Below are positions 1 to 64,000 of a DNA stretch of 64,000 bases, piece after piece. Under the pieces are notes generated by a model. The model had not been told where the DNA came from. It saw only the letters and a list, made by a program, of their open reading frames with translations, and ran no database searches. The stretch comes from Advenella incenata (GTDB lineage: Bacteria; Pseudomonadota; Gammaproteobacteria; Burkholderiales; Burkholderiaceae_B): assembly GCF_004217095.1 (NCBI RefSeq), contig NZ_SHKO01000005.1, forward strand, positions 62,001 through 126,000, written 5' to 3'. Position numbers and translations under genes: made by a program. Each line of letters starts with the position of its first letter. Position 1 is the stretch's first letter.

Positions 1-858
1 ATGGCGGCCGTTTTCAGCAGCTTTTTCTCGACACTGGATAATCCGGCTGCGCCCATGCGTGTGTTCCTGCGCTATACGATTTACTCCATTCCCATTTCCG
101 CTTTCTATCTGCTGGTTGCACTGCCATCCGTGCACACATTTGAAATGCTGGCAATGGTTATTTTTCCAGTGGTCTTCGTACTGTCGGCGCTGGCCATACG
201 CCCTGCCTACGCGCTCAAGGCAATGGCTTTGCTATTTGGCGTACTGGGAACGTTCGCACTGATGGATGTCAACCAGGCAACCCTGGATATCTATTTGAAC
301 AGCATCACCGGACAACTGGCTGGCACTGCCGTGGCCGCGCTGGTTGCGACCCTGTTTCGCACAATCAGTGCCGAACGCGCCGTCATTCGCATTCAAAACG
401 CCAATCGGCAGGATCTGGCCACTCTGGCCTCAACACGACGGGTGCTGAGCACGCCACACCTGACTTCGCGCATGCTCGACCGCGTTGGCCTGCTGCAAAC
501 CCGCCTGCCTGCCGAGAATCGTACAGCACAGCAGGAAACACCCGATCCACTGCTGGCCTTGCGGGTGGGCAATGATATTGCCGTACTACAAAGCGCGTTG
601 CAATCTCTGCCGCGCGCCGGCCAATCGGTACGCCGGTTGCTCGATAACCTGGCTGCCTTTTTTCGCAAGCCAAGGCAAGCGCCGGATCACGAACTGCTGC
701 AGCAACTGGACGATGCGCTGACAAATGTATTGCTGGCGCCGGCGATCGGCCCGTCACATCACCGCGCCGTTGTTGCCATGGTGGGGCTGCGTCGTGGCCT
801 GTTCCCACAAACGGCGCCTTACCCAATCACTGCAAATATCCAGGAGGCCAGAACATGA
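1..858 (+). CDS. FUSC-family inner-membrane efflux protein, C-terminal part (AaeB-like)
   Basis: The frame is open from the first base, so this is probably the C-terminal ~285 residues of a larger (usually ~650-700 aa) FUSC/AaeB-type protein; the ATG at base 1 is likely internal. Residues ~20-120 form several hydrophobic helices ending in a short basic stretch, followed by a cytoplasmic helical tail (residues ~125-285), the usual order in the second half of FUSC proteins. These act with a DUF1656 protein and a periplasmic adaptor to export aromatic carboxylic acids or similar compounds. The stop overlaps the next start (ATGA at 855-858), and the operon continues with DUF1656, HlyD and an outer-membrane factor, which supports the assignment. 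Substrate unknown. Confidence 0.85.
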   Translation: MAAVFSSFFSTLDNPAAPMRVFLRYTIYSIPISAFYLLVALPSVHTFEMLAMVIFPVVFVLSALAIRPAYALKAMALLFGVLGTFALMDVNQATLDIYLNSITGQLAGTAVAALVATLFRTISAERAVIRIQNANRQDLATLASTRRVLSTPHLTSRMLDRVGLLQTRLPAENRTAQQETPDPLLALRVGNDIAVLQSALQSLPRAGQSVRRLLDNLAAFFRKPRQAPDHELLQQLDDALTNVLLAPAIGPSHHRAVVAMVGLRRGLFPQTAPYPITANIQEART

Positions 859-1076
859 TCGGAGAAATTGACGTACAGGGCCTTTATATACCGTGGCTGC
901 TGGTACTGGCCCTTGTCACATTTGTGATCGCCAAGGCAGTAAGCACACTGCTCTCTCGCCTGGGGTTTTATCGCCTGGTGTGGCACCCCGCTCTGTTTGA
1001 CCTGGGGCTGTACGTAATGCTGCTTTTCGCAGTACAGCGTACTTTTCCTTCTCTTTTGAAATTGCTAATGGTTTGA
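855..1076 (+). CDS. DUF1656 small membrane protein (AaeX-like)
   Basis: This 73-residue protein has two hydrophobic segments (about residues 10-30 and 45-65) and matches the size and position of the DUF1656/AaeX family, which nearly always sits between a FUSC-type pump gene and an HlyD-type adaptor gene. Its start overlaps the upstream stop by 4 nt (ATGA), implying translational coupling, and an AGGAGG-like Shine-Dalgarno sequence (caggaggcc) lies 5-10 nt upstream. It presumably resides in the inner membrane as an accessory part of the pump. Its molecular role is not established in the family. Confidence 0.85.
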   Translation: MIGEIDVQGLYIPWLLVLALVTFVIAKAVSTLLSRLGFYRLVWHPALFDLGLYVMLLFAVQRTFPSLLKLLMV

Positions 1077-1079
1077 CAA

Positions 1080-1973
1080 ATGAAATTACCCACTTCCCGA
1101 CCGCTGGCCGCCATCGGCCGGTTCCTGCTTACCATGTTTGTTCTGGCACTGGCTGTTTGGGCCGGCTGGCTGCTCTGGCTACACTACGAGGTGGAACCGT
1201 GGACGCGCGACGGCCGGGTCAAGGCCAACGTTGTTCAGGTTGCTCCTGATGTCTCGGGCCTGGTCATGAATGTGGCCGTGCATGACAACCAGGACGTCAA
1301 GGCGGGAGACTTACTCTTCGAGATCGACCGTGCGCGCTATCGACTGGCTTACGATCAGGCTCAGGCAGTGGTCCAGGCCAATACTGCTGCCCAGGAACAG
1401 GCGCAGCGTGACGTAAAACGCAACCGTTCACTGGGAAAACTGGTGGCCGCCGAAATGGTTGAACAAAGCCGCATGCATCTGCATCAGGCACAGGCGGCGC
1501 TGGCACAAGCAAAAGTACAACTGGCCAGCGCTGAACTGAACCTGTCTCGCAGCCGCGTGTATGCCGTCACCGATGGCCGGATCACCAATCTGAGCTTGCG
1601 CGTCGGCGACTACGTCAACGTCGGCAAACCGGTACTGGCTCTTATTGACAGCGCATCGTTCTATGTAGAAGGCTATTTCGAGGAAGGCAAGCTAGGCAAC
1701 ATTCATATCAATGATCCGGCCACCATCACGTTGATGGGCAACAGCACCGTCATCAAGGGACATGTGCAAAGCATTGCATTGGGTATTGCCGATCGCGAAC
1801 GCAGCGTCGGCAGCGACCTGCTGCCCAACGTCAACCCCACCTTTAACTGGATCCGGCTGGCGCAGCGCGTACCCGTACGCGTTGCCATTGACGACAAGGA
1901 TGCAGACATGCTGCTGGTCGCAGGGCAGACGGCAACCGTAAATATCGAGCAAACAAGCCGGGATCATCCATGA
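1080..1973 (+). CDS. HlyD-family periplasmic adaptor subunit of efflux pump (AaeA-like)
   Basis: A 297-aa membrane-fusion protein. Residues ~10-35 are a single N-terminal anchor; then comes the first half of a biotinyl-lipoyl domain (VAPDVSGLV... at ~52-62), a short Ala/Gln-rich alpha-helical hairpin (~residues 95-150), and the second half of the lipoyl domain with a beta-barrel (TDGRITNLSLRVGDYVNVG at ~162-182). The length is that of the short AaeA/EmrA-like adaptors. It begins 3 nt after the DUF1656 stop. It should link the FUSC inner-membrane protein to the outer-membrane factor encoded next. Regulation is not visible because the operon start lies outside the window. Confidence 0.92.
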   Translation: MKLPTSRPLAAIGRFLLTMFVLALAVWAGWLLWLHYEVEPWTRDGRVKANVVQVAPDVSGLVMNVAVHDNQDVKAGDLLFEIDRARYRLAYDQAQAVVQANTAAQEQAQRDVKRNRSLGKLVAAEMVEQSRMHLHQAQAALAQAKVQLASAELNLSRSRVYAVTDGRITNLSLRVGDYVNVGKPVLALIDSASFYVEGYFEEGKLGNIHINDPATITLMGNSTVIKGHVQSIALGIADRERSVGSDLLPNVNPTFNWIRLAQRVPVRVAIDDKDADMLLVAGQTATVNIEQTSRDHP

Positions 1974-2047
1974 GCAATCTCGCGCAACGCCATCACAAGC
2001 AATACAACCCTGACAAGGCTGACCGTATGCGCCTGCGCTTGCTTTGA
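1970..2047 (+). other. Possible 25-codon ORF coupled to the adaptor gene
   Basis: An ATG overlaps the adaptor stop (ATGA at 1970-1973) and opens a 25-codon frame ending at TGA 2045-2047, filling most of the gap before the outer-membrane factor. The peptide is basic and hydrophilic (begins MSNLAQRHHK, ends MRLRLL). I do not recognise it. It may be a chance frame, a coupling leader for the next gene, or a remnant of a longer gene. Confidence 0.2.
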
Positions 2048-2106
2048 ACGCAATCACAGACGCAAACGCAACCCCATCGCGCAAGACCCTTTTTTTTGAA
2101 AATCTG

Positions 2107-3531
2107 ATGATGAATTTCCGCTTATCAACCCTCGCCTTTTTGTCCCTGCTGGTGACCGGATGTACCGTTGTGGGCCCCGACTACAAGACGCCGGACAATG
2201 CCGTCATACAGCGCCCCTCTGCTCAGAGCGCATTTGTTGGCGCGCGTGCGGGAAGCGTCTATTCTGATGCCCCCTTGCCTGCGCACTGGTGGCGACTCAA
2301 TCATGATCCGGTCCTGGATCAACTGGTGGGCAAAGCCCTGACAGCCAATGCCGACCTGCGTGCGGCCCAGGCAAATCTGACCCGCGCGCGCGCCGCCGTT
2401 GCTGGCGCCCAGGCGCAGCAATCGCCTGTCATCGACGTCAGTGCGTCGGCCAAGTATGGCCACAGCTCCGGGCTGCAGCAACTGCAGCCGGACCTGCGGC
2501 CACCCGAGCGCTGGTCATACAGCAGCGGCCTTAATATTGCCTATCAGGCAGACCTGTTCGGACAAATTCATCGTGCAATAGAAGCCTCGCAGCAGGATGC
2601 ACAAGCGGCAGCTGCAGCCTACGAGGCCACGCGCGTGACAGTCGCTGCCGAAACAGCCAGGGCCTACGCCACGATCTGTGCTGCCGGCATGCAACTGGCT
2701 TCGGCGAAAAAATCAGTGCGTATACAACAGGAATCGAGCGATATCGCAAGACAATTGTGGCAGGCAGGACGTGGAACGCAACTGGATGTCACCCGCGCAC
2801 GCGGTCTGGTTCAGCAGTTGAGCGCCGGCATCCCGACCCTGCAAGCGCAACAACAGGTTGCCTTGTTCCGGTTGGCGACCCTGACTGGCCAGACGCCGTC
2901 CTCCATGCCGGCATCACTATTGAAATGCGCCACGCCGCCACGGTTTACCGGCTCGATTCCGGTTGGCAATGGCAAACAGCTATTGCGCCGCCGACCCGAT
3001 ATCCGGGCAGCCGAACGCAAGCTGGCAGCTGCCACCGCAAGAATCGGCGTTGCCATCGGCCAGCTGTATCCGACCATCACACTGGGCCTGGCCAGCGCAT
3101 CGGCCGGCCCCATGAGCATGCTCGGTGACAAAAGCACCACGAGTCTGAGTATCGGCCCGCTGATATCCTGGACACTGCCCAATACCGGCGCAGCCCAGGC
3201 CGCGATCGCCCAGGCCAGGGCAACGGCAGATGCCGAATACGCCCATTTTGATGCGACAGTACTCAATGCCTTGCAGGAAACCGAGAGTGCGCTGGTCACT
3301 TATGCCCGCCAACTGGAACGCCACGCCACGCTCAAAGCGGCACGCAATACAGCAGCACAGGCGGCAAGTCAGGCATCGGTCTTGTACCAGGCAGGCAAAA
3401 CGGATTACCTGCCGGTGCTGGATGCGCAGCGCACCCTGGCCAGTGCCGACAGCGCGCTGGCTACATCACTGGCGCAGTTGGCCGATATGCAGGTGGATGT
3501 ATTTCTGGCATTGGGCGGCGGCTGGGAATAA
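2107..3531 (+). CDS. NodT-family outer-membrane efflux lipoprotein
   Basis: A TolC-like outer-membrane factor of ~474 residues. The N-terminus is a lipoprotein signal with lipobox LVTGC, followed by the family hallmark TVVGPDYKTP; the ATG at 2107 (or 2110) gives the expected short signal peptide, so the 63-nt open extension upstream is not used. Two Ala/Gln-rich outer-membrane-efflux repeats follow, with the typical RRPDIRAAERKLAAATARIGVA motif region near residues 300-322 and YQAGKTDYLPVLDAQRTL near the end. It completes the four-gene efflux operon as the exit duct. No strong Shine-Dalgarno precedes 2107. Confidence 0.92.
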   Translation: MMNFRLSTLAFLSLLVTGCTVVGPDYKTPDNAVIQRPSAQSAFVGARAGSVYSDAPLPAHWWRLNHDPVLDQLVGKALTANADLRAAQANLTRARAAVAGAQAQQSPVIDVSASAKYGHSSGLQQLQPDLRPPERWSYSSGLNIAYQADLFGQIHRAIEASQQDAQAAAAAYEATRVTVAAETARAYATICAAGMQLASAKKSVRIQQESSDIARQLWQAGRGTQLDVTRARGLVQQLSAGIPTLQAQQQVALFRLATLTGQTPSSMPASLLKCATPPRFTGSIPVGNGKQLLRRRPDIRAAERKLAAATARIGVAIGQLYPTITLGLASASAGPMSMLGDKSTTSLSIGPLISWTLPNTGAAQAAIAQARATADAEYAHFDATVLNALQETESALVTYARQLERHATLKAARNTAAQAASQASVLYQAGKTDYLPVLDAQRTLASADSALATSLAQLADMQVDVFLALGGGWE

Positions 3532-3583
3532 GCAAAAGGCGTACTTGTTAGGCAGCGCATAGGGTTTGCATCACGCTTGTATT

Positions 3584-3638
3584 ACGCAGGCAAAAGCCTG
3601 GGCGCTTGTTTGCCTTTCTGGCAATGCCAGGCCTGCGT
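3584..3638. terminator. Hairpin-rich convergent intergenic region, candidate bidirectional terminator
   Basis: Between the convergent efflux operon and ligD there is an outer inverted repeat ACGCAGGC (3584-3591) / GCCTGCGT (3631-3638), with a competing short hairpin CAGGC-AAAA-GCCTG (3587-3600) and TGGCAATGCCA (3619-3629). There is no clean U-tract, so termination is inferred from position. Confidence 0.4.
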
Positions 3639-3666
3639 CTACATAGCGGCACGACGGTGCCTGCAG

Positions 3667-6255
3667 TCACTCAGACAGATCAGGTAGCGACTGCTTGATT
3701 CTGGTCAGTTCCTGCCAGGGATCGCTCGCAAGCCGGGCCAGGCGTTGCGGCAGATTGCGGATATGGAAGGCATCTGACGATTTTACGCGCCCCAGCTCTT
3801 CCCAGCGCAGCGGTGTGGCCACTGCGGCACCAGGCCGGGCACGCAGCGAATACGAGCAGACACTGGTGGCCCCACGCCCATTGCGCAAATAGTCCACGAA
3901 GATCAATCCCTTGCGCTGCTTTTTTGAGGCCGTGGCGATATAGGTGTCCGGATGCGCCCCGGCCAGCGATTCGGCAAAAGCGCGTGCAAACTGTCTTGCT
4001 TCCTCCCAGGGCACGGGCGGGTTCAGCGGCGCCACTACATGCAGCCCTTTACCTCCGGTGGTGCGTACAAACGATTGCAGCTGCAGTTGCTCCAGCAGAT
4101 CGCGCACCTGACGCGCCGCCTTTTTCACCGTGGCCCACGACACTTGCTCAGAAGGGTCAAGATCAAATACCAGACGGTCGCAATCATCCGGGCTGTCGGC
4201 CAGCGCACCCCATGGATGAAACTCCAGCGAGTTAAACTGCACCAGTTGCATGACATCTGTCTTGTCCCGCACCATCAGATAGTCCTGCCTGCCACCCTGC
4301 TCTTCTTGCAGACTGACCGTACTGACATCCATGCCGGCCGTATGGTGTTTCTGGAAAAAGCAGACTTTTTGCGTGCCATCCGGGCAGCGCAGCACCGATA
4401 GCGGCCGTCCGGCTACCCCCGGCAACAACCAGTCCATCACACGTTCGTAATAGTCGGCCACATCCTGCTTGCTGAGCTGCATCTCGGGGTACACCATGCG
4501 ATCCGGGCTGCTGATATGAACGATATCTTTTTTCATAGGCTCCTCTTTTGCCTGGCTGCCTCGCAGATCGGCAACAGACTTGTCTTCTCTCAATGTCTTG
4601 AACGCCGTGTGACGCAGCAATCCCTGGCTGCTGTGTCCACGATAAAACACCTCAACCACGTCGCGTGGCCTGACCCATTTTGCACGCCGCAGATCGGAAT
4701 CGACGCCTGCAACCGTCACGGTCGGTTCAGCTCCTGCAACCGGTCGCAACGTAGCCGATAACTGACGCAACATCGCGTCGTTCATGCCGGTGCCGACACG
4801 CCCAGCAAGCCGCCAGCCTGTCTTGCCCTGGGGCGAAGCCAGCAGCAATGAGCCAATACCCGTGCGGCTGCCCTTCGGTTCAATAAAACCGGCAATGGCA
4901 AATTCATCACTGAGTTCCATTTTTATTTTCTGCCAGCTTCTGCTGCGACCGGCATGATACGGGGCATTCACCCGTTTTGAAATAATGCCTTCAAGTTTTT
5001 CCGCTGTCACTCGCTCAAACACCTGGGGCCCGGAACCCACCAGATGCGAGCTATATCGCAATCGTGATGGCGCGTCTTGTAATACGGTCTGCAACAATGC
5101 CTTGCGATCCTGCAGCGGCACATCGCACAAATCAAACCCTTCCAGATGAATCAGGTCGAACAGCAGGTAACTCAATGGCGCCTGCATTTGCCCAGACAGC
5201 GTCGCCTGCAATGCCGAAAAATTGCTGCACACGCCCTCGAGCACGACCAGCTCGCCATCAAAGGCGGCCTGCTGCAGCCCGAGCGACGCCATATCACGAG
5301 CGACATCAGGCAGGCGTGCCGTCCAGTCCAGACCATTGCGCGACCATAAGGCCGGGACGCCGTCGACAATCGTGCACAGCAGACGATAGCCGTCCCATTT
5401 GACCTCATGCAGCCAATCGTCGCCAACCGGCGCCTTGTCTGCGGTAAGACATAATTGTGGCGCAAATGGTTTGTGCTGTAACGGCTGTCGCTTTGCGCCC
5501 TTGAAGGCATCAAGCTGGGCGCGCCAGGCCGCCGTTGCCGGATCCCCCTGGGGTTGCACGCCGGCCGCGGCTTTTTTTGTAGCGCCTTTTTTCGACCCAT
5601 CTTTTGACGTTGCCGCTTTTGCCGTTACATCTTTTACGGCGTTGCCCCCTGTCGTTTTTTCCGTTGCGCTCTTTTTACCCGCGCCCTTTTTACCCGCACT
5701 TGTTTTTCCTGTGATCGCTCTTTTGCCATCCGTGCCAGACGGTGCCGGCTCATCGACAAAGTCATCGGCCTCCCTATCCTGGGCAAAGGCGTCATCCTGT
5801 TTGATCAGCAGCCACTGTTGCTGGCGACTGCGGCGATGGCTTCGGATCAGATGCCACCCCCCTTGCAAAATGTCGCCAAACAGTTCAAATTTCAAATGTC
5901 CTTTGGCCAGTTGCGCTTCGACCTCTTCATTGGTGCTCCAGATGCCGCTGTCAAATATTTTGACATGTCCTCCACCATATTCCCCTTTGGGAATATCACC
6001 CTCGAAATTGGCGTAGCTGACCGGATGATCTTCTACCTCCACCGCCAGGCGCTTGACCGACGGATCCAGGCTGGGGCCTTTGGGCACGGCCCAGCTTTTA
6101 AGCACCCCTCCAACCTGCAGACGAAAATCATAATGGCGATGGCTGGCATGATGCAATTGGACGACAAAGATGGGGCGCCCGCCTCCCATTGCGTCTTCCT
6201 GCGGCTCCGGAGTACGGTCAAACCTGCGTTTACGCTGATAGTCGGCAAGGCTCAT
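3667..6255 (-). CDS. ligD: ATP-dependent DNA ligase D (NHEJ)
   Basis: An 862-aa multidomain LigD in the order found in Pseudomonas-type enzymes: 3'-phosphoesterase (residues ~20-160, with QLHHASHRHYDFRL), a Lys/Ala/Gly-rich linker (~175-235), the nucleotidyltransferase ligase core with adenylation motif HEVKWDGYR (Lys286) and OB-fold (to ~545), then the primase-like polymerase domain (~575-862) with the catalytic FDLD at 697-700. It fills, trims and seals double-strand breaks together with Ku, whose gene lies 36 bp upstream in the same direction. GGGGGAG lies just upstream of the ATG. All catalytic motifs I can check are intact. The linker is low-complexity and resembles the tail of Ku. Confidence 0.97.
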   Translation of the reverse strand: MSLADYQRKRRFDRTPEPQEDAMGGGRPIFVVQLHHASHRHYDFRLQVGGVLKSWAVPKGPSLDPSVKRLAVEVEDHPVSYANFEGDIPKGEYGGGHVKIFDSGIWSTNEEVEAQLAKGHLKFELFGDILQGGWHLIRSHRRSRQQQWLLIKQDDAFAQDREADDFVDEPAPSGTDGKRAITGKTSAGKKGAGKKSATEKTTGGNAVKDVTAKAATSKDGSKKGATKKAAAGVQPQGDPATAAWRAQLDAFKGAKRQPLQHKPFAPQLCLTADKAPVGDDWLHEVKWDGYRLLCTIVDGVPALWSRNGLDWTARLPDVARDMASLGLQQAAFDGELVVLEGVCSNFSALQATLSGQMQAPLSYLLFDLIHLEGFDLCDVPLQDRKALLQTVLQDAPSRLRYSSHLVGSGPQVFERVTAEKLEGIISKRVNAPYHAGRSRSWQKIKMELSDEFAIAGFIEPKGSRTGIGSLLLASPQGKTGWRLAGRVGTGMNDAMLRQLSATLRPVAGAEPTVTVAGVDSDLRRAKWVRPRDVVEVFYRGHSSQGLLRHTAFKTLREDKSVADLRGSQAKEEPMKKDIVHISSPDRMVYPEMQLSKQDVADYYERVMDWLLPGVAGRPLSVLRCPDGTQKVCFFQKHHTAGMDVSTVSLQEEQGGRQDYLMVRDKTDVMQLVQFNSLEFHPWGALADSPDDCDRLVFDLDPSEQVSWATVKKAARQVRDLLEQLQLQSFVRTTGGKGLHVVAPLNPPVPWEEARQFARAFAESLAGAHPDTYIATASKKQRKGLIFVDYLRNGRGATSVCSYSLRARPGAAVATPLRWEELGRVKSSDAFHIRNLPQRLARLASDPWQELTRIKQSLPDLSE

Positions 6256-6291
6256 CGGCTCCCCCGGTCTGTCGTGTTGGATAAGTGTGCG

Positions 6292-7389
6292 CTAGGCCGC
6301 CTTTTTGTTGCTGGTCGCACGCTTGCGTGAGCCGGAACCAGACGAACCTGCGCTTTTGTTTGTCGTTGTCTTGGTCGCCGCATTGGTGGTTTTTTTGGCG
6401 GCCTTCTTTCCAGTCGCCGCAGATTTGACCGCCTTGCCTGCCGATTTACTACCGGCCGTTTTGCCCTTGCCCTGCGCCGCTTTACCCGCCGATTTTACCG
6501 CAGCCTTTTTGCTCGTCTTGCCTGCCGCGCTGTCGCTGCCTTTGGCTGCAGATCCAGACTTGTTCGCCTTGGGCGGTGTCCGCTTGTTGGTTGCCAGGCT
6601 TTGCTTGAGCAGCGACATGAAGTCGACCACGTTGGTAGCGGCATTCTCCGGTACCGCGGCATCTTCCAGTTCGTCTTCCGGACGGTGGCTCACCTTGTTG
6701 GCTTTCATCCGTTTTTTAATCACATCTGAAAGCCGCTGTCGGAATTCATCCTTGTATTGGTCAGGTTTCCAGTTGGCCTCCATGGACGCGATCAATTGAC
6801 TGGCCATGTCCATTTCCTGACTGGAAATCCGGTAGTCGCTCAACTTGCCTTCCGGAATCCGGTAGTCTTGCACATCGATCAGTTCCTGCGGATATCGCAG
6901 CAGAATCAGCATGAGTGCATCGCCTTGCGGCATGACGGCACACAGATATTCGCGCGTACGTATGACCACACGTCCTATTCCGATTTTGCCGGCATCACGC
7001 AGCGTTTCGCGCAACAGCACGTAACCCTTTTCCGCCTTTTTCCCCGGCACCAGCACATAGGGTTTTTCAAAGTAAGCCGGTCCGATTTGGCTGGCCTCTA
7101 TAAAGGCCTCTACATCTACCGACTCTTTGCTTTGCGGTGCGGCATCGCGAATATCGTCGGGTTCAAGCACCACATAATTGCCTTTGCTATATTCAAACGC
7201 CTTGACGATGTCTTTCCACGGCACCTCTTCGCCCGTGTCGGCGTTGACCCGCTCGTATCGTACCGGCGCCTTGTCACGCGAGTCCAGCATCCGAAAATGC
7301 AGGTCAATGCGTCGCTCCCCGGGCATCAGCGCCACAGGTATATTCAACAGTCCAAAAGAAAGCGTACCATTCCAGATCGGGCGTGCCAT
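6292..7389 (-). CDS. ku: Ku DNA end-binding protein (NHEJ)
   Basis: A 365-aa bacterial Ku. Residues ~1-260 are the Ku core (starts MARPIWNGTLSFGLLNIPV) that forms a homodimeric ring on DNA ends; residues ~275-365 are a long tail made almost entirely of Lys, Ala, Ser, Thr and Gly, longer than in minimal Ku proteins. Such basic tails are known to help Ku bind and move along DNA. AAGGA precedes the start. It is the first gene of a two-gene operon with ligD, so the cell has a complete bacterial end-joining pathway. Confidence 0.97.
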   Translation of the reverse strand: MARPIWNGTLSFGLLNIPVALMPGERRIDLHFRMLDSRDKAPVRYERVNADTGEEVPWKDIVKAFEYSKGNYVVLEPDDIRDAAPQSKESVDVEAFIEASQIGPAYFEKPYVLVPGKKAEKGYVLLRETLRDAGKIGIGRVVIRTREYLCAVMPQGDALMLILLRYPQELIDVQDYRIPEGKLSDYRISSQEMDMASQLIASMEANWKPDQYKDEFRQRLSDVIKKRMKANKVSHRPEDELEDAAVPENAATNVVDFMSLLKQSLATNKRTPPKANKSGSAAKGSDSAAGKTSKKAAVKSAGKAAQGKGKTAGSKSAGKAVKSAATGKKAAKKTTNAATKTTTNKSAGSSGSGSRKRATSNKKAA

Positions 7390-7511
7390 ATCATGTCCTT
7401 ATTCAAGGTCATCAATGCGCCAAACGCAGCGCGAGTCCTGCAACAATGTGAAGCGGCGCCTAGGCCGCCTCAATATCAAATGCAATGAAACGGGTGGTGT
7501 TGTCTGATCGT

Positions 7512-7940
7512 TCAGGCCGACGTGACCTTTTGACCCAAAGCGTCGATAAGCGGTGTGCCGTCATCGCGATTGAGGGCGCCTTTTTGCGGCAGCGGCAAAA
7601 TATCCAGCACCAGCTCTGACGGGCGGCACAGGCGCGCGCCTTTAGGCGTGATCACAAAGGGGCGATTAATCAGAATCGGGTATTCAATCATGGCATCCAG
7701 CAGCCGATCATCGCTCACGGCCGGATCATCCAGTCCGAGTTCCTTGAACAGCATCTCTTTCTGGCGCACTGCGTCGCGTACGCTGATTCCGGCCTTCTCT
7801 ATGATTGCCGTGAGCTCTTGGCGGGAAGGCGGATTGTGAAGGTATTCTATGATATTGGGCTCGACACCTGTGTTGCGGATGAGCGCCAGCGTCGTGCGTG
7901 AAGTACCGCAGCGGGTATTGTGATAAATTGTGATATCCAT
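7512..7940 (-). CDS. arsC: ArsC-family arsenate reductase (glutaredoxin type)
   Basis: A 142-aa thioredoxin-fold protein of the ArsC/Spx/YfgD superfamily. The N-terminal catalytic motif HNTRCGTSR carries the nucleophilic Cys11, and the conserved Arg-containing stretches ILINRPFVITPKGARLCRP and IEYPILI match glutathione/glutaredoxin-dependent arsenate reductases. No arsR or arsB is nearby, so the gene is solitary; a YfgD-like role other than arsenic resistance is possible. GGAG-type ribosome binding (revcomp of gactcctg) precedes the start by a few nt. The 7941-8153 gap upstream holds nothing I can assign. Confidence 0.88.
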   Translation of the reverse strand: MDITIYHNTRCGTSRTTLALIRNTGVEPNIIEYLHNPPSRQELTAIIEKAGISVRDAVRQKEMLFKELGLDDPAVSDDRLLDAMIEYPILINRPFVITPKGARLCRPSELVLDILPLPQKGALNRDDGTPLIDALGQKVTSA

Positions 7941-8153
7941 GAGGGGGACTCCTGTACCGTTGGTGGTCCAATCATAGCATTTAGCAGCTCAAAAGCGTGT
8001 AACCAATGGCAGTCGCAGTCGGTACAGGACCATGACAATTGCCAGCCCCGGCCACCACACCAGGGTGACGCGGGACGCGCAATATTTCGCGCAGAAAAAG
8101 CGCCAACTGTTGACGCCTTCGGATTGTCGTCCGGGCAACAGGAACGCAGGCGA

Positions 8154-9431
8154 TCAGCCTTTGCTTTGCTGCAATGCCTGTTCCAGGTCCGCGACAATAT
8201 CGTCGATGTGCTCAATGCCAATGGAAAGCCTGACCATGTCCTGGCTGACCCCGGCCTTCTCCAGCTCCTGCTCGTTGAGCTGGCGGTGGGTGGTCGTGGC
8301 CGGGTGGCATGCCAGAGATTTGGCATCGCCAATATTGACCAGGCGCGTGATCAATTGCAGCGCATCAATAAAGCGCGCGCCGGCCTGGGCATCTCCTTTG
8401 ACGCCAAAGCACAGGATGGCCGAAGGTTTGCCACCCATATATTTGCGGGCCAGTTCGTGTTCCGGATGATCGGGCAGACCCGCATATTTCACCCAGCTGA
8501 CTTGCTCGTGCTTTTGCAAAAACTGTGCCACCTTCAGCGCATTTTCACAATGGCGCTCGACGCGCAATGCCAGCGTTTCAATACCCTGCAGAATTTGAAA
8601 GGCAGCCAGCGGCGCCAATGCGGCCCCAGTATTGCGCAGCGGGCCAACGCGACAACGCCCGATAAAGGCCGCTTCGGCAAATGCGTCGGTATAGACCACG
8701 CCATGGTAGGCCGGGTCTGGCTCATTGAGTACCGCAAACCGCTCTTTATGCTCCGCCCAGGGGAACTTGCCGGAATCGACAACGGCCCCGGCAATGGTCG
8801 TACCATGGCCGCCCATATATTTGGTCAGCGAATGCACCACAATATCGGCGCCGTGCTCAAAGGGACGGCACAGCGCCGGCGTGGCCACGGTGTTGTCCAC
8901 GATTAGCGGTACCCCGTGCCGGTGTGCCGCGTCTGCCAGTGCGCGCAAATCAATCAGGTTGCCTGCCGGGTTGCCGATGGATTCGCAGAACACTGCTTTG
9001 GTTTTATCATCGATCAACGCCTCCAGTGCCGCAATATCATTGTGCGGAGCCATGCGCACCTCGATTCCCTGGCGTGGAAAGGCGTGGGCAAACAGGTTAT
9101 AGGTGCCACCATACAGTTTGCTGACCGATACGATATTGTCCCCAGCCTGGGTAATGGTCTGGATGGCATAGGTGATGGCCGCCATTCCCGAAGCCACTGC
9201 CAGCGCCGCAATGCCGCCCTCCAGGGCAGCTACACGCTCTTCCAGCACCGCATTGGTCGGATTCATGATACGCGAGTAGATATTGCCGGCAACTTTCAGA
9301 TCGAACAGATCGGCGCCATGCTGCGTGTTATCAAAGGCAAACGAGGACGTCTGATAAATGGGTACGGCGACTGCCTTGGTGGTAGGTTCCGGCGTGTAAC
9401 CGGCATGAATGGCCAATGTCTCAAGCTTCAT
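8154..9431 (-). CDS. metY: O-acetylhomoserine sulfhydrylase / aminocarboxypropyltransferase
   Basis: A 425-aa PLP enzyme of the Cys/Met metabolism family. It makes homocysteine from O-acetylhomoserine and sulfide. Recognisable parts are the N-terminal [28 protein letters not shown], the [22 protein letters not shown] region, the cofactor aspartate in [10 protein letters not shown] and the PLP lysine (Lys204) in [10 protein letters not shown]. The ATG at 9431 is preceded by AGGAGAAG and fits the family N-terminus; the open frame extends 14 codons further upstream but without support. A perfect 9-bp inverted repeat lies 26-52 bp upstream. No metX is adjacent. Confidence 0.95.
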
Positions 9432-9456
9432 TTCTTCTCCTTTCTGAAAATCATAT

Positions 9457-9483
9457 TTCAGGGTAAATATCAAATACCCTGAA
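9457..9483. promoter_or_regulatory. Perfect 9-bp inverted repeat upstream of metY
   Basis: TTCAGGGTA (9457-9465) and TACCCTGAA (9475-9483) flank a 9-nt AT-rich spacer in the metY leader. The symmetry is perfect and the region between the two divergently oriented ends is otherwise AT-rich. It looks like an operator for a dimeric regulator or an RNA hairpin; I could not match it to a known SAM or SAH riboswitch. Confidence 0.5.
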
Positions 9484-9576
9484 TAACATAATAAATATCT
9501 GATTCCGCTTTATACCCGACATCACCGGTTCTGTCAGCCTCCCGGTCGATCTTTACTTATGTGTTGGATATATATG

Positions 9577-10452
9577 CTATTGCCCACTGGCCGATTGCAT
9601 GGCGTGTTCTCCCTTGCCGTGGCCTGTCGCCAGCCTTGCGCCCTGCGTGCGCCGGCCCTTGCGATACTCATCGGGCGTCGTGCCCATCAGCCGCCGAAAC
9701 ATGCTGATAAATGCCGAGGCACTGCTGTAACCCAGGTCCAGCCCAATCGCTTCCACGGTGTCGCCCCGGTCAAGCCGTGCCAGCGAAGCCAGCACCTTGA
9801 GCCGCTGTCGCCATTCGACAAATGACATGCCCAGATCACGCTGGCAACGGCGCATCAGGGTCCTTTCTGTTGTATGACTGATCGCCGCAAACTCGGCGAT
9901 CGTGCGCGCATCACCCGGATTAGCCTGCAGCGCCAGCAACACGGGTTTGAGCAAAGGGTCGTCCGAAGTGGGCAGGTAGGTCCCGGCACAATCGGCCTGC
10001 TCCAGCTGATCCACCAACACCCGTAACAGGCGTTGCTCCTGCAACGTAGCAACAATGGCCGGCGGTTTTCTACCCAGCTCATCGAGCAACGCCCGCATAA
10101 ATGGGCTCACTGTCAATGCACAGGTGACGCCGGGCAACGTCTGGCACAGCGCTGCGTCCACGTACAGGGAGCAGTGGATGCCCGCATGCCGATTGAACGC
10201 GATATGCTCGGTACGGGGCGGTAGCCAAAGACCATATTGGGGCGGCGCCAGATAATGCTGATGGGCCAGTTCGATCTCCATAATGCCACTAAAGGAGTAT
10301 ACAAACTCCCCCCAGTTGTGAAGATGGCGCGGATACACGGTGTCTGCCTGCACGCTCACCGCCCGAAAGACGATCGGCGACGGCAATGTCGTCTCAAACG
10401 GAGGGAGACGCAAATGCGTCGCGTTGCTGGGTGAAAAACCGGATTTTTTCAT
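9577..10452 (-). CDS. AraC-family transcriptional regulator
   Basis: A 291-aa regulator with an N-terminal cupin-like sensor (YPRHLHNWGEFVYSFSG near residues 40-58, histidine-containing) and a C-terminal AraC/XylS double helix-turn-helix (~residues 165-265; LDLGYSSASAFISMFRRLMGTTPDEYRKG is the conserved second HTH region). The architecture matches regulators of efflux or drug-export genes such as NimR. It is divergent from the EamA exporter gene at 10746 across a 293-bp spacer, so control of that exporter is the natural hypothesis. The last ~25 residues are a low-complexity tail. Confidence 0.9.
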   Translation of the reverse strand: MKKSGFSPSNATHLRLPPFETTLPSPIVFRAVSVQADTVYPRHLHNWGEFVYSFSGIMEIELAHQHYLAPPQYGLWLPPRTEHIAFNRHAGIHCSLYVDAALCQTLPGVTCALTVSPFMRALLDELGRKPPAIVATLQEQRLLRVLVDQLEQADCAGTYLPTSDDPLLKPVLLALQANPGDARTIAEFAAISHTTERTLMRRCQRDLGMSFVEWRQRLKVLASLARLDRGDTVEAIGLDLGYSSASAFISMFRRLMGTTPDEYRKGRRTQGARLATGHGKGEHAMQSASGQ

Positions 10453-10745
10453 AAGCGTAATCCCATAAAAGCGATATCACGGACCGAAAGGCCAATAACG
10501 ATAGCGCGCTGACGACAATACCGACACGAGCCCGACGCCTGCCATACCCCTGTACAGCTCGCAATTGCATCTGCAAAACGGTAACTGGATTCTGAAGGAA
10601 ACAGGTCACCCCTCGCAGGAAAATTGACTTCATACCAATAAATGACTTAATCCCGATATCGATTGTCATATTTACAGTATATGGCGATTATCCGTCAATG
10701 AGATAATCCTGTTTCACAATGGGCTTATCTTGAACAGGAACAAAA
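10453..10745. promoter_or_regulatory. Divergent promoter region, araC-type regulator / EamA exporter
   Basis: This 293-bp spacer has no credible gene. Near the exporter start lie overlapping dyads: AGATAA (10701-10706)/TTATCT (10725-10730) and CCTGTT (10708-10713)/AACAGG (10733-10738), both about 25 bp centre to centre, just upstream of the AGGAA ribosome-binding site of the exporter. These are plausible regulator or promoter elements but short enough to need comparison with relatives. Confidence 0.4.
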
Positions 10746-11684
10746 ATGGAACACCGCCGGGCAATTGATCGCAAGGCCACCGGCCTGATGCTGCTTACTT
10801 GCGCAATTTGGGGTCTGCAACAGGTCGTACTCAAGGGCGCAGCGCCAGACGTCGCGCCTGTTTTTCAGATTGCTTTGCGCTCCGGTATTTCAGCCATCAT
10901 GGTGTACATCCTGATCTATGCACGCGGCGACCGCATTGTGCTGTCTGACGGCACCTGGAAACCCGGGATTGCCGCCGGACTGCTCTTTGCCCTGGAGTTC
11001 CTGCTGGTTGCCGAGGGGCTGCACCATACCACGGCGTCTCATATGGTCATATTCCTTTACACCGCCCCGGTATTTGCCGCCCTCGGGCTTTACTGGAAGG
11101 TGCCAGACGAACGCCTGAGCAGGATCCAGTGGCTGGGCATCGCCATGGCATTTGCCGGCATTGTTGTCACCTTTACGGGCCGTAGTGGCCTGGCTGATAC
11201 CGGCGGCACCAATCCGCTGCTGGGTGATTTTCTTGGCATCTGCGCAGCCATCGCCTGGGGTGCAACTACCGTCGTCATCCGCACCACCCGCCTGAACAAC
11301 TGCCCAAGCACGCATACCCTGCTGTACCAACTGATTGCCGGTTTCGCAGTTCTGACCGTGGCCGCCATCCTCATGGACCAGACTTATTTCAATCCTACGC
11401 CGCGTGCCTTTGCCGCCATGGCGTTTCAGATACTGGTTGTGTCCTTCGGCAGCCTGCTCCTGTGGTTTTGGCTGTTGCGGCAGTATCTGGCGTCCCGGCT
11501 TGGCGTGCTGTCGTTCATGACGCCGCTTTTCGGCATTGCATTTGGCGTATGGCTGCTGGACGAGCCGCTGGAACCCAACTTCGTGGCCGGCGCGCTGATG
11601 GTTCTGCTTGGCATATTGCTGGTTAGCGGCTACGAATGGATACAGCAAATTATTGCCCGCCGTCGCAAGTTATCGCATTTATAA
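10746..11684 (+). CDS. EamA/DMT-family inner-membrane transporter
   Basis: A 312-aa protein with ten predicted hydrophobic helices in two EamA repeats (about residues 10-145 and 160-300), the standard drug/metabolite transporter layout. EamA proteins usually export metabolites or amino-acid derivatives. AGGAA precedes the ATG by 5 nt. It is divergent from an AraC-family regulator and is followed 85 bp later by a LysE-type exporter on the same strand, so two unrelated export families are side by side. Substrate cannot be told from sequence. Confidence 0.92.
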   Translation: MEHRRAIDRKATGLMLLTCAIWGLQQVVLKGAAPDVAPVFQIALRSGISAIMVYILIYARGDRIVLSDGTWKPGIAAGLLFALEFLLVAEGLHHTTASHMVIFLYTAPVFAALGLYWKVPDERLSRIQWLGIAMAFAGIVVTFTGRSGLADTGGTNPLLGDFLGICAAIAWGATTVVIRTTRLNNCPSTHTLLYQLIAGFAVLTVAAILMDQTYFNPTPRAFAAMAFQILVVSFGSLLLWFWLLRQYLASRLGVLSFMTPLFGIAFGVWLLDEPLEPNFVAGALMVLLGILLVSGYEWIQQIIARRRKLSHL

Positions 11685-11769
11685 GTTGTTTGCCTGGCGC
11701 AGATTGATATAAGCTAGGCAGACAACCGCGTCTTTGTCTGCCAGCAGCACCTTATACCGGAGCTACTAT

Positions 11770-12381
11770 ATGAGTTTGGAGTTTTTACTGACATCCCTGA
11801 TCGTGGTGATCTCGCCCGGCACAGGCGTCATTGTCACCGTCGCCGCCGGCCTGTCGCGAGGACGCCGCGCCGCCGTCATCTGCGCGTTCGGCTGCACGTT
11901 AGGCATTTTGCCGCACATGTTCGCCGCCATTACGGGTCTGGCCGCATTATTGCATACCAGTGCCCTTGCTTTTGAAATAGTCCGGTACGCGGGCGTCGCC
12001 TATCTGCTGTACATGGCAGTAACTACGCTGCGCGAGCATGGCGCGCTGAAAATTGAGACGGGCGCTACGCCCCGCTCCAATATGGACGTCATTCGCTCCG
12101 CTATTGCCGTCAATGTGCTCAATCCCAAACTGTCTATATTTTTCTTCGCCTTTTTGCCGCAATTTGTCGGCAACCAGGCGGGCAACCCGCTACCGATCAT
12201 GCTGGAGCTGTCTGCCGTATTCATGGCAATGACATTTGTCGTTTTTTCCAGCTATGGCCTCTTTGCCGCAGCAGTTCGCCACCACGTGATTTCCCGGCCT
12301 TCGGTCATGACCTGGTTGCGCCGCAGCTTTGCCGCCGCCTTCGTTGCGCTGGGCGCCAAACTGGCATTAACCGAAAGATAG
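11770..12381 (+). CDS. LysE-family amino-acid/homoserine-lactone exporter
   Basis: A 203-aa LysE/RhtB translocator. It starts MSLEFLLTSLIVVISPGTGVIVTVAAG, containing the family's SPGP-like motif as SPGTG, and the mid-region LNPKLSIFFFAFLPQFV is the conserved helix that follows the cytoplasmic loop. About six hydrophobic helices are present. GGAG at 11759-11762 places the start at 11770 rather than at the upstream open codon. Family members export basic or neutral amino acids. The neighbouring EamA exporter suggests a small amino-acid export locus, but co-transcription is uncertain. Confidence 0.9.
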   Translation: MSLEFLLTSLIVVISPGTGVIVTVAAGLSRGRRAAVICAFGCTLGILPHMFAAITGLAALLHTSALAFEIVRYAGVAYLLYMAVTTLREHGALKIETGATPRSNMDVIRSAIAVNVLNPKLSIFFFAFLPQFVGNQAGNPLPIMLELSAVFMAMTFVVFSSYGLFAAAVRHHVISRPSVMTWLRRSFAAAFVALGAKLALTER

Positions 12382-12390
12382 CCGCTCGAA

Positions 12391-12412
12391 CGCTCGCAAC
12401 GTGAGCGCTTTT
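12391..12412 (+). terminator. Weak terminator-like hairpin after lysE-type gene
   Basis: CGCTC (12391-12395) and GAGCG (12403-12407) form a 5-bp stem followed by CTTTTC, 10 nt after the stop. The stem is short, so this is only a candidate. Confidence 0.3.
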
Positions 12413-12544
12413 CAAGCGCACGCCTGCCTGCATCACTGCGGCTTCTGTGTTGGCCGCATTAAATGGGCGTGCCGCATTCACCGCGTTTCGCTGCGGCATT
12501 TCGCGCTACAGTTGGCTAAAATACAAATACTAAGGAACGCCAAC

Positions 12545-13621
12545 ATGATGCCCGCTAAACCTACGGATACCGCGCCCATTCGCTTCGGCTTTCTGCTGCT
12601 GCCGCACTTTACGCTGACCGCATTCTCGGGTCTGCTGGATGTCCTGCGTCTGGCCGGCGACGAAGGCGATTACAGCCAGCCAGTTCGCTGCGCCTGGCAT
12701 GTGGTGGATGAAACGCTGGCGCCGGTGAGCTCTTCCAGCGCAATCCAGGTGGTGCCATCGGAAAAACTGGGCGATCCGGCGCGCTTTGATTATCTGGTCG
12801 TGGTGGGCGGTTTGCTGCACACCGGCCTGCCGCTCAGCGCCGCACAGAAACTGTTCATACAGCGGGCTGCAGACAAGGACGTTAATCTGGTTGGCGTGTG
12901 CACCGGGGTTTTTGCGTTGATGCAGGCCGGCGTCATGCAGGATCACCGCATCTGCGTCAGTTGGTTCCACTACTGGGATTTTGTCGAACAATTCCCGCAA
13001 GCCGACCCGAATCTGATTGTTGCCGACCGGCTTTATGTCTGTGATCGCCGCCGCATTACCTGTTCCGGCGGGCGCGCATCCATCGATGTGGCCGCAGATA
13101 TTCTGAAGCGGCATATGGACCATGCCATCGTGCAAAAGGCCTTGCGAATCCTGCAAATAGATAATGCCAATCCCCATACGACGCCCCAGCCGCTGCCACC
13201 GGGCATCGCACCGGACACCCATCCCGTGGTGCGTCGCGCCATGCTGCTGATGGAGCAACATATGGGCCAGGCGCTCACGCTGGATACGCTTGCAGGCAAA
13301 CTGAATATCTCGGCGCGGCAACTGGAACGGCTGTTCAAGCAATCTTCCGGCATGACCCCACAGGCGTATTCCAGGGGGATTCGCCTGCGCATGGCCGCCT
13401 GGATGCTGACTCACTCGACCAAAACCATCGCGGCCGTTGCCAGCGCTTGTGGTTTTGCCGATGCATCACATATGGGACGGGAGTTTCGAAGCACTTTTGA
13501 AATATCTCCGGGCCAGTGGCGCAGCCGCGCCCAGTTGCCAGCATCCCTGCTGGCCGCGCAGAACCCGGATCCAGTGGACTATGTGAGCGAAGTATTCCCC
13601 GGACGCCAGGACTTTCACTAA
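12545..13621 (+). CDS. GlxA-family AraC-type regulator (GbdR/SouR-like)
   Basis: A 358-aa regulator with an N-terminal DJ-1/PfpI amidotransferase-like sensor (residues ~10-180; GVCTGVFALMQAGVM around the nucleophile-elbow cysteine) and a C-terminal AraC HTH domain (~225-325; LAGKLNISARQLERLFKQ and ACGFADASHMGREFRSTF). This pairing defines GlxA-type activators, including GbdR and SouR that respond to glycine betaine, dimethylglycine or sarcosine in Pseudomonas. It lies directly upstream of soxBDAG on the same strand, which makes sarcosine/dimethylglycine sensing likely. AAGGAA supports ATG 12545; the upstream 48 open codons lack support. Confidence 0.9.
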   Translation: MMPAKPTDTAPIRFGFLLLPHFTLTAFSGLLDVLRLAGDEGDYSQPVRCAWHVVDETLAPVSSSSAIQVVPSEKLGDPARFDYLVVVGGLLHTGLPLSAAQKLFIQRAADKDVNLVGVCTGVFALMQAGVMQDHRICVSWFHYWDFVEQFPQADPNLIVADRLYVCDRRRITCSGGRASIDVAADILKRHMDHAIVQKALRILQIDNANPHTTPQPLPPGIAPDTHPVVRRAMLLMEQHMGQALTLDTLAGKLNISARQLERLFKQSSGMTPQAYSRGIRLRMAAWMLTHSTKTIAAVASACGFADASHMGREFRSTFEISPGQWRSRAQLPASLLAAQNPDPVDYVSEVFPGRQDFH

Positions 13622-13692
13622 ACGATTTGCCAAACTCGAAAACCGCGCATTGATGGCGTAATTATTCCAATCAATAGACGGAAAAGTTCTAT

Positions 13693-13723
13693 CTGCAAAC
13701 CGTTCGATTTGCTCTACTTGCAG
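13693..13723 (+). promoter_or_regulatory. Candidate regulator dyad upstream of soxB
   Basis: CTGCAA (13693-13698) and TTGCAG (13718-13723) form a perfect 6-bp dyad with 25-bp centre spacing, 50 bp before soxB. The spacing is about two and a half helical turns. It could be the site of the adjacent GlxA-type activator; this is inference from position only. Confidence 0.3.
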
Positions 13724-13772
13724 TCACTGCGCCCGTTTGATGACGGCGTGACGGGATTGCTACGAGGACATC

Positions 13773-15020
13773 ATGCGCAACCGCTATTCGATTTTCAGTC
13801 TGATCCGCAACGGGCTTAGCCATAACGAAAAATGGGGACGTGCCTGGCACAGCCCCGAACCCAAGCGCGAATATGACGTGGTTATTGTTGGCGCAGGCGG
13901 TCATGGCCTGGCAACCGCGTACTATCTGGCCAAGGTCCATGGGATCCGCAATATTGCGGTTGTAGAAAAAGGCTGGCTGGGTGGCGGCAACACCGCTCGC
14001 AACACCACCATTGTGCGCTCCAACTACTTATGGGACGAATCGGCACAGCTCTATGAAAAAGCCATGAAGCTATGGGAAGGCCTGTCCCAGGAGCTGAACT
14101 ACAACGTCATGTTCAGCCAGCGTGGCGTGATGAATCTGGCGCATACCTTGCAAGAGGTGCGTGATACCAAGCGACGCATCAATGCCAACTTGTATAACGG
14201 CGTTGACGGCCAATGGCTTGACCGCGAACAGATCAGGCAACTGGAGCCGCTGATCAATCTGGACAGCCGCTACCCGGTGCTGGGCGCCTCATTCCAGCCT
14301 CGGGGCGGCGTTGCGCGACATGACGCGGTCGCCTGGGGTTTTGCCCGTGCGGCCGATCAACTGGGCGTGGATATCATACAGAACTGCCCGGTGACCAACA
14401 TCTGTAAAAAGGATGGCGTGGTCCTGGGCGTTGAAACCGGCAAGGGATTCATTGGCGCCAGGAAAGTAGCGGTCGTGGCGGCCGGCCATTCAAGTGTGCT
14501 TGCCGATATGGCAGGCATCCGCCTGCCGCTGGAGAGCCATCCATTGCAGGCCCTCGTGTCCGAGCCAGTCAAGCCCGCTATCAATACCGTGGTCATGTCC
14601 AACGCGGTGCATGCGTATATCAGCCAGTCCGATAAAGGCGATCTGGTCATTGGCGCCGGCATTGACCAGTACACAGGCTATGGCCAACGTGGCAGTTTTC
14701 AGAGTATCGAACAGACCTTGCAGGCCATTGTAGAAATGTTCCCCAGCTTAAGTCGTGTGCGCATGAACCGGCAATGGGCCGGCATTGTCGACATCAGCCC
14801 CGATGCCTGCCCCATCATCTCCAAAACGCCGATCAAGGGACTTTATTTCAATTGTGGCTGGGGTACCGGCGGCTTCAAGGCAACCCCGGGCTCGGGCTGG
14901 GTTTTTGCCCACACCATCGCCAACGACGAACCTCATTCACTGAACGCACCGTTCTCCATAGACCGTTTCTATACCGGTCATCTCATAGACGAGCACGGCG
15001 CCGCTGCCGTTGCGCATTAG
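13773..15020 (+). CDS. soxB: Sarcosine oxidase beta subunit
   Basis: A 415-aa FAD/FMN-binding subunit of heterotetrameric sarcosine oxidase, which oxidises sarcosine to glycine with transfer of the methyl carbon to tetrahydrofolate and release of hydrogen peroxide. The dinucleotide-binding motif [17 protein letters not shown] is at residues ~36-53 and the histidine of [12 protein letters not shown] (His183) corresponds to the residue that binds FMN covalently in this family. GAGGA precedes the ATG. It is first of four tightly packed genes in the classic order B-D-A-G. No glyA, purU or folate gene follows, unlike in several pseudomonads. Confidence 0.97.
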
Positions 15021-15030
15021 GATCATAATC

Positions 15031-15309
15031 ATGCTTGTCATACGATGCCCATGGTGCGGTGAGCGCGCCGAAAGCGAGTTCAATTTCGGCGGCCAGGCCG
15101 GTATTGAACGTCCCGCCAATCCCGAAGACCTGTCCGATGAACAATGGGGCGACTACTTGTTCATGCGCAAGAATCCGTTAGGCCTGCACCGCGAGCAATG
15201 GGTACACACCCATGGCTGTCGACGCTGGTTTATCGCCGAACGCGACACCCGTCATTATCAGTTCAAATCGGTTGAAAAAATCGGCGCACCGGGCAAGGAG
15301 CGGACATGA
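15031..15309 (+). CDS. soxD: Sarcosine oxidase delta subunit
   Basis: A 92-aa subunit with the zinc-binding pattern of SoxD: RCPWCGER (Cys6, Cys9) near the N-terminus and HTHGCRRWF further on, plus the conserved ARPANPEDLSDEQW-like acidic region. The start at 15031 gives the family N-terminus MLVIRCPWCG; an open extension of seven codons upstream lacks a ribosome-binding site. The gene begins 10 nt after soxB and its stop overlaps the soxA start (ATGA, 15306-15309). It has a structural role in the tetramer. Confidence 0.96.
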   Translation: MLVIRCPWCGERAESEFNFGGQAGIERPANPEDLSDEQWGDYLFMRKNPLGLHREQWVHTHGCRRWFIAERDTRHYQFKSVEKIGAPGKERT

Positions 15310-18308
15310 CCCAGTCACACCGCCTGGCCGATGGTGGCCGTATAGATAGAAACAAACCGCTGCGATTTCAATTTAACGGCAAATGGTATGTGGGTTACCA
15401 GGGCGACACGCTGGCCTCTGCCCTGCTTGCAAACGGCATACACTTTGTGGCGCGCAGTTTCAAGTATCATCGCCCCCGCGGCATCATGACCGCCGGCGTC
15501 GAGGAACCCAATGCCATTGTCCAGCTGGAGAGCGGCCCATATACCGTTCCCAATGCGCGTGCTACCGAAGTCGAACTGTACGAAGGACTGACCGCGGCCA
15601 GCGTCAATGCCCGGCCCGACATTGAACACGACCGGTTTGCGTTCATGCAATATCTGTCGCGCTTTATCCCGGCAGGTTTTTACTATAAAACCTTTATGTG
15701 GCCGCGCCGCTGGTGGGGAAAATATGAAGAACACATCCGCAATGCTGCTGGCCTGGGCACCGTTCCCAGAGAACACGATCCCGATCGCTACGAGAAAACC
15801 TATGCCTATTGTGATGTACTGATTGTTGGCGCAGGGCCCGCCGGGCTTGCCGCCGCGCACACTGCGGCAAGTACGGGCGCACGGGTTATTCTGGTTGATA
15901 ATCAATCTGAACCGGGCGGCAGCCTGCTGCACACGTTTGCCCCTGTCAACGGCGCACCCGCCAGACAGTGGCTCGCACAAATTACTGGAGAATTGGCCAG
16001 TATGCCCGAGGTCCAGCTATTGTCGCGCGCGACCGCCTTCGGCTATCAGGACCACAACCTGGTCACGGTGTGCGAGCGACTGACCGATCATCTGCCGCTA
16101 CAGCGGCGCAAGGGCGTGCGCGAACGCCTGTGGAAAATCCGCGCGGCGCAGGTGATTTTGGCCACCGGCGCCCATGAACGCCCGATCGCGTTCGGCAACA
16201 ATGACCTGCCAGGTATTTTGCTGGCCTCGGCGATCAGCACCTATATCTGCCGCTTTGGCGTGCTGCCCGGCCGCCGCGCCGTGGTATTTACCAATAATGA
16301 CAGCACCTATCAGACTGCGCTGGACCTGCATCGCAGCGGCGCCCAGGTTACTGTGGTTGATGCTCGTGCAGCCGAAGACGCAATCGTGCCACCTTTGCTT
16401 GCAGAAAAAGGCATACAGATCCTGTGGCAGGCAGTTGTCAGTCATGCTAATGGCAAACGTCATATCGACAGCGTGGTCGTGCGCAAGCCGGACAATGGTG
16501 CCGGCAGTGAGATATCAACACACACACTGCCTTGCGATCTGCTTGCCGTATCCGGTGGATGGAACCCGGTGGTGCATCTGTATGCTCAATCTGGCGGCAA
16601 GCCTCGCTGGCAGGAACTTGACGCCTGCTTCGTGCCGGACGATCAGGTGGCCAGGCAGACATCGGTCGGCGCCTGCAACGGTCAGTTTGATCTGGCCGGC
16701 GCCCTGGACAGCGGCGTGCGAGCCGGCCACCACGCAGCTGCCGCGCTGGGTCGGCAGTCCGATCACGACATCTCGTGGCACACAGAGCCTATGCCGGCCG
16801 GCAACATCCTGCCCTTGTGGACAACGGCCACGGGTCGGGATATAGCGCGCGGCCCCAAGCAATTTGTTGATTTGCAAAATGACGTATCTGTGTCCGACAT
16901 CTACCTGGCCGTACGCGAAGGCTATCGCAGCGTCGAACATGTCAAACGTTATACCGCCATGGGTTTCGGCACCGACCAGGGCAAGCTGGGCAACATTAAC
17001 GGCATGGCCGTGCTGGCCGAAGCGCTGGGCCAGACCATACCGGAAACAGGCACGACCACGTTCCGCCCCAACTACACCCCCGTTACTTTCGGCGCCATTG
17101 CAGGGCGAGAACTAGGCGAGTATTTCGATCCAATTCGTAAAAGCTGCCTGCATGAGTGGCATGTTGCGCACGGTGCCGTTTTTGAAGATGTGGGAAACTG
17201 GAAGCGTGCGCGTTACTATCCCCGGAACAACGAAACCATGGATGCGGCGGTTGCACGAGAATGCCTGGCCGTGCGCAACAGCGTCGGGCTGCTCGATTAC
17301 AGCACACTGGGAAAAATCGATGTGCGAGGCCCCGATGCTGCGACATTTTTGAATCGCATCTATACCAACTCCTGGTCCAAACTGGAGCCTGGACGCTGCC
17401 GCTATGGTCTGATGCTCGATGAAAACGGCATGATTCTGGACGATGGCGTCAATCTGCGGCTGGCCGACCAGCATTTCCTGATTTCGACAACCACCAGTGG
17501 CGCCGCCAAAGTAATGAGCTGGATGGAGCGATGGCGGCAAACCGAATGGCCTGAACTGAAAGTCTATCTCACATCACTGACCGATCAGTACGCAACCGCG
17601 ACGGTTGCCGGCCCTTGCGCCCGCAAGGTGCTGCAGCAAGTATGCCATGACATTGACTTTGACAACCAGGCCTTCCCCTTCATGAGTTTCAGGCACGGCA
17701 GTATCGATGGTGTGGCGGTGCGTATCCTGCGCGTCAGCTTTTCGGGTGAGCTGTCCTATGAAGTCTATATGCCGGCTAATTACGGTCGTCATATATGGGA
17801 AATGCTGATGCGCGCCGGGGAACCGTTTGACATTACGCCATATGGCACTGAGGCCATGCATGTTCTGCGGGCTGAAAAAGGCTTCATTATTGTCGGGCAG
17901 GACACCGATGGTTCGGCCACCCCCGTTGATATGGGCATGAGCGGTATGCTGGCCCAGTCCAAAGATTTTCTGGGCAAGCGCTCGCTCTCGCGCAGCGACA
18001 CAGCCGGCCCCAATCGCAAGCAGTTTGTCGGCCTGCTCTCGCAAGACAAGCAGACCGTGTTACCTGAAGGCGCGGCCATTCTTAATGAACCTGCTGCGCC
18101 AGGCGTAGTGCCGTTGCAGGGGCACGTGACATCAAGCTATCTGAGCCCCACCCTGAAACAGCCGATTGCACTTGCCATGATCAGGAACGGCCTGTCTCGC
18201 ATGCAACAGCAAGTCTCTGTTGCGTTGCCAGACGGCACATTTGCCCAGGCGCATATCTGCAGCCCGGTATTCTATGATGCCCAAGGAGCACGCCAGCATG
18301 TTCAATGA
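15306..18308 (+). CDS. soxA: Sarcosine oxidase alpha subunit
   Basis: A 1000-aa subunit. Residues ~15-110 are a 2Fe-2S-ferredoxin-like fold as found in related dehydrogenases (KPLRFQFNGKWYVGYQGDTLASALLANG), followed by an NAD-binding oxidoreductase domain with VLIVGAGPAGLAAAHTAA (~residue 175-192) and a second nucleotide site, and then a C-terminal GcvT/aminomethyltransferase-like domain (~residues 610-1000) that binds tetrahydrofolate and receives the methyl carbon. The size is typical. Start and stop overlap the neighbouring sox genes, so the operon is translationally coupled. Confidence 0.97.
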   Translation: MTQSHRLADGGRIDRNKPLRFQFNGKWYVGYQGDTLASALLANGIHFVARSFKYHRPRGIMTAGVEEPNAIVQLESGPYTVPNARATEVELYEGLTAASVNARPDIEHDRFAFMQYLSRFIPAGFYYKTFMWPRRWWGKYEEHIRNAAGLGTVPREHDPDRYEKTYAYCDVLIVGAGPAGLAAAHTAASTGARVILVDNQSEPGGSLLHTFAPVNGAPARQWLAQITGELASMPEVQLLSRATAFGYQDHNLVTVCERLTDHLPLQRRKGVRERLWKIRAAQVILATGAHERPIAFGNNDLPGILLASAISTYICRFGVLPGRRAVVFTNNDSTYQTALDLHRSGAQVTVVDARAAEDAIVPPLLAEKGIQILWQAVVSHANGKRHIDSVVVRKPDNGAGSEISTHTLPCDLLAVSGGWNPVVHLYAQSGGKPRWQELDACFVPDDQVARQTSVGACNGQFDLAGALDSGVRAGHHAAAALGRQSDHDISWHTEPMPAGNILPLWTTATGRDIARGPKQFVDLQNDVSVSDIYLAVREGYRSVEHVKRYTAMGFGTDQGKLGNINGMAVLAEALGQTIPETGTTTFRPNYTPVTFGAIAGRELGEYFDPIRKSCLHEWHVAHGAVFEDVGNWKRARYYPRNNETMDAAVARECLAVRNSVGLLDYSTLGKIDVRGPDAATFLNRIYTNSWSKLEPGRCRYGLMLDENGMILDDGVNLRLADQHFLISTTTSGAAKVMSWMERWRQTEWPELKVYLTSLTDQYATATVAGPCARKVLQQVCHDIDFDNQAFPFMSFRHGSIDGVAVRILRVSFSGELSYEVYMPANYGRHIWEMLMRAGEPFDITPYGTEAMHVLRAEKGFIIVGQDTDGSATPVDMGMSGMLAQSKDFLGKRSLSRSDTAGPNRKQFVGLLSQDKQTVLPEGAAILNEPAAPGVVPLQGHVTSSYLSPTLKQPIALAMIRNGLSRMQQQVSVALPDGTFAQAHICSPVFYDAQGARQHVQ

Positions 18309-18906
18309 GTCCAGGCAACAAACGCCACTAGCCGGATTGACCGACGGTGCCGGTGCATTTGAACACGGATCACCCGAGTGCGTGACCCTGCTTGAAGTGC
18401 CGTTTGTAGAACTGATCAATCTGCGTGGCGATCCTGAGGATGCGGATTTTACCGCCGCCATACAGAACACAATCGGCATCATCTTGCCGACTGATCCCAA
18501 TACCACCGCAGAAAATGACCACTATTGCGTCATGTGGCTCTCGCCTGACGAATGGATAATCAGGGCAAAAGGACCACAGGCTGACGATCTGCCAACGCGC
18601 CTGAACCTTGCTTTGCAGGGTATTTTCTGCGCCGTGACAGATCAGAGCAGCGCCTACAGCGTATTGCAACTGAGCGGCCCGAAAGCCCGCTGCGTTCTGG
18701 CCAAAGGCTGCCCGCTGGACCTGCATCCGCGCGTATTTGACACAGGACAATGTGCACAAAGCCATTATTACAAGACCTCAGTGCTGCTGCACCGCCCGAA
18801 TGACGGGGCAGATCACTGGGAAATGATAGTGCGGCGAAGTTTTGCCGACTATGCCTTGCGGATGCTGATGGACGGGATGTGGGAGTATATAGAGGGGCGC
18901 AATTGA
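18298..18906 (+). CDS. soxG: Sarcosine oxidase gamma subunit
   Basis: A 202-aa SoxG subunit with the weak GcvT-like fold of the family (LEVPFVELINLRGDPEDADFTAAI near residues 30-55; WLSPDEWII; DQSSAYSVLQLSGPKARCVLAKGCPLDLHP; RRSFADYALRMLMDGMWEY at the end). The start at 18298 is preceded by AAGGAG and lies within the last 11 bases of soxA. It completes the tetramer. The following 145 bp (18907-19051) hold no recognisable element. Confidence 0.95.
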   Translation: MFNESRQQTPLAGLTDGAGAFEHGSPECVTLLEVPFVELINLRGDPEDADFTAAIQNTIGIILPTDPNTTAENDHYCVMWLSPDEWIIRAKGPQADDLPTRLNLALQGIFCAVTDQSSAYSVLQLSGPKARCVLAKGCPLDLHPRVFDTGQCAQSHYYKTSVLLHRPNDGADHWEMIVRRSFADYALRMLMDGMWEYIEGRN

Positions 18907-19051
18907 TGCGCGGGTCGGCCATGAAAGCAGGTCGAGCTAAAACAACGGCTATGCGTGCTGCTTGGAGCAAACACAGATCCAGCGCTGGCATCGTCACTCA
19001 ATAATCGCATCGTCGCTCCATACCCGCAACCTTAGCACTTCCCCGGCGCTC

Positions 19052-19768
19052 TCAACTATTTATGCCAAACAGATTCATCTCTATCTGTTGCAAATGCTCA
19101 AGCAACCGTTTCCTGGCGAGCTCCGCATCGCGGTCCGTCAGCGCCGCTACAATTTCCCGATGTTGAACCTCATAGCAGTGGCGATTTTCAGGGGTGAGAG
19201 AATTGCGCTTGAGCCGTCCCCATTCCCCCTGGGCACGCACCTGGTTTGTCAGATTCAGAACCTGTACAAAAAAAGAATTATGGGTGGCATGAGCCAGCGC
19301 CTTATGTAACTGTTCATCCCAATGTTCAAACTCTTCAATCGTCAGCGCTGCCTCGGAGCGCTCAATGCATTCGGCCATGCGCTGAAAATCCACTACAGTG
19401 GCGTTCTGAACAATCAGGCCAGGCATCAGGGGCTCGATCAACTGGCGGGCAACCATGAGTTCCGCAGGACTGGTGCTGATCGCCGAAACCTGATCTTGCG
19501 GATCAGGATTGGCCAGCAACGCCGCGCGCTCGGTCACAAAGGTGCCGCTGCCGATACTTTGGCTGATCAATTCCTGCTGGCGAAAAAGCGCCAGCACACG
19601 CCTTACCGCGCCACGGGAAATATTAAAGCGCTCACTAAGTTCACGCTCCGGTGGCAGTTTCATGCCGGGTTTCAATTTGCCGTCGACGATTTGTCCGGCG
19701 AGGTAGTCCGCCAGTTTCTTTCCGCCGAGTAGCCGAATCTGGCCACTGATATTTATTCTGTCTGTCAT
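19052..19768 (-). CDS. GntR-family regulator, FadR/FCD subgroup
   Basis: A 238-aa regulator. Residues ~15-85 are the winged helix-turn-helix (LADYLAGQIVDGKLKPGMKLPPERELSERFNISRGAVRRVLA) and residues ~95-230 an all-helical FCD ligand domain with the family's conserved Asp/His region (FEHWDEQLHKALAHATHN), which usually coordinates a metal and binds an organic acid. It is divergent from the FAH-family hydrolase gene at 19894; two similar TTAGC...ATCTA elements lie in the shared spacer. It likely represses the hydrolase/Bug operon. Confidence 0.92.
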   Translation of the reverse strand: MTDRINISGQIRLLGGKKLADYLAGQIVDGKLKPGMKLPPERELSERFNISRGAVRRVLALFRQQELISQSIGSGTFVTERAALLANPDPQDQVSAISTSPAELMVARQLIEPLMPGLIVQNATVVDFQRMAECIERSEAALTIEEFEHWDEQLHKALAHATHNSFFVQVLNLTNQVRAQGEWGRLKRNSLTPENRHCYEVQHREIVAALTDRDAELARKRLLEHLQQIEMNLFGINS

Positions 19769-19780
19769 TGAATCCGTAAA

Positions 19781-19888
19781 TTAGCGTTATCTATCCGTGG
19801 AAAACAGGGCAAGACAATTAGACCAATCCAAGCCCATTTTGGTATTTTTATTGTGATAGATTAGCATTTTATCTAACCAATTAATTGG
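19781..19888. promoter_or_regulatory. Divergent GntR/FAH promoter with repeated operator-like elements
   Basis: Two related elements, TTAGCGTTATCTATCC (19781-19796) and TTAGCATTTTATCTAACC (19861-19878), flank the spacer, one near each gene. The second is part of a dyad TAGAT-N9-ATCTA (19857-19875), and a perfect 12-bp palindrome CCAATTAATTGG (19877-19888) ends 5 nt before the hydrolase ATG, covering its ribosome-binding region. Repression by the adjacent GntR protein is a reasonable inference. Confidence 0.5.
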
Positions 19889-19893
19889 AAAAA

Positions 19894-20763
19894 ATGAAAT
19901 TTGCCACGTTGAAATATCAAGAAAGCAGCTACCCATGCCTTGTAGATACTGATAAAAACCAATTTTGGCCCGTATCGGATCTTATTGCTGATTTTAGCGG
20001 CGATATGAACCAATTGGTATCGCAATATGCGGCGCTGCGAGATCGCCTGGCGCCGGTAGTGCCTGGGCGCGATCTAGCCCAGGCTACCGTCCTTGCCCCG
20101 ATACCTCGGCCACGCCGCAATCTTTTCTGTGTGGGTCGCAATTATCATGCGCACGCCAGGGAACTGTCTGACACCGTGTTCAGGGACAGCAATAAAAAAG
20201 CGGATTCGTGGCCCATTGTATTTACCAAAGTTCCCGAATGCGTTATCGGCCCAGGCGAAACGGTTGTGTTGCCAGGAACCATCTCCAGCCAGATTGATTA
20301 TGAAGCCGAACTGGCAATCATCATCGGCACGGAAGGCAAAAACATTCCCCGCGAAAACGCCCTGGCCCATGTGTTTGGCTACACCATTGTGAACGATGTG
20401 ACCGCACGTGATATTCAAATGCGTCACCAGCAATGGGATCTGGGAAAATCGTTCGATACCTTCTGCCCGATGGGTCCGTGGATTGTCACCGCCGATGAAC
20501 TGGATGCAAACAATACGCGTGTACGGTGCTGGGTGAACGAGCAATTGCGTCAGGACGCCTTCACCACAGATCTGATATTCGATTTGCCCACGCTCATCGA
20601 AACATGCTCACGCGGCATCACGCTCTACCCTGGCGATATTATCGCTACCGGCACGCCTGCTGGTGTTGGCATGGGCATGACGCCACCCGAGTATCTGCGT
20701 AGCGCAGACGTTGTAAAAATACAGATAGACGGCATTGGTGAACTGAGCAACCCCTTTGGCTGA
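19894..20763 (+). CDS. Fumarylacetoacetate-hydrolase family protein
   Basis: A 289-aa FAH-superfamily enzyme (hydrolases, isomerases and decarboxylases of beta-diketo or 2-oxo acids). The N-terminal ~70 residues are the small domain; then comes NLFCVGRNYHAHARE (active-site His region), the metal-binding acidic pattern DYEAELAIIIGTEGKNIP (E-x-E), FGYTIVNDVTARDIQMRHQQWDLGKSFDTFCPMGPWIV and TGTPAGVGMGM. ATG 19894 is preferred over TTG 19885; GGAAAA lies just upstream. It is followed by a Bug binding protein 147 bp later and opposed by a GntR regulator. The exact substrate is unknown. Confidence 0.9.
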   Translation: MKFATLKYQESSYPCLVDTDKNQFWPVSDLIADFSGDMNQLVSQYAALRDRLAPVVPGRDLAQATVLAPIPRPRRNLFCVGRNYHAHARELSDTVFRDSNKKADSWPIVFTKVPECVIGPGETVVLPGTISSQIDYEAELAIIIGTEGKNIPRENALAHVFGYTIVNDVTARDIQMRHQQWDLGKSFDTFCPMGPWIVTADELDANNTRVRCWVNEQLRQDAFTTDLIFDLPTLIETCSRGITLYPGDIIATGTPAGVGMGMTPPEYLRSADVVKIQIDGIGELSNPFG

Positions 20764-20910
20764 GCATTTCATTGACGCCAGACAGAAACGGTACAGTCAG
20801 ACTACATAACGCGAACAACTGGCCGTTTCAGCAGACAACAACATGCAGTGCAGCACACGATAACAAAACAATATTCACAATCGCAATTGGTCACGGCAGG
20901 AGACACCACC

Positions 20911-21918
20911 ATGACACCGAAACAAAAAAACGCATTGTCACCCAGTATGATGGCAACTCGTAAGTTCACTTCCCTGTTGCTGGCGCTATCGCTTGCAACC
21001 GCATCCCAGGCCCTGGCCCAGTATCCGGAAAGACCCGTTACCATGATCGTGCCATTTCCGCCCGGCGGCGTTGCCGATACTGTAGCCCGCCCGGTGGCAG
21101 ACGCCATGTCCAAAGCACTGGGGAAATCTGTGGTCATCGAAAACAAGGGCGGTGCGGGCGGCGCTATTGGTATCGGGGCGTCGGCCCACGCAAAGCCGGA
21201 TGGCTACACCATTCTTTTGAGCCTGTCGTCCATTTCGATTCTGCCCGAAGCAGACAAAATTCTTGGCCGAACGCCTGCCTATCGGCTTGATCAGTTCAAG
21301 CCGATAGCAAGAATTACGGCAGATCCTACTGTGCTGGTGGTCAGGGCTGATGCGCCATGGAAGAGCGCCAAGGAGTTTATTGAAGCGGCCAGGAAAGATC
21401 CGAAAGGCATCACTTATGGAAGTTCCGGCCTGTATGGAACCATGCACGTTCCAATGGAAATTCTCTCGCAGGCTGCCGGGATCAGTCTTTCACACATTCC
21501 CTATACGGGGGCCGGTCCGGCTGTGGCAGGGTTGCTGGGCAACCATGTGCAGGCACTGGCAACCGGCCCGGCCAGCATAGTCCAGCAGGTCAAGGCAGGT
21601 AAAGTTCGGGCGCTGGCACACTGGGGAGATAAGCCAATTGCTTCCATGCCGGATGTACCCAGCCTGAAGTCGCTTGGGCACGACGCCACCTTTATCCAAT
21701 GGTCCGGGGTTTTTGTACCTGCCGACACGCCAGCCGAAGTCACGGAAACATTGAAAACCAGTCTGGATAAGCTCGCTGCCGATCCCGCTTTTGCCAAAAC
21801 GATCGGCAACACAGGCAGCCCGCTGGACTATCTGCCTGCGCAAGCCTTTGCACAGTACTGGAAACAGGATGCAAAAGGTATTGCTGCAACGGTACAGAAA
21901 ATGGGAAAAATTGAATAA
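20911..21918 (+). CDS. Bug-family (TctC-like) periplasmic binding protein
   Basis: A 335-aa tripartite tricarboxylate transporter-type binding protein. It has a signal peptide (residues ~17-36, ending ASQALA), then YPERPVTMIVPFPPGGVADTVARPVADAM, the Bug hallmark, and NKGGAGGAIGIGASAHAKPDGYTIL. Bug proteins bind small carboxylates or amides in the periplasm. AGGAGA places the start at 20911. It follows the FAH-family gene on the same strand with no tctA/tctB genes nearby, as is usual for the many orphan Bug genes in Alcaligenaceae. The ~200 bp after it hold no recognisable element. Confidence 0.93.
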   Translation: MTPKQKNALSPSMMATRKFTSLLLALSLATASQALAQYPERPVTMIVPFPPGGVADTVARPVADAMSKALGKSVVIENKGGAGGAIGIGASAHAKPDGYTILLSLSSISILPEADKILGRTPAYRLDQFKPIARITADPTVLVVRADAPWKSAKEFIEAARKDPKGITYGSSGLYGTMHVPMEILSQAAGISLSHIPYTGAGPAVAGLLGNHVQALATGPASIVQQVKAGKVRALAHWGDKPIASMPDVPSLKSLGHDATFIQWSGVFVPADTPAEVTETLKTSLDKLAADPAFAKTIGNTGSPLDYLPAQAFAQYWKQDAKGIAATVQKMGKIE

Positions 21919-22120
21919 TTGATCGCACGGCAATGGCCTCACACGCCACGCCGTCATACTTTCTTGAGAAACCTGCCAAAGCCAGAAAAAAGGCGACCCG
22001 GTTCACTGCGAATTGGGTCACTGATTACCGATCACATGATGCGATCACAGCGCCTGCAAACAATGGGTCTATATTTGGCAGGCGCCGCCATGCAGCCCGT
22101 CGCTGCCAGCAGCATGCCTG

Positions 22121-22834
22121 CTACATAAAATCAGATACGCTTTCTTTGGTATAAAACTCGATATAGTCCAGCAGTTTGTCTGATGCCTGGGCCGCGCGAT
22201 CCGCATCCCGCTGACCGATGGCTTCGGCAACATTAGCGTGCAACAGGGCCATGGTTTCCAGGTCATTCGATTTTTTGAAATAAAAATACCAGAATCGACG
22301 GGACAACCCATGCATCAGGCGCATGGCCCCTTCTGCAAATTCATTCCGGGCCGCCTTCAAGGTCAATTCATTGAGCATTCTGTCGGCTTTCAGGAACTGG
22401 TCCACATCGGCCAGCCGGGCAGATTCCTTAAATTGCTGATGCAATTGCACAAAGGCAAGCTGCTCCTGGTCTGTGCAGCGCTTTGCAGACATTCGGCAGA
22501 CCAGGCGCTCTACTTCCCGGCGCGCCTCGAGCAGTTTCAACTGCTTGCGAATATTGATCTCGGGTATAAACAAGCCGCGCTGAGGCAAAACAATAATCAA
22601 GTGCTCGCGCGCCAGTCGCTGCACCGCTTCCCGTACCGGCGTGCGACCTATTTCGGTCAACTCGCACAATTGCTGTTCCGAAACAGAACAGCCCGGCTCC
22701 AGGACCAGCATGGTAATGGCTTGCTCAAGCTTTTGATAGGCGATATCGGTCAGTTTAACTTTGGGTTGAAGCGAAACGGGTTCCGAAACAAGGTCTTGAT
22801 TACTCTGTAGATTCGATGCGTTATTTGAGGCCAT
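22121..22834 (-). CDS. GntR-family regulator, FCD subgroup
   Basis: A 237-aa regulator. The winged HTH spans ~residues 28-95 (AYQKLEQAITMLVLEPGCSVSEQQLCELTEIGRTPVREAVQRLA), then an FCD helical ligand domain (~105-230). It belongs to the group typified by VanR/LldR-like repressors of carboxylate or aromatic degradation. It is divergent from the alpha/beta hydrolase gene at 22984 across a 149-bp AT-rich spacer, suggesting that it controls the hydrolase/alcohol dehydrogenase pair and perhaps the transporter further on. Confidence 0.9.
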   Translation of the reverse strand: MASNNASNLQSNQDLVSEPVSLQPKVKLTDIAYQKLEQAITMLVLEPGCSVSEQQLCELTEIGRTPVREAVQRLAREHLIIVLPQRGLFIPEINIRKQLKLLEARREVERLVCRMSAKRCTDQEQLAFVQLHQQFKESARLADVDQFLKADRMLNELTLKAARNEFAEGAMRLMHGLSRRFWYFYFKKSNDLETMALLHANVAEAIGQRDADRAAQASDKLLDYIEFYTKESVSDFM

Positions 22835-22983
22835 GATGTCACGAAAAGGTTGACCGAAAAAAATCGTTTTTCTTCCGGCTATTGTGAAAAATCACACACG
22901 TGAGTATTATACAACTAATATATTTGTTGCTCACAACATTTCAATCGACTTGCTTTTTCTGCTCATTCATCAATCACAATACT
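22835..22983. promoter_or_regulatory. Divergent GntR/hydrolase promoter region
   Basis: The spacer contains GTGAAAAATCAC (22884-22895, 4-bp arms) and a longer-spaced pair GTGAG (22900-22904)/CTCAC (22930-22934) around the AT-rich stretch TATTATACAACTAATATA. The last resembles part of the dyad before the MFS gene at 25332-25365 (shared TAATATAT). Regulation by the adjacent GntR protein is inferred. Confidence 0.35.
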
Positions 22984-23685
22984 ATGGATACATTGATTCA
23001 CGGCGCGGGTCCCATCAAAATCATTGCCATACACGGCATACAGGGGACCAACCGCGTCTGGCTACCGCTGGCAGGACAACTGGCTGACCATTGCACATTC
23101 ATTTTGCCGAATCTGCCTGGACGAGGCGCTCGGAAAGACTGTTCTGAACAGGACATGACGCTTGAGTCGTTTGCAACTGTAATTGAAGACACGGTACACA
23201 AGTATATCAATGATGACCAGTCTTATTGCCTGGCCGGCTGGAGCATGGGCGTGAGCGTTGCCCTGGCCTTTGTCGGCCGTACACAGGCAAAACGGCCAGA
23301 CAAACTGATGTTGCTCTCTGGCGTGCCAGATATCAGCCAAGTGTCCTGGTTTACACAAACAACAGAAGCAAATTTACTTGACGAGATCCGCGAACGCGAA
23401 CAACGCCTGAAACTGCAGGATGCGGCCGGACACCATGCGGTCATGTGGACCTGGCAAGCCATTGCCAGGCGCTCACTGCGCGACCAATGCAAGTTGGTGA
23501 CCGCCCCCTGCCTGATTATGAGCGGCACCCGGGATGAAGATTCGCCCTTGCCCCTGGTGGCCCAGTTTGGCGACCTGCTTGCGAACCCCACTTTTCTCAC
23601 GATAGAAAATGCGGGGCATTCCATTCTGACTGAGCACACCGCTGCCGTCTCAGCCGGATTTACCAACTTTCTCAATCTGGAGTAA
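22984..23685 (+). CDS. Alpha/beta-hydrolase fold protein
   Basis: A 233-aa hydrolase. IIAIHGIQGTNRVW is the oxyanion-hole strand, GWSMG carries the nucleophile Ser87, SGTRDEDSPLP supplies the catalytic acid and NAGHSIL the histidine near the C-terminus. The triad is intact. The size and lack of a signal peptide suggest a cytosolic esterase or C-C bond hydrolase of the MhpC/BphD or BioH type. ATG 22984 is chosen because homologues begin just before the first strand; the upstream GTG would add an unrelated hydrophobic extension. It ends 3 bp before the alcohol dehydrogenase gene. Confidence 0.88.
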   Translation: MDTLIHGAGPIKIIAIHGIQGTNRVWLPLAGQLADHCTFILPNLPGRGARKDCSEQDMTLESFATVIEDTVHKYINDDQSYCLAGWSMGVSVALAFVGRTQAKRPDKLMLLSGVPDISQVSWFTQTTEANLLDEIREREQRLKLQDAAGHHAVMWTWQAIARRSLRDQCKLVTAPCLIMSGTRDEDSPLPLVAQFGDLLANPTFLTIENAGHSILTEHTAAVSAGFTNFLNLE

Positions 23686-23688
23686 TGC

Positions 23689-24978
23689 ATGAATGTTGAC
23701 GACCATCTGTTTTTCTGCGCGCCCTCGCGCCTTATCATCAGAGAGGGGGCCAGACATGAGCTGCCTGCCCTGCTGGCCAAACTGGGCTATCGCAACGGCA
23801 TACTCGTTACCGATCGCTATTTCGCAGAACAGACGCCATGGGTCAACGAATATGTACAGGCCGCCAGCAAATGCGGGATCAGCACTCACGTCTTTAGCGG
23901 CGGCGAGCCGGATCCATCCACAACACTGTGTGATCAGGCGACGCAGCACATTCTGGCTCAGACACAGGGTCAGGCGCCCGATCATGTCATCGCGCTGGGC
24001 GGCGGCAGTAATATGGATCTGGCCAAAGCGCTGACACTAACGCTACGCAGCAAAAAACCGGTGGCGCACTACAAAGACGGCATTGGCAACGATGAACCGC
24101 TGCCCTTTATCGCCATGCCGACGACCTCGGGCACGGCCTCGGAAGTTACCCCAGGCGCCATACTGATAGACCCCGACAACGCAACAAAAATTGCCTTGAT
24201 GGATAATCGCTTACGACCATTTATTGCACTTGTCGATCCACAGTTTACCTATACCTGTCCGCCTCGCGTGACCGCCGACGCGGGCATCGACGCACTGATC
24301 CACGCCATGGAGTCCTATGTCACGATGGACTCGAACCAGTTTGAGCGCAACAACAATCCGGATCCAGGCTACAGCGGACGCACGCACCTGAGCAAGATGT
24401 TCGCTCGCGAGTCCATGGTGCTTTGCGCCCGGCACCTGAAACAGGCCTACCTGAACGGCGCAGACACGCAGGCACGCATAGGCATGAGTTATGCCAGCGT
24501 GTTTGCAGGCCTGTCTTATGGCAGCGCAGGATTGAACGCGGTTCATGGCATCGCGTACAGTATTGCCGGACTGACCCATGAAACGCATGGCCGCACCAAT
24601 GCAGTTATCCTTCCCTACGTTCTGTACGAGTTGCGCGACACACGCATGCAGGAACTCAAAGAAATCGCCGCCATTTTTGGCATAACCGGACAGGGACACA
24701 AGCACGAACACGACACGGTTTTACAGCTGGTGCAAACACTTCAGACACTGGTCAGCGAGTTGGGCATTCCAAATAACCTGAAAGATTTTGGCATCAAAGA
24801 GGTCGATCTGCCGCGTCTGTATGCAGATGCATTGAGCGTAACCCGCTTGCGCCACGCGTTCCCGGTTCCGGACACCGCTGCATCGTACCTGCGCATTATT
24901 GCCAATGCATGGGCTGGCGACTTTTCCGACACGCCGGCCCCTGTTTTGCAGCAAGTGCCGGACAGCCAGGTGGCTTAA
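23689..24978 (+). CDS. Iron-containing (group III) alcohol dehydrogenase
   Basis: A 429-aa Fe-ADH superfamily enzyme. The nucleotide-binding motif ALGGGSNMDLAKA is near residue 102-114, PLPFIAMPTTSGTASEVTPGAIL follows, and metal ligands are visible in DAGIDALIHAMESYV (Asp, His), NAVHGIAYSIAGLTHETHG (two His). It oxidises an alcohol or reduces an aldehyde/ketone with NAD(P). It is longer than most members (~385 aa) because of an extra segment around residues 215-235 (SNQFERNNNPDPGYSGRT). It is coupled to the hydrolase gene, so ester hydrolysis followed by oxidation of the released hydroxy acid is plausible. Substrate unknown. Confidence 0.92.
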   Translation: MNVDDHLFFCAPSRLIIREGARHELPALLAKLGYRNGILVTDRYFAEQTPWVNEYVQAASKCGISTHVFSGGEPDPSTTLCDQATQHILAQTQGQAPDHVIALGGGSNMDLAKALTLTLRSKKPVAHYKDGIGNDEPLPFIAMPTTSGTASEVTPGAILIDPDNATKIALMDNRLRPFIALVDPQFTYTCPPRVTADAGIDALIHAMESYVTMDSNQFERNNNPDPGYSGRTHLSKMFARESMVLCARHLKQAYLNGADTQARIGMSYASVFAGLSYGSAGLNAVHGIAYSIAGLTHETHGRTNAVILPYVLYELRDTRMQELKEIAAIFGITGQGHKHEHDTVLQLVQTLQTLVSELGIPNNLKDFGIKEVDLPRLYADALSVTRLRHAFPVPDTAASYLRIIANAWAGDFSDTPAPVLQQVPDSQVA

Positions 24979-25404
24979 GCCTCCGAATAATGTCTGCACG
25001 CACCCGCCTGGGTGCCGCTGCGCCGCGCCGCGTTGCCCTTTTACAAAAACCTACACACAGAGCTGCATCGCATATCGGTCAGCCTGAGAATGCCCAACGC
25101 ACCTGATCGCACCTGATCAGGCCGCAGCCTCCAGCCGGGCCGGCCGACGCGGACAGCTGACGCCTTGCACATGCGCATGATCACCGCCATTGCGACTGTC
25201 ATTGGCCCGTGTTATTTTTTTCTGACGAACCCGCGTGAACCGGATTGCATTCAATGCCTGATCCAACGCCGGAAAGCGCTTTGTCCTGACCCGTACGGCA
25301 ATGATTAATGCCTATCGTGGCATCACGATCATGATATATTTCTATTGCATTTCAGTAATATATCAGTTAAATTCAATAAAAATATATCCACAAGGAGACA
25401 GGCA
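24979..25404. promoter_or_regulatory. 426-bp intergenic region with MFS promoter and 9-bp inverted repeat
   Basis: No credible gene is seen. A tandem 10-bp duplication GCACCTGATC (25099-25118) overlaps the palindrome CCTGATCAGG (25112-25121). Close to the MFS gene, TGATATATT (25332-25340) and AATATATCA (25357-25365) make a perfect 9-bp inverted repeat with a 16-nt spacer, the strongest operator candidate here, 40 bp before the start codon. The rest is GC-rich and featureless. Confidence 0.5.
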
Positions 25405-26778
25405 ATGGCATCAATACCTATTACGCCATCGGATATTTCAGGCCGTATGGAACGGCTCCCGATGACAAGCTATCAAACCAAACTATTCTGTATTATCGCG
25501 ACCGCATGGTTCTTTGATTCGATGGATCTGGGCGTCATGACTTTCATCCTGGGCTCAATCAAAGCCGAATTCGGCCTGAGTATTGCCCAGACCGGGATTG
25601 TGGCCAGCGCCAGTTTTCTTGGCATGCTGATTGGCGCCGCTGTCGCCGGCGTATTGGCCGACCGGTTTGGCCGCAAGCCCGTCTTCCAGGTCAGTATGGT
25701 GTTCTGGGGCATTGGCAGTCTGTTCTGTGGACTATCGACCGACGTCAACATGCTGATTGCCAGTCGCATCGTGCTGGGCTTCGGCATGGGAATGGAGTTT
25801 CCTGTCGGTCTGTCGATCGTATCGGAAATTGTTCCCTCCAACCGTCGTGGCAGATACCTGGCCATCCTGGAAGGCTTCTGGCCTATCGGCTTCATCTGTT
25901 CCGGTGTGCTGAGCTATCTGCTGCTGGAGCCCATCGGCTGGCGCGGTATTTTCTTTGTGCTCGCCGTCCCTGCCGTGTTCGTTTTCTATATCCGTCGGCA
26001 CGTCCCTGAATCGCCGCGCTGGCTGTCTGACTCAGGGCAAAGTGAAAAAGCCGACAGCGTCATGACCACCATGGAAAATCATGTGCGCAAAACGCTTAAC
26101 AATAAGGAGTTGCCTCCCATTGTCTCGCTGCCGGCCGCTGCCGCGCAGTCCAATTCAGGCAATAGCTTTTCTGAGTTGTGGAAGGGTGAATACGGACGCC
26201 GCACGCTGATGCTGTGGATTCTGTGGTTCTTTGCACTGATGGGCTATTACGGCCTGACCAGCTGGCTTGGCGCATTGCTGCAGCAGGCCGGTTACGAAGT
26301 GACCAAATCCGTGCAGTACACCGTCACTATTTCACTGGCAGGCATTCCCGGCTTTATCTTCGCGTCCTGGATCATTGAGAAAATCGGCCGCAAGCCCACG
26401 TGTGTTCTGTTGCTGCTGGGCAGCGCCGTTTCGGTATACATCTACGGACACGTGGCAAGCGTCAAGGGTGAACTTCACTACCTGATGTTGTCCGGCATGT
26501 TCATGCAATTCTGTCTTTTTGGCATGTGGTCCATTCTGTACGCCTACACCCCTGAGTTGTATCCCACCCGCATCCGTGCCACCGGCGCCGGCTTTGCGTC
26601 ATCCATCGGTCGGCTAGGCTCGTTCGTGGGTCCCTTTGCCGTGGGCTTTCTTCTGCCAGTCACCGGACAGACTGGCGTGTTTACACTGGGCGCCGCCTCA
26701 TTCGTCATCGCAGCTGCGGTTGTCGTCTTGCTTGGTGTAGAAACCCGTGGCCGGGCCCTTGAAGACATATCCGGATAA
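25405..26778 (+). CDS. MFS transporter, aromatic-acid:H+ symporter type
   Basis: A 457-aa major facilitator with twelve predicted helices. The first helix carries the FFDSMDLGVMTF acidic motif of the aromatic acid/H+ symporter and sialate-type subfamilies, and motif A is present as GVLADRFGRKP between helices 2 and 3. IIEKIGRKPT is the matching second-half motif. AAGGAGA precedes the ATG at 25405; the longer open frame upstream covers the operator-like dyad and is not coding. It probably imports a carboxylate for the neighbouring enzymes. It is followed 49 bp later by a di-iron hydroxylase gene. Confidence 0.92.
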   Translation: MASIPITPSDISGRMERLPMTSYQTKLFCIIATAWFFDSMDLGVMTFILGSIKAEFGLSIAQTGIVASASFLGMLIGAAVAGVLADRFGRKPVFQVSMVFWGIGSLFCGLSTDVNMLIASRIVLGFGMGMEFPVGLSIVSEIVPSNRRGRYLAILEGFWPIGFICSGVLSYLLLEPIGWRGIFFVLAVPAVFVFYIRRHVPESPRWLSDSGQSEKADSVMTTMENHVRKTLNNKELPPIVSLPAAAAQSNSGNSFSELWKGEYGRRTLMLWILWFFALMGYYGLTSWLGALLQQAGYEVTKSVQYTVTISLAGIPGFIFASWIIEKIGRKPTCVLLLLGSAVSVYIYGHVASVKGELHYLMLSGMFMQFCLFGMWSILYAYTPELYPTRIRATGAGFASSIGRLGSFVGPFAVGFLLPVTGQTGVFTLGAASFVIAAAVVVLLGVETRGRALEDISG

Positions 26779-26827
26779 ACCCCGGACATTGAATGGCAAT
26801 TGAGATTTTATTTCAGGAGTAATGATT

Positions 26828-27646
26828 ATGATGACCGAAAGGCAACGAAAATTTCGCGAACAATATAAAAGCGATATCAGCCCCTTGTATAACGGCCTGG
26901 TGCACATCGGCGTGATGTATGCGGTTGGCATAGCTGCAGTCATCTATTGCATCTCGCAACTGACCACGGCCAGCTGGGAGTATTTATTGATTATTCCCGT
27001 TTTCCTGGCGGGCAACTTTGTGGAATGGGCAATGCATACCTACGTAATGCACAAGCGCATCGATGTCTTTGCCCTGCGCGCGATTTACGAAAGGCATACC
27101 CGGCAGCATCATCAGTATTTCACTGATAATGACATTACGATAGATTCAAGCCGTGAATTCAGGATTGTCTTTTTCCCATGGCGGGTATTGCTCACGCTTG
27201 GCGTCGGGGGTCTGGTCCTGGGCTATCTGGCGTCAGTCATTATCAATCCCAATGCAGGCTATGTCGTTTTCCTGACAATGGTGCTGCAATATCTGGTTTA
27301 TGAGACCTTTCATTACTGCTGCCACGTCCATGACAACTGGTTCGTCAGGAACGTGCCCTTTATCAATACCATCCGGCGCCATCACACGGCCCATCACAAT
27401 ATGGGGCTGATGATGCATTACAACATGAACCTGACTTTCCCTATTGCAGACTGGTTCATGAAAACCAGCGATCTTGATCGCGGACTGCTTGGCCACCTGT
27501 TCAATGGCTACAGTGAAAAACATATTAAGGAAGAGCTCAAACCGATCATCAGAAAATATCGCAACGATGATGCCAGCGTCAGCCTGGATGGGCCCAACCT
27601 CACGTCAGAAGAACAGACCGTGCTGAACCGCGCAATGGCGCGCTGA
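26828..27646 (+). CDS. Sterol desaturase / fatty-acid hydroxylase superfamily protein
   Basis: A 272-aa integral membrane di-iron enzyme. Histidine clusters H70-x4-H75, H90-x3-HH95, H162/H166/H168 and HHTAHH (185-190) fit the fatty-acid hydroxylase pattern. Hydrophobic helices lie near residues 24-47, 52-65, 115-150 and 150-165. GGAG at 26816-26819 favours ATG 26828 over 26822. It would hydroxylate or desaturate a lipid-like substrate using oxygen. Its place behind an acid transporter and near an esterase/alcohol dehydrogenase pair suggests a hydrophobic acid or ester pathway, but it could equally be an independent lipid-modifying gene. Confidence 0.88.
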   Translation: MMTERQRKFREQYKSDISPLYNGLVHIGVMYAVGIAAVIYCISQLTTASWEYLLIIPVFLAGNFVEWAMHTYVMHKRIDVFALRAIYERHTRQHHQYFTDNDITIDSSREFRIVFFPWRVLLTLGVGGLVLGYLASVIINPNAGYVVFLTMVLQYLVYETFHYCCHVHDNWFVRNVPFINTIRRHHTAHHNMGLMMHYNMNLTFPIADWFMKTSDLDRGLLGHLFNGYSEKHIKEELKPIIRKYRNDDASVSLDGPNLTSEEQTVLNRAMAR

Positions 27647-27740
27647 TTTCCGCTGCTTCAGCCCTGCCCCCGATCTGCCGATATCTGTCCCAACGCATCT
27701 GATATCGGCAGCGTCGCCGTGCATTAGAACGCCCAACACA

Positions 27741-27775
27741 AACGCCCTGCTTCCGCTACCGGACTGCAGGGCGTT
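27741..27775. terminator. Bidirectional terminator hairpin between convergent genes
   Basis: AACGCCCTGC (27741-27750) and GCAGGGCGTT (27766-27775) form a perfect 10-bp stem with a 15-nt loop between the hydroxylase gene and the convergent D-aminoacylase gene. Neither strand has a long U-run. Confidence 0.6.
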
Positions 27776-27838
27776 GCTATTGAGTTTTGCTATTGAGTTT
27801 TGCTGTTGGGTTTTGCTGTTGGGTTTTGCTATTGCGTC
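27774..27838. repeat. Tandem 13-bp repeat spanning the D-aminoacylase stop codon
   Basis: Five consecutive 13-bp units of consensus TTGCTRTTGRGTT start at 27774, 27787, 27800, 27813 and 27826. Units 1 and 2 are identical, units 3 and 4 are identical to each other and differ from 1-2 at two positions, and unit 5 diverges in its last four bases. The D-aminoacylase stop (27829-27831 on the minus strand) lies in unit 5, and unit 1 abuts the terminator stem. Confidence 0.85.
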
Positions 27839-29301
27839 ACCCGAGCCGGCAGGCCTTCACGACGCAGTACCCTGCCCGGGCGTTGTCCACTCGGCTTGCC
27901 ATCCTCCCACACAACTTTGCCGTTGACCAGCACAGTGCTGATGCCAATGGCAGCGGCCACAGGCTGAGCGAACGTTGCCGCCTCAGCCACCGTCTGTGCA
28001 TCAAACAGCGTGATATCGGCAAACGCCCCCTGCCGAATCACGCCACGGTCGGTCAGGCCGAACTTGCCTGCAGTCAACCCGCTCATCTTATGCACTGCCT
28101 TCTCCAGCGAAAACAGCCCCAGGCCACGGCTGTAATGCCCCAGCACCCGTGGAAAGCTGCCCCATAGTCGGGGATGAGGCTTTTCATCATGCGGCAGGCC
28201 ATCGGAGCCGATCATCGTGTCATCAAACTGCAGAATGCGCTGTACGTCGGCGTCATCCATCCGATAGTAAATCGCACCGGCGGGCAACAACTTCTCAATG
28301 GCCTCTTCGGTGCTTATATTCAATTGGCTTGCGATCTGGTCCAAGTCCATCCCGGCCATCTGCGGCAGGCCTTTTGACCAGGTCACCGTGACCCGTGTCG
28401 CATTGGCCACCAGCTTTGGTGACAGGATGGTAGACGACGCATCGTAGGGATAGCAATCAAGACAAATAGGCTGCCTGGTCATATGATCTGCGATATACGC
28501 CAGCGTTTCGGCCGAACGACCGTGATTCTGAACGCCAACCACCTTGTGATGGGAAATCACAACGGGCACCCCAACCTGCCGCCCGATCAGGAACGATTCT
28601 TCCAGTGACTCGATGACACGATCGCCTTCATCGCGCATATGCGTGCAATAAATACCGCCATAGCGCGCCAGGGGGGCACATACGTCGATCACTTCCTGCG
28701 TGGGCGCAGCCACCGCCGGCGGATAGACCAGGCCAGTGGACACCCCAATGGCGCCAGCCTCCATGGCTTCGACCACCAGTTCCTGCATCGCTGATATTTC
28801 ACTGTCGGTTGCCGCTCTGGTGACGTCATCCATTGTTGCAACGCGCAGGGTCGAATGGCCGACCAGCATGGCGCAGTTGGTGGCGGCCGGGCTGGCGCTC
28901 AGTTCGCTAACGTATTGCGCGAAGCTGCGAAACCGGAACCAGCCGCCTTGTTCATCCAGCAGATTCAGGGGCGGTGTTACCGGGTCCGGAATGTCCCGCG
29001 GCATTGGCGCCAGAGAAATGCCGCAATTGCCGCCAATCACGGTTGTGATTCCCTGGCTTACCTTGGGCGCCATATCCCCATCTGACAGCATCAGTCTGTC
29101 ATCGTGGGTATGGGCATCGATGAACCCCGGGCAGACAATCAGCCCGCTGGCATCAATCACTTTATCTGCCGTGGCTTGCGACAAATCGCCGATTTGCGCG
29201 ATGCGCTCGCCCAGGATGGCAACGTCAGCGGAAAAACGCGCGCTGCCAGTGCCGTCGACCACATCGCCATTTACAATCAAAACATCATAATGTGCACTCA
29301 T
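27829..29301 (-). CDS. N-acyl-D-amino-acid deacylase (D-aminoacylase)
   Basis: A 490-aa amidohydrolase-superfamily enzyme that removes the acyl group from N-acyl-D-amino acids. The pattern of D-aminoacylases is complete: DAHTHDD (His64, His66), GNCG with the metal-ligand Cys93, CTHMRDE (His221), ISHHK (His251/252) and GSDGLPH with the catalytic Asp367; these match in spacing the Cys/His/His/Asp set of the Alcaligenes enzyme. It is the last gene of a long minus-strand operon with a Dpp-type importer and a D-amino-acid dehydrogenase, which supports a role on imported D-residues. The C-terminus runs into a 13-bp tandem repeat. Confidence 0.93.
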   Translation of the reverse strand: MSAHYDVLIVNGDVVDGTGSARFSADVAILGERIAQIGDLSQATADKVIDASGLIVCPGFIDAHTHDDRLMLSDGDMAPKVSQGITTVIGGNCGISLAPMPRDIPDPVTPPLNLLDEQGGWFRFRSFAQYVSELSASPAATNCAMLVGHSTLRVATMDDVTRAATDSEISAMQELVVEAMEAGAIGVSTGLVYPPAVAAPTQEVIDVCAPLARYGGIYCTHMRDEGDRVIESLEESFLIGRQVGVPVVISHHKVVGVQNHGRSAETLAYIADHMTRQPICLDCYPYDASSTILSPKLVANATRVTVTWSKGLPQMAGMDLDQIASQLNISTEEAIEKLLPAGAIYYRMDDADVQRILQFDDTMIGSDGLPHDEKPHPRLWGSFPRVLGHYSRGLGLFSLEKAVHKMSGLTAGKFGLTDRGVIRQGAFADITLFDAQTVAEAATFAQPVAAAIGISTVLVNGKVVWEDGKPSGQRPGRVLRREGLPARVTQ

Positions 29302-29347
29302 TTCTGGCCTCTAAAATTTTTGGGCATCGTGGGAGAATAGGCATCGC

Positions 29348-31036
29348 TCACGCCGGCAATTCGGCCTGATCCCCTGCTTCGGACACGGCACGAAAATTCT
29401 GGAAATCCCAGTGCCTGCCCGGTGCAGCATCGATCAGCGATCGGGTGTAGGGTTGCGTTGGCGCCGTCAAGACAGTATGGGCCTTGCCCGATTCGACAAT
29501 TTTTCCCTGTTGCATAACGATGATGGAATCGCAAATCTGCGCAGCGACTCGCAAGTCATGTGTAATAAACAACACACCGACTCCCGTGCGTTCGCGCACT
29601 TCATCCAGCAGCGCAAGCACCTGTGCCTGAACCGACACATCCAGCGCAGACACCGCCTCGTCCGCGACCAGGATATCGGGTTCCAGCGCCAGCGCCCTGG
29701 CTATGCAGATACGCTGGCGTTGCCCACCGGAAAATTGATGAGGATATCGCTGCAATGCGTCTTTAGTCAGACCCACAAGCTGCATCAATGCAGCCGCCTT
29801 GTCCATCGCGGCACCTTTTGATGCGCCGAAATTGAGCAATCCCTCGATGATCGAATCGCCCACGGTCATGCGCGGATTCAGGGAGCGATAGGGATCCTGA
29901 AAGACAATCTGGATACGCTGGCGCATGGGCCGCAACTGGCTGCCCGAAAGCTGCGCAATATCCCGGTCCTTGATATGGATCTGACCCGCACTCGGTTGCA
30001 GCAGCCTGACGATACAGCGTGCAACGGTGGATTTGCCCGAGCCGGACTCCCCCACAATCCCGACAATTTCCCCACGACTGAGCGTCAGGTTGATATTGTT
30101 GGCCGCAGTGATATGGCGTCCGGTTCCCCATAGCCTTTTCTCGGAATAGGTCTTGACCAGACCCGAGACGTCCAGCACCTTCTCCCCGTTGTTCTGCTCA
30201 CGCTGCTGGGGCACCAGGCTGGGGACCGAGGACACCAGCATGCGACTGTACGCATGTGTGGGGTTTCTTAAGATAGCGTCACGCGTTCCTGTTTCCATGA
30301 CCTCGCCCTTGTTCATCACCACAATCCGGTCGGCGATTTCTGCAACCACGCCAAAATCATGCGTGATGAACAGCACGGCCATATTGTTTTTTATCTGAAG
30401 TTCACGGATCAGCAGCAAAATCTGCTTCTGGGTGGTGACATCCAGCGCCGTGGTCGGTTCATCGGCAATCAGCAGCCGGGGCTGCAGAATCAGCGCCATT
30501 GAAATCACAACCCGTTGCCGCTGACCGCCAGACAACTGGTGCGGATACGCGTCGTAGATCCGCTCAGGATCGGGCATATGAACCGACTCGAGCATAAGCA
30601 ATACCGCCTGACGGCGTTGCTTTGCAGACATAGTGCTATGGATGCGCAGCACCTCGTCAATCTGGCGCCCCACTTTCTGCACAGGATTGAGCGCAGTCAT
30701 CGGTTCCTGGAAAATCATCGACATGGTGGTGGCTCGCAGCTCGCGCAGGCGCTTTGCACTGGCTTTGAGTACGTCTTCGCCATCGAGCAGGATGCTACCC
30801 TTGCACGCCTGCAGACTGTCTTCGCCCAGCAAACCCATCACGGTATAGGAGGATACCGATTTGCCGGACCCCGACTCGCCCACCACACACAGCGTTTCAC
30901 CCGCAAATACATCAAAACTGATGTTATTGACGACGCGTCTTTCGGGACTTGCGCCGGCAACCCGCACCGACAGATCGCGTACCCGCAGCACCGGTTCGGC
31001 TGCATTTTCCGTGCTTTTCATAGTGTCTTGACTCAT
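29348..31036 (-). CDS. Dipeptide-type ABC transporter ATPase, fused DppD-DppF form
   Basis: A 562-aa protein with two nucleotide-binding domains in tandem. Domain 1 has Walker A GESGSGKS (53-60), signature LSGGQ (168-172) and Walker [13 protein letters not shown]; domain 2 has Walker [10 protein letters not shown] (329-337), FSGGQRQR and [12 protein letters not shown]. Each is followed by the oligopeptide/dipeptide C-terminal extension, so the protein replaces separate DppD and DppF subunits. Note the second Walker B Glu is present (DEA). The start overlaps the permease stop by 4 nt. It powers the importer encoded by the next three genes. Confidence 0.95.
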
Positions 31037-31941
31037 GATTTTTTCGCCATTCTTGGATCCAGCACATCACGTAATACATCGCCCAGGATATTGACGCAGA
31101 GCAACGTCAGTGCGAGCAGGATACCGGGATACAGGATCAGACCCGGCAACAGGCGAAAATACATGCGCCCCTCGGACATCATATTGCCCCACGATGGAAT
31201 CTCTGGCGGCAGCCCGGCGCCCAGGAAGCTTAAGGTCGCCTCAGTAAGAATGGCGGCAGCAAAAATATAGGTGCCCTGCACAATCAGCGGTGCAATCGTA
31301 TTGGGAATCATATGACGCCACAAAATAGTCCGCACTCGGGTACCCAGCGAAACAGCTGCCTCTACATAGGGTTCGGCGCGCACCGACAGAATCACGCCAC
31401 GCACCAGCCGCACCACCCGCGGAATTTCGGGAATCGTAATAGCCACCAGGACCGTGACCAGGCTGCCGCCGGTCAGCGACACCAGGGCAATGGCCAGCAG
31501 GATACCGGGAATCGCCATGATGCCGTCCATCACCCGCATGATGATGCCATCGGCAAATCTGAAATAACCCGCAATCACCCCGATGAACAAGCCAGCAATC
31601 AGGCTCATCACAGTCGCGCCGATACCAACGATCAGCGAGACGCGGGCGCCATACAATGCACGCGAATAGGTATCGCGTCCGAAAGCATCGGTTCCCAGCC
31701 AGTGCGCGGACGACACTTTGGCCAGCCTTTCAGCCGGATTGATGGCCACCGGGTCAACAGTGCCAAGTAACGGCGCGCATACGGCCACAATAATGATAAG
31801 CACAAACATTACAAATGCAATCAAGACCGGAATACTGCCGAGCGCCGCGCGCAGTTGGCCGGGCAAAGTCGAATAATGTTCCGCAATGGGCTGCCCTGGG
31901 GCCGAAGCCGGCAGCGTTTCTGAAGTGAGTGGGACAGTCAT
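31033..31941 (-). CDS. Dipeptide-type ABC transporter permease (DppC-like)
   Basis: A 302-aa permease with the OppC/DppC layout: an N-terminal helix at ~residues 38-60, then LGTDAFGRDTYSRALYGARVSLIVG (the typical sequence before the binding-protein-dependent transport domain) and a core of five helices containing the EAA-like loop AVSLGTRVRTILWRHMIPNT. It heterodimerises with the DppB-like permease encoded 9 bp upstream. Part of the D-amino-acid/peptide operon. Confidence 0.95.
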   Translation of the reverse strand: MTVPLTSETLPASAPGQPIAEHYSTLPGQLRAALGSIPVLIAFVMFVLIIIVAVCAPLLGTVDPVAINPAERLAKVSSAHWLGTDAFGRDTYSRALYGARVSLIVGIGATVMSLIAGLFIGVIAGYFRFADGIIMRVMDGIMAIPGILLAIALVSLTGGSLVTVLVAITIPEIPRVVRLVRGVILSVRAEPYVEAAVSLGTRVRTILWRHMIPNTIAPLIVQGTYIFAAAILTEATLSFLGAGLPPEIPSWGNMMSEGRMYFRLLPGLILYPGILLALTLLCVNILGDVLRDVLDPRMAKKS

Positions 31942-31950
31942 GGTAGTCCT

Positions 31951-32892
31951 TCAATAACGGATTCGTGGATCGAAAACCGTATACAGCAGATCGACAATCA
32001 GATTGATCAGGATATACACGATGGAAAACAGCAGGATCAGTCCCTGGATAACCGGATAGTCGCGAGCGAGCACCGCTTCGACAACCAGCCGCCCCAGGCC
32101 AGGCAGGTTGAAAACCGATTCGGTAACCACGACGCCGCTGATCAGGGACGCAATGCCTATGCCGATGACCGTGACAATGGGTACGGCTGCGTTACGCAAG
32201 GCGTGCCGCATCAGGACCGCTTTTTCTTTCAGGCCCTTGGCGCGTGCAGTGCGAATATAGTCTTCGCCCATGACTTCGATAATGCTGCTGCGTGTGATGC
32301 GAGCGATCAGTGCCACGTAAATAGCGCTTAGCGCCAGCGTGGGCAGAATCAATCGCTGCGCAAAAGGCAGCAGCCCTGCCGACAGCGGCTTGTACCCCTG
32401 TACCGGCAGCCAGTCCAGCTGTATAGCGAAAAAATAGATCAGTAAATAGCCAACGACAAAGGTGGGAATCGAAAACCCCAGCACAGACAGGCTCATGATC
32501 AGGCGGTCCAGCAGTTTGCCTTGCCGCCATGCAGCAATGACGCCCAACGGGATGGCAATGACTACCGTCAGCACGATGGTTGACACGGCCAGCGCCAGCG
32601 TCGGCCCCATGCGCCCTGCAATCATCTGCAGCACCGGCGTGCCCGACAATAGCGAGACGCCAAGGTCGCCCTGCAGCAACCGTCCGACCCAGACGACAAA
32701 TTGTGTATAAATCGGCTGATCCAGGCCCATGCTCTGACGGATCTGCTCAAGCTGAGCCGCAGTGGCATCGTCTCCTGCGATGATGGCGGCAGGATCTCCC
32801 GGTGTGAGCCGAAGAATGGCAAAGATGACGATGGCAACCATCACGATAACCGGTAGTGTGGCCAGAAGCCGACGGGCGATATAGGTAATCAT
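31951..32892 (-). CDS. Dipeptide-type ABC transporter permease (DppB-like)
   Basis: A 313-aa permease beginning MITYIARRLLATLPVIVMVAIVIFAILRLTPGDPAA, diagnostic of OppB/DppB, with six helices and the cytoplasmic EAA loop DYIRTARAKGLKEKAVLMRHALRNA near residue 195-220. It follows the binding-protein gene after only 7 bp and precedes the DppC-like gene. Inner membrane, channel half of the importer. Confidence 0.95.
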   Translation of the reverse strand: MITYIARRLLATLPVIVMVAIVIFAILRLTPGDPAAIIAGDDATAAQLEQIRQSMGLDQPIYTQFVVWVGRLLQGDLGVSLLSGTPVLQMIAGRMGPTLALAVSTIVLTVVIAIPLGVIAAWRQGKLLDRLIMSLSVLGFSIPTFVVGYLLIYFFAIQLDWLPVQGYKPLSAGLLPFAQRLILPTLALSAIYVALIARITRSSIIEVMGEDYIRTARAKGLKEKAVLMRHALRNAAVPIVTVIGIGIASLISGVVVTESVFNLPGLGRLVVEAVLARDYPVIQGLILLFSIVYILINLIVDLLYTVFDPRIRY

Positions 32893-32899
32893 GGCTGAC

Positions 32900-34495
32900 T
32901 CACTTATCCGACTTTTTCAGGTTCCAGAACACGGTAACCGGCGAAGGCAATACATTGGACAGCTTGGTACTGTACGCGGCAGGGATGAGAAATTGGCCCA
33001 GTGGCGCAACCACGCCTTCGTCTATCACCAGCTTTTGCAGTTGGGCGGTAATCTTCTTTCGCTCGGCGTCATCTTTGGCTCGTGCAAATTCAAGCCGCAA
33101 CGCTTCGATTTGCGGCACATCCGGCCAGCCGGCCCAGGCTTTTTTCCCGTTTGAGGCGATCGTCGTATTGCCAAACGGGTCGCCGCTGGTGGCCAGAATG
33201 CTATATGTGGAAAAAATGCTCCATCCGCCTTCGGCCGGTGATTTCTGATTGCTTTGCTGGGTCGCAACCGTCTGCCAGTCCATGGTCTTCATATCAACCT
33301 TGAAACCGGCCTTGCGCAAGGCATCGCCAATCACGACCGGTTGCGCAGACAGCATGGCAATATCCGTCGGCTGCAAAATCACAACCGGCGTGCCATCGTA
33401 ATTGGCCTGCTTGAGCAGCGCCTTTGCTTTTTCTATGTTGGCCGGCACAACCATCTCTTTGCCATAGTCATTTTCATATGGGTTGCCACATCCGAAGACA
33501 GCGGCACACGGCTTGTAATATTCCGGGTTGCCAACCAACGCCTTAAGGACATTTTCCTGCCCTACCGCGTACATCGCGGCCTGGCGAATGAGCCGGTTAT
33601 TAAACGGCGCATGCAAATGATTGAACCGGAAGTACGTCCAGGCGCCCAGCTTGTCCAGCACCTCAACCTTGATGTTTTCCTGGTCCTGAACCATGGGCAG
33701 CAAATCAAAGGGCACTTGCTGGATAAAATCAATTTCATCATTCATCAAGGCATTGATGGGTGTCATCTGGTCCGGCATGGCAACCCATTGCACACGCTCA
33801 ACATTAACCACCTTGCCGCCGGCCGTCCAGCTGGCCGGTTCACTGCGCGGCACATAGTCATTATTGCGTTCGTATACGACCCGCAGCCCCGGCCTGAACT
33901 CGGACTGGACAAACTTGAACGGTCCGGACCCGATGTATTCGGTAATCGGCTTGGAAGACGGTGTTTCGGCAATGCGCTTGGGCATCATGAACGCTGGACG
34001 CGAACTGAGCTTGCCCAGACCTGATAGCAATAATGTGGTGGGTTCCTTCAGGCTGATTTCAAATACTTTGCTGTCGATCACCTTGATATCGGCCACCATC
34101 GTCATCAATACCTGACCGGTAGAGTCCTTTTCGGCCCAGCGCTTGATGGAGGCGACACAGTCCTCTGAAGTCACCGGCGCGCCGTCGTGCCATTTGAGCC
34201 CCTCGCGCAAGGTAAAGGTGTAGGTCTTGCCATCGGCCGATTCCTTCCAGTCTGCCATCTGCGGCTGGATCTTGAAGCTGGAGTCAGTCCCCAACAATGT
34301 GTCGTAAATCATGTAGCCATGGTCGCGTGTCATGAATGCGGTACTGATGACCGGATCCATGACACGCAGTCCTGATTGCATCACTGCTGTGACGGTTTGC
34401 GCCTGAACGGCCGGCACGCACGACAAGGCGGCAGCCAGTGCCATACCCAGTGCCATATTTCTCAAAGCGGTCAATTGCTTGGCCTTGTGCATCAT
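32900..34495 (-). CDS. Family 5 periplasmic solute-binding protein (peptide-type)
   Basis: A 531-aa extracellular solute-binding protein of the DppA/OppA class. After MMHKAKQLTALRNMALGM the signal peptide ends at VQAQ; the mature part has KWHDGAPVTSEDCVASIKRW, the family-5 hallmark, near residues 105-125. AGGAGAAATACC precedes ATG 34495; the 92-codon open stretch upstream is antisense noise over the intergenic region and dadA-like gene end. It should capture the substrate for the Dpp-type permeases downstream, probably a D-residue peptide or N-acylated amino acid given its neighbours. Confidence 0.94.
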   Translation of the reverse strand: MMHKAKQLTALRNMALGMALAAALSCVPAVQAQTVTAVMQSGLRVMDPVISTAFMTRDHGYMIYDTLLGTDSSFKIQPQMADWKESADGKTYTFTLREGLKWHDGAPVTSEDCVASIKRWAEKDSTGQVLMTMVADIKVIDSKVFEISLKEPTTLLLSGLGKLSSRPAFMMPKRIAETPSSKPITEYIGSGPFKFVQSEFRPGLRVVYERNNDYVPRSEPASWTAGGKVVNVERVQWVAMPDQMTPINALMNDEIDFIQQVPFDLLPMVQDQENIKVEVLDKLGAWTYFRFNHLHAPFNNRLIRQAAMYAVGQENVLKALVGNPEYYKPCAAVFGCGNPYENDYGKEMVVPANIEKAKALLKQANYDGTPVVILQPTDIAMLSAQPVVIGDALRKAGFKVDMKTMDWQTVATQQSNQKSPAEGGWSIFSTYSILATSGDPFGNTTIASNGKKAWAGWPDVPQIEALRLEFARAKDDAERKKITAQLQKLVIDEGVVAPLGQFLIPAAYSTKLSNVLPSPVTVFWNLKKSDK

Positions 34496-34581
34496 GGTAT
34501 TTCTCCTGTACTCGATATAAGGGGCTGGCGCACTTGACGCAAGGTCAACTGTAGCCAGTACACGTGCTACTGCATCCTGCA

Positions 34582-35829
34582 TTAAGGAGCAAAAAGGTTG
34601 TCGGCAATCGTCGTAGGAACGCTGCAAAGCCGGTCCGCAAGCAAGGCGGCGCTGCCTGCGGCAAGCGTAAAGCCAAGCGCGCCCTGGCCTGCATTGATCC
34701 AGAGGTTGCGTAGCGGCGCCTGACCAATCAAAGGTTTGCTGTCCGGGCGCGCCGGGCGTAACCCCGCCCATGCCACGGGTTCATCAGCCGGGCGCAGCGC
34801 CGGTAAATAGTGCTCGACCGCCTGCTTGAGACTGGCGATACGCCGGGGATCAATGTTGTTCGAGCGATCGCCTATGTCCACCATGCCGGCAACGCGCAAG
34901 CGGTTACCCAGTCGCGCGTATACGACTTTGTTGTGCACATCGCTGACACTGACGCGGGGCGCCTCGCTTTGCGCGGTCAATTCGTAAGTGAGGCTGTATC
35001 CCTTGAGCGGGTAAATATAGGGATTGAAGCCCGCCTGGCGGGCCAATGCCTGCGCGCCAATACCATTGGCAATGACATAGGCGTCTGCCGTCATATCGCC
35101 AGCCTGCGTCTGCAACCGCGTAACGCGGTCATTCTCCTGATGCAGGCGCATGACAGGCGTGTTATAGAGAAATTCAACTTTCTGCCGCCCCTGGCGCAAT
35201 TTGCGTTCCAGTTCGCCGCACAGCTTCAGGCAATCGCCGGCATCTTCACTACGAGTGAAAATGCCGCCGGCAATCCGCTCCTGAATGCCACGCAATGCAG
35301 GCTCCAGTTCCAGGCAACGCTTGCGGTCCAGTGCTACTTGCGTGGAACCCAGCGCTGCCTGATAGTCCATCTGTTTTCTGGCGGCGGCATAAGAGCCGGC
35401 ATCCTGATACACCAACAGCTTTCCGGAACTGCTGAAGTCAAACGACAACATTTCATCTGCAATGAGCTGGTGCATCATTTGCCTGCTGTACAAGCCCAGC
35501 GACAGCAGTTCTGCGGTCGTCTGCTGGCTCTTTTTAGTGCGGCAGGCGGCCAGAAAGGCCATGGCCCAGCGCCATTGCTGCGGATCGGCTCGCAATCGCA
35601 ATGACAAGGGTGATTGGGCACTAAGCAGCCATGCAGGCAACTTGGGCAGGACCGCCGGCTCGGCCAGTGGCGCCACGAAGCTGTAGCTCAATTGGGCGCC
35701 ATTGGCCTTGCTGGTCATCTGCCCAGGGCCTGCGCAGGCATCAACAACCGTGACCTGATGTCCTTTTTTTGCAAGATAGTAGGCGCTGGTCATGCCAATA
35801 ATGCCGGCGCCGATCACAATAATATGCAT
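34582..35829 (-). CDS. FAD-dependent D-amino-acid dehydrogenase (DadA-like)
   Basis: A 415-aa DAO-family flavoprotein. It starts MHIIVIGAGIIGMTSAYYLAKKG (FAD-binding GxGxxG at 7-12) and ends with WAGLRPARPDSKPLIGQ...LWINAGQGALGFTLAAGSAALLADRL, the pattern of bacterial DadA. It oxidatively deaminates D-amino acids to 2-oxo acids and ammonia, passing electrons to the respiratory chain. It lies between the TPP-enzyme gene (13 bp away) and the ABC importer genes, which makes it the step between deacylation and 2-oxo-acid use. Related glycine or sarcosine oxidases are possible alternatives. Confidence 0.92.
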   Translation of the reverse strand: MHIIVIGAGIIGMTSAYYLAKKGHQVTVVDACAGPGQMTSKANGAQLSYSFVAPLAEPAVLPKLPAWLLSAQSPLSLRLRADPQQWRWAMAFLAACRTKKSQQTTAELLSLGLYSRQMMHQLIADEMLSFDFSSSGKLLVYQDAGSYAAARKQMDYQAALGSTQVALDRKRCLELEPALRGIQERIAGGIFTRSEDAGDCLKLCGELERKLRQGRQKVEFLYNTPVMRLHQENDRVTRLQTQAGDMTADAYVIANGIGAQALARQAGFNPYIYPLKGYSLTYELTAQSEAPRVSVSDVHNKVVYARLGNRLRVAGMVDIGDRSNNIDPRRIASLKQAVEHYLPALRPADEPVAWAGLRPARPDSKPLIGQAPLRNLWINAGQGALGFTLAAGSAALLADRLCSVPTTIADNLFAP

Positions 35830-35842
35830 GCTGGCTCCCGCA

Positions 35843-37519
35843 TCATTGGCTTAACATTGCGCGCTCACGCAATTGATCAATCGTTGCCGATGCAGATATA
35901 TATTGCAAACTGGTGCGCACCGAAATCACGGCTGGGCCACCTGCGGCGAGGGCGGTGCGCAGCGCCGCATCAATCTGCGAACTGTCATCAACGCGAATAC
36001 CCAGTGCACCGAAATTGCGCGCCACTGCGGCAAAATCCGGATTACGAAGATCCGTTGCGCTCACCCGTTGCGGAAAATGCTTTTCCTGATGCATGCGGAT
36101 CGTGCCATAGGCGCCGTTGTCGGAGATCACCAGTATCGGATGCGCACCATACTGGATGGCGGTGGCCAGTTCGTTGCCCGTCATCAGAAACCCGCCATCG
36201 CCTACAAAGCAGATGACCTGTCGGTCCGGATAGCGCAAGCTGGCCGCAACGGCAGCCGGCACCCCGTAGCCCATGGCGCCCGAAGAGGGGGCAACCATTT
36301 GTCTGCCACCGCCAAAACGCATCAGGCGCTGGACCCACCCGCCAAAATTGCCGGCATCAATCGTAATAATGGCGTCATCGGCCAGCAAACGGTCGGCAGC
36401 CTGCACCACACTCGAAAACACGACGCCATCTTCTGCATCGGCGGGCCCGTCCCAGTCTGTCAGCGATTGGGCCACCTGGTGCAGTTGCCGACTCCACACC
36501 TGATGGTCGGGATCTATTGTCGCCGGAGCAAAGTCGCACAGATCCACAAGAAACGATACGGGATCGGCCACCAGCCCCACGTCTGTCCGCCGCAACGCTC
36601 CCAATGCGGATGCGTCCGGCCAGACATGAATTAACGGTTGCAGCGGTTGCGGCGCGGCAGGAAAACGGTACCCTTGCGTGGTCACATCCCCCAGGCGGGT
36701 GCCAACAGCGATGACCAGATCGGCCTGGGCAACCGCCTGCGCCAGCGCGGCCGGCGCGCCATAGGCCAGGTGCCCGGCGAACAGTGGATGATCATTGGCA
36801 AGCAGATCGGCATGCCTGACTGCTGTTGCGACCGGCACACCAAAGGCCTGGGCAGTACACTGCAGCGCGGTCTGTCCTGCTTCGTTCTTGAGCAGTCCGC
36901 CGGCAATAATCAGTGGCCGGCGCGCCTGTTCAATCATGCTGGCAACTCGTTTGAGCGATAGGTCCGATGCGCCTGCTACCGGCAAAGGAAGACGATACGC
37001 CCTTTCGGTGTCGACCATGTCTTCGAGCATATCCTCTGGCAACGCAACCACAACCGGCCCCGGTGTGCCGCTGCACGCATAATGAAACGCCGTGGCAACG
37101 CACTCGGCCAGCCGTTGCGCATCATTGACCTCAACAACCCATTTGGCCATGCTGCCGAACACCTGCCCGTAGTCCACCTCCTGGAAGGCTGCCATATGAC
37201 GATGCGCCCGTTCGACCTGGCCGATAAAGAGCACCAGCGGCACTGCGTCCTGCTGCGCCGTGTGCACGGCAATGGCCGCGTTCATGGCGCCCGGCCCACG
37301 ACTGACCAGTGCGATACCCGGCCGCCCGGTAAGGCGCGCGTCGGCCACGGCCATGAAGCCGGCGCCCCCTTCATGACGGCAGGTCACCACGTCAATCCCC
37401 GCGTGATCCGAGAGCGCATCCAGCGCACTCAAATAGCTCTCTCCGGGCACGCAAAAGACTCGTTCTACATCATGCGCACTTAACACTTCAATCAATACAT
37501 CCGCTGCTCTTCGCTTCAT
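35843..37519 (-). CDS. Thiamine-diphosphate enzyme (acetolactate synthase / decarboxylase family)
   Basis: A 558-aa three-domain TPP enzyme. The activating glutamate is Glu50 in TCRHEGGAGFMAVA; the central domain spans ~190-330; the cofactor motif FVGDGGFLMTGNELATAIQYGAHPILVISDN lies at ~435-465. It resembles the acetolactate-synthase-like group that also includes benzoylformate and other 2-oxo-acid decarboxylases. A regulatory ilvN partner is absent, so a catabolic decarboxylase or ligase acting on the 2-oxo acid made by the adjacent D-amino-acid dehydrogenase is more likely than branched-chain synthesis. Its start overlaps the TetR gene stop by 4 nt. Confidence 0.9.
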   Translation of the reverse strand: MKRRAADVLIEVLSAHDVERVFCVPGESYLSALDALSDHAGIDVVTCRHEGGAGFMAVADARLTGRPGIALVSRGPGAMNAAIAVHTAQQDAVPLVLFIGQVERAHRHMAAFQEVDYGQVFGSMAKWVVEVNDAQRLAECVATAFHYACSGTPGPVVVALPEDMLEDMVDTERAYRLPLPVAGASDLSLKRVASMIEQARRPLIIAGGLLKNEAGQTALQCTAQAFGVPVATAVRHADLLANDHPLFAGHLAYGAPAALAQAVAQADLVIAVGTRLGDVTTQGYRFPAAPQPLQPLIHVWPDASALGALRRTDVGLVADPVSFLVDLCDFAPATIDPDHQVWSRQLHQVAQSLTDWDGPADAEDGVVFSSVVQAADRLLADDAIITIDAGNFGGWVQRLMRFGGGRQMVAPSSGAMGYGVPAAVAASLRYPDRQVICFVGDGGFLMTGNELATAIQYGAHPILVISDNGAYGTIRMHQEKHFPQRVSATDLRNPDFAAVARNFGALGIRVDDSSQIDAALRTALAAGGPAVISVRTSLQYISASATIDQLRERAMLSQ

Positions 37520-38178
37520 TGTCTGCTTCCGTCAAAAAATTCTTCGCCCTTGACCCGCTCAAGATCGGCCAATGCCTGTGTTCGCAGATTTTCAGGAAAA
37601 CCGGCGTCAATGATCTGCTCAAGCGCCGCATAAAGCCGTTGCCAGCCGGCATTCGTGCGTAACGACACACCCAGGAAATGGCTTTCGGTCCTGGATCGCA
37701 ACATCATGTACAGCACACCCGCCAGCATGATGCTTACCACTGCCGGCACGTCCAGTTCCTGCGTCAGCCCGTCTACCCGATCAATGAACGACCTTGCCGC
37801 CTTCTCGCGGCGCTGCGCCAGTTGCTCGGTTACCTCATTCTGTTCAATCAGCTCCCAGCGCCGGATTTCCCGCAAGCTTTCGCTGCCTGCGAGCGCTTCG
37901 ATCTGGGCATGCAGCATCGACAAAATCAAGACGGCAGGCGTCTGCTGGCTGGACTCTTCATCCTTGATCAGCCCGGCGCGTGCCGTCCAGAAATCCTGTT
38001 CCTGCATCCAGGCAAGCAACAATCCCGGCATACCATCAAAGTAGCGATAGATCAGTTCCTTGCTCACGCCTGCCCGTTTGGCCACTGCGTTAACGCCCAC
38101 GCCCACCATCCCGGTTTCATTGATCTGTTCTTCCAGCGCGTTCAAAAGCTTTCTCTCGGTGTTCTCACGACGCGACAT
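37516..38178 (-). CDS. TetR/AcrR-family regulator
   Basis: A 220-aa regulator with an N-terminal TetR helix-turn-helix (~residues 8-55; VNAVAKRAGVSKELIYRYFDGMPGLLLAWM) and a helical ligand-binding C-terminal domain. It sits inside the operon, overlapping the DUF6963-like gene by 14 nt and the TPP-enzyme gene by 4 nt, so it is co-expressed with the genes it probably controls. A TetR-style palindrome, TGACCGGGTGGTCA, lies 57 bp upstream of the operon's first gene, consistent with autoregulation. Confidence 0.93.
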   Translation of the reverse strand: MSRRENTERKLLNALEEQINETGMVGVGVNAVAKRAGVSKELIYRYFDGMPGLLLAWMQEQDFWTARAGLIKDEESSQQTPAVLILSMLHAQIEALAGSESLREIRRWELIEQNEVTEQLAQRREKAARSFIDRVDGLTQELDVPAVVSIMLAGVLYMMLRSRTESHFLGVSLRTNAGWQRLYAALEQIIDAGFPENLRTQALADLERVKGEEFFDGSRQ

Positions 38179-39094
38179 GCACTGCCCTTCTCATGACGAC
38201 TGTGGCCGAGGCGGGGTCCAGGCTGCGCACAAAGCAGCCATCCTGCACCTGTCCGATCAGCTCGCTGATCACATGCCCGATCAGGCGAGCACCCTGCCAG
38301 ACTGGTGTACCGAGATAAACCGCAGTAAAACGACCTGACATCTGTGATATCTGCGCAGCAGCCGTTTCAATCAGCGCAATGTTTCCGTCAGCATCAAGCT
38401 GGATCCGATCGCTTTGTGCCGTTTGCAGCGCAACACCCTGCGGCAGCGACAAAAACTGATATTCGCTGGTATCACCACCGAGGCAGCCCCACGCCAGACT
38501 GCCAACGGCATCTGCTGTATCACGCATGAAATAAATCGAGTTGTGCAATATTGCCAGGCTCCTGCCCCCTTCACTGCGGTGAAAGCTGCCAAGATCCGCT
38601 CTTGAAGCCACTCGCTGGCTGTTGCCCCAGCCAATACGGCCCTGGGCATCAACGGCAATCAGCCCGGCGTCGCTTTGGTCATTGGCATGCAGTACGGCGT
38701 CCACAGCGTGTTGTGGCATTTCGCCGCTAGCCAGTCGCCGCAACACGGCACGATTCAAGGGCTCGCCGTCGCTTCCCGCACGGTTGGGCAGGCGATGACC
38801 GGATACCAGCCCGATGCCATCGAAGCCGGGCAAATACTGCTGCAGCGGCTCGGGCCTGTCGGGCCCGCTGGAAATGGCTGCAGCGCGTGTGGCCAGCAGC
38901 CATTCGTCTGGAATGGCCAGTTTTGCGGCCCCACCCCTCTGGGTCACGCAGTGGCATACTTTGCCATCGTGCAACATGGCTGCAAATACGGCAAAGCCGC
39001 CAATGGCGCCTCTTCCCAGCAATTCTGCCGCAAGCACCGCTGCACGTACTGATTCTCCCGCATTGGCGCCGCTGGCGGCTATTCCAATTGTCAT
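38165..39094 (-). CDS. Conserved protein of unknown function (DUF6963-like)
   Basis: A 309-aa protein beginning MTIGIAASGANAGESVRAAVLAAELLGRGAIGGF, with SSGPDRPEP, GIGLVSGHRLPN and DAGLIAVDAQGRIGWGNS as conserved-looking blocks. I recall this protein style as an uncharacterised family (DUF6963) found near amino-acid or peptide transport genes; the name is from memory. The repeated Gly-rich blocks and sites such as SDAGLIAVD resemble asparaginase/Ntn-hydrolase-like proteins, which is only an impression. The start at 39094 fits the family N-terminus, though no clear Shine-Dalgarno is present and 29 open codons lie upstream. It is the first gene of the D-amino-acid operon. Confidence 0.75.
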   Translation of the reverse strand: MTIGIAASGANAGESVRAAVLAAELLGRGAIGGFAVFAAMLHDGKVCHCVTQRGGAAKLAIPDEWLLATRAAAISSGPDRPEPLQQYLPGFDGIGLVSGHRLPNRAGSDGEPLNRAVLRRLASGEMPQHAVDAVLHANDQSDAGLIAVDAQGRIGWGNSQRVASRADLGSFHRSEGGRSLAILHNSIYFMRDTADAVGSLAWGCLGGDTSEYQFLSLPQGVALQTAQSDRIQLDADGNIALIETAAAQISQMSGRFTAVYLGTPVWQGARLIGHVISELIGQVQDGCFVRSLDPASATVVMRRAVHVAS

Positions 39095-39500
39095 AAAAAA
39101 GTCCATTGCAAAGTTCGTTGAGCGACAAAACAGATGCGTCATGCCAAATGTGACCGGGTGGTCATATTTAAATGCTAACACTATGGCATTCGAAATAACA
39201 AGCGTATTTTTCTAGGGAATACCCGTACCGATTGGACTCGCAGGACGCAATCGGACCGGACAAAAAAGAACCCCTTGCAGATCAACTCAAGCATTAATCG
39301 TGCCAATTAGTTTGCAGTACTTAGAAAGTCCCGCACTGATCTTTTTTGAACAGGTGCAGCTGTGCTGGCCAAGCCGTGGCACAGCAACCGCAATAGTCAG
39401 CAAATGATGTCTATTTACGTCAATATGACGCTAAAGCCTTGCGCCATCGGCAAATGCCAGTTGTAATTAACCGATCAAGCAAACCGCAAGGGTCCGGCCA
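39095..39500. promoter_or_regulatory. 406-bp divergent intergenic region between the D-amino-acid and betaine operons
   Basis: It contains the TetR-type palindrome at 39151-39164 close to the minus-strand operon. The remainder, toward the betaine transporter gene, is AT-richer (for example 39170-39215 and 39290-39345) and may hold its promoter, but I find no convincing -35/-10 pair or other dyad. Confidence 0.5.
39151..39164. promoter_or_regulatory. TetR-type operator candidate
   Basis: TGACCGGGTGGTCA has 5-bp perfect arms (TGACC/GGTCA) around GGGT, the style of many TetR-family operators. It lies 57 bp upstream of the DUF6963-like start and so at the head of the operon that encodes a TetR regulator as its second gene. 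Confidence 0.55.
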
Positions 39501-41333
39501 ATGTTACAGCGCATCGTTTTTGTCTTTTTGCTCTTTTTCTCTGCCCCTGCCCTTGCTGCGTGCGACAGCCCCGTCAAGTTCGCCGCGCTGACCTGGGAAA
39601 GTGGTCAATTTACCAGCGCTGTATTGCGGCTGATCGCAGAACGCGGCTACCAGTGCAAGACCACCGAGATTCCTGGCTCGGGCCCTGCCCAGGAAAATGC
39701 CCTGTCGCAAAATGACATTCAGGTGATTGGCGAAGTCTGGGTCGGGCGTTCCGAAGTCATGAACAAGGCGCTGCTGGAGAACAAGGCCGCCATGGTGGGC
39801 GACACGCTCAAAGGCGGGGCCCAGCAGGGCTGGTACGTGCCCGATTATGTCTGGGAGCAAAATCCGCAACTGCGTTCCTACAAGGATCTCGAGCGCTTTT
39901 CACAGTTGTTTCTGGACTCGGCAAGCGGCCCCAAACCTCGCTTCATGAACTGCCCGTCGGGCTGGACATGTGAAATATTCAATACCCGCCTGTTGCGTAC
40001 GACCGGCCTGGACAAGACATTCGATAATGTTCACCCCGGTACCGGTGCGGCACTGGATGCGGAAATTTCCTCGGCCTATGAACAGAAGAAACCCCTGCTC
40101 TTTTATTACTGGCAGCCTACCGGGCTGATGGCCAAGTACACCTTCAAGGCGCTGGAATTTCCAAAAAATGAATCGGAATGCTGGGCCAGCCTGCTGGAAA
40201 AGGACGGCGACAAAAACTGTGTCACCGGTTTTCCTGTATCCAATTTGTCAATTGCTGTTTCCACGCCGTTCAAGGAGCAGCATCCGGATCTGATGCAGTT
40301 CTTTGAAAAAATCCAGTTCACCGCCGATCAATTGAACGGCGCTATTTTGCAGATGACCGAGAGCAAACGCGACGGCACCCGGCAGGCAGAACAATTTATC
40401 AAGGAACATCCCGAAGTCTGGCAGCAATGGGTCAGCCCCGAAGCGGCAGACCGGCTGCAGGCATGGACTGGGCAAACAGCAGCGGTAAGCAGCATCTTCC
40501 CTGACTGGTCCATCCAGGACAAGCTCAATAGCGGCCTCAAATCTGTCGTGGGTACCTATGGTGAATCCTTTCGGCAGGTCAGTGGATTTCTTACCCGCTA
40601 TTTGCTCAGTCCGACGGTGCAGGCACTGGCGGCAATTCCAGCATGGCTGATGATTCTGCTCACGGCAGCGTTGGCCTGGCATAGTACACGCTCAATCATT
40701 TTTGCAGTGGCGTGCGCTATCGGGCTGTATGTAATTGGGGCCTTTGGCTTGTGGGCCGCATTGCTGCAGACGCTGGCGCTGTTGATTTGCGCAGTCATTA
40801 TTACAGTGGTCATTGGGATACCCATAGGCATCTTCGTAGCGGCCCGCCCGCGCTTCTATCGTGTGCTGCAACCGGTGCTGGATGTCATGCAGACTATGCC
40901 AAGCTTTGTCTATCTCATTCCGGTGCTGATGCTTTTTGGCCTGGGTAATGTGCCCGCGCTTTTCGCAACGGTGATTTACGCCATCGCACCGCTGATCCGA
41001 CTGACCGCACTGGGTATTTTGCAAATCAGTCGCGAAATGCATGAAACCGGCACGGCATTTGGCACCAATCGCTGGCAAATGCTTCGCTGGGTCATTCTGC
41101 CCCTGGCCAAGCCCAGCATCATGGCGGGCATCAACCAGGCGGTCATGATGTCCCTCTCGATGGTTGTACTGGCCTCCATGATCGGCGCGCCGGGTCTTGG
41201 CGAGCGAGTGCTGGAAGCGGTGCAGACACTGAACGTTGGCCAGGGCGTACAGGCGGGCAGCGCGATTGTCATTCTGGCAGTGATTATTGACCGCATCACC
41301 CAGGCCTACGGCAACCGCAGGAGAACACGATGA
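39501..41333 (+). CDS. Betaine/proline-type ABC transporter, fused binding protein and permease
   Basis: A 610-aa fusion. Residues 1-19 are a signal peptide (ends ALAA), ~20-325 an OpuAC/ProX-type quaternary-amine binding domain (LTWESGQFTSAVLRLIAERGYQCKT; EVWVGRSEVMNKAL), and ~370-605 a ProW-type permease domain (LQPVLDVMQTMPSFVYLIPVLMLFGLGNVPALFATVIYAIAPLIRLT). The binding domain is therefore tethered to the outer face of the channel. It is followed by the ATPase gene with a 4-nt overlap. The system probably imports glycine betaine, choline or similar compounds as osmoprotectants or as feedstock for the sarcosine oxidase pathway. Confidence 0.93.
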   Translation: MLQRIVFVFLLFFSAPALAACDSPVKFAALTWESGQFTSAVLRLIAERGYQCKTTEIPGSGPAQENALSQNDIQVIGEVWVGRSEVMNKALLENKAAMVGDTLKGGAQQGWYVPDYVWEQNPQLRSYKDLERFSQLFLDSASGPKPRFMNCPSGWTCEIFNTRLLRTTGLDKTFDNVHPGTGAALDAEISSAYEQKKPLLFYYWQPTGLMAKYTFKALEFPKNESECWASLLEKDGDKNCVTGFPVSNLSIAVSTPFKEQHPDLMQFFEKIQFTADQLNGAILQMTESKRDGTRQAEQFIKEHPEVWQQWVSPEAADRLQAWTGQTAAVSSIFPDWSIQDKLNSGLKSVVGTYGESFRQVSGFLTRYLLSPTVQALAAIPAWLMILLTAALAWHSTRSIIFAVACAIGLYVIGAFGLWAALLQTLALLICAVIITVVIGIPIGIFVAARPRFYRVLQPVLDVMQTMPSFVYLIPVLMLFGLGNVPALFATVIYAIAPLIRLTALGILQISREMHETGTAFGTNRWQMLRWVILPLAKPSIMAGINQAVMMSLSMVVLASMIGAPGLGERVLEAVQTLNVGQGVQAGSAIVILAVIIDRITQAYGNRRRTR

Positions 41334-42214
41334 ATACAGAGGCCATTGACGCCACCTTGGGCACAGTGCCAACCGGCGCCGGCAGCCCGGCAAGAGACGA
41401 ACATTTCATTCGTCTTCAGAATATCAACAAGGTGTTTGGCGAGCGCCATAGCAAAGCCATGAAGTTACTGCATCAGGGATCGGACAATGAAGCAATTACC
41501 GCTGAAACCGGCTGCCATGTAGCGTTAAGAAATATCAATCTGGACATTCCTTCCAATGGCATTTATTGCATCATGGGCTTGTCGGGCTCGGGCAAATCCA
41601 CCCTGCTGCGCCATATCAATCGCCTGATTGATCCGGACACCGGTACCGTTCAAATCCAGGACGTGGACGTGACTGCTTTGTCGATACCCGATCTGCAGAA
41701 GTTTCGCCAGAAGCGCATCGCCATGGTCTTTCAGCACTTTGGTCTGTTGCCGCATTTTACCGTGCAGCAGAATGCCGAATTTGCCCTGCGCGTACGCGGT
41801 GTGCCCAAGCCTGAGCGCGCAGAACAGGCGCGCTACTGGCTCAACGAAATGGAGCTGTCGGGCTACGAGGCACATTATTACGATGAGCTCTCCGGTGGCA
41901 TGCGACAGCGGGTCGGCCTGGCGCGTGCATTGGCAGCCGGCACCGATATCCTGCTGATGGACGAACCGTTTTCCGCACTTGATCCGCTGATCAGGCGCAA
42001 GTTGCAGACACTGCTGCTGAATTTGCAGGATCGGCTGAACAAGACAATTGTGTTTATTACCCATGATGTGGAGGAAGCTCGAACACTGGGCGGTACTGTT
42101 GCCCTGCTCAATCAGGGCCGCCTGATTCAACAAGGTAGTTTGGAGCAGATGACGGCAAATCCGGCAGATGAATATGTGGCCAGTTTTTTGACTTCCTCGA
42201 CAGAGGCGTCATGA
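41330..42214 (+). CDS. Betaine/proline-type ABC transporter ATPase (ProV/OpuAA-like)
   Basis: A 294-aa ATPase with the ProV-specific N-terminal segment FGERHSKAMKLLHQG, Walker A GLSGSGKST (83-91), signature LSGGMRQR, Walker B DILLMDEPFSALDP and the switch His in FITHD. It ends soon after the nucleotide-binding domain (YVASFLTSS), so it lacks the C-terminal tandem CBS domains that sense ionic strength in OpuA/ProV of ~400 aa. Start and stop overlap both neighbours by 4 nt (ATGA). Confidence 0.94.
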   Translation: MNTEAIDATLGTVPTGAGSPARDEHFIRLQNINKVFGERHSKAMKLLHQGSDNEAITAETGCHVALRNINLDIPSNGIYCIMGLSGSGKSTLLRHINRLIDPDTGTVQIQDVDVTALSIPDLQKFRQKRIAMVFQHFGLLPHFTVQQNAEFALRVRGVPKPERAEQARYWLNEMELSGYEAHYYDELSGGMRQRVGLARALAAGTDILLMDEPFSALDPLIRRKLQTLLLNLQDRLNKTIVFITHDVEEARTLGGTVALLNQGRLIQQGSLEQMTANPADEYVASFLTSSTEAS

Positions 42215-42618
42215 GCGTATCCAGAGACTTTCTGGAGTATGTGCTGGATCTGCTGGCGCCGCTGGGGCCGATAACCACACGCAGAATGTTCGGCAGTGTC
42301 GGACTGTATCTTGACGGACGAATGTTTGCCATCGTCAGCGGTGACGACCGATTTTATGTCAAGTCCGATAGTCAGACCCGGGCACAGTTTGACGAAGCAG
42401 ACTGTCCTGCGCTGACCTATACCACGACAAAACCCAACGGGGAGAGCAAGACAGTCGCGCTTTCATTTCGTGCCCCGCCCGAATCAGTCCTGGATGATCG
42501 TCAACAAATGCTGGACTGGGCGCAGCTTGGCGCTCAGGCGGCTGCTCGCATGCCAGAAAAGAAACAGCGGACACGTTCAGCAGGCTCGCCGGCCGAGGCG
42601 TACCGGCGCCGCAAGTGA
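42211..42618 (+). CDS. TfoX/Sxy N-terminal domain protein
   Basis: A 135-aa protein of the TfoX-N family: FLEYVLDLLAPLGPITTRRMFGSVGLYLDGRMFAIVSGDDRFYVKSD. The family includes the N-terminal half of the competence regulator Sxy/TfoX and many free-standing small proteins of unknown role; there is no C-terminal TfoX domain here, and the end is a basic tail. It is translationally coupled (ATGA) to the betaine ATPase gene, an unusual pairing. No other competence gene is nearby. Confidence 0.88.
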   Translation: MSVSRDFLEYVLDLLAPLGPITTRRMFGSVGLYLDGRMFAIVSGDDRFYVKSDSQTRAQFDEADCPALTYTTTKPNGESKTVALSFRAPPESVLDDRQQMLDWAQLGAQAAARMPEKKQRTRSAGSPAEAYRRRK

Positions 42619-42677
42619 CCACATGACATCGCCTGCGCTGCCCAGCAGCGTCCTCCGCCCTGAACAGCGCACCAGCA

Positions 42678-44624
42678 TCAATACAGCACTTCCGGCAGCC
42701 ACAGTCCGATTTTAGGAAAGACATACAATAGAATCAGCGCCAGTATCTGTATGCCCATGAAGGGCAACATACCCAGGAATATCTGGTTCAGTGTCACGTG
42801 CGGCGGCGCAACGCCTTTCAGATAAAATGCCGACATGGCCACGGGCGGGGACAGAAATGCGGTCTGCAGATTCATCGCGACCAGAATGCCGAAAAACAGC
42901 GGGTCGATATTGTAATGCGCCAGCAAAGGCAGAAATATCGGCATGAAAATAACGATAATTTCTGTCCACTCCAGCGGCCATCCCAGCAGGAAAATCACAA
43001 TCTGAGCAAGAATCATGAACTCCAGCGGCGTCAGGTCCATCGACACGACCCAGGTATTGATGATTTCCTGCCCGCCCAGCAAGGCAAAGGCTGCCGAGAA
43101 AATACTGGAGCCAACGAACAGCCAGCACACCATGGCGCTGGTTCTTGCCGCCAGATACACCGACTCCTTGAGCATCGGCATATTCAGCCGTCGGTAACAC
43201 AGGGCCAGCAATATACCGCCAAAAGCCCCCATTGCCGCGGCTTCCGACGGTGTGGCAAAACCAAAGACAATACTGCCGAGCACCGCCAGAATCATAATCG
43301 CCAGCGGGAAAAAAGACGCCATCAACATCTTGAAAATTTCCAGCCGGGCAAAGGTGAACCAAGCATAGAACGCAATCATCAGCGCCAGCCCCGCGGCAAA
43401 CACAATCCAGAAGGTTGGCGATACGCCTGGCGCGTCGGCCTCGGGCGTGGTCGACGCGCTGGCTGCATTCTGTTCAGATTGCGGTGGCGTGGCGCCTGGC
43501 GGCTGCGCTACAGTGCCCGGCGGTTCAGCCAATGTGGCGCCCGGCGGCTCGGCAAGAGATCCGGGCGGCTCGGCCAGCCCTGATCCGGCCGGCTCCTGCA
43601 GCGAACCGGCATACTGCACCGTTGAAGGCGCATTGAGCGAGCCCATTTCCGTCAGCGTGCTTGCCTGTTGCGTGGTGGGCAGTGACAGTTTGTAGCTAAG
43701 CCCGATCGCGCAGGCGAACATGATGGCGGGAATCAGGACAATGAATAATTGCTTGAGTATCACCGAGGCCGGAATGGCGATATTGCGCTCGCCCTTGAGG
43801 GCACGCAGCAAGCCCGGGAGTGCCTTGTTGCTGATGCTGTTTTTGATGCTGGCAGCAAATTCAGGCAACGGAATCCGGCGCTCTTCCTCCGACAAGGGCG
43901 GTGCCCAGGCAGGTTTTATTTTTGCCACCACAATGATATACACCACGTACATACCGGCAAGCATGAGGCCCGGAAAAAATGCTGCAGCATATAATTTAAC
44001 AACCGATACACCCGCCACCGCCCCATACACAATCAACAGCACCGAAGGCGGGATCAAAATTCCCAGGCAACCGCCTGCAGTAATCACACCGGCCGACAGT
44101 TTGACGTCATAGCCCGCCTTGAGCATGGCCGGCAACGCCAGCAGGCCCATAAGCGTAACCACGGCGCCAACGATACCGGTGGCGGTTGCAAACACCGCGC
44201 AGGTAATCACGGTTGCCACTGCAAGCGATCCGGGAATCTTGGCCATCACCAGATGCAGGCTTTTGAACAGCTTCTCAATCAGGTTGGCGCGTTCGACCAA
44301 ATAGCCCATGAAGATGAACAGCGGAACGGCAATCAGCACGTCATTTGTCATGACGGCGTAAGTGCGCAACACCATCAGGTCCAGCGTCTGCTCTATGGCT
44401 AGCTTGGGACCCATTGCGCGATAGGCAAACAGCGTAAATATGACGCCCATGCCCATCAACGTGAATGCGGTGGGAAAACCAAGCATGATGGTGACCACAA
44501 TCAACGCCAGCATCAACAGGCCCAGATGGCCATTGGTAATATCGGCTGGGGCTGGCATGAAAATAACCAGGGCAGCGACAATCGCAATCAGGATACTGAT
44601 ACCGAACCAGGCCTCTTTTCTCAT
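42678..44624 (-). CDS. TRAP transporter large permease (DctM-like) with Pro-rich insert
   Basis: A 648-aa DctM-type subunit with ~14 hydrophobic helices. It is longer than typical (~430 aa) forms, as seen in the group that carries 2-oxo acids, mannitol or chloroaromatic acids. Between residues ~318 and 402 there is a hydrophilic loop with four near-repeats of the motif (L/V)A(E/Q)PPG (residues ~350-381) followed by a Ser/Ala/Glu-rich stretch. Its start overlaps the DctQ stop by 4 nt. It drives Na+- or proton-coupled uptake of the ligand delivered by the DctP protein encoded upstream. Confidence 0.93.
   Translation of the reverse strand: MRKEAWFGISILIAIVAALVIFMPAPADITNGHLGLLMLALIVVTIMLGFPTAFTLMGMGVIFTLFAYRAMGPKLAIEQTLDLMVLRTYAVMTNDVLIAVPLFIFMGYLVERANLIEKLFKSLHLVMAKIPGSLAVATVITCAVFATATGIVGAVVTLMGLLALPAMLKAGYDVKLSAGVITAGGCLGILIPPSVLLIVYGAVAGVSVVKLYAAAFFPGLMLAGMYVVYIIVVAKIKPAWAPPLSEEERRIPLPEFAASIKNSISNKALPGLLRALKGERNIAIPASVILKQLFIVLIPAIMFACAIGLSYKLSLPTTQQASTLTEMGSLNAPSTVQYAGSLQEPAGSGLAEPPGSLAEPPGATLAEPPGTVAQPPGATPPQSEQNAASASTTPEADAPGVSPTFWIVFAAGLALMIAFYAWFTFARLEIFKMLMASFFPLAIMILAVLGSIVFGFATPSEAAAMGAFGGILLALCYRRLNMPMLKESVYLAARTSAMVCWLFVGSSIFSAAFALLGGQEIINTWVVSMDLTPLEFMILAQIVIFLLGWPLEWTEIIVIFMPIFLPLLAHYNIDPLFFGILVAMNLQTAFLSPPVAMSAFYLKGVAPPHVTLNQIFLGMLPFMGIQILALILLYVFPKIGLWLPEVLY
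43479..43580 (-). repeat. In-frame repeat region encoding LAEPPG motifs
   Basis: Within the DctM-like gene, four copies of a 21-24-nt unit encode LAEPPG, LAEPPG, LAEPPG and VAQPPG separated by one or two residues (G, S, AT, T). The units are alike at DNA level (runs of GGCGGCTCGGC type on the plus strand), implying recent expansion by slippage. Confidence 0.75.
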
Positions 44625-45244
44625 GCTTTGTCCCCTTGTTTTGCGATGTACCGGTCGGCTTCCTGAATGTCGGCATCGGTCACGTTGACCATGTCTTTCA
44701 GTTTATCGACATCGACCTCTTCGACGTCAATGTCCCTGGAGGGCCACTCGCCGAAACGCAAACACTGCACGCATCGCACAACCTCGACAATGCCTTGCAT
44801 GATCAGCGCAAAACCGGCAATGGGAATAATTGCCTTGAATGGATAAATAGGCGGACCATCCGCGGTAATGGTCGAGTGCTCATTGATGACAAAAGACTCG
44901 GAAGCATAGTTATATCCAGCCCATACCAGGGCAATAACGCCAGGGAAGAAAAACAGGATATACAAAATGAGATCGAGCAGCGCCTGCAGGCGAGGCGGAA
45001 AGAATCCGTAAAGCACATCACCGCGCACATGACCATTCTTGCCCAATGTATAAGCACCCGCCATCATGAACAAGGCGCCATACAGCATATTCATGACATC
45101 AAATGCCCAGGCGTGCGGATTTTTAAACGCGTAACGGGAGAACACTTCGTAAGTGACAAACAGCGTGAGAATCAGCGCACACCAGCCGAATAGCTGTCCG
45201 ATCCAGGTATTGACCTGATCAATACGGTGGAGAACTCTTTTCAT
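44621..45244 (-). CDS. TRAP transporter small permease (DctQ-like)
   Basis: A 207-aa four-helix membrane subunit of the DctQ family. LTLFVTYEVFSRYAFKNPHAWAFDVMNMLYGALFMMAGAYTLGKNGHVRGDVLY is the conserved core (the RxxF...HVRGDV pattern). AGGAG precedes ATG 45244, so the eight open codons upstream are not used. It has a longer acidic C-terminal tail than usual (residues ~165-207). It partners the DctM-like protein encoded immediately downstream. Confidence 0.93.
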   Translation of the reverse strand: MKRVLHRIDQVNTWIGQLFGWCALILTLFVTYEVFSRYAFKNPHAWAFDVMNMLYGALFMMAGAYTLGKNGHVRGDVLYGFFPPRLQALLDLILYILFFFPGVIALVWAGYNYASESFVINEHSTITADGPPIYPFKAIIPIAGFALIMQGIVEVVRCVQCLRFGEWPSRDIDVEEVDVDKLKDMVNVTDADIQEADRYIAKQGDKA

Positions 45245-45411
45245 TAACAAACTCCTGGGACAGAGCAATAAACAATCCCTTGCGCCGAATGCGGGTTGTC
45301 ATTCTTGAGGCTGCTGGCGCAACACCCGACGATCGCGCTGAATTCGCAGCCAAAGCGCGCATCCAGCCATCATCCGGTCATCGCGGCCAGCACGCCGACG
45401 CGACAGGAACC

Positions 45412-45436
45412 GGCACCGGCACGCAGCGCCGGCGCC
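45412..45436 (-). terminator. Intercistronic hairpin after the TRAP binding-protein gene
   Basis: GGCACCGG (45412-45419) and CCGGCGCC (45429-45436) pair over 8 bp with one G-T wobble and a 9-nt loop, 14 nt beyond the dctP-like stop in a 205-bp gap before dctQ. Such hairpins often protect or terminate part of the transcript so that the binding protein is made in excess. No U-tract is present. Confidence 0.45.
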
Positions 45437-45449
45437 ATCTATCGGGTGC

Positions 45450-46604
45450 CTAACCCGCAGCCTTCTTCACAAAGTAATGGTTATAGGCCATACGACGATT
45501 GTTATTGGTATCCATATCCCAGGCCACTGCCCGCTCGGCGAATTTGCGCTGTGACTGTTCAATTTCCTTGAACAGCGCATTGTTTTCCGCTTTCTTGGTA
45601 ATGATATCGTCCCAAGTGGTCAATTGCTGTTGCAGGATGGCGTCGGGCGTCTTGTAGAATTTGACGTTGTCCTCTGTTTTGAGCTTGATATAGTCCTGGG
45701 AATAACGGTCAATCGCTTTCCACGACATATCGGCCGATGCCGCTTCGACCGCATTCTGAATAATGGCTTTCATTTTGTCGGGCAGGCTATTGTATTTGTC
45801 CTTGTTGAAGGTAATTTCAAATGTCTCGGAAGATTGGTGAAAGCTTTGCAGCATGCAAACCTTCGACACATCCGGGAATCCCAGCAACCGATCAGACGAT
45901 GCGTTATTGAACTCGGCGCCATCGAGCAGGCCGCGATCCAACGCGGGTACGATTTCGCCACCCGGCAACGCATTGACCGCAGCGCCCATGGCTGTAAACA
46001 AATCGATGGCCAGGCCATTGGTGCGAAATTTCATGCCCTTCAGATCTTCTGCCTTCGCGATGGGTTTCTTGAACCAGCCCAGCGCCTGCGTCGGCATGGG
46101 GCCACTCAGAAAGGACACGACATTGCCACCGATGGATTCATACAGTTTGGCCAGCAGTTCCTTGCCACCGCCGTATTTGTGCCAGGCCAGCAGCATATTG
46201 GCGTCCATCCCAAATGCCGGTCCCGAGGAAAACAGGGCCAGCGCATTCTGCTTGCCATAACTGTAGCCTAATACACCATGTCCGCCATCCAGCGTGCCTT
46301 TGGACACCGCATCCAGCAAGGCAAAAGCCGGCACCACGGCCCCCGCGGGGAGCACTTCAATCTTGAGCTCACCACCGGTCATGTCATTGACTTTTTTCGC
46401 AAAGTCATTGGCATACTCGTGGAAAATATCAACGGTTGGCCAGGTACTCTGAAAACGGAAATTGATCGGCGTCTGTGCACTGACAATGGCTGGAAATCCC
46501 ATCCCCACCGCGGCGACCGAACCGGCTGCTGCTCCTCCCAGAAACTTGCGACGTGATGATTTTGGTGTTGCTGTCTGACGTTTTTTCGCAATGCGAGTTG
46601 TCAT
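45450..46604 (-). CDS. TRAP transporter periplasmic binding protein (DctP-like, Tat signal)
   Basis: A 384-aa DctP/SmoM-type protein. The N-terminus carries a twin-arginine signal (SSRRKFLGGAAAGSVAAVGMG, residues ~16-36) with cleavage after VSAQ, and the mature protein has FRFQSTWPTVDIFHEYANDFAKKVNDMTGGELKIEVLPAGAVV and GMKFRTNGLAIDLF with the carboxylate-binding arginine. The sequence resembles the TakP-like 2-oxo-acid or aromatic-acid group. AGGAGA precedes the start. It is the first gene of the TRAP operon and is divergent from a GntR-family gene. Confidence 0.94.
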   Translation of the reverse strand: MTTRIAKKRQTATPKSSRRKFLGGAAAGSVAAVGMGFPAIVSAQTPINFRFQSTWPTVDIFHEYANDFAKKVNDMTGGELKIEVLPAGAVVPAFALLDAVSKGTLDGGHGVLGYSYGKQNALALFSSGPAFGMDANMLLAWHKYGGGKELLAKLYESIGGNVVSFLSGPMPTQALGWFKKPIAKAEDLKGMKFRTNGLAIDLFTAMGAAVNALPGGEIVPALDRGLLDGAEFNNASSDRLLGFPDVSKVCMLQSFHQSSETFEITFNKDKYNSLPDKMKAIIQNAVEAASADMSWKAIDRYSQDYIKLKTEDNVKFYKTPDAILQQQLTTWDDIITKKAENNALFKEIEQSQRKFAERAVAWDMDTNNNRRMAYNHYFVKKAAG

Positions 46605-47184
46605 AATTGTCTCCTTTGTACCTGTAATCTAATCATTGTTTATCGTTTTTCATACATGTTACAAACTGCGACTGCAATGAAGTTTATACGCACAGAATCC
46701 AGTGTTGTCAAGAATATTCAGACATCTGTAAGTACGCTTGGAATTTGCCAACTTTCGACGTAGACCATGGGCGCCAGCTTACCATGCGCGCCGCCCGCTC
46801 CTGGCGGGCGTTACGGCGCAAGTCTGGCGGCACCGCAAGGCGATTGCAACTGCAATATACCCAGGAAAACCCCCATGCCTGCCAGACATATTTGCGCGCC
46901 GGGCTGGTCAATAGCAGATCCCTGCAAACCGTCACTGAACCGTCATCTGCCCTGCCCAAAAAGTGATTGTCGGACGGTGCCTCAATTGTTGCAGGCGGGG
47001 ATGAATTTTTCTGTGTTTATTTCAAAAAAATGCTAATATTGGATCCAATTTAGGATTCAATATAATGATGTCCCGAAGGTTGCCCCGCATTCATCAGCCA
47101 TCCCGTTTATGGTTTATAAGTGCTCACTGTTGCGGGGCAAGCGGTCCGCAAAACAGGTGGGCCGGCAGTATCTCTCGCGTATAA
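46605..47184. promoter_or_regulatory. 580-bp intergenic region between the TRAP operon and the GntR gene
   Basis: Neither strand shows a protein I can recognise. A strong GC hairpin CGCCCGC-TCCTG-GCGGGCG spans 46792-46810. AT-rich segments at 46620-46720 and 47000-47060 probably hold the divergent promoters, and the GntR-type operators at 47038-47060 lie in the second. A 39-codon frame from ATG 47065 ends at TAA 47182-47184, directly before the GntR frame. Confidence 0.5.
47038..47060. promoter_or_regulatory. Tandem operator-like sites before the GntR gene
   Basis: The perfect 12-bp palindrome ATTGGATCCAAT (47038-47049) is followed by TAGGATTCAA (47051-47060), which matches TTGGATCCAA at 8 of 10 positions with a 12-bp repeat period. 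Such sites are typical of GntR/FCD repressors, so autoregulation and control of the TRAP operon are likely. Confidence 0.55.
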
Positions 47185-47859
47185 ATTCAAGAGCCTCCAA
47201 TTACCAGCCTTGCAACAACAAACCCCGTTACCCTGTCGGCGCAAACCGTTACAGACCAACTGCGCGCGCTTATCCTTGACGGTTCACTAGGCATCGGGGT
47301 GCAGTTAAAGCAAGAGGCGCTGGCGCGCAAGTTCGGTGTCAGCCGCATTCCCATACGGGAAGCACTCAAGCGGCTGGAAGCCGAAGGGCTGGTCGCGCAC
47401 ACTGCGCATCAGGGTTCAGTGGTGGCCTCACGATCCATAGATGATCTGCTGGAAACGCTGGATATCAGAATCGGACTGGAATCGCGCGCGCTTGTCCTGG
47501 CCATTCCATATATGACGCCTGCCATACTCAGAAAGGCTGAGACCATCCTTGCACGCTACGATGCCAGCGATATGCCTGGCGAATGGTCCGAGCTGAATCT
47601 GGCATTTCACTTGTGTTTATATAAACCTTGCGGCAGGCAGCGGCTTTTGTCGATGATTGAAAGCCTGGTCAGAAGCGTGGACATCCATTTGCGGGCGCAT
47701 CAATCGGCTGCGATTGGCAGAAAATCGCCCCAAAAAGATCATCGCGCCCTGCTTGAGGCCTGCAGGGCCGGCAACGCCGAACGAGCACGAAAGCTGCTTG
47801 AACGCCACATCGTCCAGACCCAGCAAGCCCTGCACAATGCCCGACCACAAGCGCTCTGA
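47185..47859 (+). CDS. GntR-family regulator (FCD subgroup) without a canonical start codon
   Basis: The frame encodes a complete winged HTH (LSAQTVTDQLRALILDGSLG, then KQEALARKFGVSRIPIREALKRLEAEGL) and an FCD domain to the end, so the protein must begin before ~47233. Yet between the in-frame TAA at 47182-47184 and the GTG at 47299 (which would cut the HTH in half) there is no ATG, GTG or TTG. Candidates are ATT 47185, ATT 47200 (with AAGAG 8-12 nt upstream) or CTG 47233. I give the whole open frame. A recent start-codon loss or a sequence error is possible. It is divergent from the TRAP operon and 76 bp before an FAD oxidoreductase gene. Confidence 0.75.
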   Translation: MQEPPITSLATTNPVTLSAQTVTDQLRALILDGSLGIGVQLKQEALARKFGVSRIPIREALKRLEAEGLVAHTAHQGSVVASRSIDDLLETLDIRIGLESRALVLAIPYMTPAILRKAETILARYDASDMPGEWSELNLAFHLCLYKPCGRQRLLSMIESLVRSVDIHLRAHQSAAIGRKSPQKDHRALLEACRAGNAERARKLLERHIVQTQQALHNARPQAL

Positions 47860-47935
47860 GTGAGCGTGACAATACTGCCAAACAATCGTCGTAATGTACT
47901 TTTGCCACCCACTTACTTTTCACTGAGCCTTTCCC

Positions 47936-49114
47936 ATGCCTGCACACCAGCACCTGTTTGACGTTGCCATTATCGGTGGCGGAATTATCGGCTCAGCCAC
48001 CGCCTACTATCTTGTACAACAGAATCCACAACTGTCGGTTTGCGTGATTGAACCAGACCCCAGTTACGAGCTGGCCTCGGCCTTGCGCTCTTCGGGCGGC
48101 TGTCGCGTACAGTTCACCGGCACGGAAAACATTGCGATGTCGCTATACAGCATCGACTTCATCAGGAACTTTGAGCGCACCATGGCCACCGCACAACATC
48201 CGGCGCCTGTGGACTGGGTCGAGGGTGGCTACCTTTTTGTCGTTCCACCCGAAGACACCAAAAACCTTGAGAGAAACGCACGTTTCCAGCAATCCCAGGG
48301 TTGCACGCTGGACCTGCTGTCGCCAGCGGAGCTAAAAGACCGATTCCCGGCGATGTATGTGGGCGATCTGGGCGCAGGCGTACATACGCCCCATGATGGC
48401 TGGTGTGACCCGTATGGACTACTGTGGGGCTTGCGTCGCAAAGCCATAGCGCTTGGCGCGCAATACATTGCCGACCGGGTTGTGGCCGCCGATCATGACG
48501 CAACCAAGGCAAAGTCAGTCACCTTGAGCAATGGGCAGGTGATTCGGGCCGCTGCATTTGTCAACGCCACTGGTGCCTGGTCGGGCGACGTCGCCCGATT
48601 ATTCAATATGCCATTACCGATAGCGCCGGTGCGACGCTTCGAACATTACTTCACGCCGGGCAGTCACGTGGGTCAATTGCCCTATGTCAAGGATACGGCC
48701 AGGCTGGCCTTCCGTTCCGAAGGACAGGGCTATTCCGGAGGGCTGGTCGATGGGGACGTACCACGCGGCTACAATTTTGAAGTTGATCACCATAACTTCG
48801 AAAACGTGGTCTGGCCGGCGGTCGCGCATCGCTTTCCAGCCTTTGAAGCCGCCCGTTGCCACCGCAGCTGGGCCGGGCTGTACGAAGTAAACGAACTGGA
48901 CGGCAATCCGGTGATCGGCGCATGGAATGCGCGCCTGCCCAACCTTTATACCGTAGCTGGTTTTTCAGGGCATGGCATGATGCACGCGCCTGCTGCCGGT
49001 CGCGGCATTGCAGAGCTGATCGTTCACGGCCGATTTCAGACCATTGACCTGTCTCGCCTTGGCTATGAGCGAGTCGAGCAAAACGCTCCCTATCCTGAAC
49101 AGGGCATCCTGTGA
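47936..49114 (+). CDS. FAD-dependent DAO-family oxidoreductase
   Basis: A 392-aa flavoprotein of the D-amino-acid/sarcosine oxidase superfamily. VAIIGGGIIGSATAYYLVQ (residues ~10-28) is the FAD-binding motif; SSGGCRVQFTGTENIAMSLYSIDFIRNFE and the C-terminal HRSWAGLYEVNELDGNPVIGAWNARLPNLYTVAGFSGHGMMHAPAAGRGIAELI match monomeric-type oxidases and dehydrogenases of secondary amines or D-/N-methyl amino acids. It lies downstream of the GntR gene and opposite the TRAP operon, so its substrate may be the TRAP ligand. No electron-transfer partner is adjacent. Confidence 0.9.
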   Translation: MPAHQHLFDVAIIGGGIIGSATAYYLVQQNPQLSVCVIEPDPSYELASALRSSGGCRVQFTGTENIAMSLYSIDFIRNFERTMATAQHPAPVDWVEGGYLFVVPPEDTKNLERNARFQQSQGCTLDLLSPAELKDRFPAMYVGDLGAGVHTPHDGWCDPYGLLWGLRRKAIALGAQYIADRVVAADHDATKAKSVTLSNGQVIRAAAFVNATGAWSGDVARLFNMPLPIAPVRRFEHYFTPGSHVGQLPYVKDTARLAFRSEGQGYSGGLVDGDVPRGYNFEVDHHNFENVVWPAVAHRFPAFEAARCHRSWAGLYEVNELDGNPVIGAWNARLPNLYTVAGFSGHGMMHAPAAGRGIAELIVHGRFQTIDLSRLGYERVEQNAPYPEQGIL

Positions 49115-49208
49115 CCGCGGCAAAACGGACCGGACCATGCCCTCATCTGCCCTGCCGGGTCTGACATGCTCACGGGCACCTGCCCCCCGTGCTCGGACCC
49201 GGAGCCCT

Positions 49209-49382
49209 CTATACGTGCCGCATGAGGCCGCCATCGACCCGAATATTCTGCCCTGTAATGTAACCAGCCCCTTCGGAGGCCAGGAAGGCCACTTTAAAAC
49301 CGTCTTGCGCCAGCCGGGTCGCCGCGTGCGCGCCCATGCCACTGCCACCTGCCGTGATTACTGCGACTTTTTCAACTGTCAT
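49209..49382 (-). pseudogene. Internally deleted short-chain dehydrogenase relic
   Basis: The 57-codon frame joins the N-terminus of an SDR (MTVEKVAVITAGGSGMGAHA, with the TGxxxGxG-like cofactor motif as AGGSGMG) directly to an SDR C-terminus (FLASEGAGYITGQNIRVDGG), with the ~190 residues between, including the catalytic Tyr-x3-Lys, missing. The junction is in frame near residue 32 and AGGAG is still present before the ATG. The gene is thus an in-frame deletion remnant, non-catalytic as it stands. It follows the flavin reductase gene on the same strand by 99 bp. Confidence 0.85.
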
Positions 49383-49481
49383 TAATTGCTCCTGGTTGTT
49401 TTCTGTGAGGTTACTCCACCCCGCTCTGACAAGGAAACACATCATGCCCCGGCGTGAATTATCGGCCCAGTCCAGCCGGCA

Positions 49482-50060
49482 CTAGCGCTCACTCACGACA
49501 ATTTCATCGCCGATTGCATAAAACTGACCGCCGGCGATATAGTGCAGCGTACGCAAGGCAGGGTCTGCGCTGGCAAACTCCCAATGCCCATTCCGGAAAA
49601 CGCGGCTGTCGGCCCAGGCGCCAATAATTTCAGCAATAAAAAGGTCATAGCGCGTCTGATTGTGTGGCTCCGGGATCAGCCTGCAGGCCAGCCATGCAGC
49701 ACATCCCGCGACAAAAGGCAGATCAAATCCGTCCATGCGAAATATCTTGGTGCCGGCAGTTTCAAGCTTGCCGGGCTCATCATCCAGGCCATGGTTTCCA
49801 ACATAGTGAGTCATCTGTGCCTGTGCAACCGTCGGCATCTGCACGACAAACGTACCGGCATTCTCGACAAGCCTGCGTGTGCAAGTACTTTTATCCAGCA
49901 CCACAGTCAGTTTCGGAGGCGAAAAATCAAGCCCACAGGCCCACGCTGCCGCCATGACATCCTGCACCCCGTCATGGACGGCCGACACCAGGGTTGTGGG
50001 ACCGTGATTGACCAGCCGATAGGACTTTTCCAGAGGAACGGGTTCGATATACTGATTCAT
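49482..50060 (-). CDS. Flavin reductase-like (FMN-binding split-barrel) protein
   Basis: A 192-aa protein of the flavin-reductase/DIM6-NTAB family: MNQYIEPVPLEKSYRLVNHGPTTLVSA, then AAAWACGLDFSPPKLTVVLDKSTCTRRLVENAGTFVVQMPTVAQ, the FMN-binding split barrel. Such proteins supply reduced flavin to two-component oxygenases or act as flavoprotein reductases. Homologues start at MNQY (50060, with AGGA upstream); 32 open codons beyond that are not supported. No oxygenase gene is adjacent. It is divergent from the Bug/aldolase/SDR operon, sharing a regulatory spacer. Confidence 0.87.
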   Translation of the reverse strand: MNQYIEPVPLEKSYRLVNHGPTTLVSAVHDGVQDVMAAAWACGLDFSPPKLTVVLDKSTCTRRLVENAGTFVVQMPTVAQAQMTHYVGNHGLDDEPGKLETAGTKIFRMDGFDLPFVAGCAAWLACRLIPEPHNQTRYDLFIAEIIGAWADSRVFRNGHWEFASADPALRTLHYIAGGQFYAIGDEIVVSER

Positions 50061-50213
50061 GATGCATCCTGCAAATATGAGTGAAACGCTGGCGCGTTTA
50101 GCCAGCCTTGACGGCCTTGCTCCTACCGGTTTCACCGAATTGAACACCCCGTTCACTTTTGGTGAAGTCAGCGTTTTTCATTGACAAATAGACTGACCGT
50201 CTGCTGATCGATA

Positions 50214-50252
50214 CTATTGGTCATGAAATGTAGACATATATATGACCAATAG
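50214..50252. promoter_or_regulatory. Perfect 11-bp inverted repeat in a divergent promoter
   Basis: CTATTGGTCAT (50214-50224) and ATGACCAATAG (50242-50252) are exact inverted copies separated by 17 nt, 32 bp before the Bug-protein start and between it and the flavin reductase gene. The centre spacing of 28 bp suits a dimeric or tetrameric repressor. No regulator gene is immediately adjacent. Confidence 0.65.
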
Positions 50253-50284
50253 CATTATAAATTCAAACATAATCAGGACGAGAC

Positions 50285-51268
50285 ATGACACACGGCTATT
50301 TGATCAAAGGCCTGCTGGCAACTGCCATGCTGGCACTCACGGCAGGCGCATGCGCGGCCCCAGCACAGTATCCAGCCAAGCCAATTACGATTGTGGTTGG
50401 CTTTCCGCCGGGAACCTCGACCGATGCCATTGCCCGTATCCTTGCCAATAAAATGAGCAAAGACCTGGGACAGCCTATCATCGTCGAAAACAAGCCAGGC
50501 GTGGGTGGCAGCCTGGGGGCCGGTCTGGTTGCCAAGGCCAGGCCCGATGGCTATACGCTGGTGCTATCGGCCACGGCACCCATGAACATCAATCCGCACG
50601 TATACAAGTCCCTGACCTATGATGCAACAAAAGATTTCGAACCGATAGGGCAAACGACCTGGCTACCCTATGTACTGGTCACCAACAACAGCAAAGGGTT
50701 AAAAACCTTTAAAGACCTGATCGCCTATGCAAAAAGCAACCCGGAGAAACTGACCTTTGCCTCTATCGGCAAAGGCACGACCAGTCACCTGTTGATGGAA
50801 TTACTGATGAAGGAGACCGGCACAAAAATGGTGCACGTGCCCTATTCGGGCAGCACCCAGTCCCAGACAGACGTGATAGGCGGCAATGTCGATATGACAT
50901 TTGACACCGTCGTGTCAGCGATGCCCCACGTCAAATCTGGCAAACTGAATGGCCTGGCCGTCAGCGTAGCAAACCGCGCCAAGCTGGCGCCCGACATTCC
51001 AACCATTCAGGAACAGGGCTTGCCCAACTTCAACATGGGTGCCTGGCTGGGAGTATTCGCCCCCAAAGGCACGCCGCGCGACATTGTGAATCAGTTGCAC
51101 ACCGAATTGAATCGAACGCTCAGTGATAAGCCAACCAATGACAAACTGGTGGCACTCGGTTCCGAAGTCGTCATGAGCGAGACGCCCGAGGCCTTCGGGA
51201 AAATGGTCCAGGAAAACTATGACACCTGGGGAAACATTGTAAAAGAAGCAGGAGTAGATCAAAAATGA
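50285..51268 (+). CDS. Bug-family (TctC-like) periplasmic binding protein
   Basis: A 327-aa Bug protein with a signal peptide ending GACAA, followed by QYPAKPITIVVGFPPGTSTDAIARILANKMSKDLGQPIIVENKPGVGGSLGAGLVAKARPDGYTLVLS, the family's hallmark N-terminal region. AGGACGAG precedes the ATG. Its stop overlaps the start of the class II aldolase gene (ATGA), so binding and a catabolic enzyme are translationally coupled; this ties the ligand to the aldolase/SDR pathway. No TctAB membrane genes are present. Confidence 0.93.
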   Translation: MTHGYLIKGLLATAMLALTAGACAAPAQYPAKPITIVVGFPPGTSTDAIARILANKMSKDLGQPIIVENKPGVGGSLGAGLVAKARPDGYTLVLSATAPMNINPHVYKSLTYDATKDFEPIGQTTWLPYVLVTNNSKGLKTFKDLIAYAKSNPEKLTFASIGKGTTSHLLMELLMKETGTKMVHVPYSGSTQSQTDVIGGNVDMTFDTVVSAMPHVKSGKLNGLAVSVANRAKLAPDIPTIQEQGLPNFNMGAWLGVFAPKGTPRDIVNQLHTELNRTLSDKPTNDKLVALGSEVVMSETPEAFGKMVQENYDTWGNIVKEAGVDQK

Positions 51269-52008
51269 AATACAGCAATACCGAATGGGAAGCCCGCGTT
51301 GACCTGGCGGCATGCTACCGGCTCATGCCGCTCTTCGGCATGAGCGATCTGGTATACAACCATATTACTGCACGCATTCCCGGTACCGATGACGAGATAC
51401 TGATCAATCCTTATGGCTATATGTATGAAGAAATCACAGCTTCCAGCCTGATCAAAATCAATATAAAAGGCGAGGTGCTCGATAACCCGCACGCAGATGG
51501 CACTAGCATCAATCAGGCCGGATACGTAATTCACAGTGCCGTGCACGCGTCGCGCCATGACGTCGGTTGTGTTATTCATACCCATTCTCGGGCGGGAATG
51601 GCCGTATCTGCAATGGAATGCGGTTTGCTGCCAATTACGCAGACGTCAATGCGCTTTAAGGACATTGCCTATCACGACTACGAGAGTGTCGCCATCGACA
51701 TGGATGAGCAGCAGCGCCTTGTAGCCGATCTTGGCCACCAGGACGCAATGATTCTGCGCAACCATGGATTGCTGGTGGCCTCGCCATCCATTGCTGAAGC
51801 ATTCAACGCCATGTACTGGCTGGAGATGGCGTGCCGGGCCCAGGTTGATGCATTGGCCGGCAACACCAAGTTGATTATCCCTTCAGCAGAAGTAGTAGAA
51901 AAAACACATCACCTGTACCAACCCAGCGTAAGACGTCCATTCGGCATCATGGAGTGGCCGGCCATGCGTCGCTATCTGGATCGCCGCGATGCGAGCTACA
52001 AAGACTGA
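51265..52008 (+). CDS. Class II aldolase/adducin-family protein
   Basis: A 247-aa zinc-dependent aldolase-fold protein. Features are GMSDLVYNHITARIPG, ILINPYGYMYEEITASSLIKI, CVIHTHSRAGMAVSAM (metal-binding HTH) and MILRNHGLLVASPSIAEAF (third histidine). Family members cleave or isomerise sugar phosphates and hydroxy acids, and some act as decarboxylases. It is coupled to the Bug gene upstream and lies 5 bp before an SDR gene, so the substrate is probably a hydroxy or oxo carboxylate imported with the help of the Bug protein. Confidence 0.9.
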   Translation: MKYSNTEWEARVDLAACYRLMPLFGMSDLVYNHITARIPGTDDEILINPYGYMYEEITASSLIKINIKGEVLDNPHADGTSINQAGYVIHSAVHASRHDVGCVIHTHSRAGMAVSAMECGLLPITQTSMRFKDIAYHDYESVAIDMDEQQRLVADLGHQDAMILRNHGLLVASPSIAEAFNAMYWLEMACRAQVDALAGNTKLIIPSAEVVEKTHHLYQPSVRRPFGIMEWPAMRRYLDRRDASYKD

Positions 52009-52013
52009 AACGT

Positions 52014-52793
52014 ATGACCGAAACCTGTCAGAACACACTGTTCGATTTACGCAATCAGGTGGCGTTTGTCACCGGTTCGACCCGCGGCCTGGGCTATGAA
52101 ATAGCCCGGGGTTTAGGACAAGCCGGTGCAACGGTCATTGTTCACGGTCGCGATGAAAGCAGCGCACAAGCCGCGTCCCGCAAACTGCAAGCCCAGGGGC
52201 TGGCGACAGCCTGGGTGGCATTTGACCTGGACGATCGGGAGGCCTGCCAGCGCGCCTTTGAACAAATAAGAGATAGCCATCAGCGTCTTGATATCCTGGT
52301 AAACAATGCGAGCATCAGAATGCGTCGGCGATTGCAGGATATTGACGCCATGGAGCTCGAAGCCATCACGCGCACCAATATTCTGTCTACCATTGAAATT
52401 TCACGTGCGGCCGTCTCCCTGATGAAGTTAAATCATTACGGACGAATCATTACGATCAGTTCAATCGCAGGACAAATCGTTCGTTTTGGCGATTTTATCT
52501 ATCCGGTAACCAAACAGGCGCTCAATACCGTGACCCGCTCGTTAGCGGTCGAATTTGGGCGGGACGGTATATTGAGCAATGCCATCGCACCGGGGACTTT
52601 CGCCACTCAATTTAATCAGGCGTTGATCGAAAACCCCGACAATATTGCCAAAATGCAGGAACGTAATCCCCTGCAACGCTGGGGTAACCCCGTAGAAATT
52701 GTGGGCCCGGTACTTTTCCTTGCCTCGGCCGCAGCCTCGTATGTAAACGGTCAGGTATTGGCGGTAGACGGCGGATTCTCCATTTCGTTCTAG
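52014..52793 (+). CDS. Short-chain dehydrogenase/reductase
   Basis: A 259-aa classical SDR: VAFVTGSTRGLGYEIARGLGQAG (cofactor TGxxxGxG), ILVNNASIRMRR (NNAG-like), ITISSIAGQ with the catalytic Ser, and YPVTKQALNTVTRSLAVEF with Tyr-x3-Lys, ending FLASAAASYVNGQVLAVDGGFSISF. The charge pattern after the Rossmann loop (HGRDESS) suggests NADP(H). The start at 52014 follows the aldolase stop by 5 bp. It resembles gluconate 5-dehydrogenase-like enzymes. Last gene of the Bug/aldolase/SDR operon. Confidence 0.92.
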   Translation: MTETCQNTLFDLRNQVAFVTGSTRGLGYEIARGLGQAGATVIVHGRDESSAQAASRKLQAQGLATAWVAFDLDDREACQRAFEQIRDSHQRLDILVNNASIRMRRRLQDIDAMELEAITRTNILSTIEISRAAVSLMKLNHYGRIITISSIAGQIVRFGDFIYPVTKQALNTVTRSLAVEFGRDGILSNAIAPGTFATQFNQALIENPDNIAKMQERNPLQRWGNPVEIVGPVLFLASAAASYVNGQVLAVDGGFSISF

Positions 52794-52819
52794 CGCCTGG
52801 TAAACGCATACCGGGCGCT
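52792..52819 (+). terminator. Stem-loop at the end of the Bug/aldolase/SDR operon
   Basis: AGCGCCTGGT (52792-52801) and ACCGGGCGCT (52810-52819) pair over 10 bp with one T-G wobble and an 8-nt loop, starting in the SDR stop codon. There is no U-tract, so the call rests on stem strength and position. Confidence 0.5.
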
Positions 52820-52983
52820 GGCCTGCCCCGACTTGATGCGCTATATATGTGCGCCGGATGAACGCCGCAGCGCAGTCGAATTCACAATTATTGAATATTG
52901 AGCGCCTTCAATGGCGCGCCAGTTCTGATGGGTGACATAAATACTCTCTATAATGGCAGAATACATCCTACGGAGCATAGCGA

Positions 52984-54045
52984 GTGTCATTTCTTTACGT
53001 TCTGATTCTGGTCTTGCCGGCGCTTGCAACGGCGCTCGCCTTTTTACCCAGCAGCCACTGGAGCATTCGCAGCCTGGATTTTCCCAGGGTCCAGATCGCT
53101 GTCCTGTGTCTGGCAAGCCTGATAGTCACTGCCTTGAATCCACCCACGCAGGTCTGGACGGTGCTGTTCCTCGTGACGGCAAACCTGATCGCCCTCATCT
53201 ACCAACTCTATAAAATATTCCCGTATACGCGCCTGGCAAAAACAGAGGTCCTGAGCAGCCAGGTGCCCGATGATGAACGGACCGTATCGCTGCTTTCCTC
53301 CAATGTCCTGACTCCCAACCGCCGTAGCGATGCGCTGATTACACTGGTCAGGCAATACAAACCTGATCTGCTGCTGACGCTCGAATCTGACACGTGGTGG
53401 CAGCATGCCCTGGCCAGCCTGGAACACGACTACCCGTACCGCGTGGCCATCCCCCTGGACAACCTGTACGGCATGCATCTGTATTCGCGTCTGCCACTCG
53501 AAGATACCGAGGTTTTATATCGGGTTGAGGAAGATATTCCCTCCATTCGCAGCCAGGTAGTATTGCGCTCCGGTGAAAAAATCCGGATTTACTGCCTGCA
53601 TCCGACACCGCCCAGCCCAACCGAAAGCGAAACATCAAAACCCAGGGATGCGGAACTGCTACTGGTGGGCAAACAGATACGGGAACTGGACGAGACCGCA
53701 TTGGTCTTTGGCGATCTGAATGACGTGGCCTGGTCACACTCCACCCGCCTGTTCAAGAAAGTAAGCGAATTACTTGACGCGCGTATCGGGCGTGGCATGT
53801 TCAATACCTTCCATGCACACTATCGCTTTTTGCGCTGGCCGCTGGATCATATTTTCCAGAGTGCCGAGTTCCAGATTAAACACATGGCCAAGTTACCCGA
53901 TATCGGGTCCGATCATTTTCCCATTTACGCAAAATTTCAGTACTGCCCTGCGCAGGAAGATTTGCATGAAGTAGAAACGGCCGATACCGAAGAGATGGCG
54001 CAGGCAGACGAAAAAATTGCCGAAGGACGTCAAGAGGCTCAATAA
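52984..54045 (+). CDS. Membrane-anchored endonuclease/exonuclease/phosphatase-family protein
   Basis: A 353-aa protein. Residues 1-75 hold two or three hydrophobic helices, then an EEP (DNase I-like) domain with LLSSNVLTPN, LTLESDTWW (metal-binding Glu), VFGDLNDVAWS (Asp-x-Asn) and the C-terminal GSDHFPIYAKF. All expected catalytic residues are present. The domain should face the periplasm, as in YafD/YbhP-like proteins. The start is GTG 52984 with GGAG 8 nt upstream. The final ~25 residues are acidic. It appears to be a single-gene unit bounded by hairpins on both sides. Confidence 0.87.
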   Translation: MSFLYVLILVLPALATALAFLPSSHWSIRSLDFPRVQIAVLCLASLIVTALNPPTQVWTVLFLVTANLIALIYQLYKIFPYTRLAKTEVLSSQVPDDERTVSLLSSNVLTPNRRSDALITLVRQYKPDLLLTLESDTWWQHALASLEHDYPYRVAIPLDNLYGMHLYSRLPLEDTEVLYRVEEDIPSIRSQVVLRSGEKIRIYCLHPTPPSPTESETSKPRDAELLLVGKQIRELDETALVFGDLNDVAWSHSTRLFKKVSELLDARIGRGMFNTFHAHYRFLRWPLDHIFQSAEFQIKHMAKLPDIGSDHFPIYAKFQYCPAQEDLHEVETADTEEMAQADEKIAEGRQEAQ

Positions 54046-54079
54046 CGGCTGTGATTGAACCACAGCCCACAGCCTCTTG
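54031..54079. terminator. Nested hairpin across the EEP-gene stop codon
   Basis: CAAGAGGCT (54031-54039) pairs perfectly with AGCCTCTTG (54071-54079), and inside it GGCTGTG (54047-54053) pairs with CACAGCC (54061-54067). The structure begins in the last codons of the gene and lacks a U-tract. The following 54080-54230 holds no recognisable gene. Confidence 0.55.
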
Positions 54080-54230
54080 GCGCCAATAAACCGGCACATA
54101 TGACAGATGATTGATGTCGTTGCAAACGGATGAGCGCTACTCTGTCATACGAGCCACGCATAACCCCTGATGTGCATACCTTTGACCATGCGGTCGGCGC
54201 GCCAATCAGCCTTGCCGGCCTTCACAGCAA

Positions 54231-55220
54231 TTAGCCGCGTTTCAGACCACCAATAGAGGCAATAATCGGGCGCCATTTATCAAGTTCAGACTGAACCAGT
54301 TGCGCCAACACTTCTGGTGTTGTTCCCGCAGGCGTCGCACTCAGCTCTTTCAGTTTGGCCTGAACCTCCTGCTGGGCCACGACGGCCTGCAATTGCCGGC
54401 TAAGCAGATCGACCACCTCAGGCGGAACACCCGCTGGCCCAAAAACAGCATTCCAGGTATAGGTCTCAAAACCGACAACCCCCGCCTCTGCCATGGTGGG
54501 GACATCCGGAAACGATGCCGAGCGTTCGCTTGTCGTCACGGCAAGCGAACGCACAGAACCGGCACGGATATGCGAGGCCGCGCCAGACAGAACGTCAAAC
54601 AGAATGGGAATCTGTCCGGCAATCAGATCAATCATGGCCGGCCCGCCGCCCTTGTAAGGAATATGCTCCATCTTCACACCCGTCATGGATTTGAACAATT
54701 CACCGGACAAATGCGGCGGCGTTCCCACACCCGATGAACCGTAGTTGAACTTGCCCGGCTGCGCTTTTATCAGCGCAATCAATTCTTTCAGGTTCTGCGC
54801 TTTGACCGACGCGCCAACCAGCAATACATTGGGTACAGTCGCGATAAGCGATACCGGCGTAAAGTCTTTCTGCGGATCGTAAGGCGGATTTTTTGTTGAT
54901 AAGGGATTGATTGCGTGCGTGGCAACCGTCCCCATCAGCAAGGTGCTACCGTTGCCTGCGGCTCGCGCCACTCGGGCTGCGCCAATGGCGCCGCCACCGC
55001 CAGCCGCGTTCTCCACCACAACCGTGCGTCCGATACGCTCGGACAGCTTTTGCGCGATGAACCGGGAAACCACATCGGTTGAGCCACCCGCTGCGAACGG
55101 CACCACAAGTGTGATCGGCCCGGCAGGCAATGCATCTTTGCCCCAAGCCGCGGTCAGTGGTAACCCGATGGATGCGGCAATGCCCGCTTTGAGCAGCGTA
55201 CGTCTTGAAACTGTCGTCAT
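54231..55220 (-). CDS. Bug-family (TctC-like) periplasmic binding protein, Tat-type signal
   Basis: A 329-aa Bug protein whose signal peptide contains SRRTLLKAG, a twin-arginine motif, followed by ITLVVPFAAGGSTDVVSRFIAQKLSERIGRTVVVENAAGGGGAIGAARVARA. GGAG lies upstream of ATG 55220; the 18 further open codons are not supported. It ends a minus-strand unit headed by the two-subunit TPP enzyme and aldehyde dehydrogenase, though a 238-bp gap (55221-55458, no element seen) separates it from the latter. It probably binds the substrate of that pathway. Confidence 0.92.
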   Translation of the reverse strand: MTTVSRRTLLKAGIAASIGLPLTAAWGKDALPAGPITLVVPFAAGGSTDVVSRFIAQKLSERIGRTVVVENAAGGGGAIGAARVARAAGNGSTLLMGTVATHAINPLSTKNPPYDPQKDFTPVSLIATVPNVLLVGASVKAQNLKELIALIKAQPGKFNYGSSGVGTPPHLSGELFKSMTGVKMEHIPYKGGGPAMIDLIAGQIPILFDVLSGAASHIRAGSVRSLAVTTSERSASFPDVPTMAEAGVVGFETYTWNAVFGPAGVPPEVVDLLSRQLQAVVAQQEVQAKLKELSATPAGTTPEVLAQLVQSELDKWRPIIASIGGLKRG

Positions 55221-55458
55221 TTTATTTTGTCTCCAGATAATTGCTTTTGTATGTATGGTTTTTATTTCGGCCAAGCCGGAACATCAGACAACATCAACCT
55301 TGCGGCAATCACGTGCCTCTGTGTGCCGATATAAGCGGCGGCTTGCATTTGTCGTTGGATACCGCCTCTTTTGCAATCCCGGATATGGCGTGCAGCTCGT
55401 GCGTACCCCCGCAAACAGGATATTGCCGAAAACAATACGCAGCCAGGCGGGCCAGGAC

Positions 55459-56937
55459 TTAACGCATGACAAACGGGTTGCCGGTTACCGCGCCGCTGTT
55501 GATCCAGACACTTTTGGTTTGCAGATATTCACCTATAGCACCGATCCCGTTTTCCCGCCCCAGGCCGGAATCCTTGTAGCCACCAAACGGCGCCATGAAG
55601 CTGACAGCGCGATAGGTATTGACCCAGACCGTGCCTGCCTTGAGATTTTCGGACATGCGAATGGCGCGCGCCATATCGCTGGTCCAAACGCCCGCCGCCA
55701 ACCCGAAGCGGATGTCATTTGCAATTGCCAGCGCCTCTTGTTCATTATCAAACCGGATAATGGAGAGCACGGGGCCGAACACTTCTTCCTGGGCAATCCG
55801 CATACTGTTGCGCACTTCCCCAAAGATGGTTGGTTCGATAAACCAGCCATTACCGCAAGCGGCGTCGTCTGCAGGCTTGCCACCCAGCAGCAACTGCGCG
55901 CCCTCGCCCTTTGCCACTTCAATATAGTCTTTGACTTTTTGATATTGGGCGGGTGTCGTGATCGGCCCGACCTGCGTCTGTGCGTCCATGGGGTCGCCCA
56001 TTTTTGCCGTTTTTGCCAAGGCCAGCAGCCTGGCGACAACCTCGTCGTACACCGTGCTTTGCACCAGCAGCCGTGACCCGGCAATGCAGGTTTGGCCGGT
56101 GGCCGCAAAAATGCCGGATACGGCGCCATTGACGGCCTGCTCCATATCGGCATCGTCAAATATGATATTGGGCGATTTGCCACCCAGCTCTAGAGACGTA
56201 TGTTTTAGCTGCGCACCGGCCTGCTGGTTGATCACGCGTCCGGTGGCATCGGATCCGGTGAATGTCACCTTGCTCACCAGCGGGTGCTCAACCAGCGCTG
56301 ATCCGACCTCATGACCAAAACCGGTAACCACATTGAAGACGCCCGGCGGAAATCCGGCCTCTTCAAACAGCGCCGCAAACTCCAGGGTAGAGGCCGAGGT
56401 GAACTCCGATGGCTTGACCACCACCGTACACCCTGCAGCCAGCGCCGGTGCGATTTTCCATGCAAGCAGTAGCAAGGGGCTGTTCCATGGCGTAATCGCA
56501 GCCACCACCCCCATGGGCTCGTGTCGCGTGTAGGCAAAATAATCCTTCTTGTCCAGCGGCAGCGTGGCACCCTGTACTTTATCGGCCAATCCGCCGTAAT
56601 AGTAGTACCACTGGGGCACATAGTTCAGTTGCCCCAGCATTTCACTATACAGTTTGCCATTGTCCCTGACCTCGGTCTGGGCCAGTTGCTCGGCTCGCCG
56701 GGCGATCACGTCGCCCAGCCGATACATGAGCAACCCGCGCTGACTGGCCGTCAACTGCGACCATGCGCCTTGCGTGAAGGCCTGATGCGCGGCCTGCACC
56801 GCGCTGTCAACGTCCTGGGCGCTGCCACGGGGGATGTGCGCCCAGGCTTGCCCGGTAAACGGGTTTTGCGTTTCAAACCAGGTGTCCGTAGACGGTTTGA
56901 CCGACTGGCCATTGATATGCAGCTCATAACGTTTCAT
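55459..56937 (-). CDS. NAD(P)-dependent aldehyde dehydrogenase
   Basis: A 492-aa ALDH-superfamily enzyme. TPWNSPLLLLAWKIAPALAAGCTVVVKPSEFT is the coenzyme region, SLELGGKSPNIIFDDAD carries the general-base Glu and GQTCIAGSRLLVQ the catalytic Cys; NEEVFGPVLSIIRFDNEQEA-type sequence follows. The catalytic set is complete. It lies 21 bp downstream of the TPP-enzyme beta-subunit gene, so the aldehyde produced by decarboxylation of a 2-oxo acid is the natural substrate. The closest families are betaine-aldehyde and hydroxymuconic-semialdehyde-type dehydrogenases, but the chain length of the substrate cannot be told. Confidence 0.95.
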   Translation of the reverse strand: MKRYELHINGQSVKPSTDTWFETQNPFTGQAWAHIPRGSAQDVDSAVQAAHQAFTQGAWSQLTASQRGLLMYRLGDVIARRAEQLAQTEVRDNGKLYSEMLGQLNYVPQWYYYYGGLADKVQGATLPLDKKDYFAYTRHEPMGVVAAITPWNSPLLLLAWKIAPALAAGCTVVVKPSEFTSASTLEFAALFEEAGFPPGVFNVVTGFGHEVGSALVEHPLVSKVTFTGSDATGRVINQQAGAQLKHTSLELGGKSPNIIFDDADMEQAVNGAVSGIFAATGQTCIAGSRLLVQSTVYDEVVARLLALAKTAKMGDPMDAQTQVGPITTPAQYQKVKDYIEVAKGEGAQLLLGGKPADDAACGNGWFIEPTIFGEVRNSMRIAQEEVFGPVLSIIRFDNEQEALAIANDIRFGLAAGVWTSDMARAIRMSENLKAGTVWVNTYRAVSFMAPFGGYKDSGLGRENGIGAIGEYLQTKSVWINSGAVTGNPFVMR

Positions 56938-56958
56938 GCCATTGCTCCTGGGTTCTGT

Positions 56959-57558
56959 TCAGAAAGGCATCAGGCCCAGTTCCGAACGGAAGCGGTTTTT
57001 GATATATACACCGTCCCTCGCAGGCAAGGCCCGCGGCGGCTCACCTGTGTCGATCAGGACCCGGACCAGCGCCACACCATCCCGAGCCTTGATCTGAGTA
57101 GCCACTTTTGCCGCCCCTTCCAGGGAATCGACCGTAATAGCGTTCTTGATGCCAAAGCCTTTGGCCACCGCCACCAAATCCGTTCCCAGGCTGGCATGAC
57201 TGCGCTGCATACCGGTTTCGCCATAATGACCATTATCCAGAATCACAATCGTCAGATTTGCCGGCTGTCTGGCTCCAATGGTAGCCAGGCTGCCAACACC
57301 CATCAATTGCTCGCCATCGCCGGTGACGACAACCACCGACCTGTCGGGCTGGGCCAATGCCAGGCCAAGGCCCATGGCGGTTGAGCCGCCCATGGCTCCC
57401 CATAGATAGAAATTGCCGGCCCGATCTCCGGCGGCAAACACATCATAACTGGGCGAGCCCAGTCCGGTGATCACCAGCGCATCGGGGATCTGCTGCATTA
57501 ATTGATTCACAAATGCCCTGCGTTCAACGCGCTGGCCTGCTGGCAATGTCTCTTTCAT
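56959..57558 (-). CDS. TPP-dependent 2-oxo-acid decarboxylase, C-terminal (beta) subunit, ComE-like
   Basis: A 199-aa protein carrying the TPP-binding half of a decarboxylase: ALVITGLGSPSYDVFAAGDRAGNFYLWGAMGGSTAMGLGLALAQPDRSVVVVTGDGEQLMGVGSLATIGARQPANLTIVILDNGHYGETG, with the GDG...N cofactor motif. It matches sulfopyruvate decarboxylase beta (ComE) and the C-terminal half of phosphonopyruvate decarboxylase. I place the start at 57558 because TAATG there couples it to the alpha gene; ATG 57570 is the alternative. It forms one enzyme with the alpha subunit. Confidence 0.88.
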   Translation of the reverse strand: MKETLPAGQRVERRAFVNQLMQQIPDALVITGLGSPSYDVFAAGDRAGNFYLWGAMGGSTAMGLGLALAQPDRSVVVVTGDGEQLMGVGSLATIGARQPANLTIVILDNGHYGETGMQRSHASLGTDLVAVAKGFGIKNAITVDSLEGAAKVATQIKARDGVALVRVLIDTGEPPRALPARDGVYIKNRFRSELGLMPF

Positions 57559-58094
57559 TATTTCACCCATGATTTGCGTCCGATCAGACTTTGTGACAAT
57601 AGAATGGCCACCTGCTCGCCTGCCTCGAAGGCAGACGCCAGGCCCGCGTTAACCAGCTCGCCCACCTTGTCGGGGTCATCCGCACGCATGACGGTGATAC
57701 CCATCAGCTCCAGCGCCTGTTGCGTAACCTTGCCCATGGGCCCCTGCCAGGGATTGAATTCCGCATATTCGCCGCGCATGGTCACCAGCGTGAGAAAGGG
57801 AAACCGGCAACTGCTGAGCAATGAAAACATATTGACGCAGTTGCCCACGCCACTGCTTTGCATCAACAGCACGGCTTTGTCTCCACCCAGCCAGGCGCCG
57901 CAGTTGAGGGCAACCCCCTCTTCTTCTGTGGTCAGCGCCACGTCCAGAATGTCCGGGTCCGCCTGCGCCTTTTTGATCACCAGCGCGTGTCCCGCATCCG
58001 GCACATACGATATCTGCCGGACCTGCGCCCGCTTGAGTTCATCAAAAATGGCCGCCTGCCATTGTTGTTGCACGTTTACCTCTGCCCCATCCAT
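57558..58094 (-). CDS. TPP-dependent 2-oxo-acid decarboxylase, N-terminal (alpha) subunit, ComD-like
   Basis: A 178-aa protein matching the pyrimidine-binding half of the enzyme: ISYVPDAGHALVIKKAQADPDILDVALTTEEEGVALNCGAWLGGDKAVLLMQSSGVGNCVNMFSLLSSCRFPFLTLVTMRGEYAEFNPWQGPMGK, with the activating Glu in TTEEEG. The split arrangement is that of ComDE sulfopyruvate decarboxylase. GAGGGAA precedes the ATG. It heads the minus-strand unit and is divergent from a LysR-family regulator 108 bp away. Decarboxylation of a 2-oxo acid with a charged or branched side group is the likely reaction. Confidence 0.88.
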   Translation of the reverse strand: MDGAEVNVQQQWQAAIFDELKRAQVRQISYVPDAGHALVIKKAQADPDILDVALTTEEEGVALNCGAWLGGDKAVLLMQSSGVGNCVNMFSLLSSCRFPFLTLVTMRGEYAEFNPWQGPMGKVTQQALELMGITVMRADDPDKVGELVNAGLASAFEAGEQVAILLSQSLIGRKSWVK

Positions 58095-58166
58095 GATCGT
58101 TCCCTCGAGAATGTATTAAGTTTTAATACTAACATTCGATCAATATTCATTTACAATAGAATTTTG

Positions 58167-58180
58167 CGATTATTCAATCG
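58167..58180. promoter_or_regulatory. LysR-type operator candidate
   Basis: CGATT-ATTC-AATCG is an exact dyad with 5-bp arms in the 108-bp AT-rich spacer between the LysR gene and the TPP-enzyme operon, 22 bp before the LysR start. Several T-N11-A patterns occur in the same spacer. Binding by the adjacent LysR protein is inferred. Confidence 0.4.
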
Positions 58181-58202
58181 TAATTTTTGATGGAAAGCGC
58201 CG

Positions 58203-59138
58203 ATGGACCTTAAACAATTAAAAGCACTGGTCACGATCGCCGAAACCGCAAATATGACGCGCGCAGCGGATGTGCTCAATATCGTGCAACCGGCGCTCTC
58301 GCGGCAGATCAGAATGCTGGAAGACGAATTGGGCGCCATACTGTTTGAACGTGGCCGCCAGGGCATGATCCTGAACGAGGAAGGAAAAACCTTTCTTGAG
58401 TATGCCAGACGCATTTTGCACGAAGTGGAAAAGGCAAAGGCGGAGATACGTCCATCGTCCGGGGCAGTGAGCGGTATCGTCAACGTGGGACTGCTGCCCA
58501 GCACCAGCGATCTGCTCTCAAGCATGTTGCTGCGCCAGCTGCAGCAACAATACCCGCAAATCAGGATAACCATCACAGCCGGATATGCCGGCCATTTGCA
58601 GGAATGGCTTGAAGTGGGCGAAATTGATGTTGCGCTGCTGTATTCGGCCAAATTGAGCGCGTCGCTGAATGTTCAGCCGCTGGTGGAAGAAAAGCTGTGG
58701 TTTGTTGGCCTGCCCGGAAATGGCTTGCGTTCGGGCAAGCCAGTCACGCTGGACAGCATGGCCGACAGGCCCATTATCCTGCCCAGTCGACCTCATGGCC
58801 TGCGCATTCTGGTCGATCAGGTCAGCCAGGAAAACAACCTGCAATTGAACGTGGTCGCAGAGACCAACTCCATGAGCGTGCAAAAACGCCTGGTGCTCGA
58901 CGGGCACGGCTACACGATTTTGCCTTCAATTGCCATTGCACAAGAACTGGCGCAGGGCTGCCTGGAGGCGGCACCCCTGACCAATGCAGGATTGACCCGG
59001 ACCATTGTGATGGCCCGCTCGCGCGACAGAAACATGACGATGTCGGTCAAATGCGTCATGCAGACGCTTTCCGGATGTATCAGCGCAAGCATTGAACAGG
59101 GCGGCTGGGCCCATGCAAAGTGGATCGCGAAAGAGTGA
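58203..59138 (+). CDS. LysR-family transcriptional regulator
   Basis: A 311-aa regulator: N-terminal winged HTH (residues ~1-60; MDLKQLKALVTIAETANMTRAADVLNIVQPALSRQIRMLEDELGAILFERG) and a periplasmic-binding-like effector domain (~90-300). It is divergent from the TPP-decarboxylase/ALDH/Bug unit, the classical LysR arrangement, so it probably activates that unit in response to a pathway intermediate. GGAAAG precedes the ATG. It ends 7 bp from the convergent EthD-family gene. Confidence 0.93.
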   Translation: MDLKQLKALVTIAETANMTRAADVLNIVQPALSRQIRMLEDELGAILFERGRQGMILNEEGKTFLEYARRILHEVEKAKAEIRPSSGAVSGIVNVGLLPSTSDLLSSMLLRQLQQQYPQIRITITAGYAGHLQEWLEVGEIDVALLYSAKLSASLNVQPLVEEKLWFVGLPGNGLRSGKPVTLDSMADRPIILPSRPHGLRILVDQVSQENNLQLNVVAETNSMSVQKRLVLDGHGYTILPSIAIAQELAQGCLEAAPLTNAGLTRTIVMARSRDRNMTMSVKCVMQTLSGCISASIEQGGWAHAKWIAKE

Positions 59139-59145
59139 TTATTTC

Positions 59146-59538
59146 CTACAGCAACTGCGCATCCGTGCCGGAAATGACCACCTCTTCTTGTACAACGAAT
59201 GTTTTTTGACGCCCGATAAAGGAAGCCCCATGAGCGAGCCACCGCTTTCCTTCTGGCGACTGAAACGCCTTGTCCGTCGCCTCCTGACTGTCAAACCAGG
59301 TTTCGGCAATACCGTCCACTTCCCCCAAATCCCAGTGAACAGGAACATCGGCGCGTTGCGGCTCGCTGATAATATGTGAAAGTACATATCGTCGCAGACC
59401 TGGCACATCATGTGATATCGGTAAGTGATCGTTCCAATGCGATAAGAATTCGTCTTTGGACATACCTTCTTTTCGAGTGAGTAGCGAAATTCGCTTGACC
59501 ATTTTTTTGCGCACTGTCGGTTCGGTTTTGTTACTCAT
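59146..59538 (-). CDS. EthD-domain protein
   Basis: A 130-aa protein of the EthD (dimeric alpha/beta barrel) family: VKRISLLTRKEGMSKDEFLSHWNDHLPISHDVPGLRRYVLSHI, followed by DLGEVDGIAETWFDSQEATDKAFQSPEGKRWLAHGASFIG. EthD proteins take part in degradation of ethers, polyketides and other compounds, often as small cyclases or lyases; several are unassigned. AAGGAA precedes the ATG. It lies 29 bp downstream of a Bug-protein gene on the same strand, so the two form a two-gene unit. Confidence 0.88.
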   Translation of the reverse strand: MSNKTEPTVRKKMVKRISLLTRKEGMSKDEFLSHWNDHLPISHDVPGLRRYVLSHIISEPQRADVPVHWDLGEVDGIAETWFDSQEATDKAFQSPEGKRWLAHGASFIGRQKTFVVQEEVVISGTDAQLL

Positions 59539-59567
59539 TTGGCTTTCCTTGCTATCGTGGAATAAAT

Positions 59568-60578
59568 TTAATTTGTCGTGACCTGTCCATCAGCGATGGC
59601 TTTTTTCCAAATTGCGCCATCAGAGTCGACACGCCTGGCCAGTTCTTCAGGAGAGCTGGGATTGGCGCGCATACCTAGTCGGGAAAATTTTTCTATTACC
59701 TGACTGTTGGCAAGTATTTGGTTCACTTCATTGCTCAGTTTGCTCGTTATATGTACCGGTATATTCGCGGGGCCAAACAGACCCATGAAGCCAATGACGT
59801 TGAATCCAGGTACTGTATGGTCGATTGGGGGAACAGAGGGCAGAAGCGGATCGGGCTCCTTACTCGAGACGCCTAGCGCACGCAACTTTCCGGATTCAAG
59901 AAATGGCTTGATTTCAGAAATGGTTGCAAACATCCAATCCAGTTCTCCACCCATGACTGCCAGAAGTGCCGGGTTATTGCCCTTGTAAGGAACATGCAGG
60001 AACTTGAGTTTGGTCGCATTCCCGAACAGTACCCCCGTCATATGGTTGCTGGATCCGTTGCCTGCGGAGCCATAAGTCAACGATTGCGGACTCGACTGCG
60101 CTTCTTTGATGAATTCGCCTAACGAGTTCGCTTTCATTTTCTTGCCGACCACAAGCACATTGGAATATTCGGTCAGCATGGATATTGGCGTGAAATCCTT
60201 GCGTGGGTCATAGGGCACTGTCTGAAGATAGGGCGTCATCGTGAAAGTGCCTGAGTTTCCCAGTCCAATCGTGTAACCGTCATTTTTTGCTTTTGCAAGG
60301 CGGCCAACACCAATTGAACCGCTCGCACCTCCAATATTCTCAACCACTACTGGCTGCTTCATATTCTCCTGAAGCTTGGCAGCAACCTCCCGGCTGATGA
60401 TATCGGTTGCACCACCGGGCGGAAACGAAACGATAAATCTGACTGCGTGATCTGGCCACAAAGTTTTCGATGCATCCTCGGCCCATACAGTGCCATTAAC
60501 GAGCAACGAACCGGCCACAACTACGGCAGCAAGGCGCCGGATGAATGGCTGCTGAATCCTCAATGGTGCTAAAGCCAC
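59568..60578 (-). CDS. Bug-family (TctC-like) periplasmic binding protein
   Basis: A 336-aa Bug protein with signal peptide (LAAVVVAGSLLVNGTVWAE), then WPDHAVRFIVSFPPGGATDIISREVAAKLQENMKQPVVVENIGGASGSIGVGRLAKAKNDGYTIGLG. The start is GTG 60578 with GAGGAG 6 nt upstream. Codon use looks more AT-rich than in its neighbours (by eye), which may mean a different origin. It is paired with the EthD gene and divergent from the siderophore receptor, with no membrane transport genes nearby. Confidence 0.92.
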   Translation of the reverse strand: MALAPLRIQQPFIRRLAAVVVAGSLLVNGTVWAEDASKTLWPDHAVRFIVSFPPGGATDIISREVAAKLQENMKQPVVVENIGGASGSIGVGRLAKAKNDGYTIGLGNSGTFTMTPYLQTVPYDPRKDFTPISMLTEYSNVLVVGKKMKANSLGEFIKEAQSSPQSLTYGSAGNGSSNHMTGVLFGNATKLKFLHVPYKGNNPALLAVMGGELDWMFATISEIKPFLESGKLRALGVSSKEPDPLLPSVPPIDHTVPGFNVIGFMGLFGPANIPVHITSKLSNEVNQILANSQVIEKFSRLGMRANPSSPEELARRVDSDGAIWKKAIADGQVTTN

Positions 60579-60751
60579 GATGTCTCCTCTGGTATTTATA
60601 TTATTCAGAAGAGATTAGCGTAACTGTTCTTTTATGTCAATAGTTCGTATTTATGACCTTATTATTTTAATTTCGTTGTTTGCCGGCTCCGAGTCCTTGC
60701 TTGTATTTCAATTGTCTTGACGCAAGTTAGCCGGGGAATTTAAAACCTATG

Positions 60752-60770
60752 TAATAATTCTCATTTCAAT
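60752..60770 (+). promoter_or_regulatory. Fur-box candidate
   Basis: TAATAATTCTCATTTCAAT (60752-60770) closely resembles the A/T-rich Fur box found before betaproteobacterial siderophore-receptor genes (TAATAATTCTCATT type) and lies 31 bp before the TonB-dependent receptor start. Iron repression of the receptor/binding protein/permease operon follows by inference. Confidence 0.6.
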
Positions 60771-60800
60771 TTTTCGTATTCCTCTGATCGGATTTTCCTG

Positions 60801-62903
60801 ATGCATAAAAAAATTCTATTTGCTGTCACTGCAGTATGTTCCGTCACATCGGTAAAAGCTCAGGAAACACCGCAAGTGCTGGCCCCCATTGTGGCTACCG
60901 CCTCCCGGTCTGATATTGACCCTGACAATGCGCCACAAAAGATCGTCATAATTGATTCGGAGCAAATCCAGCAGCAATTGGCCATTTCAACCAATTCATC
61001 GACCGTCCTGAGCAATTTGCTGCCGGCCTATACGCCGAGCCGCGACAAAATGAACGGCAGTGGCGAGACCCTGCGTGGCAGAACACCACTGATCATGATT
61101 GATGGCGTGCCGCAATCGAACCCCTTGCGCCCTACCGGGCGTGAAGTGCATACGATTGATTACTCCATGGTCGATCACATTGAAGTGATCAACGGCGCCA
61201 CAGCATCCAACGGCATTGGCGGCACCGGCGGGGTGATCAATATCATAACCAAGAGCCCGGAGCCGGGTACAGTCAACCAGCATTTTGGTATTCAAGCCAC
61301 CACCCCCACATCACAACTGAAATCTGAGACCTTGGGATACAAGACCACGTATGGCATTAATGGCCGTAGTGGGAATTTTGAGTATCTGCTCTCGGGCAGC
61401 TATGAAAGCCAGGGACTGGCGCTGGACGGCTGGAACAATATGATCGGCGCCGACAATACCCAGGGCGACCTCATGAGCTCGCGCTCCTATAATGTTCTGG
61501 CCAAACTCGGCTATTGGATCGACGACGACCAGAAGCTGCAACTGAGCATGAACCATTACCGGATCAAGGGGCGCATGGATTATATCGGTATCGAGGGCGA
61601 CCGCGAGGCCGGCATCCCGTCCACCTCGGAGCGTGGGACACCAGAGGGAGTAGCGCCGAGCAATACGGTGTGGACTACAGCCCTGAGCTACGAAAACCTT
61701 AACCTGGGCAATGCCGGGATCAAATTGAATGCCATGGTGTTCAACCAGCGCTTCGAGGGGCTTTTTGGCGCAGCCAATTCCGGCACATTCCAGGATGCAC
61801 GCATTGCGCCCGTAGGCACGCTGTATGATCAGTCCCGCTCCAAAGCCAATAAATGGGGAACCAAACTGTCTTTGACCAAAGATGATTTGCTGGACGGCAA
61901 GTTGAAATTGACCGGCGGCTTTGACACGCTGATCGACAAAGGCGACCAGGGGCTGTATCTGACCGGGCGCACGTATGTACCAGAGTCCAAGTACACCAGC
62001 TACGCACCGTTCGTGCTGGCCGAGTACAAATTGCTGGACAACCTGACTGTCTCTGCCGGTTATCGCTATGAAATGGGCCAGCTTGATGTGGAGTCGTATC
62101 GCACCCTGGCTGCCTATAAAAACGTATCCGTGCAAGGAGGAAAGCTCAAATTCAATGAAGGGCTGTTCAGCACAGGCATCGTCTATAAGCCGACGGATAA
62201 TCTAACCTTGTTTGGTAGTTTCTCACAAGGGTTCGATATGCCGGATGTGGGACGTGCCCTGCGTTCGATCAACACCCCCGGACAGTCTATTGACAACTTC
62301 CAGGCGCTCAAACCCATACTGACGGATAACTACGAGGTGGGTATGCGTTATAAAAATGACCGCTTTGATTTTGACCTAAGCTATTACCAATCGAATTCGA
62401 AATACGGCGCACGGGTCGTCCCGGTTGATGGTCAGTTCCAGCTGGCACGCGAAAAGACCCGCATCCAGGGCATCGAGACCGGCCTGGGTGTTCACCTGAA
62501 CGACCGGCACTATGCAAAAATCGGCTACTCCTATATGCACGGCAAGTATGACAGCGATGATAACGGCAGCCTGGATGCCAAGCTCGGCGCATTGAATGTC
62601 GCCCCCAACCGCATCGTGGCCAGCTGGTCTGCCAAATGGACCGACAAACTGAGTTCCTTCCTGCAAGTCAATTATGCGTTCAGCCAGAAATTCGACGAAA
62701 AAGACTCGGACTTCACTGGCTATGCCCTGGTTGACTTGTCTTTGGACTATAAGCTGCCAAAAGGCACGATCAGCGTATCGGCAGCCAACCTGTTGAACAA
62801 GAAATACCTGACCTATTATTCGCAAAGTGGCCTGGTTGATCCGCTGCGGTATTTTGCGGGTCGTGGTCGCACTGTCACTGTAGGATATTCGGTCAACTTC
62901 TGA
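60801..62903 (+). CDS. TonB-dependent siderophore receptor
   Basis: A 700-aa outer-membrane receptor. Residues 1-20 are a signal peptide (ends VKAQ); a TonB box-like APIVATASRSD lies at ~29-39; the plug domain (~45-165) contains GETLRGRTPLIMIDGVPQSNPL and IEVINGATASNGIGGTGGVINIITKSP; the rest is a 22-strand beta-barrel with the aromatic-ended strand YFAGRGRTVTVGYSVNF at the C-terminus. It imports a ferric siderophore with TonB energy. A Fur-box-like site lies upstream and the stop overlaps the start of the binding-protein gene. Confidence 0.94.
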   Translation: MHKKILFAVTAVCSVTSVKAQETPQVLAPIVATASRSDIDPDNAPQKIVIIDSEQIQQQLAISTNSSTVLSNLLPAYTPSRDKMNGSGETLRGRTPLIMIDGVPQSNPLRPTGREVHTIDYSMVDHIEVINGATASNGIGGTGGVINIITKSPEPGTVNQHFGIQATTPTSQLKSETLGYKTTYGINGRSGNFEYLLSGSYESQGLALDGWNNMIGADNTQGDLMSSRSYNVLAKLGYWIDDDQKLQLSMNHYRIKGRMDYIGIEGDREAGIPSTSERGTPEGVAPSNTVWTTALSYENLNLGNAGIKLNAMVFNQRFEGLFGAANSGTFQDARIAPVGTLYDQSRSKANKWGTKLSLTKDDLLDGKLKLTGGFDTLIDKGDQGLYLTGRTYVPESKYTSYAPFVLAEYKLLDNLTVSAGYRYEMGQLDVESYRTLAAYKNVSVQGGKLKFNEGLFSTGIVYKPTDNLTLFGSFSQGFDMPDVGRALRSINTPGQSIDNFQALKPILTDNYEVGMRYKNDRFDFDLSYYQSNSKYGARVVPVDGQFQLAREKTRIQGIETGLGVHLNDRHYAKIGYSYMHGKYDSDDNGSLDAKLGALNVAPNRIVASWSAKWTDKLSSFLQVNYAFSQKFDEKDSDFTGYALVDLSLDYKLPKGTISVSAANLLNKKYLTYYSQSGLVDPLRYFAGRGRTVTVGYSVNF

Positions 62904-63937
62904 TGAACGCGACATCACAACTGTGGACCAGGCAAACGGCATCGAATCCGGGCCGTGTGCGCACAATCGTGCTTGCGGCTGCGCACGCCGGCTCAGCCGG
63001 CCGGCGATCGCTTGGCATGCGTATCTGGTTCCTGTTGACTGTCCTGGCCTGCACAAATGCCATGGCTGCACCGTTCACCGTGCAGCATGCGCTGGGTGTA
63101 ACCACGATTCCCGATACCCCGCAGCGGGTCATTACGCTGTTTCAAGGGGCCACGGATATCGCCGTTGCGCTTGGCGTAAAACCGCTGGCTACAGTGGAGT
63201 CGTGGGCCGAGAAACCGGTTTATCGCTATCTACGTAAAGACCTGGAAGGCGTGCCTATGGTGGGACTGGAGACCCAGCCCAGCCTGGAAGATATTGCCAG
63301 GCTCAAGCCTGATTTGATCATCGCTTCCAAATTCAGAAATGAAAAAATCTACGACCTGCTGTCCTATATCGCCCCCACCGTGGCGGTGGACGAAGTGTAC
63401 CAATTCAGGGACAACACCCGGCTGATCGGCCAGGCACTGAATCGACAATCCCAAGCTCAGGTGTTGCTGGACAAATGGGATGCGCGTCTGGCGCAGACCA
63501 AAAGGCGTCTTCAGGACAAATTCGGCGCGGCCTGGCCATTGTCCGTTTCGATCCTGGATTTTCGCAGCGACCATGTCAGGATCTATCTGGCAAACAGCTT
63601 TGCCGGCTCGGTTCTGGCCGATCTGGGCTTCGTCTGGAGCGAACCGTTCAGAAAATCCGGCTGGCCGCTGATGAAACTGACCAGCAAGGAAAGCATTCCG
63701 GTTATGGATGCCGATGTGTTCTTCGTGCAGATGCGCTCGGACAGCCGGGTCGTACAAAACCGCTATGAAGACTGGTCCCGCCATTTGCTGTGGCAACAAC
63801 TGACGGCGGTAAAGAACAAGCAGGTTTATCTGGTCGACAACGTCTACTGGAGCCTGGCTGGCGGCATTCTGAGCGCCAATTTGATGCTCGATGAACTGGA
63901 GCAGCTCCTAGGCTCCCCCGCAGGTCTGCAAAAATGA
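62903..63937 (+). CDS. Periplasmic iron-siderophore (FecB/FhuD-type) binding protein
   Basis: A 344-aa class III binding protein with PQRVITLFQGATDIAVALGVKPLATVESWAEKP (the start of the first lobe) and PSLEDIARLKPDLIIASKF, typical of FecB/BtuF/FhuD. TGATG overlap couples it to the receptor stop. Residues 1-38 precede a clear signal peptide (MRIWFLLTVLACTNAMAAPF), so ATG 63017 may be the true start. Its stop overlaps the next ORF (ATGA). It hands the ferric siderophore to an inner-membrane ABC permease. Confidence 0.92.
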   Translation: MNATSQLWTRQTASNPGRVRTIVLAAAHAGSAGRRSLGMRIWFLLTVLACTNAMAAPFTVQHALGVTTIPDTPQRVITLFQGATDIAVALGVKPLATVESWAEKPVYRYLRKDLEGVPMVGLETQPSLEDIARLKPDLIIASKFRNEKIYDLLSYIAPTVAVDEVYQFRDNTRLIGQALNRQSQAQVLLDKWDARLAQTKRRLQDKFGAAWPLSVSILDFRSDHVRIYLANSFAGSVLADLGFVWSEPFRKSGWPLMKLTSKESIPVMDADVFFVQMRSDSRVVQNRYEDWSRHLLWQQLTAVKNKQVYLVDNVYWSLAGGILSANLMLDELEQLLGSPAGLQK

Positions 63938-64000
63938 CGACGCTGCATACACGCTCGGGCGCTTTGATCACCCTGACAATCGGATTCGCCTTACTGGTGC
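63934..64000 (+). CDS. Start of a FecCD-type iron ABC permease (truncated by window end)
   Basis: The frame opens at ATG 63934, overlapping the binding-protein stop (ATGA), and encodes MTTLHTRSGALITLTIGFALLV before the window ends: a basic N-terminus followed by a hydrophobic helix, as at the start of FecCD/FhuB-type permeases. The identification rests mainly on gene order. Confidence 0.6.
   Translation, partial: MTTLHTRSGALITLTIGFALLV

What the first reader, a model, noticed from the sequence alone, without database searches (positions are those of the whole stretch)
27829..39164. Nine-gene operon for uptake and breakdown of N-acyl-D-amino acids or D-peptides
Seen: D-aminoacylase with complete active site, FAD D-amino-acid dehydrogenase, a stand-alone TPP enzyme, full Dpp-type ABC importer (with fused ATPase), a TetR regulator and a DUF6963-like protein, all minus strand with overlaps of 4-14 nt or gaps under ~90 bp. 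Known: D-aminoacylases free D-amino acids and DadA-like enzymes turn them into 2-oxo acids. Inferred: the order import, deacylation, deamination, TPP-dependent decarboxylation or carboligation makes a complete catabolic route for D-residue compounds (for example from other microbes' peptidoglycan or antibiotics). I do not know of this exact gene set being described as a system.
Basis: partly seen in the sequence, partly recalled or inferred. Interest (0 to 1): 0.72.

Follow-up and report, generated by a model that had tools for sequence, protein, structure and literature searches.

The report
D-residue scavenging operon with predicted hydrolase
A bacterium related to Advenella carries a nine-gene operon, probably under one switch, that likely imports and breaks down a compound containing a mirror-image (D) amino acid, and its uncharacterised first gene looks like a new kind of amide-cleaving enzyme.

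Summary
In detail: nine minus-strand genes, coding part 27829-39094, with -14 to +86 nt between them. DUF6963's start is more likely 39094 than 39164; a 16-bp operator lies at 39150-39165. The genes are not scattered in relatives: of 36 TetR-bearing clusters examined, 16 hold all nine in one order, 19 drop or swap modules, and one is cut by its contig end. All 36 carry GTGACC-N4-GGTCAC with at most 1 mismatch, as expected of a TetR-controlled unit.

DUF6963 is predicted to fold like an Ntn hydrolase and starts Met-Thr, so Thr2 is a likely nucleophile. The D-aminoacylase keeps its metal ligands and carboxylate anchors but has a different side-chain pocket, with Arg347: 25 of 25 readable Dpp/lone-SBP-type copies, 0 of 8 MalFGK-type copies, 0 of 24 homologues outside such clusters.

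Best reading: regulated catabolism of an N-acylated or peptide-bound D-amino acid, probably not the usual hydrophobic kind. Substrate, stereochemistry, repression and all enzyme activities are untested. New variant of a known kind.

The parts
39150..39165 (-). predicted TetR operator, GTGACC-N4-GGTCAC with 1 mismatch, 55 bp upstream of the DUF6963 start codon
   Evidence: at most 1 mismatch in 36 of 36 TetR-bearing clusters, 0 of 6 distant TetR-less DUF6963 loci; binding untested
38165..39094 (-). DUF6963 + DUF7259 protein, 309 aa, predicted Ntn hydrolase with Thr2 as nucleophile after Met removal
   Evidence: no sequence match in the PDB at E <= 1
37516..38178 (-). TetR-family regulator, 220 aa, predicted local repressor
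35843..37519 (-). TPP-dependent enzyme, 558 aa, NCBIfam PRK08199 subfamily; 2-oxo-acid decarboxylase or carboligase (reaction inferred)
34582..35829 (-). FAD D-amino-acid dehydrogenase (DadA-like), 415 aa; another, higher-scoring DadA lies elsewhere in the genome
32900..34495 (-). substrate-binding protein, SBP_bac_5 family, 531 aa
31951..32892 (-). DppB-like permease, 313 aa
31033..31941 (-). DppC-like permease, 302 aa
29348..31036 (-). fused double ATPase (best NCBIfam profile YejF-like, under its cut-off), 562 aa
27829..29301 (-). D-aminoacylase-family metallo-amidohydrolase, 490 aa, pocket Val192/Val255/Ala299/Arg347

Best explanation
This is a TetR-repressed catabolic operon for a compound that carries an amide-linked D-alpha-amino acid (an N-acyl-D-amino acid or a short peptide with a D residue). 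Inferred steps: the inducer frees the operator at the promoter from TetR; the SBP/DppBC/fused-ATPase importer brings the compound in; DUF6963, an Ntn hydrolase using Thr2, cleaves one amide bond; the D-aminoacylase-family metal enzyme frees the D-amino acid; the DadA-like flavoenzyme turns it into a 2-oxo acid; and the TPP enzyme decarboxylates or ligates that acid when the host has no other outlet. Shown here: gene content, order and conservation, the operator's co-occurrence with the TetR gene, a predicted fold nearest to Ntn hydrolases, intact metal and carboxylate positions, and a pocket different from known D-aminoacylases. Not shown: substrate, any activity, stereochemistry, repression.
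For: Synteny: 16 of 36 TetR-bearing clusters hold all nine genes in one order, in Advenella, Bordetella, Paenalcaligenes, Microvirga, Aquamicrobium and Mesorhizobium records and in unnamed relatives. Operator: 36 of 36 TetR clusters; 12 of 15 genomes have one site and three have two, with none for the reversed control; 22 sites in 27 loci against 0-10 for 12 permuted-arm palindromes. The site follows the operon's first gene: in 4 of 4 genomes tested with the other importer it lies before that operon's binding-protein gene, and in L101 and L103 a second, divergent binding-protein gene has its own copy. Ntn fold: two AF2 models (mean pLDDT 91.4 and 87.9) match PurF, GlmS, aspartylglucosaminidase and EgtC first in the PDB; weak Asparaginase_2 match in 16 of 27 members; M1-T2 in 27 of 27 rows. 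Acylase: metal ligands and K253/Y284/S290/R378 kept wherever readable in cluster copies; Arg347 in 25 of 25 readable Dpp/lone-SBP-type copies (L143, and L095 without TetR hit, included), 0 of 24 homologues outside such clusters.
Against: The Foldseek matches are remote (best E 7e-5; TM by query length at most 0.45; 8-16% identity for the Ntn rows), and the geometry around Thr2 was not inspected, because no coordinates were given. M1-T2 invariance is partly selected: one of the two scan patterns and my start finder contain MTIG. L143 has TetR-TPP-DadA-acylase with the operator but no DUF6963, so DUF6963 is not always needed. Seven clusters have a binding protein but no permease hit beside it. 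Three DUF6963 loci (L031, L040, L095) have the operator without a TetR hit. One permuted-arm palindrome gave 10 hits. The changed pocket could also mean a substrate that is not a plain D-amino acid (compare OngB). Nearly all members were found through DUF6963, so co-occurrence is conditional on it. The TetR-operator link is correlative.
Confidence: 0.62

Rival explanations
1. The acylase is an ordinary hydrophobic N-acyl-D-amino-acid deacylase like that of Alcaligenes faecalis, and DUF6963 is a non-enzymatic accessory. The operon is then a plain D-aminoacylase operon.
For: 56% identity to 1m7j and ligands kept; homologues with the FMLM pocket and Dpp-like ATPase hits beside them exist in relatives (L122-L124, L126).
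Against: The four pocket residues named in PMC12017989 (Phe191, Met254, Leu298, Met346 in its numbering) are Val, Val, Ala, Arg here. DUF6963 has many invariant polar residues and a predicted enzyme fold.
Confidence: 0.17
2. The substrate is an oxidised amino sugar or other hydroxylated/acidic N-acetyl compound, as in the ong pathway for GlcNAc1A, rather than a D-amino acid.
For: OngB, also filed as D-aminoacylase, deacetylates only GlcNAc1A and has small/polar pocket residues (Ala, Ala, Gln, Gly; PMC12017989 passages). The cluster acylases have small residues at the first two positions. The Achromobacter-genus clusters use an importer whose binding protein is of the SBP_bac_1/8 families.
Against: The window protein scores nearer 1m7j (586 bits) than PpOngB (417 bits). 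No hexosaminidase and no sugar kinase over a cut-off among the nine; a DadA-type dehydrogenase stands in place of the deaminase OngC.
Confidence: 0.14
3. The genes are neighbours carried together by horizontal transfer without forming one pathway.
For: Modules are lost and swapped between clusters; Microvirga and Advenella copies are 62-83% identical, DUF6963 apart, which suggests transfer (inference).
Against: Overlapping reading frames, one shared operator, one order over 16 clusters, and retention of the same core when the importer is exchanged.
Confidence: 0.05

Closest known systems
D-aminoacylase of Alcaligenes faecalis (AfDam, PDB 1m7j)
   Same: 56% identity over 475 aligned residues, same metal ligands and alpha-carboxylate anchors
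   Different: side-chain pocket Val/Val/Ala/Arg instead of Phe/Met/Leu/Met (roles of the residues from PMC12017989 passages)
N-acyl-D-glutamate deacylase of Bordetella bronchiseptica (BbDam, PDB 3gip)
   Same: same family, 392 bits; also an Arg in the pocket
   Different: its Arg replaces Leu298 (PMC12017989 passages); here the Arg is at the Met346 position and the Leu298 position is Ala
ong cluster of Pseudoalteromonas (oxidative chitin use; PMC9537276, passages read)
   Same: acylase-family enzyme + amino-group removal + transport + own regulator in one cluster
   Different: MurR/RpiR regulator, SSS-family inner-membrane transporter, deaminase, RidA protein, sugar kinase and hexosaminidase; no DUF6963, TPP enzyme or ABC importer is named in the passages read
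Class II glutaminase domains, EgtC and other Ntn hydrolases
   Same: nearest solved structures to the predicted fold of DUF6963; nucleophile right after the start Met, as the C2A variant name of EgtC implies
   Different: Thr instead of Cys, extra DUF7259 domain, no sequence match in the PDB at E <= 1
DppBCDF with DppA1-A5 of Pseudomonas aeruginosa (PMC4206461, abstract and passages read)
   Same: several binding proteins (DppA1-A4 restored use; DppA5 behaved like the mutant) serve one permease, a model for the permease-less clusters
   Different: here the binding protein sits with an acylase and DUF6963

Membership tests
D-aminoacylase (subtype V amidohydrolase) | metal ligands and catalytic Asp: His, His, Cys, His, His, Asp | tested here: met
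   H64, H66, C93, H221, H251, D367; the roles of these positions are recalled in part
D-aminoacylase (subtype V amidohydrolase) | alpha-carboxylate anchors Lys, Tyr, Ser, Arg | tested here: met
   K253, Y284, S290, R378, by analogy with PpOngB Lys254/Tyr285/Ser291/Arg379 (PMC12017989 passages)
D-aminoacylase, AfDam type | hydrophobic side-chain cavity Phe191/Met254/Leu298/Met346 | tested here: not met
   Val/Val/Ala/Arg
N-acyl-D-glutamate deacylase, BbDam type | Arg at the Leu298 position | tested here: not met
   Ala299 in the window; A, D, K, S, R or E in relatives of the Dpp/lone-SBP type
D-aminoacylase | hydrolysis of N-acyl-D-amino acids, D over L | not testable with these tools
   needs assay
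Ntn hydrolase (DUF6963) | nearest solved structures are Ntn proteins | tested here: met
   50 of the 50 rows listed (783 matches at E <= 10) and ranks 1-29 of the 50 listed; remote scores
Ntn hydrolase (DUF6963) | four-layer alpha-beta-beta-alpha architecture | not tested
   no coordinates were given; only the secondary-structure string was seen
Ntn hydrolase (DUF6963) | Thr/Ser/Cys at the mature N-terminus, opening the first strand | tested here: met
   M1-T2 in 27 of 27 rows, strand 2-8; partly by selection, and Met removal is inferred
Ntn hydrolase (DUF6963) | catalytic geometry and amidase activity | not testable with these tools
   no coordinates, no assay
D-amino-acid dehydrogenase (DadA, PRK00711) | score over the curated cut-off | tested here: met
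   453 against 383 bits
Acetohydroxyacid synthase (TPP enzyme) | score over an acetolactate-synthase equivalog cut-off | tested here: not met
   325 against 538 for TIGR00118, the best such row of the 25 shown; PRK08199 671 against 539
ong (GlcNAc1A) pathway | sugar kinase and hexosaminidase in the cluster | tested here: not met
   none over a cut-off among the nine
TetR repressor with its own operator | conserved inverted repeat at the operon start | tested here: met
   a site in 36 of 36 clusters, upstream of DUF6963 in 27; binding not tested

The most novel reading that the evidence does not exclude
DUF6963 is the founding member of a new Thr-nucleophile Ntn hydrolase family. With an Arg347-type acylase it makes a two-amidase pathway for one specific, as yet unknown D-residue natural product, with exchangeable importers and a single TetR switch, spread between alpha- and betaproteobacteria.
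Probability: 0.42. Interest if true: 0.66.

Novelty: new variant of a known kind. Interest (0 to 1): 0.5.

Why it matters
It gives a testable role to an unknown protein family and defines a further pocket class among enzymes annotated 'D-aminoacylase', where the substrate cannot be read from the name. It supplies an operator by which the regulon can be recognised in other genomes, and it shows a catabolic core that keeps its hydrolases and regulator while exchanging its importer.

Tried and rejected
Considered and rejected: chance clustering and scattered genes in relatives; a glycine- or sarcosine-oxidase identity for the flavoenzyme; acetohydroxyacid synthase as identity of the TPP enzyme. 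In one search the window reads GTRLGDVTT where 6lpi and 6dek read GARFDDR, but 1ozf (catabolic acetolactate synthase) lacks that Arg too, so this alone decides nothing. The sequence search of the PDB with DUF6963 found nothing at E <= 1. The scan called no sigma-70-like promoter before DUF6963; the TTGTTA/TAGCAT pair just before the operator is my reading by eye. Terminator-like sites were 15 against 12.2 expected; the nearest behind the acylase is at 27481-27468, inside the region of the next gene.

Literature: ten searches (open-licence PMC only) listed no paper whose title or abstract start describes this gene set; only 15 of 172 and only 10 of 33 papers were listed. 'DUF6963' and 'DUF1028' gave 0 papers. 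Papers seen: PMC9537276 passages, PMC12017989 passages, PMC4206461 abstract and passages; others only as listing. The 2009 Cummings paper on D-amino-acid deacylation is not held; I know it only from the reference list and from recall, which is also the source of the idea that such enzymes may take L-Xaa-D-Xaa dipeptides.
Full report
What is there. Nine minus-strand genes with intact frames run from DUF6963 (38165-39094) to a D-aminoacylase (27829-29301), spaced -14 to +86 nt. The window lies in a 4.9-Mb genome; the nearest named hits are Advenella sp. FME57 and S44 (94% and 70% in DUF6963). No tRNA gene was found in the window. DUF6963 occurs once in this genome.

Start correction. Relatives share a start Met-Thr-Ile-Gly with dissimilar sequence before it. 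That places the window start at 39094. My start finder looked for this motif, and one of the two scan patterns contains it, so the sharing is partly selected; in L050 no such start was found. Less biased support: the mechanical ORF list gives exactly this start in L089, the Pfam profile begins at residue 2, and loci such as L025, whose residue before Met does not fit the first pattern, have it as well.

Conservation. A scan of genome contigs with the DUF6963 alignment gave 28 loci. Full nine in one order: window, L018, L020, L023-L027, L029, L030, L035, L038, L041, L044, L101, L103 (16 of 36). In the eleven of these the acylase runs off the 10-kb flank and is seen only in its first 274 residues or more. 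L032 lacks only TPP. L039 and L099 lack TPP, permeases and ATPase. L028, L033, L034, L036, L037, L042, L049 are DUF6963-TetR-SBP-acylase. L089-L094, L096, L097 are DUF6963-TetR-acylase-DadA with another importer. L143 is TetR-TPP-DadA-acylase without DUF6963. L100 shows DUF6963-TetR and then meets its contig end. So, without L100, TPP is not seen in 18 of 35, Dpp permeases in 18 of 35 and DadA in 7 of 35. L020, L044 and L103 have interrupted frames.

Nine DUF6963 loci show no TetR hit: L031, L040 (contig end), L095, and the distant L043, L045-L048, L050. In the distant ones DUF6963 lies beside Dpp-type importer hits in L043, L045, L046, L047 and L048, beside an acylase in L046, and right behind an Amidohydro_1 gene in L050. 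L095 keeps DadA, SBP and acylase; L031 has none of the cluster's other genes at high identity. Census: DUF6963 in 7 of 121 relatives and in 31 of 250 genomes of the family, 6 of 43 genera, own genome included; 0 of 14 control genomes. Because nearly all members were found through DUF6963, these association counts are conditional on it. Microvirga and Advenella-type proteins are 62-83% identical, DUF6963 50-52%, which suggests horizontal transfer; this is inference, as no housekeeping gene was compared, and the class names are recalled.

Operator. GTGACC-N4-GGTCAC with at most one mismatch occurs in 36 of 36 TetR clusters. In 27 it lies just upstream of DUF6963, in L143 upstream of TetR, and in the eight with another importer elsewhere. 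It is absent from 6 of 6 distant TetR-less DUF6963 loci, two of them short (L047, L050). Against a perfect rule: L031, L040 and L095 have the site without a TetR hit, and three of five stretches around other acylases have a one-mismatch site somewhere in 18-19 kb. Genome-wide, 12 of 15 genomes have one site and three have two with at most one mismatch to TGTGACC-N4-GGTCACA; the reversed control has none. Permuted-arm palindromes gave 0-10 hits in 27 loci against 22; the one with 10 is GACGCT.

In the eight clusters with another importer, L089 was typed by Pfam: two BPD_transp_1 permeases, an ABC ATPase and a divergent TctC-type gene with the site at its 5' end. The other seven have the site at the corresponding place, their divergent gene not typed. 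In four of the eight I fetched further upstream: the first gene is a binding protein of SBP_bac_1/8 type with a site before it, or at its listed start, exact in L106 and L107 and with one mismatch in L104 and L105. 'MalFGK-like' is my reading of these families. In L101 and L103 a second, divergent SBP has its own copy. This is the pattern expected of a local repressor; binding is untested.

DUF6963. AlphaFold2 gives mean pLDDT 91.4 and pTM 0.90 for the window protein and 87.9 and 0.77 for the divergent L046 protein. The 50 listed Foldseek hits for the first are all Ntn proteins: PurF, GlmS/GFAT glutaminase, aspartylglucosaminidase and EgtC (12 have E <= 0.001). For the second, ranks 1-29 are, and unrelated proteins with low probability come in from rank 30 (22 have E <= 0.001). 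Scores are remote. A weak Asparaginase_2 match appears in 16 of 27 members (best 0.0016; in the window protein under its cut-off) and DUF1028 in 1 of 27; the other families listed include several unrelated ones at similar E-values in one or two members. That Asparaginase_2 and DUF1028 are Ntn families is recalled. Invariant in 27 of 27 rows: M1, T2, E24, Q52, S76, G77, P78, R80, G99, H100, R101, N114, D142, R165, D167, N185 among others. I infer a Thr2 nucleophile exposed by methionine removal. The two models share most alignment rows and are not independent.

Acylase. 56% identical to 1m7j. PMC12017989 (passages) names the side-chain cavity of AfDam as Phe191, Met254, Leu298, Met346, of BbDam with Arg at the 298 position, and of PpOngB as Ala, Ala, Gln, Gly. 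Window numbering is one higher than AfDam's. The window has Val192, Val255, Ala299, Arg347. Arg347 is in 25 of 25 readable copies of the Dpp-type, lone-SBP and L143 clusters (L095 included; three more copies are cut before it), 0 of 8 of the clusters with the other importer (Ser), 0 of 1 distant (L046, Gln) and 0 of 24 other homologues. These 24 come from the 56 places, of which I read those with a fetched locus; for most, absence of the cluster was judged on about 4.4 kb. Position 192 is Ala or Val in all copies of the first type, but Ala also occurs in four of the 24. Position 299 varies, even to Asp and Lys. The positions for metal and alpha-carboxylate stay. So an N-acyl group on a D-alpha-amino acid remains the likely chemistry, with a side chain that is not the usual hydrophobic one; Arg347 suggests an acidic or strongly polar group (inference).

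Other enzymes. The DadA-like protein scores 453 bits (cut-off 383); another gene in the genome scores 496 and is the likelier housekeeping DadA. The TPP enzyme belongs to PRK08199, whose model names no reaction. Both are missing in some relatives, perhaps because general enzymes replace them.

How it works. Import, two hydrolyses, oxidation and 2-oxo-acid processing under one TetR switch is the reading that fits the anatomy. The permease-less clusters may lend their binding protein to a general Dpp permease, as several DppA proteins serve DppBCDF in P. aeruginosa (PMC4206461, abstract and passages). Every catalytic step is inferred.

Known or new. Deacylation followed by amino-group removal is known, for example in the ong cluster (PMC9537276 passages). 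This gene set, a DUF6963 role and the operator did not appear in the listings of the ten searches named under Tried and rejected. I rate it a new variant of a known kind.

Noticed in passing
L138:8783-13465 (G000:C1:1516788-1518233): The window's genome has a second acylase (70% identical, pocket Ser/Ala/Asn/Gln) beside two SBP_5-like hits, without TetR hit or operator.
   Followed up: partly
L038:1-6241: Back to back with the nine-gene cluster, Bordetella genomosp. 2 has a separate SBP-Dpp-ATPase-acylase set whose acylase has the Phe192/Met255 residues of the classical enzyme.
   Followed up: partly
L089:10002-18584, L104-L107: Clusters in the genus of an Achromobacter strain pair the same core with another ABC importer (SBP_bac_1/8 type) and a divergent TctC-type gene; operator copies lie at both (the TctC type was checked in L089 only).
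   Followed up: partly
L101:2010, L103:1510; G133:C2:100196: A second, divergent binding-protein gene with its own operator beside the clusters of the Paenalcaligenes genus; G133 also has a second site.
   Followed up: partly
L020: The same-genus copy in G007 is interrupted in DUF6963, TetR, DadA, DppB and DppC at once, which looks like a draft-sequence problem.
   Followed up: no
L037:6924-8399 and L048:11669-12973: Histidinol-dehydrogenase-family genes lie near DUF6963 in two loci of different genera.
   Followed up: no
G000:C4:146476-146493: A second operator-like site with 1 mismatch elsewhere in the genome, and the same in G121.
   Followed up: no
window 39501-42214: Divergent neighbour that reads by eye as a fused glycine-betaine-type binding protein/permease followed by its ATPase (not searched).
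   Followed up: no
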